Shown: positions 1-39,022 of the stretch, in pieces
Position numbering within the stretch: position 1 is the stretch's first letter
How the letters are laid out: each line of letters begins with the position of its first letter
DNA from: Bacteroidota bacterium
GTDB lineage: Bacteria > Bacteroidota > Bacteroidia > Bacteroidales > GCA-2748055
Direction: 5' to 3'
Length of the DNA: 39,022 nucleotides
NCBI GenBank assembly: GCA_020047715.1
Contig: JAIFNN010000229.1
Coordinates: 1-39,022 of the forward strand
The notes under the pieces: generated by a model
What the model saw: the letters and a program-made list of their open reading frames with translations, nothing else
What the model was told of the DNA's origin: nothing
Database searches by the model: none
Translations under genes and position numbers: made by a program

Positions 1-295
1 TCAGTTTGCCCTGTCCGTGTCGTTTCCCTTTTAAAAATCCTCCGATGTATACGGCTCCGGATGAATAGGTGTAGACACCTTTCCCATGCGGATAGCCATT
101 TTTGAAGGATCCGGCATACCGGTCCGTGCCTGTTGCTTCCCCAACACCATGGGCAAGACCCTTTTTACAGTCACCTGTATAGTCCCCAACCAATTCCGGT
201 TGCAGAACCTTGCACGCGCCGGTTTCCTGAGTATATGACAGGGCCAATGGTGATAGAAGCGCGAATACCAGCAAAAGACATTTTAAACATTTCAT
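1..295 (-). CDS. MORN-repeat protein, N-terminal part (cut by window edge)
   Basis: Reading the minus strand from the ATG at 295 gives 98 codons with no stop before the window edge, so this is only the N-terminus. Residues 1-20 are a typical signal peptide (MKCLKCLLLVFALLSPLAL), so the protein is probably exported. From about residue 38 there are three MORN-type repeats (YTGDCKKGLAHGVGEA, YAGSFKNGYPHGKGVY, YIGGFLKGKRHGQGKL) with the usual G-x-G spacing. MORN repeats form beta-hairpin ladders used for binding or scaffolding, and no enzymatic role can be read from them. It is divergent from sucD, with a 153-bp shared upstream region. A second in-frame ATG at 290 is not in the same frame and was not used. 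The MORN call is firm; the function is unknown. Confidence 0.8.
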   Translation of the reverse strand, partial: MKCLKCLLLVFALLSPLALSYTQETGACKVLQPELVGDYTGDCKKGLAHGVGEATGTDRYAGSFKNGYPHGKGVYTYSSGAVYIGGFLKGKRHGQGKL

Positions 296-385
296 TGTTA
301 ATAATTTATAGTTGTTTTTAATCCCCTGAAAAAAAAACAAGTTATATTTAAAACCGATGGATTACAATTATAATCGGGAATTTCT

Positions 386-393
386 TAAGTTTG
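386..393 (+). promoter_or_regulatory. Bacteroidota-type -7 box upstream of sucD
   Basis: TAAGTTTG matches the Bacteroidota -7 consensus TAnnTTTG and lies 55 bp before the sucD ATG. No clear TTTG is seen at the -33 position, so this rests on the -7 element alone. Confidence 0.45.
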
Positions 394-448
394 CATCTTT
401 AATTTCGGACTGTTAAAGTAATAAAAAACATTTTAAAAAAGCATTTTC

Positions 449-1318
449 ATGAGCGTTTTATTAAACAAGGATTCCAAAGTTATTGTACAGGGATTTACCG
501 GGAGTGAAGGCACTTTTCACGCGCAGCAAATGATTGAATACGGAACCCGGGTTGTTGGGGGTGTGACTCCTGGAAAAGGAGGGCAGGAGCATATTGGCAA
601 GCCTGTTTTCAACACGGTTGAAGAGGCTGTCAAAGCCACAGCTGCTGACACCTCTGTTATCTTTGTTCCCCCTGCCTTTGCAGCCGATGCCATTATGGAA
701 GCCGCCAACGCCGGTATAAAGCTCATCGTATGCATAACCGAAGGAATACCGGTTTCGGATATGGTAAAAGTTAAAGAATACCTTGCCGACAAGGGATCCC
801 GTCTGATCGGCCCCAACTGTCCAGGAATCATTACCCCCGGCGAGGCTAAGGTTGGAATTATGCCAGGGTTTATTCACAAAAAAGGTAGTATTGGCATTGT
901 CTCCCGCAGTGGAACCTTGACCTATGAAGCCGTTGACCAGGTTACAAAAGCCGGACTTGGACAATCGACCTGCATCGGAATCGGCGGAGACCCGATTATC
1001 GGCACCACCACGCTGGATGCGGTTAAGTTGTTGATGGAAGACGACGACACCAAAGGCATCATCATGATTGGAGAAATCGGTGGCAGCATGGAGACCGATG
1101 CTGCTTACTGGATTCAGAAAAACGGAACCAAGCCTGTTGTTGGTTTCATTGCAGGCCAGACCGCTCCAAAGGGCAGAAGAATGGGTCATGCCGGGGCAAT
1201 CATCGGAGGAAAAGCCGATACCGCTGCCGCCAAAATGGAAATCATGAAGGAATGCGGTATCAGTGTTGTTGAATCGCCTGCGGACCTGGGAAAGACCATC
1301 GCCGGACTGGTGAAATAG
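449..1318 (+). CDS. sucD: Succinate-CoA ligase (ADP/GDP-forming), alpha subunit
   Basis: This is the alpha subunit of succinyl-CoA synthetase, which interconverts succinyl-CoA and succinate with substrate-level phosphorylation in the TCA cycle. At 289 aa it has the standard length. The N-terminal CoA-binding domain carries [10 protein letters not shown] (residues 15-24), and the ligase domain carries the phosphohistidine loop RRMGHAGAI with His247 as the phosphorylated residue. The enzyme needs the beta subunit SucC, which is usually encoded immediately upstream. Here the upstream neighbour is a divergent MORN gene and the downstream one is fabG, so sucC must be elsewhere. A long open frame on the opposite strand (461-1336) is a codon-bias shadow. 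Confidence 0.97.
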
Positions 1319-1381
1319 TTTGTTTTTGTATATCACAAATAAACTCCTTTTCTTTGTCGGGAAATTTTAAAAAACTCAAAC

Positions 1382-2128
1382 ATGGAAAACCTAAAAGGTA
1401 AAACCGCAATTATTACAGGGGCTGCAAGGGGAATCGGACGACAGATTGCTCTCAGTTTCGCAAAGGAAGGTGCTGATGTTGCCTTTACCGATCTTAAGAT
1501 TGACGAGAACATGCAGTCGCTCGAAAAAGAACTGGCTGCTCTGGGTGTAAGAGGAAAAGGTTATGCTTCCGATGCCAGCAATTATACTCAAACCGATGAG
1601 GTAGTTGAGCAGATTGTGAAAGATTTCGGGAAAGTCGATATCCTGATCAATAATGCAGGTATTACACGCGACACCTTGCTGATGCGCATGGATGAAGAAA
1701 CCTGGGATATGGTTATAAAAGTAAACCTGAAGTCTGTTTTTAATTTTACCAAGGCCGTTCAAAAGACGATGTTGAAGCAGCGCTCGGGATCCATTATAAA
1801 CATGAGCTCCGTGGTTGGGGTTTCAGGTAACGCCGGACAGTCGAACTACTCCGCATCCAAAGCCGGAATTATCGGCTTTACCAAATCCATCGCAAAGGAA
1901 TTGGGATCAAGAGGAATTCGCTGTAACGCAATTGCTCCCGGTTTTATCATAACCGACATGACAGCAAAGCTATCCGATGAGGTCAGGGAAGAATGGATAA
2001 AGGGAATTCCACTCAGAAGAGGCGGTACTCCCGAAGATGTGGCAAAAGTATGTGTTTTTCTGGGATCTGACCTTTCCGATTATGTTAGCGGACAGGTGAT
2101 TAATGTTTGTGGTGGAATGAATACCTAA
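1382..2128 (+). CDS. fabG: 3-oxoacyl-[acyl-carrier-protein] reductase
   Basis: This short-chain dehydrogenase/reductase of 248 aa reduces 3-oxoacyl-ACP with NADPH in the fatty-acid elongation cycle. The sequence shows the Rossmann glycine motif TGAARGIG (12-19), the NNAG motif (90-93) and the catalytic Ser143, Tyr156 and Lys160 (the last two in YSASK). The C-terminus (SDYVSGQVINVCGGMNT) is typical of FabG. It starts 63 bp after sucD on the same strand and may be cotranscribed with it. A different SDR substrate cannot be ruled out from sequence alone, because Bacteroidota often have several FabG-like paralogues, but the end-to-end match is strong. Confidence 0.9.
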   Translation: MENLKGKTAIITGAARGIGRQIALSFAKEGADVAFTDLKIDENMQSLEKELAALGVRGKGYASDASNYTQTDEVVEQIVKDFGKVDILINNAGITRDTLLMRMDEETWDMVIKVNLKSVFNFTKAVQKTMLKQRSGSIINMSSVVGVSGNAGQSNYSASKAGIIGFTKSIAKELGSRGIRCNAIAPGFIITDMTAKLSDEVREEWIKGIPLRRGGTPEDVAKVCVFLGSDLSDYVSGQVINVCGGMNT

Positions 2129-2218
2129 TCATTAAATAAACGATTCATGATCAGGTTTTTCGCAAAAGAGAATTATTTATTCATTAATTTCGTTGCGAAA
2201 AACCTGATTGTTTTTTTT

Positions 2219-3175
2219 ATGTCCCGACCATTCGTTATTTTCCTGCTTCTGATCACGGCTGCATCCTGCACGCCTGCCAACTACTTGAAACTCGATATTC
2301 TAAATCCCGCGGAATACACGATTACCGATTCCGGAAACATTCTGGTTCTCAACGCATCCTACCTTCCTTCCGCAATGCACGAGAAATCGAATCTCATGAG
2401 TAGGATGAGGGATAGTGAAAAACTGATTTTCGACACCCTGATTATGGCAAATCTTTTTAACGGATTATTTTCCGCATTAAGCGAATCACCTGTTGAAAGC
2501 CTTCAAAATGCTGAATATTACGAAAGCAGGACGCGCGACACCACTAACTTTCTCTTTCCTCTTGCCCCTGAAGAAGTTGCCCGGATTTGCCGCGATAACA
2601 GCGCGGGATATGTCGTTTCTATGGAATACTACTCATTCAGCAGCAAATCTACCAGGGAAATGTTGAATTACTCAGGTTGGGTTAACAACCTCGACGTTTC
2701 ATACAAGCTTGTTTGGCGCATTTATGGCAGAGATGGAAATGTTTTGACTGAGGTTAACGATTCGTCGACTTTATATTGGCAGGCCGATTCGTACACGGAG
2801 CCAAACCCTGAGCTGACAGATGCTGTTCGTGAGGTTTTCTTTTTAGCGGGGGAGAAATTCGGAAAAAAAATTAGCCCATTCTGGTCTGTGCTTTCCCGTT
2901 CATATTTCCAGATGTACAGTTTCGGGGAGGACATTTCGTTCGACAGGGAGCCCCTCGAGCTTCTCACAACAGGCAAAAAACGAATTACAGCATTTAAAGC
3001 CTGCTACAACCTGGCGGTTCTGAGCGAATCGGAAGACAAACTTGAGGAAGCCCTGAATTGGCTTGAAAAAGCAGAAGCAATCAAGGAATCGGAGTATGTG
3101 GATATTTACCGCAATAAACTCCGAAAGCGCTTGGAAGTTCGAGAAAAACTTGATTATCAACTTGGTTCAAACTAA
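2219..3175 (+). CDS. DUF6340-like Bacteroidota lipoprotein
   Basis: The function is unknown. The frame opens at 2147, but the ATG at 2219 gives a clean lipoprotein signal (MSRPFVIFLLLITAASC, lipid-modified Cys17), so I chose that start, giving 318 aa. The body begins with a beta-rich segment (LVLNASYLPSAMHEK). Near the C-terminus there is a helical-hairpin stretch resembling one TPR (FKACYNLAVLSESE, then LEEALNWLEKAE). This arrangement matches what I know of the Bacteroidota DUF6340 family, but I assign it from memory of the pattern and could not search. It ends 10 bp before the M48 protease start, so the two genes are probably cotranscribed and both act at the envelope. Confidence 0.6.
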   Translation: MSRPFVIFLLLITAASCTPANYLKLDILNPAEYTITDSGNILVLNASYLPSAMHEKSNLMSRMRDSEKLIFDTLIMANLFNGLFSALSESPVESLQNAEYYESRTRDTTNFLFPLAPEEVARICRDNSAGYVVSMEYYSFSSKSTREMLNYSGWVNNLDVSYKLVWRIYGRDGNVLTEVNDSSTLYWQADSYTEPNPELTDAVREVFFLAGEKFGKKISPFWSVLSRSYFQMYSFGEDISFDREPLELLTTGKKRITAFKACYNLAVLSESEDKLEEALNWLEKAEAIKESEYVDIYRNKLRKRLEVREKLDYQLGSN

Positions 3176-3185
3176 AAAACCTGAA

Positions 3186-4421
3186 ATGTACAATACCGTA
3201 TTCTTTATTATTCTGGGAATTATTGTTGTAAGCTTTATTTTTGAAAAGCTGCTCGACTACCTGAACCTTAAACACATCTTTCCCGGACTTCCGCCGGAAG
3301 TAGCTGATGTGTTTGATGCTGAGAGCTATAAAAAGTCGCAGCTGTACAAGCAGGTCAACACTCGTTTTTCTTTTGTCATGAGCAGTTTCAGCCTTATGCT
3401 CACCCTTCTGATGCTGCTGTTGGGCGGCTTTGGCTGGGTAAACGACTTTGCGTTTTCCCTTTTTGAAAACTATATTGCTGTTGCCCTCCTGTTTTTTGGA
3501 ATCCTCATGTTTGCATCCGATATCCTTACGACCCCGTTTTCTGTTTATGATACTTTTGTCATCGAGCAGAAATTCGGCTTCAATAAAACCAGCCCCAAGA
3601 CCTTTGTTCTCGATAAACTTAAAGGATGGCTCATCGGTGCTATTCTCGGGGGAGGTATACTGGCCCTGCTTATATGGTTTTTCCAACTGTCGGGCGAATA
3701 CTTCTGGCTGCTCGCCTGGGCTGCAATCAGCGTTTTTACCATTTTAATGACCATGTTTTATTCCCAGCTGATTGTGCCGCTTTTCAACAAACAGACCCCG
3801 CTTGAAGATGGGGACCTGAAAACGGCCATTAAGGAGATGTCGGACAAAACAGGTTTCAAACTCGACAATGTATATGTAATCGACGGGTCGAAGCGATCCA
3901 CAAAAGCAAATGCCTATTTCACCGGACTTGGTTCGAAAAAACGAATTGTACTTTACGACACACTTATCAACGATTTGAGTACCCCGGAAATTGTTGCCGT
4001 TTTAGCTCACGAGATAGGCCACTACAAGAAGAAACATAACCTTTCAGGAACCGTAAGCGGCATACTGCAGGCAGGACTCACCCTTTTTCTGTTCTCCCTA
4101 TTGATAAATAACCCTGCTTTATCGGTCGCACTTAATGTAGAGGAGCCAAATTTTCATATCTCACTGATCGCATTCGGCATCCTGTATACTCCGGTTTCCA
4201 TGTTAACGGGCATTTTCTCCAGCATCATCAGCCGCAGACACGAGTACCAGGCAGATCGGTTTGCTGCTGAGAATTCCGATGCAAATGAACTGATTTCGGC
4301 CTTGAAAAAACTTTCCGGAAAAAACCTCAGCAACCTTACACCTCATCCGGCTTATGTGTTTTTTCACTATTCGCATCCTACTTTGTTGCAAAGGATCAAA
4401 GCCCTTTCGAAACTCAACTAA
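3186..4421 (+). CDS. M48 family Ste24/HtpX-like integral-membrane zinc metalloprotease
   Basis: This is a membrane-embedded zinc endopeptidase of the Ste24 (CAAX protease 1) type. The frame is open from 3063 but overlaps the previous gene. The ATG at 3186 starts the family-typical hydrophobic N-terminus (MYNTVFFIILGIIVV) and gives 411 aa, close to the usual Ste24 length. Several transmembrane segments are visible (about 2-20, 62-80, 97-113, 148-166, 172-195, 288-306, 325-345). The zinc site is HEIGH (275-279), and the third ligand is Glu353 in RRHEYQAD. The upstream EQKFGFNKTSP segment is also a family signature. Bacteria lack CAAX prenylation, so the likely role is membrane-protein quality control, which is inference. 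Confidence 0.93.
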   Translation: MYNTVFFIILGIIVVSFIFEKLLDYLNLKHIFPGLPPEVADVFDAESYKKSQLYKQVNTRFSFVMSSFSLMLTLLMLLLGGFGWVNDFAFSLFENYIAVALLFFGILMFASDILTTPFSVYDTFVIEQKFGFNKTSPKTFVLDKLKGWLIGAILGGGILALLIWFFQLSGEYFWLLAWAAISVFTILMTMFYSQLIVPLFNKQTPLEDGDLKTAIKEMSDKTGFKLDNVYVIDGSKRSTKANAYFTGLGSKKRIVLYDTLINDLSTPEIVAVLAHEIGHYKKKHNLSGTVSGILQAGLTLFLFSLLINNPALSVALNVEEPNFHISLIAFGILYTPVSMLTGIFSSIISRRHEYQADRFAAENSDANELISALKKLSGKNLSNLTPHPAYVFFHYSHPTLLQRIKALSKLN

Positions 4422-4727
4422 ACATTTATCTGTAGTTTTTCTCTTTTCGCAAATCCTTTTGGTCTAAGCAAAAAAACCACTGATTCAGGCAAAACAGCAA
4501 AGCTTTTTTCTGCTGGTTGTCTTGGATCACAAGGCAGTGAAATCCGGCAAATTTTTTCCGGGCTTTTGACTGCAACATAGCCCTATTGACAAATCCGAGC
4601 GATTTGATGAACCATTCATTTTCTCCTGACGGGATGGGTGATCCCGAAATTTTCAACAAAAGTCCAATCTATTTGTTTAGACTTTAATCTGCTAAAAAAA
4701 ACTCAAGCAACTTCAACATTTAGAATC
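4422..4727. other. Intergenic region between the M48 protease and acs
   Basis: This 306-bp stretch holds no convincing gene. A 77-codon minus-strand frame (4426-4659) has a protein sequence that I do not recognise and no promoter or paired motif, so I do not call it. Short inverted repeats are present (CAGCA/TGCTG around 4496-4526, and CCGG twice around 4545-4561), but none is followed by a T run. No standard -7 box is clear in front of acs. Confidence 0.5.
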
Positions 4728-6680
4728 ATGGATGAAAACCCTTCCGGACTTTATATGCCGCATAAAGACCTTTTCAAAAATTCCCATGTGTCGTCTCTTG
4801 CCCACTATCACGAAATTTATCAGGAAAGCATCAGGTCAGGATCTGATTTCTGGGAAAAGAAGGCACATGAGTTTTTGCATTGGCAGCATGATTTTCAGCT
4901 GGTAAGCGACTGCGATTTTTCGGAGGGATTGGTATCCTGGTTTCTTGGCGGGAAGCTCAATGCATGCGAGAACTGCGTCGACAGACATGTAAAGGACAGG
5001 GGAGACCAGGTGGCGATTATCTGGGAAGCCGACGAGCCGGGCAACGAACAGCGGATCACCTATCGGGAGTTGCAACGTAATGTTTCGCGATTGGCTAATG
5101 TGCTCCGCCACAATGGTATCCGCAAGCGTGATAGGGTGGCCATTTACATGCCTATGATTCCGGAAGCAGTTTATGCTATGCTTGCCTGTGCCAGAATCGG
5201 TGCTGTGCATTCGGTTGTTTTTGCCGGATTTAGCGCGGAATCCCTTCGCGACAGGATAAACGATGCGAAATGCAAGGCCGTAATCACTGCCGATGAAGGT
5301 GTTCGGGGGAAAAAGATAATCCCGCTGAAAAGAATGGTTGACGAAGCCGTCATGGCTTGCCCAAGTGTTGAACATGTGTTGGTTTCAAAGCGCACGGGCG
5401 CGAAAATACCGTTTTATCCCCCCAGGGATATCTGGCTGAATGAAGCAATGGAGGCCGAAAGACCCTATTGTCCGATTGAGCATATGGATTCGGAAGACAC
5501 ACTCTTCCTTCTCTATACCTCGGGAAGCACAGGAAAGCCAAAAGGCCTCTCGCATACAACTGCAGGATATCTTTTGTTTGCAGCTATGACTCACAAATAT
5601 GTTTTCGATTACAAAGAAGATGAAATTTACGCCTGTGTTGCCGATATAGGATGGATAACAGGCCATTCTTATGTTGTTTACGGACCCTTGTTGAATGGGG
5701 GCACAACGGTTTTGTTCGAAAGCGTGCCAAATTATCCCGATGCCGGAAGATACTGGGAAATGGTAGAGCGACTTAAAATAAACCAATTTTATACAGCACC
5801 CACAGCTCTGCGGGCAATTCAGAGGGAAGGGGATGCATTTGTAAACAAATATGACCGTTCAAGTCTCAGAATCCTCGGAACCGTTGGCGAACCGATTAAC
5901 CCAGATACCTGGAAATGGTATTATGATGTGGTGGGAGAGGGAAGATGCTCAATCGTAGACACATGGTGGCAAACAGAGACCGGCGGAATCCTGATTTCTC
6001 CGCTGCCGGGAGCAATACCAACCAAGCCTGGCTCTGCCACATTGCCTTTTTTTGGTATCGAACCCGTCCTTTTGAGTCCCGAAGGAATTGAACTCACAAA
6101 TACTGAAGCCTCCGGTCTTCTGGCAATAAAAAAACCCTGGCCCAGTATGGCAAGAACAATTCAGGGAGATCATGTTCGCTTTTTTGAGACCTATCTGAAG
6201 CAGTTTAAAGGCTACTACCTTACAGGCGACGGTGCCACTCGCGATGCCGATGGGTATTATTGGCTGACAGGACGTGTGGACGATGTTTTGAATGTTTCCG
6301 GACACCGAATTGGTTCTGCGGAGATCGAAAGCGCCCTGGTGTCGCATCCGTTCTGCTCCGAAGCGGCAGTTGTAGGTTTCCCCCATGAAATAAAAGGAGA
6401 GGGGATTTTCGCCTATGTTATCCTGAGGGAAGGCTATGAGGCAGATGAGGAGCTCGTTGGCGAATTAAGAAATGAGGTAAGGCGGCATATCGGTGCTTTT
6501 GCTACACCCGATATGATTTTGCTCGCTCCTGGTCTTCCGAAAACGAGGTCAGGAAAAATCATGAGAAGGATTTTACGAAAAATTGCTGCAGGTCAAACGG
6601 ATGATCTGGGTGATATTACCACCCTTGCCGATCCTTCTGTGGTGGAGTCTTTAATTGTATTGAGGGCAGATCTGGGTTAA
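4728..6680 (+). CDS. acs: Acetyl-CoA synthetase (AMP-forming)
   Basis: The enzyme activates acetate to acetyl-CoA through acetyl-AMP. I chose the ATG at 4728 (MDENPSGLYM) rather than an in-frame ATG at 4638, because homology-like sequence begins there; this gives 650 aa, the normal Acs length. ANL-superfamily motifs appear in order: the P-loop YTSGSTGKPKGL (about 262-273), DIGWITGHSY, the acyl-pocket motif DTWWQTETGG (about 411-420), then YLTGD and GRVDDVLNVSGHRIG near the C-terminal hinge. The catalytic lysine is Lys610 in TRSGKIMRR, the residue acetylated and silenced by protein acetyltransferases in other bacteria. The Trp pair in DTWWQTE favours acetate over longer acyl chains. It stands alone on its strand. 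Confidence 0.95.
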   Translation: MDENPSGLYMPHKDLFKNSHVSSLAHYHEIYQESIRSGSDFWEKKAHEFLHWQHDFQLVSDCDFSEGLVSWFLGGKLNACENCVDRHVKDRGDQVAIIWEADEPGNEQRITYRELQRNVSRLANVLRHNGIRKRDRVAIYMPMIPEAVYAMLACARIGAVHSVVFAGFSAESLRDRINDAKCKAVITADEGVRGKKIIPLKRMVDEAVMACPSVEHVLVSKRTGAKIPFYPPRDIWLNEAMEAERPYCPIEHMDSEDTLFLLYTSGSTGKPKGLSHTTAGYLLFAAMTHKYVFDYKEDEIYACVADIGWITGHSYVVYGPLLNGGTTVLFESVPNYPDAGRYWEMVERLKINQFYTAPTALRAIQREGDAFVNKYDRSSLRILGTVGEPINPDTWKWYYDVVGEGRCSIVDTWWQTETGGILISPLPGAIPTKPGSATLPFFGIEPVLLSPEGIELTNTEASGLLAIKKPWPSMARTIQGDHVRFFETYLKQFKGYYLTGDGATRDADGYYWLTGRVDDVLNVSGHRIGSAEIESALVSHPFCSEAAVVGFPHEIKGEGIFAYVILREGYEADEELVGELRNEVRRHIGAFATPDMILLAPGLPKTRSGKIMRRILRKIAAGQTDDLGDITTLADPSVVESLIVLRADLG

Positions 6681-6691
6681 GTTTATATCGA

Positions 6692-6761
6692 ATCATTGTT
6701 GTCCGGTAAATATAATAAGGTTTTAAGGTAATTTGAACGCCTTTAACCAGACAACAATGAT
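6692..6761. repeat. Nested inverted repeat between acs and msrB
   Basis: Arms of 12 nt match perfectly (6692-6703 ATCATTGTTGTC; 6750-6761 GACAACAATGAT). Between them is a second hairpin: GGTT..AAGG at 6719-6728 pairs with CCTTTAACC at 6740-6748, closing an 11-nt loop. The only loose parts are a 15-nt left internal loop and one base on the right. A run of six T at 6774-6779 follows about 12 bp downstream. It could end the acs transcript, or it could be a structured 5' leader of msrB, whose ATG is 34 bp downstream. Confidence 0.6.
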
Positions 6762-6795
6762 ATTGAATAGTTGATTTTTTAAAACACTAAAGGAA

Positions 6796-7293
6796 ATGAG
6801 GAAATTATTAATATTTAATCTGCTGCTTGTTAGCGTTATGGTTAATGCTTGTGCGCAGCAGAATGTAAAGGAGAACAATGCCATGACTGTACCTGAAGAT
6901 TTGACAATCAAGGATGGAAAGGAAAAACCCTTTAATCCCTTAAACACATTTGAAAAGTTCGTGATTCTCGAAAAGGGCACAGAACGTGCATGGACAGGAC
7001 TTTACACTGATCATAAGGAAAAAGGAACCTATGTTTGCAAGCAATGCAATGCACCTTTATACCAGTCGAACGACAAGTTCGATTCGCATTGCGGCTGGCC
7101 AAGTTTCGACGACGAAATTCCCGGAGCGGTAAAAAGAAAAACCGACGCCGACGGAAGCCGCACAGAAATTATCTGTAACAATTGTGGGGGACATTTGGGT
7201 CATGTTTTTGAGGGCGAACGATTTACCGATAAAAATACCCGCCATTGCGTCAATTCCGTATCCCTGCTTTTCGTGCCGGAAAAAAACAAATGA
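6796..7293 (+). CDS. msrB: Peptide-methionine (R)-S-oxide reductase, exported
   Basis: MsrB reduces the R epimer of methionine sulfoxide in proteins. The 165-aa product has an N-terminal lipoprotein-like signal ([19 protein letters not shown], Cys19), so it should act outside the cytoplasm, anchored to a membrane. The MsrB domain spans about residues 50-160. Two CxxC pairs bind structural zinc (Cys81/Cys84 and Cys127/Cys130), GWPSF (100-104) lines the substrate pocket, and the catalytic Cys151 is in RHCVNS. A separate msrA with a hydrophobic N-terminus lies at 36002-36625. The gene follows a large stem-loop and precedes the tRNA-Gly promoter. Confidence 0.94.
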
Positions 7294-7305
7294 TTTTCTG
7301 CAGGA

Positions 7306-7336
7306 TTTGTATTCCTCTGGAAAATTATTAAATTTG
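7306..7336 (+). promoter_or_regulatory. Strong Bacteroidota promoter for the tRNA-Gly transcript
   Basis: TTTG at 7306-7309 (-33) and TAAATTTG at 7329-7336 (-7, consensus TAnnTTTG) are separated by 19 bp, the spacing expected for the Bacteroidota primary sigma factor. The start site should fall near 7343, about 50 nt before the tRNA. The transcript would therefore carry the tRNA-like hairpin at 7349-7382 as its leader. Confidence 0.7.
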
Positions 7337-7348
7337 CGCTGCTCTAAA

Positions 7349-7382
7349 CGGGAGTAGACTCAGGGATAGTCTGAGGGTCTCC
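7349..7382 (+). other. tRNA-like hairpin or relic in the tRNA-Gly leader
   Basis: The segment reads like a shortened copy of the tRNA 14 bp downstream. CGGGAGTAG, then CTCAGGGATAG, then CTGAGGGTC, mirror CGGGAGTAG, CTCAGGGGTAG and CTGAGGGTC in the tRNA. The anticodon arm and T-arm are missing. It can fold on its own: GGAG (7351-7354) pairs with CTCC (7379-7382), and AGACT (7356-7360) pairs with AGTCT (7368-7372) around a 7-nt loop. It is either a partial tRNA duplication in decay or a processing or leader structure. Confidence 0.5.
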
Positions 7383-7395
7383 AAAAAAACATAAG

Positions 7396-7467
7396 GCGGG
7401 AGTAGCTCAGGGGTAGAGCATCAGCTTCCCAAGCTGAGGGTCGAGGGTTCGAATCCCTTTTCCCGCT
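7396..7467 (+). tRNA. tRNA-Gly (anticodon CCC)
   Basis: This is a 72-nt cloverleaf. The acceptor stem is GCGGGAG/TTCCCGC with one G-U pair, and the D-arm is GCTC..GAGC. The anticodon stem TCAGC/GCTGA closes the loop TTCCCAA, giving anticodon CCC for GGG codons. The T-arm GAGGG/CCCTT has the invariant TTCGAAT loop, and the discriminator base is T. The CCA end is not encoded. A matched promoter lies at 7306-7336. Confidence 0.95.
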
Positions 7468-7616
7468 CGATAAATAGTCTCATTACCATGGGGCTATTTT
7501 TATTTTGAATACCTTTCGAACCGATTGACCACAGACCAAACATCTGCTTGAATGGAGTTTATCCTGGCTATCCTCAATCATTCGTGTAATTCCCAGAAAA
7601 TCGAGAAATGTATTTG

Positions 7617-7624
7617 TATCTTTG
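7617..7624 (+). promoter_or_regulatory. Bacteroidota-type -7 box upstream of cinA
   Basis: TATCTTTG fits TAnnTTTG exactly and lies 18 bp before the chosen cinA ATG (7643). It overlaps an earlier in-frame codon and so supports the later start. No TTTG is seen at -33. Confidence 0.5.
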
Positions 7625-7642
7625 CAGTCTGAAATAACAGTT

Positions 7643-8887
7643 ATGAATGCAGCAATAATAACAATTGGTGATGAAATCCTCATTGGACAGATTGTCGACA
7701 CAAATTCCGCATGGATTGCTGAGAACCTGAATCTTCTTGGGATTAAAGTCGATGAAATTGTTTCCGTGTCAGATGATTCCAGCCATATCAAAAACACTTT
7801 GAGAAGGTACGAAGGCAATAAGGAACTCATTATTATTACCGGGGGATTAGGCCCAACGAAAGATGACCTGACCAAAACAACCCTGGCCGAGTTTTTCGAT
7901 TCCGAACTGGTTATGAATTACGAGGTTCTCAGCCATATAGAAAACCTTTTTGGTGAACGGGGAATAAAGTTGTCGGAAGTTAACCGTATGCAGGCCATGC
8001 TGCCGGCTAAATGCAGAGTGCTGCACAATCCCTCGGGTACAGCAGCAGGAATGTGGTTCGAAAGGGGAGGCTCAGTTTTCGTTTCCATGCCGGGAGTACC
8101 TTACGAACTAAAGGACATCTTCAGCCAATCCCTATTGCCGGAACTTCACAGGGTAAATAACGGGAATGTAATAGTACACCGTACCCTAATGACGCAGGGC
8201 GTTCCTGAATCATTGTTGTCCGACAGGATAAAAGACTGGGAAGATGCCTTGCCTGATTTTGTAAAACTGGCATACCTGCCCCGGCCCGGAATCGTACGAC
8301 TTCGTTTAAGTGCTATTGGAGAGTCTTCTGTCCAACTTAAAGAAATACTTGAGTTTGAGATTCATAAGTTATTGCATATCATAGATAAAGATGTTTTCAG
8401 TCTTGAAGACACAACACTTGAAAAAGTAGTTGGTGACCTGCTAATAGAAAAGGCTCACACTCTGGCAACAGCCGAAAGCTGCACCGGCGGGTCTATTGCC
8501 AGCCTCATTACTTCAGTTCCCGGGAGTTCCCGCTATTTTAAGGGCAGTGTTGTGGCTTATGACAACCTGATAAAGGAAGAAATTGTAAATGTGAAGGGAG
8601 ATACGATCCGAAAATACGGAGCTGTAAGTCAGCAGGTTGTCGAAGAAATGTCGAGGGGTGTTCTTGACCTTTTGAAGGCTGATTATGCAATAGCGACATC
8701 GGGTATTGCAGGACCAGATGGGGGGACAGCGGAAAAGCCGGTAGGTACCATCTGGATTTCTGTTTCTTCTGCTGAAAAAACCGTCTCCAAACGATTTCTT
8801 TTTGGTGAGCATAGAGGCAGAAATGTGGAAAGAACCACTCTTACCGCACTTAACATGTTGAGAAAGATGATTTTGGGGATTGATTAA
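7643..8887 (+). CDS. cinA: CinA family protein, competence/damage-inducible; nicotinamide-nucleotide amidase
   Basis: This is a two-domain CinA of 414 aa. The N-terminal MoCF/COG1058 domain (about 1-170; start MNAAIITIGDEILIGQIVDTNS, GGLGPTKDD near 70) is linked to ADP-ribose or NAD-derivative hydrolysis. The C-terminal PncC-type amidase domain (about 255-410) has the signatures TAESCTGG, GSSRYFKGSVVAYDN and TSGIAGPDGGT, and deamidates nicotinamide mononucleotide in pyridine-nucleotide salvage. The ATG at 7643 was chosen over an in-frame start seven codons upstream, because the -7 promoter box overlaps that region and the family N-terminus begins at MNAAII. It is followed by the rpmB block, with its own upstream promoter candidate. 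Confidence 0.93.
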   Translation: MNAAIITIGDEILIGQIVDTNSAWIAENLNLLGIKVDEIVSVSDDSSHIKNTLRRYEGNKELIIITGGLGPTKDDLTKTTLAEFFDSELVMNYEVLSHIENLFGERGIKLSEVNRMQAMLPAKCRVLHNPSGTAAGMWFERGGSVFVSMPGVPYELKDIFSQSLLPELHRVNNGNVIVHRTLMTQGVPESLLSDRIKDWEDALPDFVKLAYLPRPGIVRLRLSAIGESSVQLKEILEFEIHKLLHIIDKDVFSLEDTTLEKVVGDLLIEKAHTLATAESCTGGSIASLITSVPGSSRYFKGSVVAYDNLIKEEIVNVKGDTIRKYGAVSQQVVEEMSRGVLDLLKADYAIATSGIAGPDGGTAEKPVGTIWISVSSAEKTVSKRFLFGEHRGRNVERTTLTALNMLRKMILGID

Positions 8888-8924
8888 GCCCGGATAAAAA
8901 GATATAAAATATTTTGAGGATTAT

Positions 8925-8956
8925 TTTGATTATTAAAAAGAAAATACCGTACTTTG
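8925..8956 (+). promoter_or_regulatory. Possible promoter of the rpmB block
   Basis: TTTG at 8925-8928 and GTACTTTG at 8949-8956 are 20 bp apart. The -7 element keeps the TTTG half but departs from the TA half of TAnnTTTG, so this is a weaker match. The position, 37 bp before the rpmB ATG, is suitable. Confidence 0.35.
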
Positions 8957-8992
8957 CGGTCTGTTTGAAAAAACCATAGAAATTCAAAAGAA

Positions 8993-9235
8993 ATGTCACG
9001 AGTTTGTCAGATAACTGGAAAAAAAATGATCACGGGTAACAATGTTTCCCATTCCAAAAAAAGAACAAGAAGAAAGTTTTATCCGAACTTATTCGATAAG
9101 AAGTTTTATCTTACCGAGGAAGACAGATGGGTAAGGCTGAGAATATCCGCTAAGGGTATCAGAATTATTAACAAGAAAGGTCTTGGGCTGGCTCTAAGTG
9201 AGGCTAAGGATAAAGGCTTTCTTGCAAGTTATTAA
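8993..9235 (+). CDS. rpmB: 50S ribosomal protein bL28
   Basis: This 80-aa large-subunit protein is recognisable from [21 protein letters not shown] and the basic segment [12 protein letters not shown] that follows. It has normal length for the family. It heads a tight plus-strand block with rpmG (20-bp gap), a 49-codon DUF4295 gene, ftsY and rimO, an order typical of Bacteroidota. The protein lacks a CxxC zinc pair (only Cys6 is present), so it looks like the zinc-independent form. Confidence 0.97.
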
Positions 9236-9255
9236 TACCAAAAAACTAGATTAAG

Positions 9256-9444
9256 ATGGCAAAGAAAAGTAAAGGTAACCGTATCCAGGTAATCCTGGAA
9301 TGTACTGAGCACAAGGAAAGTGGTCAGCCGGGTACTTCGCGTTACATAACCACCAAAAACAGGAAGAACACTCCTGAAAGAATGGAATTGAAGAAGTATA
9401 ATCCAATACTTAAGAGAAACACTCTTCACAGAGAAATTAAATAA
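9256..9444 (+). CDS. rpmG: 50S ribosomal protein bL33
   Basis: This 62-aa large-subunit protein shows the family pattern near the start ([15 protein letters not shown]), then [24 protein letters not shown] and the end [11 protein letters not shown]. It has a single Cys in the region where the zinc-binding type has CxxC pairs, so it is the zinc-free form, matching bL28 next to it. It is 20 bp after rpmB and 15 bp before the next small gene, so the three are surely cotranscribed. Confidence 0.97.
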
Positions 9445-9459
9445 CAAAAGCATTTAGAA

Positions 9460-9609
9460 ATGGCAAAGAAGGTTGTTGCATCGCTACAGACAGGGAAAGG
9501 TAAGAATTATACCAAATGTATAAAAATGGTTAAGTCTCCATCAGGTTCCTATGTTTTTGAAGAAGGAATTGTTCATATGGATTTGATCAAAGATTTCTTC
9601 GAGAAGTAA
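9460..9609 (+). CDS. DUF4295 family small basic protein, probable ribosomal protein (bL38-like)
   Basis: This 49-aa gene lies between rpmG and ftsY. The product (MAKKVVASLQTGKGKNYTKC, then KMVKSPSGSYVFEEG and HMDLIKDFFEK) is small and basic in its first half. It matches my recollection of DUF4295, a family restricted to Bacteroidota and found in this same gene position. I also recall that a novel large-subunit protein of this phylum, named bL38 in the Flavobacterium johnsoniae ribosome structure, belongs to this family, but I could not verify that link here. The ATG at 9460 follows rpmG by 15 bp and a probable terminator follows 24 bp after the stop. A structural ribosomal role is inferred from size, charge and neighbours. 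Confidence 0.82.
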   Translation: MAKKVVASLQTGKGKNYTKCIKMVKSPSGSYVFEEGIVHMDLIKDFFEK

Positions 9610-9633
9610 AATTTTATTCCACGATACTATTTG

Positions 9634-9665
9634 AAAAAGCTTTCTTTTACCGGAAAGCTTTTTTT
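9634..9665 (+). terminator. Rho-independent terminator after the rpmB-rpmG-DUF4295 block
   Basis: An 11-bp perfect stem (AAAAAGCTTTC at 9634-9644, GAAAGCTTTTT at 9653-9663) has an 8-nt loop, and the T run continues to 9665. It sits between the small ribosomal genes and ftsY, so ftsY and rimO may be partly uncoupled from them. Confidence 0.75.
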
Positions 9666-9687
9666 ATATTGGCAAAAACGATTGTTT

Positions 9688-10632
9688 ATGGGTTTATTTT
9701 CAAGTCATAAGAAAGACATACTCGAGAAAGGGCTGGAAAAGACCAGGGAGAACGTGTTTAAGAAGCTTTCTAGGGCGATAATTGGTAAATCCAGGGTAGA
9801 CGACGAAGTGCTCGACAGCCTTGAGGAAATACTAATCAGCTCCGATGTCGGGGTGGATACAACCATTAAAATTATAAACCGTATTGAGAACCGGGTTTCA
9901 GCTGATAAGTTTCTGAATACAGAGGAGCTGAACATCATCCTGAAAGAAGAGATTGCTTCTCTGCTTGAAGAAAACAATACCGGTATTGTTAAGGGCTTTG
10001 ACGAAGACCTCGGCAAGAAGCCTTATGTGATCATGGTAGTTGGTGTTAACGGGGTTGGAAAAACCACAACCATCGGAAAACTGGCCTACCATTTTAAGGC
10101 AGCCGGCAAAAAAGTAGTGCTGGGCGCGGCCGACACTTTTCGGGCAGCAGCCGTCGAGCAACTCACCATTTGGGCTGAAAGAGTTGATGTAGAACTTATT
10201 AAACAGCAGATGGGATCCGATCCCGCTTCTGTCGCATTTGACACACTCAAATCGGCAATCAGTTCGAATGCCGATGTTGTAATTATCGACACCGCTGGTA
10301 GGTTGCACAACAAAGTGAACCTGATGACCGAGCTTTCCAAAATAAAACGGGTGATGCAAAAACTGGTCCCCGATGCTCCCCACGAGATCCTTCTTATTCT
10401 CGACGGCTCCACAGGCCAAAATGCCTTTGAGCAGGCAAAACATTTTACTCTTGCCACTGAAATAAATGCTTTGGCACTCACCAAACTCGATGGCACAGCC
10501 AAGGGCGGCGTGGTAATCGGGATATCCGACCAATTGAAAATCCCTGTCAAATATATTGGAGTCGGCGAGAAAATGGAAGATCTCCAAATATTCAACAAGC
10601 TGGAGTTTGTTGAGACCTTATTCACAAAGTAG
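9688..10632 (+). CDS. ftsY: Signal recognition particle receptor FtsY
   Basis: FtsY is the SRP-GTPase receptor that docks ribosome-SRP complexes at the inner membrane for cotranslational insertion. I used the ATG at 9688 (MGLFSSHKKDILEKGLEKTR), giving 314 aa. A TTG further upstream lies inside the terminator stem. The protein is essentially an NG domain with a very short N-terminal region and lacks the long acidic A domain of enterobacterial FtsY. GTPase motifs are GVNGVGKTT (about 119-127), DTFRAAAVEQL, DTAGRL (about 201-206), and TKLDG (about 265-269) followed by TAKGG. rimO starts 11 bp after the stop. Confidence 0.96.
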   Translation: MGLFSSHKKDILEKGLEKTRENVFKKLSRAIIGKSRVDDEVLDSLEEILISSDVGVDTTIKIINRIENRVSADKFLNTEELNIILKEEIASLLEENNTGIVKGFDEDLGKKPYVIMVVGVNGVGKTTTIGKLAYHFKAAGKKVVLGAADTFRAAAVEQLTIWAERVDVELIKQQMGSDPASVAFDTLKSAISSNADVVIIDTAGRLHNKVNLMTELSKIKRVMQKLVPDAPHEILLILDGSTGQNAFEQAKHFTLATEINALALTKLDGTAKGGVVIGISDQLKIPVKYIGVGEKMEDLQIFNKLEFVETLFTK

Positions 10633-10643
10633 AACCAATACGC

Positions 10644-11972
10644 ATGAAAGGTAGAAACACGCTTACCTCTTCTTTGAATATCATCACGCTGGGATGCTCC
10701 AAAAACCAAGTTGATTCGGAAAAGCTTCTTGCCCAGTTTGAGGAAAACGGATTTGTTTCAAGCCACAACTCTGCAGAATATACCGATGTGGTGATAATAA
10801 ATACCTGTGGGTTTATCCTCGATGCCAAAAATGAGTCCATCGAAACCATTCTCAGTTACGCGCAAGCCAAAAAGCAAGGTTTCATCCGCAAGCTTATTGT
10901 TACCGGATGTTTGTCGCAAAGGTATGGCGAATCCCTCCGAAAGGAAATACCTGAAGTTGATGCTTATTTTGGGGTTAATCAGGAAAAAGATATTATCAAA
11001 GCTTTGGGCGGGAATTACCATGCCGGCATCATCAACCAGAGGGTCATCACAACTCCTTCGCATTACGCGTTTCTCAAAATAGCAGAAGGATGCAACCGGA
11101 GCTGCTCATTCTGTGCCATTCCCGCAATACGTGGAAAACAGGTTTCATTGCCGGTTGAAGATCTGTTGAGCGAATCGCGGTTCCTGATTTCCAAGGGGGT
11201 AAAAGAACTTATCCTCATTGCTCAGGACCTTACCTCATACGGCACGGATCTGTACAAAAAGAAATACCTAGGGACCTTGCTAAAGGAATTGAATGGTCTG
11301 GAAGGAATTGAATGGATTCGTCTGCATTACAGTTACCCTCTGGGTTTCCCGGTGGATGAGATCGTTCCGCTCATGAAAAGCAGCACAAAAATCTGTAATT
11401 ATCTCGATATTCCCATTCAGCATATCAGCGATAAAATACTGCGCAATATGAATCGGGGACATGGCAGGAAGGAAATTGAAGAGGTTATTGAGGGTTTCAG
11501 GAAGAATATCCCGGATGTAGCCCTGCGCACCACGCTCATTACCGGATATCCAGGGGAAAGCGATAAGGATTTCCAAGAACTGTATGATTACGTGGAGGCG
11601 ACAAGATTCGACCGTTTGGGCGTTTTCACTTATTCTGAAGAGGAGGACACCCCCGCAGCCCTAAACCAGAAGGATGATGTTCCTGAGGAAGTTAAGGAAG
11701 AGCGCAAAAATTTGATCATGAGCCTGCAGGAAAGCATCTCCCTCGAGAAAAACCTGGAAAAGGTGGGGAGGGAATTCAAAGTTCTGATCGACAGTATTGA
11801 AGGTGAGTTTTATGTGGGCCGCACGGAATACGACAGCCCGGAAATCGATAATGAAGTTCTTATCGACCGGAACTCAAGCCAATTGAAGCCTGGCGACTTC
11901 TGTCGGGTTAAGGTGTACGATGCTCAGGAATTTGACCTGTATGCAGAAGTAATAAAAAACCCCGTAGACTAA
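10644..11972 (+). CDS. rimO: Ribosomal protein uS12 methylthiotransferase RimO
   Basis: This radical-SAM enzyme methylthiolates an aspartate of ribosomal protein S12. The 442-aa product has the three MTTase domains. The N-terminal UPF0004 domain holds one Fe-S cluster on Cys18 (LGCSKNQVDSE), Cys55 (INTCGF) and Cys89 (TGCLSQR). The radical-SAM core has Cys150, Cys154 and Cys157 in CNRSCSFCAIP. The C-terminal TRAM domain starts near residue 375. RLHYSYP and the LRTTLITGYPGE stretch favour RimO over MiaB. It follows ftsY by 11 bp. Its stop codon TAA (11970-11972) lies inside the loop of the downstream terminator hairpin. Confidence 0.95.
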   Translation: MKGRNTLTSSLNIITLGCSKNQVDSEKLLAQFEENGFVSSHNSAEYTDVVIINTCGFILDAKNESIETILSYAQAKKQGFIRKLIVTGCLSQRYGESLRKEIPEVDAYFGVNQEKDIIKALGGNYHAGIINQRVITTPSHYAFLKIAEGCNRSCSFCAIPAIRGKQVSLPVEDLLSESRFLISKGVKELILIAQDLTSYGTDLYKKKYLGTLLKELNGLEGIEWIRLHYSYPLGFPVDEIVPLMKSSTKICNYLDIPIQHISDKILRNMNRGHGRKEIEEVIEGFRKNIPDVALRTTLITGYPGESDKDFQELYDYVEATRFDRLGVFTYSEEEDTPAALNQKDDVPEEVKEERKNLIMSLQESISLEKNLEKVGREFKVLIDSIEGEFYVGRTEYDSPEIDNEVLIDRNSSQLKPGDFCRVKVYDAQEFDLYAEVIKNPVD

Positions 11973-11987
11973 TCTGCGGGGTTTTTT
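11954..11987. terminator. Bidirectional terminator between rimO and clpC
   Basis: A 14-bp hairpin (11954-11967 with 11974-11987; A6CCCCGTAG against CTGCGGGGT6, one T-G pair) encloses a 6-nt loop. Both strands read as GC-rich stem plus six T, so it can stop transcription from both convergent genes. The loop contains the rimO stop codon, and clpC ends 9 bp away. Confidence 0.9.
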
Positions 11988-11995
11988 AGTACTGC

Positions 11996-14542
11996 TTAGT
12001 TTTGGGAAGGAAGGTCTTCACCGTGATTCTCAACCGCTTTGGTAGGTTTGAGGACTTTTACCAGGATATTTTCCTTTTTCTTATCCAAACCCACCTGAAG
12101 AGTGTTGCCCTCTGACACGTCATTTTTAATAATCACCTCTGCCATTGGGTCTTCCAGGTATTTCTGTATCGCTCTTTTCAATGGTCTTGCCCCAAACTGG
12201 ATATCATAACCCTTTTCGATAATGAAATCCTTTGCCTCGGCCGATAGCTTGATCTTGTAGCCAAGAGCTATAATTCTATCGTACAAGCCTTTAAGTTCGA
12301 TATCAATGATTTTGTAAATATCATCTTTGGTAAGTGAGTTGAATAGAACCACATCATCGATCCGGTTCAGGAACTCAGGGGCAAATGCGCGCTTGAGTGC
12401 TTTCTGGATGACGCCTTTGGTATGCTCGTTGGCCGCTTCAACCTTGGCATGGGTGTTAAAGCCCACTCCCTGACCGAAATCTTTCAGCTGGCGTGAGCCA
12501 ATGTTGGAGGTCATAATTACAATAGTGTTCCGGAAATCGACTCTTCTGCCCAAACTGTCAGTCAATTGACCCTCATCAAGCACCTGAAGAAGAATATGGA
12601 AAACATCCGGGTGAGCTTTTTCGATTTCGTCGAGAAGAACTACCGAATAAGGCTTTCTCCTTACTTTTTCCGTCAGCTGGCCACCTTCTTCATATCCTAT
12701 ATATCCCGGGGGAGCTCCTACAAGCCGCGAAATGGAAAACTTCTCCATGTACTCGCTCATATCCACCCTGATGAGGTTGTCGACAGTGTCGAACAGATAT
12801 TTGGACAATACTTTTGCCAGCTGAGTTTTCCCAACACCGGTAGGGCCAAGGAATATGAACGTTCCAATGGGTTTGTTGGGGTCTTTAAGTCCGGCTCGAT
12901 TCCTTTGTATCGCTTTCACAACCTTGGCAATGGCTTCATCCTGACCCACAACGCTGCCCTTGAGCTCATCGGCCATTTTGAGCAGACGCATTCCCTCGGC
13001 CTGAGCGATACGTTGTACCGGAACACCCGTCATCATGGCTACTACTTCGGCAACCTTTTCTTCATCCACAACAATTCGGTTACGGGCTAGTTCACGTTCC
13101 CACTTCTGTTTTTCATGTTCGAGTTTTTCGAGAAGGTCTTTTTCTTTGTCGCGGAAACTTGCAGCTCTTTCGAAATTCTGATTCTTTACAGCTTTGATTT
13201 TCTCCTTTTTGGTGTCCTCGATTTCGTGTTCGAGAGTGACGATTCTCTCGGGCACAACAATATTGGAGATATGCACACGGGAGCCGGCTTCATCGAGCGC
13301 GTCAATGGCTTTGTCGGGGAGGTGCCGGTCGCTTATATATCGCTGGGTAAGTTTTACACATGCTTGTATTGCCTCAGGCGTATAAGTAACATTATGATGC
13401 TCCTCGTAGCGTTCCTTGATGTTATTAAGGATTTCTACCGTTTCTTCAGCTGAGGTCGGGTTAATCATAACCTTTTGAAAACGTCTTTCCAGTGCGCCAT
13501 CTTTTTCGATATGCTGGCGATACTCATCAAGTGTAGTTGCACCAATACATTGAATATCGCCGCGAGCCAGAGCAGGTTTTAACATGTTTGCCGCATCAAG
13601 TGAGCCCGTTGCTCCACCTGCACCAACAATTGTATGTATTTCGTCGATAAAGAGTATTACGTTGTTGTTTTTCGCAAGCTCATTCAGTATGGCTTTCATC
13701 CGCTCTTCAAATTGACCCCGATATTTGGTTCCGGCAACGATGGATGCGAGATCCAGAGTCACAACACGCTTGTCGAACAATACCCTTGATACTTTTCGCT
13801 GAACGATTCGGTTTGCAAGGCCTTCAGCAATGGCTGATTTGCCAACTCCCGGCTCACCGATAAGTATTGGGTTGTTCTTTTTACGGCGGCTCAGGATCTG
13901 TGCCAGGCGTTCGATCTCAAGCTCACGGCCAACAATAGGGTCAAGGCGATCTTCCTCGGCTGCTTTGGTAAGGTCAATTCCGAAATTATCCAAAACAGGG
14001 GTCTCTGAAACTGCTTTGGGGTTTTGGGGATTGGGATTCTGCTTTCCGGTGCCAAAAGGATTTTTATCGTCGTCATCGTCACTCGGGAAATCTGCCCGGT
14101 TTTGAGGACCGGAGTTTTCAAGTTCAGTACGCACAGCATCGTAGTTAATGCTTTTCTCGTTTAAAACCTGGGTTGCGAAGTTGTTTTCGTCCTTTAGTAT
14201 TGCCATCAGCAAATGCCCTGTGTCGATTACAGAATCCTTCAGAGCCCGAGCCTCCAGATATACCAGTTTTAAGACCCGTTCGGTGTTTTTAAGCAGAGGC
14301 AGATTATCCGTGTCTGTAATATTTATAATGTCCTCCTGCCTGATGCTGTTTTCAACAGCTTTACGGACTTCGTAGAGTTCAATACCCAACATCAGGAGGA
14401 TATCGATAGCAACTCCTTCTCCATCCCTCAGAATTCCCAGGAACAAATGCTCCACGCTGAGATGATTATTCCCCAACCTAACGGCCTCTTCTTTGCTGTA
14501 GCTCAGCACGTCTCTGATTCTTTGTGAAAATTTTGCATCCAT
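11996..14542 (-). CDS. clpC: ATP-dependent Clp protease ATP-binding subunit ClpC
   Basis: ClpC is a Hsp100 unfoldase that feeds substrates to ClpP. The 848-aa chain has the double Clp-N repeat (about 1-145), an acidic linker (about 150-175), a first AAA+ module with GEPGVGKSA (about 228-236) and FIDEIHT, a middle region with a UVR motif (NFERAASFRDKEKDLLEKLE, about 455-480), and a second AAA+ module with GPTGVGKTQ (about 565-573) and LLDEIEKAHPDVF. The ClpP-docking loop is VGF near residue 690. The UVR-type middle domain, rather than a long ClpB coiled coil, identifies ClpC. It is convergent with rimO and divergent from gyrA. Confidence 0.96.
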   Translation of the reverse strand: MDAKFSQRIRDVLSYSKEEAVRLGNNHLSVEHLFLGILRDGEGVAIDILLMLGIELYEVRKAVENSIRQEDIINITDTDNLPLLKNTERVLKLVYLEARALKDSVIDTGHLLMAILKDENNFATQVLNEKSINYDAVRTELENSGPQNRADFPSDDDDDKNPFGTGKQNPNPQNPKAVSETPVLDNFGIDLTKAAEEDRLDPIVGRELEIERLAQILSRRKKNNPILIGEPGVGKSAIAEGLANRIVQRKVSRVLFDKRVVTLDLASIVAGTKYRGQFEERMKAILNELAKNNNVILFIDEIHTIVGAGGATGSLDAANMLKPALARGDIQCIGATTLDEYRQHIEKDGALERRFQKVMINPTSAEETVEILNNIKERYEEHHNVTYTPEAIQACVKLTQRYISDRHLPDKAIDALDEAGSRVHISNIVVPERIVTLEHEIEDTKKEKIKAVKNQNFERAASFRDKEKDLLEKLEHEKQKWERELARNRIVVDEEKVAEVVAMMTGVPVQRIAQAEGMRLLKMADELKGSVVGQDEAIAKVVKAIQRNRAGLKDPNKPIGTFIFLGPTGVGKTQLAKVLSKYLFDTVDNLIRVDMSEYMEKFSISRLVGAPPGYIGYEEGGQLTEKVRRKPYSVVLLDEIEKAHPDVFHILLQVLDEGQLTDSLGRRVDFRNTIVIMTSNIGSRQLKDFGQGVGFNTHAKVEAANEHTKGVIQKALKRAFAPEFLNRIDDVVLFNSLTKDDIYKIIDIELKGLYDRIIALGYKIKLSAEAKDFIIEKGYDIQFGARPLKRAIQKYLEDPMAEVIIKNDVSEGNTLQVGLDKKKENILVKVLKPTKAVENHGEDLPSQN

Positions 14543-14598
14543 ATATTGATACTAATATTAGTCAAATAATTAACGGTTTCAAGTTACGTATATAGTCA

Positions 14599-14606
14599 CA
14601 AATATA
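14599..14606 (-). promoter_or_regulatory. Bacteroidota-type -7 box for clpC
   Basis: On the minus strand TATATTTG fits TAnnTTTG, 56 bp before the clpC ATG. No clear TTTG is visible at -33, so confidence is modest. Confidence 0.4.
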
Positions 14607-14747
14607 GGAATAAAACAATTATCAATTATAAACAGTTCAATGTTGATAATTTTGAATATGATGCACGGAATTTAGGAGGGAAATGATTACTTTCGTAGGT
14701 CTGATTTTTTTGCAGGTTTTAGCATTGAAACAGGTCGTTCTAATTTA

Positions 14748-17264
14748 ATGAAAGGTGTTATGATTGCAGATGGCGAAAAGATTTTAAAAGTAAATATCGA
14801 GGAGGAAATGAAGTCGGCCTATATCGACTACTCCATGTCAGTTATAGTGTCGCGCGCTCTTCCCGATGTTCGTGACGGCTTGAAACCGGTTCACCGGAGG
14901 GTTTTATTTGGGATGTCTGAATTGGGTGTTAATGCTAACCGTGGATATAAAAAATCAGCCAGGATTGTAGGGGAGGTTCTTGGTAAATACCATCCTCACG
15001 GCGACACTTCGGTTTACGATGCCATGGTGAGGATGGCACAACCTTGGTCGTTGCGGTATCCTTTGGTTGACGGACAAGGAAACTTCGGATCGGTTGATGG
15101 TGACAGTCCCGCCGCCATGCGTTACACCGAGGCCCGCTTACGCAGGATTGCCGAGGAAACAATGGCCGATCTCGATAAGAACACTGTTGATTTCCAAAAC
15201 AATTTCGACGATACTCTTCAGGAACCAACGGTAATGCCAACTCGCGTTCCAATCCTGCTTATCAACGGAGCCTCCGGTATTGCCGTGGGAATGGCCACAA
15301 ACATGGCTCCGCACAACCTTACGGACACTATTGATGCGATCGTAGCCTATATCGACAACAAAGAAATTGAAATCGAACAGCTCATCGAAATCATTAAAGC
15401 TCCAGACTTCCCAACTGGGGGTATCATATATGGCTACCAAGGAGTTAAGGAAGCATATGAAACAGGTAGGGGCAGGGTTGTTGTACGATGCAAATCGGAT
15501 GTTGAGATTACCGATACCGGTAGAGAAAAAATCGTAATCACTGAGATTCCTTATCAGGTAAACAAGGCTGAATTGATCAAGAAAATCGCTGACCTTGTTA
15601 ATGAGAAAAAAATTGAAGGTATTTCATATGTGAATGATGAATCCGACCGCACAGGGATGAGAATCATCATTATTCTCAAAAAAGAAGCCATGTCGAGTGT
15701 GGTCATGAACACTCTTTTAAAGTACACCCTTTTGCAAACCAGTTTCAACGTGAACAACATCGCACTGGTTAAGGGAAGGCCTAAGGTCTTAAACCTGAAG
15801 CAATTGATCAGCTATTTCGTTGAGCATAGACATGAGGTAGTGGTTAGAAGGACTCAGTTCGACCTGGAACAGGCCGAGAAAAGGGCCCATATTCTTTTAG
15901 GACTATTGATCGCACTGGATCATCTCGATGAAGTGATCGCCTTGATCAGAGCCTCAAAAACTCCGGAAGAAGCAAGAAACGGCTTAATGGAAAAATTCGA
16001 GCTTAGCGATCTGCAGGCAAGGGCAATATTGGACCTGAGACTGCAGAAACTAACAGGTCTGGAGAGGGATAAGATTCGCGAGGAATACGATGAGTTGATG
16101 AAACAGATTGAATACTTCAAGCAAATTCTTTCGGATGAGGTCCTTCGAATGAAGATTATTAAGGACGAACTGCTTGAAATCAAGGAAAAGTATGGCGATG
16201 AAAGGCGCACAGAGATCGTTCCCAATGCAGAGGAATTTAATCCTGAGGATTTTTACGCCAACGACGAAATGGTTATAACCATTTCCAATCTAGGTTATAT
16301 CAAACGTACCCCGCTAACGGAATTCCGAACCCAAAGCAGGGGAGGAACCGGAGCCAAAGCTACGGGTACAAGGGATGAAGATTTCCTGACCCACCTGTTT
16401 ACAGCAACCATGCACAATACCATGTTGTTTTTTACCGAAATGGGCAGATGCTTCTGGCTTAAGGTTTATGAAATACCAGAAGGCACGAAGACCTCAAAAG
16501 GCAGGGCCATACAGAACCTGATTAACCTTGAACCGGGAGACAATGTTAAAGCCTATCTGAATGTTATGAGTCTCAGTGATGAAGAATACCTGAACAATAA
16601 CTATATTGTAATGGCTACCCGCAAAGGTACCATTAAAAAAACCTCCCTCGAGGCATATTCCAGACCAAGGCAGAATGGTATCAATGCAATTAACATAAAA
16701 GAAGGCGACACCTTGCTTGAAGCCCTTCTCACAAATGGCAAACATGAGATATTGCTGGCTGTTCGCAACGGCAAGTCTATCCGATTCAATGAATCCACAG
16801 TTAGAGCAATCGGACGCACAGGTTCAGGGGTAAAGGGTGTTAGCCTGGCAGGAAAAGACGATGAGGTAATTGGGATGATCTCAATGGAAGGAGCAACGAA
16901 AGATGTGTTGGTTGTTTCCGAGAATGGTTATGGAAAAAGATCCTCCATCGAAGATTATCGAATTACAAATCGTGGTGGCAAGGGAGTTAAGACGATCAAC
17001 ATTACCGAAAAAACTGGTAAGCTGATCGGGTTTAAATCGGTTACTGATAGCGATGACCTGATGATCATAACCAAGAATGGCATAATAATCAGGTTGCAGG
17101 TCGAAAAGCTTAGGGTTATGGGTCGCGCAACCCAGGGAGTTCGTCTTATTAACCTTAAGGAATCAGATCGAATTGCCGCTCTAACCCGCGTTCCATCAGG
17201 GGTTAACACCGAAGGTGAAGAGAACACTGAAGTTGGCACAACCGAGATTCCTTCCGAAGAATAA
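14748..17264 (+). CDS. gyrA: DNA gyrase subunit A
   Basis: GyrA is the breakage-reunion subunit of gyrase, which introduces negative supercoils. The 838-aa length suits Bacteroidota GyrA. The winged-helix domain contains [18 protein letters not shown] and the catalytic Tyr126 (AMRYTEARL). The quinolone-determining region reads [10 protein letters not shown], with Thr87 and Ser88 where E. coli has Ser83 and Ala84; Asp91 equals Asp87. The C-terminal beta-pinwheel holds a GyrA-box-like NRGGKG (741-746), in which the canonical QRRGGKG is degenerate at the front. GyrA is preferred over ParC because of this box and the TPR gene following. ATGs at 14748 and 14760 are both possible starts. It is divergent from clpC. 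Confidence 0.95.
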
Positions 17265-17341
17265 GCTTTTGGAAATGTTTGGCATCTTATTTGAGAACAA
17301 AAGTAAAAACAGTAATTTTAGCATATAACTTAATAACGATC

Positions 17342-18646
17342 ATGATGAAACACTTATTAATCATTTGTCTTGCTGTCATTGGCTTTACCGGTCTTAAAGC
17401 CCAAGACGTTTTTGTCCCCATAAATTACAAAGCCTTAGAAAAGAAAATTCAAAAAAGTGAACTTGAAATAGCTGACCCTAAAAAAGGAGCTGATCCAAAA
17501 ATATGGATAAAAAGGGGAGAAATAATGTTGACTTCCAATGAGGTAGACCTGGAGCAAGTTTATGAAGGAATGAGTCCAACCAGCCTTATTCTCTTTTATA
17601 AAGACCCTGTAATCACCACCGAAGAGTTGGACGAAAGAGCTTATGATGTTTACACGTATCCCAGAGTGAAGTTTTATTTCGAGAACAGTATTCTTGTAAT
17701 GTGGAAAAAAACAACCTGGATTTACGAAAGCCCCTTGCAGGAGGCTTACAACAGCTTTGTCAAAGCATTGGAACTCGATGTTGCCGGCAAAAACAAAGCA
17801 AAACTCACCGAAGAATTCGAGGAGTTGAAGTCCCAGTTGAAGAAGAATGGTATAAATGGCTATTACTTAGGGGAAAAAGAAAGTGCTTTGAAGAGTTTTG
17901 AATTGGTTCTGACTATTAATAAACTTTCGCTGTTAAACGATATCAAGGATACCGTATTAATCCAATATGCAGGTATTATAGCAAGAGAACTCAATCAGAT
18001 CGACAGAGCGATCATGCACTATAAAGATCTTGCTAAGATTGATAACCAGCCGAATACGTATTTGCTTATCAAGGAAGATTACTTAAAACTGAAAGATACT
18101 ACCAACGCCATCAGTACAATGGAAGCTGCTTTTGAGAAGTATCCCGACACATTGAACGTTGTGGCAAACCTGGTTGATCTGTATATCAGGAATAACAAAA
18201 TTCAGGAAGGGCTTACAACTATCAATTCTACGCTGGAAAAAAATCCCAGCAAAGGCGAATTTTATTATTGGAAAGGGAGGTTGCTGTTGAATACTGAAGA
18301 CGACGACCGTATCACAAAAGCCTTGGAATCATACGAAAAAGCCGTTTCCATCAATCCTGACCTTTATTATGCTTACTACGATATCGGTTTTATATACTTC
18401 CTGCAGGGACAGGACTTGTTTACAAGATCAGGTGAGGAAGCCGACAAGAAATACAGGGAAGAGATGATTGCGGTTGCAACAGATAATTACAACAAAGCTT
18501 TGCCAAATCTGGAAAAAGCACTTGAATTGAACAAAACGAATAAAGAAATTAAAAAGGAAACCTTAGACACACTGAAGAGGGTGTATTACAAACTTCAGTT
18601 GATGGATAAGTACGATGAAGCTACAGAAATGATGAAGAACTTATAA
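17342..18646 (+). CDS. Secreted tetratricopeptide-repeat protein
   Basis: This is a TPR protein with no assigned function, found directly after gyrA in many Bacteroidota. The ATG at 17342 (or 17345) gives a signal peptide (MMKHLLIICLAVIGFTGLKAQ) and a mature chain of about 413 residues. An upstream in-frame ATG at 17279 would bury the signal and is unlikely. TPR-like helix pairs include IDRAIMHYKDLAKIDNQP, AISTMEAAFEKYPDT, IQEGLTTINSTLEKNPSKGE, ITKALESYEKAVSINPDLYY and ALPNLEKALELNKTNKEI. TPR arrays usually mediate protein contacts, and here that would be in the periplasm. A strong terminator follows the stop at once. It may be cotranscribed with gyrA, 77 bp upstream. Confidence 0.85.
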   Translation: MMKHLLIICLAVIGFTGLKAQDVFVPINYKALEKKIQKSELEIADPKKGADPKIWIKRGEIMLTSNEVDLEQVYEGMSPTSLILFYKDPVITTEELDERAYDVYTYPRVKFYFENSILVMWKKTTWIYESPLQEAYNSFVKALELDVAGKNKAKLTEEFEELKSQLKKNGINGYYLGEKESALKSFELVLTINKLSLLNDIKDTVLIQYAGIIARELNQIDRAIMHYKDLAKIDNQPNTYLLIKEDYLKLKDTTNAISTMEAAFEKYPDTLNVVANLVDLYIRNNKIQEGLTTINSTLEKNPSKGEFYYWKGRLLLNTEDDDRITKALESYEKAVSINPDLYYAYYDIGFIYFLQGQDLFTRSGEEADKKYREEMIAVATDNYNKALPNLEKALELNKTNKEIKKETLDTLKRVYYKLQLMDKYDEATEMMKNL

Positions 18647-18647
18647 C

Positions 18648-18684
18648 AAACAAAGGGGAGCCATTTTTTGACTCCCCTTTGTTT
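18648..18684 (+). terminator. Terminator-like hairpin after the TPR gene
   Basis: A 13-bp perfect stem (AAACAAAGGGGAG at 18648-18660; CTCCCCTTTGTTT at 18672-18684) has an 11-nt loop and begins one base after the stop codon. The downstream arm ends in T and is followed by AAGGTTTTTC, so the T tail is partly interrupted. Confidence 0.8.
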
Positions 18685-18767
18685 AAGGTTTTTCAATTTA
18701 ACATAATATTAATTATGGGGCTATTATTGATTTGAAATTAACCGCCAAATACTATGTAAACAAGCTT

Positions 18768-19214
18768 TTAGATCTTCTTTACCTTGACAGCATTCATGCC
18801 TTTCAATCCACGCTGCAACTCGTAACTGACTTTGTCGTTTTCCCTGATTTCATCGATAAGTCCACTTACATGCACAAAATACTTTTCCTGAGTCTGGCTG
18901 TCAATGATAAACCCAAAGCCTTTTGAGTCGTCGAAATAAGATACTTTGCCCTGCATCTCGGTGGGAACTTCCTTGTCCTCCTTTTTCGGAACCCCAATTT
19001 CAATGCTGCTGGCTTTAACTTTTATTTTTTTCGAGGGATCCGGTGGCGTGTCTGTAATCATGCCATTTTCATCCACATATGCAATCATACTATCCAAACC
19101 TCCACCTTTAGGGTTTGAACCTCGCTCCAGCTTCTTGGAAAGCTTATCCTTTTGTTTTTTAAGTCTCTTTTTTTCTTTTTCACTCTTATTAAAGCTCTGC
19201 TGTGATTTTGCCAT
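18768..19214 (-). CDS. Cold-shock-domain RNA-binding protein with basic coiled N-terminus
   Basis: The 148-aa protein joins a highly basic, probably helical N-terminus (residues 1-32, with EKEKKRLKKQKDKLSKKLE) to a C-terminal cold-shock domain (about 86-148). The CSD has the RNP1-like motif KGFGFI (98-103) and RNP2-like YFVHV (112-116), which bind single-stranded RNA or DNA. This extended form differs from the 65-70-aa stand-alone CspA type and is characteristic of Bacteroidota. It is divergent from a DbpA-like RNA helicase, which suggests a shared RNA-remodelling or low-temperature role (inference). A promoter box about 190 bp upstream suggests a long 5' leader. Confidence 0.88.
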   Translation of the reverse strand: MAKSQQSFNKSEKEKKRLKKQKDKLSKKLERGSNPKGGGLDSMIAYVDENGMITDTPPDPSKKIKVKASSIEIGVPKKEDKEVPTEMQGKVSYFDDSKGFGFIIDSQTQEKYFVHVSGLIDEIRENDKVSYELQRGLKGMNAVKVKKI

Positions 19215-19405
19215 TCGTTTTTAAATTAAAAGTTGATTAAAATTAGTTAATTCCGGAACATTAAAAGTCTTAATTGAAAATACTAAAAGAATGATCGGGA
19301 AATGACAATTTATCAAAATTGATTTGCCGAATGATTTATCCAGTTCTCGCAATAACTTTGCTTTGAGGACTCGAAATCCGCCCCCGATGTTAATGGAAAT
19401 TTTTG

Positions 19406-19413
19406 CAAAGATA
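19406..19413 (-). promoter_or_regulatory. Bacteroidota-type -7 box for the cold-shock gene
   Basis: On the minus strand TATCTTTG fits TAnnTTTG. Start of transcription is expected near 19400, which would leave a leader of about 185 nt before the ATG at 19214. No TTTG with the proper 19-bp spacing was found. Confidence 0.4.
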
Positions 19414-19660
19414 GGTAATCCATTTTAACTGTCCTTAACTCAAAAGAAAAATCATTTGTTTTCCTGATCTTTTGTTCGGTTCCACCCAAACAAGTATCCG
19501 GAATATTCCACTTCCGCCTCTCAATTCTTAAACGAACATCGCTGCCATTGGCCTTGTGCGAGCTCTTACCAACATAACCTTTGTTGCTATACAATTTTCT
19601 TTGAATTCTTACCGGCTCAGTTTTTTTTTTGGTTTATTATCTCTGGCGGTTGAATTAGTT

Positions 19661-19668
19661 TACCTTTG
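19661..19668 (+). promoter_or_regulatory. Bacteroidota-type -7 box abutting the helicase start
   Basis: TACCTTTG fits TAnnTTTG and ends only 5 bp before the helicase ATG (19674). If used, transcription would start at or within a few bases of the start codon, giving a leaderless or nearly leaderless mRNA. Confidence 0.5.
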
Positions 19669-19673
19669 CCGAT

Positions 19674-20999
19674 ATGACACAGAACCTCAAACCATGGGAA
19701 ACGGCAGTAAAGAAACTCGGGATTCCTTCGCTCACGGAGATGCAGCTGAAATCGCTTGAAATTCACAAAAGCCATAGCGATATCATACTCCTGTCCCCTA
19801 CCGGTACCGGTAAAACTCTCGCGTTTCTCCTGCCCCTGTTTGAATCGCTCCAACACGACATCAAACAGGTACAGGTTTTGGTAATTACACCCTCACGCGA
19901 ACTCGCCCAGCAAATTGAGCAGGTTTTCAGAAGCATGTCAAGCGATTTTAAGGTGAATTCCTGTTATGGCGGACATTCCATGACAACGGAAAAAAACAAC
20001 TTCACCTCCCCCCCTGCCATACTGATTGGAACTCCGGGTCGTTTGGCCGATCACATCCGGTCAGGTAACTTTAAAACAAACTTCATCCATACCCTAATTC
20101 TGGATGAGTTTGACAAATCTCTGGAATTCGGTTTTAAACAGGAGATGTCGTTCATTATCAACAGACTGGAAGCCGTTGAAAAGCGAATTCTAAGTTCCGC
20201 TACCGATCTTCATGAAATTCCCGGATTTACAGGCATCACATCACCCTACGTACTTGATTATTTACTTAAGGAGGATGCAATTAAGAACTTAACTATTAAT
20301 ATAGTAAAGTCGAATAATAAAGACAAGCTGGACAGTCTTTTCCATCTGTTGTGCAATTTGGGTGCAGCCACGACTCTTATTTTCTGCAATCATCGTGAGG
20401 CGGTCGAAAGAATCAGTAATCACCTGAGCCAGTCGGGGATTATCAATGATTTTTTTCACGGGGGATTGGAGCAATCCGAGCGTGAGCGCATGCTTACACG
20501 GTTTCGAAACGGTAGTTCTAACATATTGATAACCACCGATCTGGCTTCCCGTGGACTTGATATCCCCGATATCTCCTACATAATCCATTATCAACTACCG
20601 GTAACTGAAGCCGGGTTTATCCACAGGAACGGTCGCACGGCCAGAATGAATGCCAGCGGCTCAAGCTTTTTGATAGTATCGGAAGACGAGGCAATCCCTG
20701 GATATATCCAAGCGGGATACAAAAACTACAAAATCACGGGCGGCCAAGGCTTGCCCGAGAAACCACTTTGGCAGACACTTTATATTGGAGGCGGCAAAAA
20801 GGATAAAATCAACAAAATGGACATTGTAGGCTTCCTATTAAAGCAAGGTGGGCTTGACAAGGATGATTTGGGCTTCATCGACGTAAAGGACCACCACTCC
20901 TACGCGGCAATAAAAAGCGAATTAATTCATTTGGTTTTGACAAAAGTAAAGGAAGCGAAAATAAAGAATAAGAAAGTCAAAATTCAAATCTCTTATTAA
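19674..20999 (+). CDS. DEAD-box-type RNA helicase with DbpA-like RNA-binding domain
   Basis: This 441-aa ATP-dependent RNA helicase probably acts in ribosome assembly. Motifs in order are PTGTGKT (42-48, Walker A), PSREL (73-77), GG (99-100), TPGR (120-123), motif II DEFD (144-147) in place of DEAD, SAT (175-177), and HRNGRTAR (317-324). The last 70 residues (IGGGKKDKINKMDIVGFL, then DDLGFIDVKDHHSYAAIK) match the DbpA-type RNA-binding domain, which in E. coli targets hairpin 92 of 23S rRNA. The total length equals a compact DbpA. The DEFD variant keeps the metal-coordinating Asp and catalytic Glu. It is divergent from the cold-shock protein gene. Confidence 0.9.
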   Translation: MTQNLKPWETAVKKLGIPSLTEMQLKSLEIHKSHSDIILLSPTGTGKTLAFLLPLFESLQHDIKQVQVLVITPSRELAQQIEQVFRSMSSDFKVNSCYGGHSMTTEKNNFTSPPAILIGTPGRLADHIRSGNFKTNFIHTLILDEFDKSLEFGFKQEMSFIINRLEAVEKRILSSATDLHEIPGFTGITSPYVLDYLLKEDAIKNLTINIVKSNNKDKLDSLFHLLCNLGAATTLIFCNHREAVERISNHLSQSGIINDFFHGGLEQSERERMLTRFRNGSSNILITTDLASRGLDIPDISYIIHYQLPVTEAGFIHRNGRTARMNASGSSFLIVSEDEAIPGYIQAGYKNYKITGGQGLPEKPLWQTLYIGGGKKDKINKMDIVGFLLKQGGLDKDDLGFIDVKDHHSYAAIKSELIHLVLTKVKEAKIKNKKVKIQISY

Positions 21000-21028
21000 G
21001 TTGTTTTTTATATGCGCCAATTCCTGTA

Positions 21029-22162
21029 TTATATTTTTACCCAAACGTTCCCTGCTTTATTGGAATCAACCACCGAATGAATAAATTTCATTCCTCGCAC
21101 CCCATCGCGAACCGTTGGGAATTCTCCCGCGTTGAACTCCTCAGCCCGGATAGATTTCGCGGCACCTTTGTAAATATTCGCCAGGGCTTCATAAATGCCC
21201 TCAGGATGCCCGGCGGGCATTGTATGACTTGTTTCGGCGAGTTTACCGTTGTAACCGTGAGCAGGTTTGTAAATTTTTGTGGGTTCGGAGTCGCTCAGCA
21301 TATAGAGATAATTTGGATTTTCCTGAGCCCATTTAAGACTTGCCTTGGATCCGTATACAGCAAGCGTAATACAGTTCTCCTCACCGCCGCAAACCTGACT
21401 CGCCCTGATAACGCCTTTCAGTTTACCTCCAAAACGCACTAAAACAGTGCCGTCCAGATCAAGTTGAACATCTTCTTTTACCGTGCTGAGATCAGCAAGA
21501 ACCTCTTTAACTTCAAGTCCTGTAGTATACTCGATAAGGTTAAAGGCATGAACGCCTATATCGCCCATGCAGCTGCTGACTCCGGCATGTTTAGGATCGA
21601 GTCTCCATACTCCTGTGATCCTGCTTTCCGTTCCATGAATAATTGAGTTAATCCAGCCCTGATAGTACTGAGCATCAATTCGCTGAATGGTTCCCAGAAC
21701 TCCGGATGCAATCAAATCCCTCATCTGCCGGATCATTGGATAACCTGTGTAGGTATGAGTCAGAGCAAATGTCAACTTTTTATCGGCAACGAGCTTTTCA
21801 AGTTCCAACGCCTCCTCTACGGTCATAGTCATTGGTTTTTCACAAATAAGGTGAAAACCGGCGTTAAGAAGGCTTTTCGCAAAGGGATAATGAAAGGCAT
21901 TTGGCGTGACAATAGCCACAACTTCCATTCGTTCGCTTTCAGGGAGCGAAGATTCAGCCTGAATCATTGCCTCCACACTTATATAGCAGCGGTTGGCAGA
22001 TATTCCTTCTGCTTTGGCAAATTGCTTGCTTTTTTCATAGTCAACATCAAATACGCCTCCAACAAGCTCGTAATCGTTGCATATTCTTGAAGCACGGCGA
22101 TGAGCATCCCCAATAAAAGCGCCAAAGCCACCTCCAACCATTCCCATTTTAATCTTCTTCAT
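21029..22162 (-). CDS. Gfo/Idh/MocA family oxidoreductase (cytosolic)
   Basis: This NAD(P)-dependent sugar or cyclitol dehydrogenase-type protein has 377 aa and no export signal. The N-terminal Rossmann domain begins with GMVGGGFGAFIGDAHRRA (7-24). The family signature EKP is at 108-110, and a later MGDIGVHAFNL segment supplies the probable active-site Asp/His pair. It is the last gene of a five-gene minus-strand cluster with an MFS permease, a sugar isomerase/epimerase, a cytochrome-SUMF1 fusion and a Tat-exported relative. In such clusters the enzyme commonly oxidises or reduces a keto-sugar intermediate. The exact substrate cannot be read from sequence. Confidence 0.88.
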   Translation of the reverse strand: MKKIKMGMVGGGFGAFIGDAHRRASRICNDYELVGGVFDVDYEKSKQFAKAEGISANRCYISVEAMIQAESSLPESERMEVVAIVTPNAFHYPFAKSLLNAGFHLICEKPMTMTVEEALELEKLVADKKLTFALTHTYTGYPMIRQMRDLIASGVLGTIQRIDAQYYQGWINSIIHGTESRITGVWRLDPKHAGVSSCMGDIGVHAFNLIEYTTGLEVKEVLADLSTVKEDVQLDLDGTVLVRFGGKLKGVIRASQVCGGEENCITLAVYGSKASLKWAQENPNYLYMLSDSEPTKIYKPAHGYNGKLAETSHTMPAGHPEGIYEALANIYKGAAKSIRAEEFNAGEFPTVRDGVRGMKFIHSVVDSNKAGNVWVKI

Positions 22163-22283
22163 ATAGTATACTTTTTCTTAAACTTACAACAGTATTGATG
22201 CAATTTATCTAACCCGCATGGGGTTTTTCGCGACCAACTGGTCTTCTAATGTATTTTCAGAAACATATGGGTTTCAGCCTTAT

Positions 22284-23540
22284 TTAAACGTGGTTTCTCT
22301 TTCGCACATGAAGAATTGTAAAAAACACGATCAGAACAGCCGGCACAATGGCCACAAACCTTAGAGTCAAGGCTCCTCCTGTTAGCTGCGCCGAGGCCCA
22401 CACAATGGCTTCCTCAGATCCTGTAACAGCTTGTTTTAACGCTTCTATTGTTTGTCCGGCCGGAATTGACGCCAAGGTCTGTGCATCAAAAATAGCCCCA
22501 AGAACAGGCTGAGCAATCGCCCCGCCCAAAAAGCCTATCCCTCCCATAATCGCAAGGCCAAGAGCTCCGCTTTGAGGAATATTTTCTGACACAAAGCCTA
22601 ACATTGAAGGCCAGAAAAAAGCCACACCCAGCGCAAATATGCCTGCAGATGCGAAAACCATCACTGCTCCGCTGGTATAGCCCATCAAAACGCATCCGAT
22701 AAAAGCAAGAATTGATGATGCAAGTAGCACAACGGTAGACTTAAGGTTATGTATCAATGTACCTCCAAACTGACGTGCCAGTGCCATGATTCCTGAAATC
22801 CAAACCAATAATAATATCGGGTTGCTCGACACATTTGCAAGAAGCGCGGCAATCCATTGGTTGGTACCCAGTTCAGTGCCTGCTGTAAGGATCATGCAGA
22901 AGGCCATGAAAAGAAACAGCGGGCTTACACAAGCTTTTAGCATGTCCTTGTAAGAATAGCCTGAAACAACCCTCTCGGTCTGTGGAAACTGCTTGTTAAG
23001 GAACATATATCCATATATAAACGTGGGCAGCAGCATGATGCCCATTGCGTAACGCCAATCGGCCAGACCAATTTTATTGAAAAGGTAAACAGCCAAACCT
23101 CCGATGACTATGCCGGTTGGGAACCAGGCGTGAAAACGGTTCAATCGGCGGGTTTTTTGGTCGGTATACATGCTTGTAATCAATGGGTTGCATGCGGCCT
23201 CCACACTTCCGTTGGCTATCCCGATCAATAGCGTGGAGATGAATAAAGACCAGAATCCTGTTGCTACAATTGTAAGAATGATTCCGGCCAAGTGGCATAT
23301 AAAGGCAATTCCAATAATCCTTCCGATGCCGATGATATCAACCAAGGGTCCACCAAAGACCATTGCAAGCGTAAAGCCCCAAAAAGCGGTTCCAACAATC
23401 CACCCTACTTCGGTATGGCTGAGGTTAAACTCGGTTGCCCATGCTTCCACAAATGATCCTCTTGTGGCAAATGCAAGGGCGGTTACTACTAATGCAACGC
23501 AACTTGCGTTGAACAACTGTGCTTTTTTAATTGTGTCCAT
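22284..23540 (-). CDS. MFS sugar permease
   Basis: This is a 418-aa major facilitator superfamily transporter with about twelve hydrophobic segments. The loop after helix 2 has GGPLVDIIGIGRI, resembling the GxxxDRxGRR signature of the family. The overall pattern is closest to the FucP/sugar-permease group seen in Bacteroidota carbohydrate loci. Lying 121 bp upstream of the cytosolic oxidoreductase and 56 bp downstream of the epimerase gene, it most likely brings the sugar or keto-sugar of this pathway across the inner membrane (inference). The energy is presumably a proton gradient, as for most MFS sugar importers, though no residue in the sequence proves it. Confidence 0.85.
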   Translation of the reverse strand: MDTIKKAQLFNASCVALVVTALAFATRGSFVEAWATEFNLSHTEVGWIVGTAFWGFTLAMVFGGPLVDIIGIGRIIGIAFICHLAGIILTIVATGFWSLFISTLLIGIANGSVEAACNPLITSMYTDQKTRRLNRFHAWFPTGIVIGGLAVYLFNKIGLADWRYAMGIMLLPTFIYGYMFLNKQFPQTERVVSGYSYKDMLKACVSPLFLFMAFCMILTAGTELGTNQWIAALLANVSSNPILLLVWISGIMALARQFGGTLIHNLKSTVVLLASSILAFIGCVLMGYTSGAVMVFASAGIFALGVAFFWPSMLGFVSENIPQSGALGLAIMGGIGFLGGAIAQPVLGAIFDAQTLASIPAGQTIEALKQAVTGSEEAIVWASAQLTGGALTLRFVAIVPAVLIVFFTILHVRKRNHV

Positions 23541-23596
23541 TGTAAGGGTGTTGATAGTTGTTTGGGTTAATATTCAATGCGGTATTGTTACATTTT

Positions 23597-24589
23597 CTAT
23601 TTCTCAAACGCAGCATCAAATGCGATGCTGGAGGAGGGGAAATCAACAGTACGTACAAATTCACAAGCTTCTTTTGCTCCGTGTTCCCGCTCCATGCCAC
23701 TATCTTCCCATTCAACAGACAAAGGACCCTTGTATTCAATATAATTCAGAGCTCTTATGATTTCTTCAAAATTGATGTTTCCATGCCCAAGGCTCCTGAA
23801 ATCCCAATAGCGCCCATAAGTGCCAAATTCAGTGTGTCCGCCAAAAACACCTGCTTCTGCAGGATATTCGGACCAACCAACATCTTTCATGTGAACATGG
23901 AATATTTTATCGGCAAAAGTGTATATAAACTTCACATAGTCAACTCCCTGATAGCCAAAATGCGAGGGGTCGTAATTAAACCCGAAACTGGGATGGTTGC
24001 TAATTGCTTTGAGAGTTTTTCGGGCAGAGGCAATATCAAAGGCAATTTCTGTGGGATGAACCTCAAGACCAAATACCACGCCCAATTCCTTGTATCTGTC
24101 GAGAATTGGGATCCAACGGGATGCGAAGTCGCTATAGCCCTCATCGATCATTGCCGGGGTAACCGGAGGAAAGGAATAATTGAGATGCCAGATTGGACTG
24201 CCGGTAAAACCGTTTACAATCGAAACGCCAAGGCGCCTGGCTGCTTCACCGGTTCTGATCATCTCTTTTGCTGCACGCTGGCGAACTCCCTCGGGATCCC
24301 CATCTCCCCAAACATAATCAGGGAGAATGCTTTTGTGCCTTATGTCTATTCTGTCGGCAACAGCCTGTCCTACCAAGTGGTTAGACACTGCAAACACCTT
24401 CAATCCATATTTGGCCAAAACCTCGTTCTTTTTGCGGCAATACTCCGCGTCTGCTTTGTCTACTTCAAAATGATCGCCCCAACAGGCGAGTTCCAAGCCA
24501 TCATAACCAAATGATTTGGCTTTAATGCAAACAGTTTCGAAGGGCAAGTCGGCCCATTGGCCTGTAAAAAGAGTTACGGGTCTGCTCAT
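23597..24589 (-). CDS. Sugar phosphate isomerase/epimerase-type TIM-barrel protein
   Basis: The 330-aa protein belongs to the xylose-isomerase-like TIM-barrel superfamily (COG1082 type). A plausible metal site is visible: Glu176 (LEVHP), Asp207 (NYDPSH), His233 (HVHMKD) and Glu293 (SVEWED), at the strand ends expected for the family. N-terminal [13 protein letters not shown] is also typical. Family members isomerise or epimerise free or phosphorylated sugars, and in oxidoreductive clusters they act on keto-sugars. It sits between the permease and the cytochrome-SUMF1 gene, with gaps of 56 and 108 bp. The substrate is unknown. Confidence 0.85.
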
Positions 24590-24697
24590 TGGATTGTTCT
24601 TAGATTCAGTAACAAGTATAAAAATTATTCCTCACAAAAACAATACTTTGAAGAAGTAGCCTTCCAAATACATAAATAAAGGATTCCTCCCCGCCAA

Positions 24698-26239
24698 TCA
24701 GTTTGACATGGAAATACCGGAATCGGGTTCACAAACCACCCTGAATCCTATCCCTTTAATATCGGAGTACCACCAAAGACTTTTGGGTTGCTGGGGATCG
24801 GTTTTGAGCCAGGATTCCGATTGGGTAGATCCTCTGGCAGCAGATCTTAGATCCAATGCTTCGGATGTGTAATTTCCGCCTCGAACCACATGTTCTGTAC
24901 CTGAATCCGGGCCTAATGGATTGTTGACATCAGCACCGGTTAGGGAGTATGCATCGGCAGAATACCAATCCGAGCAATATTCAAGCACGTTTCCGCTCAT
25001 ATTTTTCAAACCAAAAGGATTTGGCATCACAAACGAAGGTTCTTGAGTTTTTCCAGCCGAGTTGTAGGCATAGACGGTGTAAGTGTTAATAATTGAAGTG
25101 TCGACCCCGAAAATCTTGCTGCGGAGGCCTGCTTTGGAAAACTTATGTGGATCCCCCTCAAAGAAATAAGGCGTTTCGGTACCGGCCCTACACGAATATT
25201 CCCATTCGGCCTCGGTAGGAAGCCTGTATTTTTTTCCTGTCATTTTCGAAAGCCACTGGCAATAAGTCTGAGCGGCATAGTGAGTCATAGTAATAGCAGG
25301 ACGGTCACCGCTCCCCCATCCCTGATCGGGGATGCCAAACGGAGGAGTTGGGCCGCTAATGGCATCTGGATTTCCAGCATTGTGCTCTTTTATTTTTGCG
25401 GGATCAATTCGACCTTCCGACAGGGTTGAGCCATAAAAAGTCCAGAAAGCGTCCCAGCTTACCTCCACCTCCGCCATAAAAAAAGGTGAAATGCTAACGT
25501 TGCGAACGGGCTTTTCGTCGGGTTTAACATAGTTTTCTTTTTCAGAGCTGCCCATTGGAAACTTCCCGCCTTTAATTGCTATCATCTTAAAGGAAACGGA
25601 AGAATTGGGTATGCACTCGGTATAATTTTCGAAAAGAGTAACTTCAGTTGATTTGGTGAATAGTGCTTGGGAATTGCTCCCGGTAACAGGAACCCCTGCC
25701 ATCCTCTCATGTTTGTAGTTTGGATTGAAGTGACCTACATCAAGATGACAATTAATACACTGCAAATTAAGCAGTTCCGCCTTCTGCTCATAATAGAGAT
25801 GAGCAGTACCTCCCTCGGTAGTCAATCCTTTAGGGAAGAGGTTTTCATGGCACTTAATGCACGATTCGTTATAAACGATTTTTACAGCATGTTCAAGCTG
25901 ACTTTTGCTTTCCCAGTTGAATGAGGCGCTGTCTTTGAAGTAAAAGCCATATAAATCGTGCAACCCTGTCCTAACCTTGGTGCTTAAATAATAAAAACTC
26001 CCTTCAGGTGGAAGGTGGCAATCAACGCAGGCAACCCTTACTCCGCTTTCATTATGATGATGGGTGGATCTTTTCCAGGATTCGTCGGCTAGAGGGTGGA
26101 TATGGCAAGATTGGCAATATTCGTTTGTGTTTGTATGCCTGAGAACTTTTTTGCCACCTATTGTAAGTAGTGAGCCGATAATAATTCCAACAAGTAGGAT
26201 AAGCATTCCCCATTTAGTGATTAACTTCTTAAGAGCCAT
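24698..26239 (-). CDS. NrfH/NapC-like tetraheme cytochrome c fused to a SUMF1-type domain
   Basis: The 513-aa protein has an unusual two-part layout. Residues 10-28 form a membrane anchor. Four CxxCH haem motifs follow at 42-46, 71-75, 127-131 and 161-165. The segment TKVRTGLHDLYG carries Lys88 and Asp95 at the same spacing as the menaquinol-site Lys and haem-ligand Asp of NrfH. This supports a membrane quinol dehydrogenase. From about 216 to 502 comes a formylglycine-generating-enzyme (SUMF1) fold: GGKFPMGSS, YRLPTEAEWEYSCRAG, NVLEYCSDWY, VVRGGNY, GFRVV. The region after RGGNY lacks the catalytic cysteine pair of true FGE, so sulfatase maturation is unlikely. The gene lies in a sugar-oxidoreductase cluster. 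Confidence 0.9.
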   Translation of the reverse strand: MALKKLITKWGMLILLVGIIIGSLLTIGGKKVLRHTNTNEYCQSCHIHPLADESWKRSTHHHNESGVRVACVDCHLPPEGSFYYLSTKVRTGLHDLYGFYFKDSASFNWESKSQLEHAVKIVYNESCIKCHENLFPKGLTTEGGTAHLYYEQKAELLNLQCINCHLDVGHFNPNYKHERMAGVPVTGSNSQALFTKSTEVTLFENYTECIPNSSVSFKMIAIKGGKFPMGSSEKENYVKPDEKPVRNVSISPFFMAEVEVSWDAFWTFYGSTLSEGRIDPAKIKEHNAGNPDAISGPTPPFGIPDQGWGSGDRPAITMTHYAAQTYCQWLSKMTGKKYRLPTEAEWEYSCRAGTETPYFFEGDPHKFSKAGLRSKIFGVDTSIINTYTVYAYNSAGKTQEPSFVMPNPFGLKNMSGNVLEYCSDWYSADAYSLTGADVNNPLGPDSGTEHVVRGGNYTSEALDLRSAARGSTQSESWLKTDPQQPKSLWWYSDIKGIGFRVVCEPDSGISMSN

Positions 26240-26263
26240 CTATATATTGTATTTAAACTGCAA

Positions 26264-26297
26264 CTGTCAGATTTCGTTGTTAAACGAAATCTGACAG
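26264..26297. repeat. Perfect 15-bp inverted repeat with GTTA loop
   Basis: CTGTCAGATTTCGTT (26264-26278) and AACGAAATCTGACAG (26283-26297) pair without mismatch around a 4-nt loop. It lies in the 130-bp gap between the Tat-type oxidoreductase stop and the cytochrome-SUMF1 start, 25 bp before the latter. Neither side has a T run, so a classical terminator is not supported. Its CTGTCAG.../...CTGACAG ends resemble dispersed intergenic palindromes that I recall from Bacteroidota genomes (unverified). Confidence 0.9.
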
Positions 26298-26369
26298 CAT
26301 AATCAGCAAGATTTTAATGGTTATTGAATTACAGAAGATGAACGCAACTGTACTGCCTATGATTTGATG

Positions 26370-27716
26370 TTAAAGCGCCGAACCGGGTGTTCGTCCGGGG
26401 ATTGGAGCCACGCCTTCAGCATAGTCGGGAAGTGGTCCCAAAGCATATTCTGTAGGCCCATAGCGCAAGTCGGAAGCCATAATTTCATCCCATGTGATGG
26501 CCTTCCCTGTGTAAGCCGCTTCACGACCCAAAATCGCAACCATTGTTGAATTTGCAAGGGCTTCAGCCTGATTTAGCTTTTTGTTAAGTCGAATGGATTC
26601 AACAAGGTGTATATGCTCCTGATCATAGGGATTATTCATGGGATTAGCCTCATAATCGTATTTCCAAAGCACTTCCCCGTTATAGTTTTCAATCCGGATT
26701 CCTCCATCGGTAAATAAAACGCCCTTGGTCCCCATTATCGATTCGGAAACATTGTTGTCACACCCATCAATTTGGCGTGCTGTTGCCATCATTCGTTTAT
26801 TGTTACCGTATCGGTAGTCGACGCTAAAAAAGTCGAAAATATCGCCGGTCAGGCGCCTGGCCCTTCCCCCATAGCCTACGGCCTTAACAGGAAGCATTCC
26901 GGTAAACCAGGTTGCAATGTCAATATTGTGTATTCCCTGATCGAGCAAGTGGTCACCACTAAGCCATTTAATATTAAACCAGTTCCGGATATTGTATTCC
27001 ATGTCCGACCATTCAGCCCGTTTGGCTTTATTCCACCAGGCCCCCTGGTTCCAATGGGCAGTTGCCGACAAAACATCGCCTATTGCTCCATTTTTAATCT
27101 GAATGTATGCTTCCCAGTAATCGCGGCTGTGGCGGCGTTGGTTTCCTGTAACAATCGTTAGTCCGGCCGCTTCAGCCTGACGGGCGGCAACCATCACCAT
27201 GCGGATTCCTGAAGGATCAACAGCAGCCGGCTTTTCCATGAAAACATGTTTGTTAGCGGCGACAGCAGCTTTTAAGTGTTGTGGGTGGAAATGTGTGGGG
27301 GTGCAAATAAGTACAAGGTCGATATCAAGCGCCAGTACTTTGTCGATGGCATCAAAACCGAGGAAGCACATATTGTCTTCAACTACATTATTTTTCTCTT
27401 TTGCTAACTTTTCCCTGCATCCTTCAAGCCTGTCGGCAAACAAATCGCCAAGAGCAACAATTGCAAGGTCGTTGCCGGCATTAAGAAAATTAAATGCGGC
27501 TCCTGTTCCGCGGTCTCCGCAACCAACCAAAGCTGCTTTGATAGCTTTTCCATCGGGGGCTTTTGGCACAAAGGAATGAATTCCTAACTGCTCAGGGGAA
27601 AAATGCTCACCTACGCCTTTTTCCGAGTTACTGCATGAAGACATTAAAGGAGTAATACCTAAGGGAATTGAGGCTCCTAATAACGCGGAAGTGGCAAAAA
27701 AATCTCTTCTTTTCAT
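26370..27716 (-). CDS. Exported (Tat-type) Gfo/Idh/MocA family oxidoreductase
   Basis: This 448-aa member of the Gfo/Idh/MocA family has an export signal: twin arginine RRDFF (3-7), a hydrophobic stretch and a lipobox-like MSSC with Cys28. Tat export implies that it folds with bound NAD(P) before crossing the membrane, as in glucose-fructose oxidoreductase. The Rossmann motif is VGCGDRGTGAAFN (64-76), EKP is at 161-163, and GDHLLDQGIHNIDIATW resembles the family active-site segment. Related Tat-exported proteins include GH109 glycosidases, which use an NAD-dependent redox mechanism, so this could be a glycosidase rather than a simple dehydrogenase. It is the first gene of the five-gene cluster. 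Confidence 0.88.
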   Translation of the reverse strand: MKRRDFFATSALLGASIPLGITPLMSSCSNSEKGVGEHFSPEQLGIHSFVPKAPDGKAIKAALVGCGDRGTGAAFNFLNAGNDLAIVALGDLFADRLEGCREKLAKEKNNVVEDNMCFLGFDAIDKVLALDIDLVLICTPTHFHPQHLKAAVAANKHVFMEKPAAVDPSGIRMVMVAARQAEAAGLTIVTGNQRRHSRDYWEAYIQIKNGAIGDVLSATAHWNQGAWWNKAKRAEWSDMEYNIRNWFNIKWLSGDHLLDQGIHNIDIATWFTGMLPVKAVGYGGRARRLTGDIFDFFSVDYRYGNNKRMMATARQIDGCDNNVSESIMGTKGVLFTDGGIRIENYNGEVLWKYDYEANPMNNPYDQEHIHLVESIRLNKKLNQAEALANSTMVAILGREAAYTGKAITWDEIMASDLRYGPTEYALGPLPDYAEGVAPIPGRTPGSAL

Positions 27717-27751
27717 TTCTGATGTATTAATAATTATTACCTGGAATTTAT

Positions 27752-27766
27752 AATCGTTTTACGATT
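27752..27766. promoter_or_regulatory. Short palindrome upstream of the oxidoreductase cluster
   Basis: AATCGT TTT ACGATT is a perfect 6+6 inverted repeat around three bases, 36 bp before the Tat-type oxidoreductase ATG. The position and size fit an operator, but no regulator gene is present in the window and short AT-rich palindromes occur by chance. Confidence 0.3.
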
Positions 27767-27859
27767 TGTTTATTCTGAGTTCAAAAGCAATTGGGAATTT
27801 GGAGCAAGCCGGGACTTCTCATTCGGTTGATCCTGGTTGGAAAGGCTTTAGTTTTTGGC

Positions 27860-28540
27860 CTATCTGTTTTTATACTTGTTCAACTCGTCGTACAAGTGCC
27901 TTACTGCCTCCTCCTTGCTCTTGAGAGCTTTCTTCCGGTAATTCTCATATTCATCCTTGACTTCGTTTAAGTCTTTTTTCGTTTGGTTTGTAACGGCATA
28001 ACTTCTTTTGAATGCAGCCAGCATAACTCCCAAGGCTACGACCAAACCTGCTATTATTGACCACATTATACTGTCGTATCCCGCTTTGCTGACCATAAAC
28101 CCTAGAAATTTGAAACTGTTTTTTTCCTTTACCTCTTGTTGAGCTACATTTAGTTCAGCCTGCAGGGATTTGATCGACTCGTTCTTTTCATCAGCTAGTT
28201 CCTTAATAGAGGCAAGATTTGTGTTGAGCGTTTTAAGCGAATCCAGCGCATTTTGCTTAATTTTCAATACCCAGGCTTGCTTAATGACCTTATAATCCTG
28301 GAAATTACTGGATTTCTCAATGGCATAATCGAACTGACCGGCGATATTCAGATCTTCAGGGAAGGGTTTTGGCTTGGGAGCAGCTGGTTTTTGAGTTTGA
28401 ACAGCTGTTTGGCTTTGGGTTTGCGTTTCCTGGGTTGTGGTTGTGGTTTGATTAACCGGCTGTTGTTCCTGTGCAGATACCGAAACTGTGTATAATCCGC
28501 TAAATATCAGTGCGCTTAAAAAATAAATCCGGAACTTCAT
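27860..28540 (-). CDS. Membrane-anchored coiled-coil protein of unknown function
   Basis: I do not assign a function. The 226-aa chain has a signal peptide (1-23, ending SVSA), a Gln/Thr-rich low-complexity segment (25-50), a conserved-looking block (QFDYAIEKSSNFQDYKVIKQ, 69-88), a coiled coil (about 95-140), one transmembrane helix (about 156-177) and a charged C-terminal coiled tail (185-226). It would span the membrane once with most of its mass outside the cytoplasm. Proteins with this block in Bacteroidota are, as I recall, often labelled tRNA (guanine-N1)-methyltransferase. No SPOUT or SAM-binding motif is visible, so that label appears wrong. It is 143 bp upstream of the oxidoreductase cluster on the same strand. 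Confidence 0.65.
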   Translation of the reverse strand: MKFRIYFLSALIFSGLYTVSVSAQEQQPVNQTTTTTQETQTQSQTAVQTQKPAAPKPKPFPEDLNIAGQFDYAIEKSSNFQDYKVIKQAWVLKIKQNALDSLKTLNTNLASIKELADEKNESIKSLQAELNVAQQEVKEKNSFKFLGFMVSKAGYDSIMWSIIAGLVVALGVMLAAFKRSYAVTNQTKKDLNEVKDEYENYRKKALKSKEEAVRHLYDELNKYKNR

Positions 28541-28651
28541 TGTTATGGTTTTTTTAGTTATATTTTCGATAATAGTATTTCTGAAACGAAAAATCGAATC
28601 GTAAAATTGCGATAAGAAGTTCTAATCTCCAAATAATTACTATTAATCAAG

Positions 28652-28659
28652 TACATTTG
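28652..28659 (+). promoter_or_regulatory. Bacteroidota-type -7 box for the CvfB-like gene
   Basis: TACATTTG matches TAnnTTTG, 21 bp before the ATG at 28681. It overlaps a possible TTG start (28657) and so decides for 28681 as the start. No -33 TTTG is evident. Confidence 0.5.
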
Positions 28660-28680
28660 CAAAATATAAATTTTTTTTCA

Positions 28681-29529
28681 ATGATTGAGCTAGGTAAATT
28701 AAATAAATTAAGAATTGTTAAAGAGGTTGATTTTGGTCTGTATTTAGACGGCGGCGATGCAGGGGAAATTCTTTTGCCCACACGATACGTACCAATGAAA
28801 TTTGAGATAGACGAAATGCTGGATGTCTTTATTTATAAAGACTCGGAAGACAGAATTATCGCCAGTACCGTTTTTCCTGTTGTTATGGTGGGAGAATTTG
28901 CCTTGCTGCAGGCAAAAGCAGTAGACAGATTCGGTGCTTTTATGGAATGGGGTCTTATGAAAGACCTTATGGTGCCCTTCAGTGAGCAGCAGGTAAGAAT
29001 GGAACAGGGAAAAAAGTATGTCGTAAGGGTGTTGGTAGATGAAACGACCCAGAGGATTATTGGGTCTGCCCGAATCGAGAAATACCTCGACAAGGAACCG
29101 CAATCCTATATTGAAGGGCAAGAAGTTGATGTTTTGATCGCCAACCAAACTGATTTGGGATATAGGGTAATAATTAACAACAGCCACACCGGCATCATTT
29201 ACCAAAACGAAGTGTTTCAGCCCATAGAAAGAGGTCAGAGAATAAGGGCGTATATCAAGAAAGTCAGGGAAGATCTGAAGATCGACGTGTGTTTGAACAA
29301 GCCCGGATATGAGAAGATTGATCAACTTACCGACAGGATTATTGCAAAACTCAAGCAGCACGAGGGTTTCATCCCCCTTAACGATAAAAGCGACTCAGAA
29401 GAAATCTACAAAATGTTCAATGAAAGTAAAAAAACCTTCAAAAAAGCTGTAGGAGCCCTGTATAAAGCGAAGAAGATTCTTCTTGAAGAAAACGGGATAC
29501 GCTTGGCAAAGCCAGGAGCAGGAAGATAG
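28681..29529 (+). CDS. cvfB: S1-domain RNA-binding protein, CvfB/YitL family
   Basis: The 282-aa protein belongs to the CvfB family of S1-domain RNA-binding proteins, known in Staphylococcus as a post-transcriptional regulator of virulence genes. Tandem OB-fold/S1-like segments start at GLYLDGGDAGEILLP (about 18-32), AVDRFGAFMEWGLMKDLMVP (about 82-101) and LGYRVIINNSHTGIIY (about 160-175). A C-terminal winged-helix-like segment (about 220-275, with HEGFIPLNDKSDSEEIYKMF) follows. The ATG at 28681 is preferred because a promoter -7 box overlaps the alternative TTG. The gene is convergent with an S41 protease, and a hairpin lies between them. Confidence 0.85.
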   Translation: MIELGKLNKLRIVKEVDFGLYLDGGDAGEILLPTRYVPMKFEIDEMLDVFIYKDSEDRIIASTVFPVVMVGEFALLQAKAVDRFGAFMEWGLMKDLMVPFSEQQVRMEQGKKYVVRVLVDETTQRIIGSARIEKYLDKEPQSYIEGQEVDVLIANQTDLGYRVIINNSHTGIIYQNEVFQPIERGQRIRAYIKKVREDLKIDVCLNKPGYEKIDQLTDRIIAKLKQHEGFIPLNDKSDSEEIYKMFNESKKTFKKAVGALYKAKKILLEENGIRLAKPGAGR

Positions 29530-29543
29530 ATTCCCAAAGGAAT

Positions 29544-29564
29544 AAGAGGAGCCTCGCTCCTCTT
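29544..29564. terminator. Hairpin between convergent cvfB and S41 genes
   Basis: A 9-bp perfect stem (AAGAGGAGC at 29544-29552, GCTCCTCTT at 29556-29564) has a 3-nt loop. It is central to the 41-bp convergent gap. T runs are short on both sides, so termination efficiency is uncertain. Confidence 0.6.
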
Positions 29565-29570
29565 CCTTAC

Positions 29571-30974
29571 CTATTTCAATACTGGCGAATCGGGCATGGG
29601 CACGAACAAATTAGTCCTCAGATTTTGAGAAGGGCTTGAAAGCGGAAGATAATCGAATTTGTGCTCTTTGCTTTTCTTGACAGTCGGGATTTGCCCTGTT
29701 ATTAGCTCTAAAGCCTGACTCAACATGGGGTCGCTAGTGTCGCCAAAAGCTTTGGCTTCGAGCAAGTCGTCCTCAATGAGGTAATCGGGCAGAAGCCCAG
29801 CCTTAAACTCCCCGAAACCTGATGCATTCGAATACTTGTTCACAATAGGAACAATAGCCCAATTGTGCCTTGGCGGTGTATTATTGTCTGCAATTACCCA
29901 TGCACCGGTATATTTCCCGTAGGTGGTATCGCCTATCTGCACAACGTCCATATAAGGCTCCAGACCAATCATAAGCAATTCGCTGGCAGAGGCAGAGCGA
30001 TCGGAGGTTAGGAAAAATGCGCGACTTAGATTCAGATTGTGGCCATTGCCAACAAATTTCCTCTCCAGATAATGCCCGTATTCTTCTTTGTTTTCAGTAA
30101 AAAAAGTCTGATAAAGCGAATTGTATATGAACTTCACAAAAACCTTGCCCTGATTCACAACACTGCTCGGGGCAAAGCAGGAGGCCAGGTAATTAGCAGC
30201 TACGATATCACCGCCCGGATTATACCTCAGGTCAACAACCAATTCGGTAACGCCTTGATTGTTAAAATGGTCAATCAACATTCCAAAATCGTTAAGCAGG
30301 GCATCCTTTTCACCAGAAATGAACTCCACATAAACCAGATAGGCGATCTTATGACCGGCAATTTCCAAAACTGTGTCGAAGACAACCGGGTTTGAATCGA
30401 TTATTTCCGCGGAAAGGGACAAAGTAGTTGATGTTGGGAAAATGGCACCATTGGCATAATATCCCAAGTCAACTGTAAAGCTGCTCTGGCTGTAAAGGGA
30501 ATAATAATTATCTATATTGAGTTCCTGCCCATTAATTTTTAGGATTATATCCCCTCTTTTCAATCCTGCTCTACTGGCAGGGGACCCGGGATAAACAAAA
30601 GTTACAATAATAAAAACTTTGTCCGAGTCACGATATCTTCCAAACGATGGTGAAAACCCAATTGAAGTCGGGGTTCCGTTAAGATCAGCATTCAGGGATG
30701 CATTATCATCGGTTAACCATGACCAGCGATCTTCATCCCTATAAATGAGGCTATTGAAAAAAGCTTCCGGATCCAGTTCAGCCTTAACTGTACTATATGG
30801 AGGGACCATGTAATTCCAGAAGTAAACCTTCTCCATGGCATCATACATCCAAAGCACTACTTCAGCATTAAGCTCAGCTTCCGGGTCAATCAGAGGTTCA
30901 TCTTTTTTGCAGGAGATGAAAACGACGGAGGTAAGCGCAAGTAACGCAAAACATAAAAGAAATTTAGGCTTCAT
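29571..30974 (-). CDS. S41 family C-terminal-processing-type protease, lipoprotein
   Basis: This is a secreted serine protease of 467 aa. I chose the ATG at 30974 because it gives a lipoprotein signal (MKPKFLLCFALLALTSVVFISC, lipid-modified Cys22) followed by an acidic linker. The PDZ domain contains YPGSPASRAGLKRGD, close to the GL-x-GD carboxylate loop. The catalytic domain shows RYNPGGD, then the nucleophile in SASASELL (about residue 330) with the partner Lys in YGKYTGA. The S41 dyad is therefore complete. In other bacteria such proteases trim or turn over envelope proteins. The surface-facing location is inferred from the lipobox. Confidence 0.9.
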   Translation of the reverse strand: MKPKFLLCFALLALTSVVFISCKKDEPLIDPEAELNAEVVLWMYDAMEKVYFWNYMVPPYSTVKAELDPEAFFNSLIYRDEDRWSWLTDDNASLNADLNGTPTSIGFSPSFGRYRDSDKVFIIVTFVYPGSPASRAGLKRGDIILKINGQELNIDNYYSLYSQSSFTVDLGYYANGAIFPTSTTLSLSAEIIDSNPVVFDTVLEIAGHKIAYLVYVEFISGEKDALLNDFGMLIDHFNNQGVTELVVDLRYNPGGDIVAANYLASCFAPSSVVNQGKVFVKFIYNSLYQTFFTENKEEYGHYLERKFVGNGHNLNLSRAFFLTSDRSASASELLMIGLEPYMDVVQIGDTTYGKYTGAWVIADNNTPPRHNWAIVPIVNKYSNASGFGEFKAGLLPDYLIEDDLLEAKAFGDTSDPMLSQALELITGQIPTVKKSKEHKFDYLPLSSPSQNLRTNLFVPMPDSPVLK

Positions 30975-31269
30975 TGTCCAGAGATGTTTAATAAACGCTT
31001 TTGCAAACTTTAGGTCTCTACGGCGAAAAATACAAAAAATCAAGCTAATTGTCAAAAGCTGATCAATATGAAACTAATGCAAGTTGCAAGCAGAAAGTCG
31101 TCGGAACACAATTTTTTCGCGTTCTTTCATGTTTACAGCCACAAGCAGCATTAGTCACAAGCCCATCTTTTCCGCTTGAACCGAACAATGAAATTAGGAT
31201 TATATTTTTAATAATTCACCCGTTCTTTGAATTCTTTTTGGAATTATCTGAAAATAAACTTTATGGGAA

Positions 31270-32937
31270 TTATTTATAAGAGTCAACGTGTACGCTTTTC
31301 ACCGCCCTTCCTGAAGGGTCAGGATTGTTTCTGAACGAAGCGTCCCAGGCCAGAGCTTCCGGAGTGCTGCATGCCACAGAAGGTACTGAAGGCACACAGG
31401 AAGCTGCCGAATCGGAAGGGAAATGCTCGGCAAAGATGGTACGGTAATGGTATTCTTCTTTCGACATGGGAGGGTGTATCGGGAAGCGGAACTTTGAGTT
31501 TGCCAATTGTTCGTCGCTGACCTTCTCGATGGCTACCTGTTTCAGGGTATCAATCCATGAATATCCCACCCCATCAGAGAATTGCTCCTTCTGACGCCAT
31601 GCAACACTTGCCGGCAGGTAATCCTCAAATGCCTTTCTTAGCACCCATTTCTCCATTTTGCCGTCGATAGCCATTTTATCCTTGGGATTCAAGCGCATGG
31701 CAACATCCATAAATTCCTTGTCGAGGAAAGGCACCCTGCCCTCTACACCCCATGCGGCAAGTGATTTGTTTGCCCTCAGGCAGTCGTAGAGGTGAAGCTT
31801 GCTGATTTTCCGAACGGTTTCTTCATGAAAGGCCTGAGCATTGGGAGCTTTGTGGAAATACAGGTATCCCCCGAAAATCTCGTCGGCACCCTCCCCCGAG
31901 AGAACCATTTTCACTCCCATTGACTTAATGACACGGGCCATAAGGTACATTGGAGTAGAGGCACGGATGGTGGTGACGTCATAGGTTTCGAGATGATAGA
32001 TAACATCACGAATAGCATCAAGGCCTTCCTGCACGGTGAAATTGATTTCATGATGTATGGTACCGATATGATCGGCAACTTTTCGGGCTGCAGCAAGGTC
32101 CGGTGATCCGGTAAGACCAACAGCAAATGAGTGGAGCTGAGGCCACCATGCATCTTTTTGATCCTGGGATTCAATCCGATGGGCGGCATATTTTTTGGCG
32201 ATTGCTGAAATCACCGATGAATCGAGCCCGCCTGAAAGTAGCACCCCGTAAGGAACATCCGACATCAACTGACGGTGAACCGAGGCTTCCAAGGCATTTT
32301 TGAGATCGTTCATATCGGTGGTGTTATCCTTTACCGCGCCGAATTCCATCCAGTCGCGGGTGTACCAGCGTTTCATAATCCCGTCTTTACTTGAAAGAAT
32401 GTGACCGGGCAGGAACTCCTCGATTTTATTGCATACACACTCGAGCGATTTCAGCTCTGATGCTACATAAAAGTTCCCAAATTCGTCCCAGCCCATATAT
32501 AAAGGTATAACTCCAATGGAATCCCTTGCAATCAGGTATTGGTCCTTTTCATTGTCGTAGAGGGCAAAGGCAAATATGCCGTTGAGATCCTCTATGAAGT
32601 CGTCGCCCTTCTGGCTGTATAGCGCCAGAATAACTTCACAATCCGACTGTGTAAGAAACTCATAGGAGCCATTCAGGCTCCGGCGGATTTCCTGATGGTT
32701 GTATATCTCGCCGTTAACCGAAAGTATCAGATTGCCATCCTTGCTCTTCAAGGGCTGTCCACCCGACTGCGGGTCAACAATGGAAAGCCGCTCGTGGGCC
32801 AGAATAGCGTTCTCGCCGCACCAGATTCCCGACCAGTCGGGCCCGCGGTGACGAACTTTTTTAGACATCTGAAGAACTTTGGGACGCAAATCAGCCGATT
32901 TCTGCTTCAAATCAAATACTCCGACAACTCCACACAT
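31270..32937 (-). CDS. asnB: Asparagine synthetase B (glutamine-hydrolysing)
   Basis: The enzyme converts aspartate, glutamine and ATP to asparagine. At 555 aa it is almost the length of E. coli AsnB. The N-terminal glutaminase domain begins MCGVVGVFDL, in which Cys2 becomes the N-terminal nucleophile after Met removal. GLDSS in LLSGGLDSS (about 233-241) is the PP-loop for ATP binding in the synthetase domain, and VEGRVPFLDKEF is a further AsnB signature. Three runs of P-S-V near the C-terminus (SCVPSVPSVACS) are an unusual low-complexity insertion. It stands alone between the S41 and ABC-F genes, and the 295 bp downstream to the S41 start hold no recognisable gene. Confidence 0.95.
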   Translation of the reverse strand: MCGVVGVFDLKQKSADLRPKVLQMSKKVRHRGPDWSGIWCGENAILAHERLSIVDPQSGGQPLKSKDGNLILSVNGEIYNHQEIRRSLNGSYEFLTQSDCEVILALYSQKGDDFIEDLNGIFAFALYDNEKDQYLIARDSIGVIPLYMGWDEFGNFYVASELKSLECVCNKIEEFLPGHILSSKDGIMKRWYTRDWMEFGAVKDNTTDMNDLKNALEASVHRQLMSDVPYGVLLSGGLDSSVISAIAKKYAAHRIESQDQKDAWWPQLHSFAVGLTGSPDLAAARKVADHIGTIHHEINFTVQEGLDAIRDVIYHLETYDVTTIRASTPMYLMARVIKSMGVKMVLSGEGADEIFGGYLYFHKAPNAQAFHEETVRKISKLHLYDCLRANKSLAAWGVEGRVPFLDKEFMDVAMRLNPKDKMAIDGKMEKWVLRKAFEDYLPASVAWRQKEQFSDGVGYSWIDTLKQVAIEKVSDEQLANSKFRFPIHPPMSKEEYHYRTIFAEHFPSDSAASCVPSVPSVACSTPEALAWDASFRNNPDPSGRAVKSVHVDSYK

Positions 32938-33202
32938 AATTATTGCTTTAAATTAATTTCTTTTCGAAAAACTCTTTTTAAGAATCCGTCACGAAAATAG
33001 ACAAAATATTTAAAATTGAAACATAAATCGAATATAAAATTACAATATGTAAGCAAATAATCGAATATATTTACAAAATGGAGATAAACTAGCGTAAATT
33101 GCACTGTATTAACAAAACTGAATCTGTTTCTTCTGAGGATATTTATAAACAAAACGTGAGCTTGGGTGCTGAGAATTAAGAACCTCCCAGCCCAGGACTA
33201 TT

Positions 33203-35095
33203 TTAGCCAGAAATCTCGTCCAGTTCAATCCATCGGAGTTCCTTCTCGTCGAGAAGGCTTATGATCTCAGCAATTCTTGTTGCCATTTCCTGAAGTTTCG
33301 AGTAATCGTTCTCGCCTGAGTTCAGGATTTTTTCCAGGTCCGATTTTTCTTTTTCGAGGGATCCGATTTCCTTTTCAAGTTTCTCGTATTCTTGCTTTTC
33401 CTTGAAACTGTGTTTTCTCTTTTCCGGGGGATTTGCCTTGACGCCTGTAGTTTCCGTTGACTTTTGAATCACGGCTGCGGGCTTGTCGACCTCTGTCTGC
33501 GCCTCCTTCCACAATCGGTATTCGCTGTATGAACCCGTAAAATCGGATATTTTCCCATCCCCCTCAAAAACGAAAATATGATCCACCAGTTTGTCGAGGA
33601 AATAGCGATCGTGGGTGGCGAGTATCAGGCATCCCCCGAAACCCGAAAGGAACTCCTCTATTTTATTAAGGGTTATTATATCCAGATCGTTGGTTGGCTC
33701 ATCCAGAATCAGGAAATTGGGATTTTTGATAAGCACGGTGAGCAGGTAAAGTCTGCGGCGCTCTCCCCCGCTCAGTTTCGACACGTACGAATACTGCATC
33801 TCGGGTGGAAACATAAAATGCTGCAGGAATTGTGAGGCAGTAAGGCTTTTGCCCTCGTTCAGCATAATAACCTCGGCGATATCCTTAACCACGTCGATAA
33901 CCCTTTTGTCGTTGTCGAGAATGATCCCATCCTGCTTATAGAATCCGAAAACAATGGTTTCGCCACTGTCGATGGAGCCCGAATCGGGAATATCGTTTCC
34001 CGTTATCAGGTTCAGGAAGCTGGATTTGCCTACCCCGTTTTGACCGATGATTCCGATCCTCTCGCCGCGCAAAAAGGAATAGCTGAAATTCTCAAGAATT
34101 TTGATACCCGGGTAGGATTTTGAGATCTTCCTGAGCTCCAGGATTTTCCCTCCCATCCGATTCATCTTGATATCCAGCTTGAGCTCTGAGGTTTTCTTGC
34201 CGCTGTTGGCTTTGTCTTTGGTTTCGTAAAACGCATCGATTCTGGATTTCGATTTCGTGGTGCGGGCTTTGGGCATTCTTCGCATCCATTCGAGTTCCGA
34301 CTTCATCAGTTTGCCGGCCTTTTCGATTTCCGTGGTTTCGGCGGCTTCGCGCTGTGACTTTTTCTCAAGAAAATAACTATAGTTCCCAAGGTGGAGAAAC
34401 AGTTTTGCGTCGCTTATTTCAAGAATCCGGTTGCAAACCCTGTCAAGAAAGTACCTGTCGTGGGTAACCATCAGGAAGGTAATATTGGCTTGCTGTAGGT
34501 ATTTCTCAAGCCATTCGATCATGTTGATATCCAAATGGTTTGTGGGTTCGTCAAGCAAGAGCAGGTCGGGGCTGTCGAGCAACAAGAGCGACAACGCAAG
34601 CCTTTTTTTCTGTCCCCCGGAGAGCGTATTGATTTTTTGCTCCAGGTTGGTGATGTTGAACCGGTCGAGAATCTGGATCATCCTTCGCTCATAATCCCAG
34701 GCGTGAAGGTGATCCATTTTTGCACTTGCCAGTACCAGGGCTTTTTCTGTTTCGGGGGAATGGTTGGACATTTGTCCCTCGAGAGCTTCCTTGTATTCCC
34801 GTATAACCCCCAGCACATCAGAACCAACCGACTTCACATATTCCGAAACGGTAACGTCTGTATCCATAACCGGATCCTGCTCAAGGAAACCCAGGCGAAT
34901 GCCCTTCCTCAAGGCTACTTTTCCCTCGTCGGGTGAGTCCTTGCCAGCCAGAATTCGAAGGATACTGGTTTTCCCGGCCCCGTTGGCGGCAACCATTGCC
35001 ATCTTGTCTCCCCGGTTTAATCCCAGGCTGATGCCATCAAAAAGTACGCGTTCCCCAAAAGATTTAGCCAGGTTCTCAGCCGAAAGGAAATTCAT
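33203..35095 (-). CDS. ABC-F family ATPase, Uup-like
   Basis: This soluble ABC-F protein of 630 aa has two ATP-binding cassettes and no membrane domain. Such proteins act on ribosomes or in DNA-damage tolerance. Cassette 1 has Walker A AANGAGKTS (36-44; the first glycine of GxxGxGK is Ala), signature LSGGQKKR (about 158) and LLDEPTNHLD. A charged interdomain linker (about 235-310, with LEWMRRMPKARTTKSKSR) follows. Cassette 2 has GQNGVGKSS, LSGGE and LDEPTNDLD. The C-terminal coiled coil (about 565-630) is the feature of the Uup/EttA-related subgroup with a C-terminal extension. It has its own promoter box at 35127-35134. Confidence 0.9.
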   Translation of the reverse strand: MNFLSAENLAKSFGERVLFDGISLGLNRGDKMAMVAANGAGKTSILRILAGKDSPDEGKVALRKGIRLGFLEQDPVMDTDVTVSEYVKSVGSDVLGVIREYKEALEGQMSNHSPETEKALVLASAKMDHLHAWDYERRMIQILDRFNITNLEQKINTLSGGQKKRLALSLLLLDSPDLLLLDEPTNHLDINMIEWLEKYLQQANITFLMVTHDRYFLDRVCNRILEISDAKLFLHLGNYSYFLEKKSQREAAETTEIEKAGKLMKSELEWMRRMPKARTTKSKSRIDAFYETKDKANSGKKTSELKLDIKMNRMGGKILELRKISKSYPGIKILENFSYSFLRGERIGIIGQNGVGKSSFLNLITGNDIPDSGSIDSGETIVFGFYKQDGIILDNDKRVIDVVKDIAEVIMLNEGKSLTASQFLQHFMFPPEMQYSYVSKLSGGERRRLYLLTVLIKNPNFLILDEPTNDLDIITLNKIEEFLSGFGGCLILATHDRYFLDKLVDHIFVFEGDGKISDFTGSYSEYRLWKEAQTEVDKPAAVIQKSTETTGVKANPPEKRKHSFKEKQEYEKLEKEIGSLEKEKSDLEKILNSGENDYSKLQEMATRIAEIISLLDEKELRWIELDEISG

Positions 35096-35126
35096 TTGCT
35101 TGTAGATTGTTATTTGAAAAGAATCG

Positions 35127-35134
35127 CAAAGTTA
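35127..35134 (-). promoter_or_regulatory. Bacteroidota-type -7 box for the ABC-F gene
   Basis: TAACTTTG on the minus strand is a perfect TAnnTTTG. Its first three bases are the stop codon of the upstream lysozyme-like gene. The expected start near 35120 leaves a leader of about 25 nt. Confidence 0.5.
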
Positions 35135-35836
35135 TTTTTTTTTGCTTAAAATCAGCGGTAAATCATTCTTATAGAAATACAGGGATATTTCGCTGTATTT
35201 GTACCTCGGGGTATTGTTTTTCCCGTTCAGGGGAAAAAAAGCTTTTTCGGAGTATTCAAGTATTTCATCCTGACCCGAAAGAAAGCCGTGATTGAAAGCT
35301 GTACTTACAAATTGAATTTGAAACTCCTTACTGTGCTTGAATATAGAGGGATGCAGTATTTTCAGAATGTCGTACATGCAGTTCACATAGGCTACCTGAT
35401 ATTCGAGTTTCTTGAGGCGGTTGAGTCGCTCCTTTCGGATTTCGGTGAGTTGCCAGTCTTCCGGGATCAATAAACTGTCGTACTTGGATAAAGCCTGCGG
35501 ATGTGAACGGATCGATTTTTCCAGATTTTCAACAAAGGAAGGCTTCATTTGAAAATAGCCAATCGAGAAATCCGTTGAGCCGGAGTATACATAAGCCAAT
35601 TCGAGCGACTTTGTTTCGAGGTAATCGCTTACAATAGAATAGCGTATGGCCTCGGGAAAGAGCACCGGCATGATGATTTCAGGATCGGTATCGTAAGCGG
35701 CGGAGTAGCTCACAATAAGACCGGTGTTTTCAGAGACAAAATCAAGCGCGCGGGTGTAATTGTCAGAAAACGCTTTTTTATAATCAATCGACTCGAAAAA
35801 CAAGGCGGCAAGAAAAACTATCAGAATCCGAAGCAT
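35132..35836 (-). CDS. Secreted lysozyme-like (transglycosylase-fold) protein, function unproven
   Basis: The 234-aa protein is not a standard annotated family that I can name. It opens with a hydrophobic signal (MLRILIVFLAALFF). The core resembles lytic-transglycosylase/lysozyme folds: DPEIIMPVLFPEAIRYS supplies a Glu where the catalytic residue would be, TDFSIGYFQMKPSF corresponds to the GLMQ-type substrate motif, and AFNHGF to the later helix. The resemblance is by motif order only, and the sequence is too divergent for a firm call. Expected site of action is the periplasm, on peptidoglycan. The ABC-F promoter overlaps its stop codon. Confidence 0.55.
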   Translation of the reverse strand: MLRILIVFLAALFFESIDYKKAFSDNYTRALDFVSENTGLIVSYSAAYDTDPEIIMPVLFPEAIRYSIVSDYLETKSLELAYVYSGSTDFSIGYFQMKPSFVENLEKSIRSHPQALSKYDSLLIPEDWQLTEIRKERLNRLKKLEYQVAYVNCMYDILKILHPSIFKHSKEFQIQFVSTAFNHGFLSGQDEILEYSEKAFFPLNGKNNTPRYKYSEISLYFYKNDLPLILSKKK

Positions 35837-36001
35837 TTTTTCTCTCCATCAAGCTTAGGTTAATAAAATGCAATAAGATCAATCCTGCAAAGGACCGATT
35901 AAGGGAATGAAACAGTAACCGAAACAACGGAATCCTGTGTGTTAGCCATTTTTACAGACAGACAAGTTACGAATGCAAAGATAGGAAACCAAATTTGCAA
36001 A

Positions 36002-36625
36002 CTACTTAAGTTTATCGCTATAATTAATCCTGAATTTCTGGACTTTAGGACGGATTACATAGCTGCAGTAAGCTTCATTGGGGTTTTTGGCAAAATAATT
36101 CTGGTGGTACTCCTCTGCCTTGTAAAATGCAGAAAACTCTTCGATTTGAGTTACGATGGGATTGTCAAAAATCGATTTTGCCGTCAGCTCCTTAATTACT
36201 TCTTCTGCCTGGGCCTTCTGTTTTGGGTTGTGAAAAAAGATTACCGAGCGGTATTGGGTTCCTACATCGGCACCCTGCTGGTTCAGTGTTGTTGGATCGT
36301 GCGAGCCGAAAAACGCTTCCAGAATTTCTTTGTAGCTTATCACAGAGGGATCAAAACGAATCTGCACAACTTCGGCATGTCCGGTTGTGCCGTTGCACAC
36401 TTCACGGTATGATGGGTTTTTAACGAAGCCTCCGGCATACCCTGATTCAACGGAGCTAACACCTTTTACCCCCTCAAAAACAGCTTCCGTACACCAAAAA
36501 CAGCCATTGCCCAGGGTTGCAATTTCAATGTTTTGTTCAATATTCATATTATCAGGGGATTTTTGGTTTTGAGGTATTCCCGGAAGCAAATAAATAGACA
36601 GGCTTACAATTAGTATAGTTATCAT
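36002..36625 (-). CDS. msrA: Peptide-methionine (S)-S-oxide reductase
   Basis: MsrA reduces the S epimer of methionine sulfoxide. The 207-aa frame has the catalytic motif GNGCFWCTE with Cys42 as nucleophile, then SGYAGG and the conserved TGHAEVVQIRFDP. An N-terminal hydrophobic stretch (MITILIVSLSIYLLPG) could act as a signal or anchor, although it lacks the usual positive charge. A later ATG at 36547 (MNIEQNIEIATLG) would give a cytosolic enzyme of 181 aa, the core MsrA length. The longer form is more consistent with the exported MsrB at 6796, but the start is uncertain. It is divergent from amrS. Confidence 0.93.
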   Translation of the reverse strand: MITILIVSLSIYLLPGIPQNQKSPDNMNIEQNIEIATLGNGCFWCTEAVFEGVKGVSSVESGYAGGFVKNPSYREVCNGTTGHAEVVQIRFDPSVISYKEILEAFFGSHDPTTLNQQGADVGTQYRSVIFFHNPKQKAQAEEVIKELTAKSIFDNPIVTQIEEFSAFYKAEEYHQNYFAKNPNEAYCSYVIRPKVQKFRINYSDKLK

Positions 36626-36677
36626 CTCGATTTGATCAACGGATTTATAATGCTTCTATAACAATGCTATAAAGAAT

Positions 36678-36708
36678 TTTGTTTAGGTTTATTTCTGAAT
36701 TAACTTTG
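36678..36708 (+). promoter_or_regulatory. Strong Bacteroidota promoter for the AmmeMemoRadiSam operon
   Basis: TTTG at 36678-36681 and TAACTTTG at 36701-36708 are separated by 19 bp, a textbook -33/-7 pair. Transcription should start near 36715, giving a 25-nt leader before the amrS ATG. Confidence 0.7.
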
Positions 36709-36739
36709 TTCGAACCGCATACTAACCGAAAAGGATCGT

Positions 36740-37753
36740 ATGACAGAAGCTCTTTTCTATACAAAGCTTTCGGAGAACAGGACGAATTGCTTGCTTTGTC
36801 CCCATAATTGCATTGTGGATGAGGGAAAGAGAGGGGTATGCGGAGTTAGGATCAACAGGGGAGGAATTTTGTATTCCGAGGTTTATGGCAGGCCGGTATC
36901 TTTAAATACGGATCCCATCGAAAAAAAGCCTCTGTACCATTTTTATCCCGGCCATCAGGTACTTTCGCTCGGAACCCTGGGCTGTACCCTCAAATGCAGT
37001 TTTTGCCAGAATGCTGAAATTTCCCAGGCAAGCGGAGAGGATCAGGGCTTCGGTGTTAAAAAGAGCCTTCAGGAAATCATTGTCCTTGCCCTCGAAAAAC
37101 AGAAAAATATCGGCTTGGCCTACACTTACAATGAGCCGGTTGTTTTTTACGAATACATGACTTACCTGGCTGCCGAGGTCCACCGAAATGGCATGAAAAA
37201 CATTATGGTTTCAAACGGGTTCATCAATCCGGAACCCCTCGCTAAGCTTATTCCCTTAATCGACGCATTCAATATTGATCTGAAGTCATTTGAAGACAAC
37301 TTTTATAAAAAGCACAGCAAATCGCGGCTCGCACCCGTATTGGAAACCATCAGAACCCTATCCGGAAGTGGAAAGCATCTTGAGCTGACATTTCTGGTAA
37401 TCCCGGGAATGAATGATTCCATTGACATATTCGATAAGATGACAGACTGGATTCTTGAGGAGACCGGCCGAAAAACCCCCTTGCATATTTCGAGGTACTT
37501 CCCTCATTACAAAATGAACCTCCCACCAACTCCTATAAAGACGCTCGAAGGGTTTTACCATCATGCAAAGGAGAAGCTTGATTTTGTTTACCTGGGAAAC
37601 ATTCCCGAAAGCATTGGGATGGATACTTACTGCCCCGCGTGTAAATCACTGCTGCTAAAAAGGAATGGTTATTACACCATGAGGGAAGGTCTCGACGAGT
37701 CCGGGAGTTGCACCACGTGCCATGAAAAAGTAATTAACTATATGACCATCTGA
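36740..37753 (+). CDS. amrS: AmmeMemoRadiSam system radical SAM enzyme
   Basis: This radical-SAM protein of 337 aa is related to pyruvate-formate-lyase-activating enzymes but belongs to the conserved AmmeMemoRadiSam triad, whose reaction is still unknown. The N-terminus has four cysteines (17, 20, 24, 34) in CLLCPHNCIVDEGKRGVCG. The cluster motif is CTLKCSFC, with Cys82, Cys86 and Cys89 in GTLGCTLKCSFCQN. Further Cys pairs (YCPACKS, CTTCHEK) near the C-terminus may form a zinc or extra metal site. Its TGA is followed after one base by the amrB ATG, so the two are translated in close succession. Confidence 0.92.
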   Translation: MTEALFYTKLSENRTNCLLCPHNCIVDEGKRGVCGVRINRGGILYSEVYGRPVSLNTDPIEKKPLYHFYPGHQVLSLGTLGCTLKCSFCQNAEISQASGEDQGFGVKKSLQEIIVLALEKQKNIGLAYTYNEPVVFYEYMTYLAAEVHRNGMKNIMVSNGFINPEPLAKLIPLIDAFNIDLKSFEDNFYKKHSKSRLAPVLETIRTLSGSGKHLELTFLVIPGMNDSIDIFDKMTDWILEETGRKTPLHISRYFPHYKMNLPPTPIKTLEGFYHHAKEKLDFVYLGNIPESIGMDTYCPACKSLLLKRNGYYTMREGLDESGSCTTCHEKVINYMTI

Positions 37754-37754
37754 T

Positions 37755-38594
37755 ATGACTGCTATTCGAAGAGCTCAGGTAGCTGGTCGGTTCTATCCAT
37801 CAGATCCTGAAGAAATCACACTGCTGATAAACCAATTGGCAGATAAAGAACGAGCAAAGGTTAATTTTACTCATTCGGAGAAAACCATTTTGGGAGCGAT
37901 TCTGCCCCATGCAGGGCATATTTATTCCGGATCGGAGACTGTGCATTTTTTTGAGGTTTTGAAAAGTTCGAGGCAGGTTTTCGACCTTTGGATAATTATT
38001 CACCCGCTGCATCATGTAAGTGAAACCGATTATGCTGCAGAAGACAGTGATTACTGGACTACTCCTCTTGGTAATGTTAAAATCAACAAGGAATTCATTG
38101 AGGCAATGGCAATACCCGTTTCCAAGGCGGCGCATTTACACGAACATTCCTCTGAGGTTATTCTCCCTTTTATTCAAAAGTATTGCGAAAACGATTTTTC
38201 CTTTGTTTCGATAGGAATGGCGAGGCAAAATCCTGATTTGGCCAGGGAACTGTCTGCGGCAATCGTGCGGGCTGCAAATTCGGTCAACAAAAGGCTTTGT
38301 TTGATTGCTTCTTCCGACTTTTCACATTATGTAAAGCCCGAGGACGGGAAAAAGCTGGACCAAAAAGTGCTTGAATGCATTTTGCGCAAGAATGTTAACG
38401 AAATTTACGATGAAGTGATCGACCATCAGCTTTCTGTTTGCGGATATGGCCCGATCATGGTCTTGTCTGCAACGCTTAACACACTGCACCCAGAAGCCCG
38501 GCCCGTTGTTCTTTCCAGAGGGCATTCGGGAGAAGTTCACCCCTCGGATTCCGTTGTAGATTATATATCCGTCTTATTTTACAAGAACCCATAA
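37755..38594 (+). CDS. amrB: AmmeMemoRadiSam system protein B (MEMO1 family)
   Basis: This 279-aa MEMO1 family protein is a non-haem metal protein related to class III extradiol dioxygenases. Metal-ligand candidates are conserved: His52 (LPHAGHIYSG), His86 (HPLHH) and Cys229 (SVCGYGPI), matching human MEMO1 His49, His81 and Cys244. EHSSEVILPF is the shared substrate-side motif. The usual GPxHH motif reads HPLHH here, so the Gly is replaced by His83. The reaction is unknown. It begins 1 bp after amrS, and its TAA stop is followed in the same frame by amrA. Confidence 0.92.
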   Translation: MTAIRRAQVAGRFYPSDPEEITLLINQLADKERAKVNFTHSEKTILGAILPHAGHIYSGSETVHFFEVLKSSRQVFDLWIIIHPLHHVSETDYAAEDSDYWTTPLGNVKINKEFIEAMAIPVSKAAHLHEHSSEVILPFIQKYCENDFSFVSIGMARQNPDLARELSAAIVRAANSVNKRLCLIASSDFSHYVKPEDGKKLDQKVLECILRKNVNEIYDEVIDHQLSVCGYGPIMVLSATLNTLHPEARPVVLSRGHSGEVHPSDSVVDYISVLFYKNP

Positions 38595-38606
38595 AGAAGC
38601 AAAAAC

Positions 38607-39022
38607 TTGGCAAAGCATCAAACAGATCCGAATCAGGAGGAAAAGGCGATTTTGCTCCGGTTGGCAAGAAACGCAATTCAATGCGCCTTAGACGGTACTG
38701 CAAAAAAAGAACATGCAGATATCAAAGGCTGGCTGTCGACACGGCAGGGTGCTTTTGTCAGCATTCACAGCAAAAGCGGGGAATTGCGCGGCTGCATCGG
38801 CAGGTTCAGAAGTCGATTGCCCTTATACAGACTCGTTGAAGAACTTGCCATATCCACTGCTACCCGCGATCACAGGTTTGTACCGATAAAAAAAGAAGAA
38901 CTCGACAATATCGTCATTGAAATTTCCATCCTGTCAAGACTACAACGGATTCAATCGCTCGACGAAATTGACACAGCCAGGCATGGTATTTATATAATCA
39001 AGGGGGATAAAAGTGGCACCTA
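38607..39022 (+). CDS. amrA: AmmeMemoRadiSam system protein A (AMMECR1 family), truncated by window edge
   Basis: The AMMECR1 family is recognisable from LLRLARNAI, GAFVSIHSKSGELRGCIGRF, TATRDHRFVPIKKEEL and IEISILSRLQRIQSLDEI. Its reaction is unknown. The frame runs to the window edge (138 codons visible), so the C-terminal part is missing. No ATG precedes the conserved start, so I assign a TTG at 38607 (LAKHQTDPNQEE, with Leu read as initiator Met). It lies 12 bp after amrB's TAA and in the same frame. Confidence 0.88.
   Translation, partial: MAKHQTDPNQEEKAILLRLARNAIQCALDGTAKKEHADIKGWLSTRQGAFVSIHSKSGELRGCIGRFRSRLPLYRLVEELAISTATRDHRFVPIKKEELDNIVIEISILSRLQRIQSLDEIDTARHGIYIIKGDKSGT

Follow-up and report, generated by a model that had tools for sequence, protein, structure and literature searches.

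At positions 24698-26239 of the window (the whole 39,022-nucleotide stretch of DNA analysed here), the minus strand carries a gene that runs unbroken from an ATG at 26239 to 24698 and encodes a single chain of 513 amino acids, in which a NrfH-like tetrahaem cytochrome is followed by a SUMF1-type domain. We call this NrfH-SUMF1 fusion gene NSU. All of its immediate neighbours lie on the same strand. Directly upstream is a gene for an exported dehydrogenase of the Gfo/Idh/MocA family, GfoT (26370-27716), assigned on the basis of Pfam, conservation, structural neighbours, adjacency and co-occurrence. Downstream of NSU, separated by gaps of about 56-130 bp, are genes for an AP_endonuc_2 TIM barrel of the isomerase/epimerase/lyase type that has no signal-like motif and is taken to be cytosolic (23597-24589; Pfam; recurring in 18 loci), an MFS transporter (22284-23540; PF07690) and a second, cytosolic Gfo/Idh/MocA dehydrogenase, Gfo2 (21029-22162; Pfam; recurring in 32 loci), which has a levoglucosan dehydrogenase-like match in NCBIfam below the cut-off.

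Both halves of NSU are recognised by Pfam. The first, comprising the membrane anchor and the tetrahaem NapC/NrfH-type module (residues 1-177, positions 25709-26239), matches Cytochrom_NNT (PF03264) over residues 12-174 (1.4e-28; 100.2 bits, cut-off 24.1), and the second, a SUMF1/FGE-type domain (residues 218-503, positions 24731-25588), matches FGE-sulfatase (PF03781) over residues 218-474 (4.7e-37; 128.5 bits). In an AlphaFold2 model of moderate confidence, built without haems (pLDDT 76.5, below 50 in the loop 297-316), a long N-terminal helix spanning residues 2-36 is the sole anchor. The haem motifs that follow are C42QSCH46 with His48 (26102-26116), C71VDCH75 (26015-26029), C127IKCH131 (25847-25861) and C161INCH165 (25745-25759); all four are invariant among homologues. 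Lys88 and Asp95 (25955-25978), invariant in 58 of 58 diverse homologues, align with the Lys and Asp of the quinol site in D. vulgaris NrfH (2j7a). The single anchor, the four CxxCH motifs and the Lys/Asp pair at NrfH spacing, all described in an earlier note on this DNA, were confirmed by Pfam, the model and this alignment, and the same features, together with family membership, support well the assignment, also made there, of NSU as a membrane redox protein of the NapC/NrfH type linked to quinone.

The fusion itself is genuine. No frameshift or stop separates the two halves, which lie in one continuous frame on the minus strand (the earlier note had left the strand unstated), and an assembly artefact is ruled out by the recurrence of the same single-chain layout in about 100 Bacteroidales loci across all searches, including a second copy of 510 amino acids on contig 197 of the same genome. 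The sole candidates for a naturally split version, two in one survey genome (G523), proved to be contig ends. A scan of GTDB genome contigs recovered the fusion near full length in at least 80 loci, at 55-91% identity, from Alistipes, Parabacteroides, Dysgonomonas, Proteiniphilum, Seramator, Prolixibacteraceae and others, and it was present in 40 of 295 genomes drawn evenly from the order. When a similar number of genomes (about 295) was drawn from across the phylum, NSU was matched outside this genome only once, weakly and by an unfused NrfH-like protein. NSU is a real and widely conserved protein of gut and environmental Bacteroidales. In a plasmid collection, one record, from Parabacteroides distasonis, matched NSU over most of its length, and the other records listed matched the SUMF1 part only; the record that holds the P. 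distasonis copy (L164, NZ_OY725790.1) is circular, 278 kb long and labelled plasmid 45, and includes sugar transferase and aminotransferase genes. The accessions of NSU and GfoT in P. distasonis are WP_008779407 and WP_121955936, respectively. RefSeq labels this NSU copy 'SUMF1/EgtB/PvdO family nonheme iron enzyme', a name that hides the cytochrome half and is corrected here, and labels its neighbours 'Gfo/Idh/MocA family oxidoreductase' and 'sugar phosphate isomerase/epimerase'. Our search, which covered open-access literature, found no description of a NrfH-SUMF1 fusion, and an earlier report elsewhere is possible. The parts of the NSU-GfoT system are all of known kinds and, as far as we could test, their combination is new.

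Like NrfH, NapC and CymA (PF03264; structure 2j7a), NSU has an N-terminal anchor, four CxxCH motifs and the quinol-site Lys and Asp. Unlike them, it carries a C-terminal SUMF1 domain, its conserved neighbour is GfoT rather than NrfA, NapAB or TorA, and haem 1 is bound by CxxCHxH. The last of these differences held in every fusion (His48 in 58 of 58 homologues), as against CxxCHxM in all 16 unfused NrfH proteins read from the order, so that His48 stands in place of the methionine that serves as the haem 1 ligand of NrfH. In the order as a whole, full-length PF03264 matches form two groups, namely fused frames of about 480-550 amino acids, with scores of 84-108 bits, and free NrfH, which are shorter (about 170-230 amino acids) and score 60 bits or less, and each of the 16 free NrfH genes read adjoins a second multihaem frame that is NrfA-like by size and motifs. 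Some genomes hold both the fusion and a free NrfH, and the two must therefore be separate systems. In addition, NSU misses the cut-off of the NCBIfam NrfH equivalog TIGR03153 (80.9 of 134.2 bits), and this genome, which is 88% complete, has no match to NrfA (PF02335) above cut-off, leading us to reject a NrfH-NrfA nitrite system here within that completeness. Although its four haems and NrfH-spaced Lys/Asp pair speak for it, the idea that NSU is an ordinary NrfH feeding a nitrite reductase, with an incidental SUMF1 tail, is extremely improbable against these four lines of evidence. Contig 157 of the same genome encodes another cytochrome, longer than 430 amino acids, partly NrfH-like and with several CxxCH-type motifs (L003:1213-2490), and frames of about 500 amino acids akin to it recur across the order.

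In the case of the C-terminal half, NSU shares with FGE, PvdO and GldK/PorK (PF03781) the signature of the SUMF1 fold (RLPTEAEWEY, GNV, RGG), and a Foldseek search with this half matched FGE (E 7.5e-15) and PvdO. Two cysteines, C327 (58 of 58 homologues) and C503 (57 of 58), line up by position with a structural disulfide of human FGE. Unlike FGE, NSU is fused to a cytochrome and lacks the copper-binding Cys pair: in columns 456-464, where this pair follows RGG, none of the 58 homologues has a cysteine, in line with the earlier description of a SUMF1-type domain devoid of it. A role in sulfatase maturation was rejected, given the missing pair and the fact that no sulfatase was recognised among the recurring neighbours. 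The best NCBIfam score of this half, for PvdO (dihydropyoverdine dehydrogenase, NF051459), reached 86.4 of 500 bits; GldK/PorK (TIGR03525) scored 78.7 of 350, and the EgtB profile also matched far below its cut-off. In 25 relatives, SUMF1 matches of more than 50% identity were always found in a fused frame, while the next, at about 37%, lay in unrelated large proteins without a haem fusion; judged by these comparisons, the SUMF1 half is a subfamily of its own, private to the fusion.

Since the metal site of FGE is absent but the residues of the fold are kept, a binding role is likelier than FGE chemistry, and the SUMF1 half is more likely a docking module than a catalyst, although catalysis of the PvdO kind is still conceivable. 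In such a case the SUMF1 half would itself act on a substrate and exchange electrons with the haems in the same chain, with GfoT merely serving the same pathway. The close fold and top score of PvdO, an FGE relative that is named a dehydrogenase, and the many invariant SUMF1 columns speak for this. The score is, however, far under the PvdO cut-off, the invariant residues belong largely to the fold signature common to FGE, cysteines are missing at the copper positions throughout, and the near-absolute tie to GfoT would be left unexplained, all of which makes a catalytic SUMF1 half improbable.

This tie emerged when the neighbours of the fusion were compiled, as the earlier note had proposed, although its first reading of the locus had missed GfoT. 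Clustering of all genes near NSU yielded one near-constant companion, GfoT. Of 97 parsed loci, 91 have it within 217 bp of NSU on the same strand, at a median gap of 46 bp, downstream in 85 and upstream in 6. A direct check of the remaining loci and of four with a miscalled fusion frame resolved contig ends and missed ORFs and revealed GfoT in seven more. GfoT thus adjoins NSU, co-directionally, in 98 of 101 loci (some of them near-duplicates); the rest are two contig ends and a Cytophagaceae bin (L023:1781-3400), the sole true exception, in which the fusion lies without GfoT in a 7.3-kb contig. At the level of genomes, NSU was present in 40, GfoT in 41 and both in 40 of the 295 surveyed from the order (Fisher p ~9e-49, kinship ignored). 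The only surveyed genome with GfoT and no NSU, G368, has an ordinary free NrfH, and its GfoT (L143:2850-5400) adjoins an exported TIM barrel. The genome studied here has two NSU and two GfoT genes, each NSU beside a GfoT, with no further GfoT at E 1e-30. With a near-constant partner at hand, the earlier proposal of a self-contained module, in which the SUMF1 half would act as partner or catalyst, is not the interpretation that we favour; NSU is probably not a self-contained enzyme, and GfoT is the likelier partner.

The clade of the window has the reverse gene order and a GfoT from a different subfamily, no more than 49% identical to those of other loci, whereas its NSU stays typical, with up to 69% identity. 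The adjacency has therefore survived a rearrangement, and what is conserved is the pairing rather than one substrate; that the pairing outlived a change of dehydrogenase points to function rather than mere linkage. The partner trees of NSU and GfoT are similar (r=0.86), a value that we set aside as evidence, since shared ancestry alone gives high values. It could be argued that the two proteins share a pathway without direct contact, NSU serving some other periplasmic redox partner and GfoT being linked to it by operon inheritance: operon genes can travel together, and the co-occurrence statistic takes no account of kinship. We consider this unlikely, given the persistence of the adjacency through the order flip and the subfamily change, the lack of any other redox enzyme that is constant among the neighbours and the absence of NrfA from this genome. 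Taken together, the linkage of NSU and GfoT is strongly supported, we hold a functional pairing of the two with high confidence, and GfoT is the most likely electron partner of NSU. Four genomes (G356, G550, G590 and G607; L124-L140) have one fusion and up to five GfoT genes, the extra copies adjoining xylose isomerase, sugar carriers, TIM barrels or ThuA-like proteins, which gives the impression of several dehydrogenases sharing a single cytochrome.

GfoT has the Rossmann GxGxxG motif, the EKP lysine and the Asp/Glu-x3-His of a Gfo/Idh/MocA dehydrogenase. Across 49 homologues, GxGxxG, EKP162, D/E259 and H263 are invariant or D/E; R3, F6, C28 and Asp91 are conserved as well, and the N-terminus combines an R-R/K-x-F Tat-type signal with the invariant lipobox cysteine, Cys28. 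Among the best structural matches of the GfoT model (pLDDT 86.6), closely tied in Z, are levoglucosan dehydrogenase, the glycoside 3-oxidation proteins DgpA1 and DgpA, NAD-dependent sulfoquinovosidases, RgNanOx, GFOR, aldose-aldose oxidoreductase (AAOR) and a glucuronide-3-dehydrogenase, and sugar 3-ketoreductases appear among the distant relatives. As the catalytic and cofactor residues are kept, GfoT should be an active dehydrogenase; Asp91 suggests a preference for NAD, and the fold and context suggest substrate chemistry at C3. Within Bacteroidales, GfoT resembles BT2158 of Bacteroides thetaiotaomicron in being an exported Gfo/Idh/MocA sugar dehydrogenase, but it forms a separate subfamily, scoring 40.4 bits against the 750-bit cut-off of the BT2158-type NCBIfam NF058561, and has a dedicated cytochrome linked to it. 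BT2158, a periplasmic glycoside 3-dehydrogenase, is needed for disaccharide use in that species (PMC11300592).

How the two proteins might work together can be proposed as follows. NSU and GfoT would form a two-component, membrane-linked periplasmic sugar oxidoreductase, in which GfoT, folded and loaded with its NAD cofactor before export and then anchored by lipid, would oxidise a sugar hydroxyl, most likely that at C3 and probably on a glycoside. The reduced cofactor would pass its electrons to the tetrahaem half of NSU, and from there they would reach menaquinone at the Lys88/Asp95 site, the NrfH-type module running as a quinone reductase, with the SUMF1 half behind the haems as a docking platform that holds GfoT. 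The MFS carrier would then, in this genome, bring the oxidised product into the cell, where the cytosolic TIM barrel and Gfo2 would complete its conversion; the gene order can be read as oxidation outside, uptake and completion inside. The case for such a route is that NAD on an exported enzyme cannot be exchanged and net oxidation therefore needs a membrane acceptor; a tetrahaem protein whose quinol site is intact is encoded next door in nearly every case, and is therefore the obvious candidate. GfoT shares its fold with Zymomonas GFOR and the Caulobacter aldose-aldose oxidoreductase and would share with GFOR its Tat export with bound cofactor, yet these enzymes recycle their cofactor with a second sugar, whereas for GfoT the candidate acceptor is a quinone-linked cytochrome.

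Several points bear on this account from the other side. Some Gfo/Idh/MocA enzymes with tightly bound NAD(P), such as RgNanOx, GH109 and GFOR, are redox-neutral and work without an acceptor. Additional GfoT copies that lack an adjoining NSU are present in many genomes, and G368 has GfoT but no NSU at all. The weakest step is the passage from NAD hydride to haem, from two electrons to one, for which no mediator, whether flavin, metal or other, was identified.

The direction of flow also has to be weighed. NapC/NrfH proteins are normally quinol dehydrogenases, the quinol-site pair is kept in NSU and GfoT has sugar 3-ketoreductases among its distant relatives, any of which might suggest that the same pair runs in reverse, NSU taking electrons from menaquinol and GfoT acting as a periplasmic keto-sugar reductase and electron sink. 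On general grounds, however, menaquinol (about -74 mV) is poorly suited to reducing a ketone or NAD, the replacement of Met by His at haem 1 should decrease rather than increase the potential of that haem, and a source of keto-sugar is not encoded nearby; we judge the reverse direction unlikely. Judged by general potentials, sugar-alcohol oxidation to menaquinone, by comparison, is downhill, and the NapC-family proteins cytochrome cM552 and CymA are able to reduce quinone. On balance, we think it fairly probable that electrons are exchanged between GfoT and NSU, and give about an even chance to the full account, with its oxidative direction and the SUMF1 half as dock. More tentatively, and at somewhat less than even chance, the system may be a respiratory conduit, in which periplasmic oxidation of sugars or glycosides is wired through a tetrahaem module, docked by SUMF1, into menaquinone, coupling the attack on glycans to respiration.

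These data suggest an undescribed route by which electrons from sugar oxidation outside the cytoplasm could enter the respiratory membrane. If true, it would explain how exported Gfo/Idh/MocA dehydrogenases have their trapped cofactor re-oxidised, and sugars would donate electrons directly to the quinone pool in gut genera such as Alistipes, Parabacteroides and Dysgonomonas. It would also give a SUMF1 domain a role as a redox docking module and add a new class of partner to those of the NapC/NrfH family.

The surroundings of the pair vary between lineages. In gut species, GfoT is followed by a TIM barrel with a Tat-type signal and then by ResB and CcsA, the haem-attachment system, which follows in the operon of Alistipes-type loci. 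Parabacteroides has two LuxR-type regulators encoded behind the GfoT-TIM operon (L061:10130-10837, L045:5928-6506, L164:12815-14092), the first of which has an N-terminal part that resembles, by eye, a redox sensor of the ScdA/hemerythrin type. In the window, the gene directly upstream of GfoT (27860-28540, minus) encodes a 226-amino-acid protein without a Pfam match, which has a signal peptide, a coiled-coil-like stretch and a late hydrophobic helix, and the sole RNA gene found is a tRNA-Gly (CCC) at 7396-7468.
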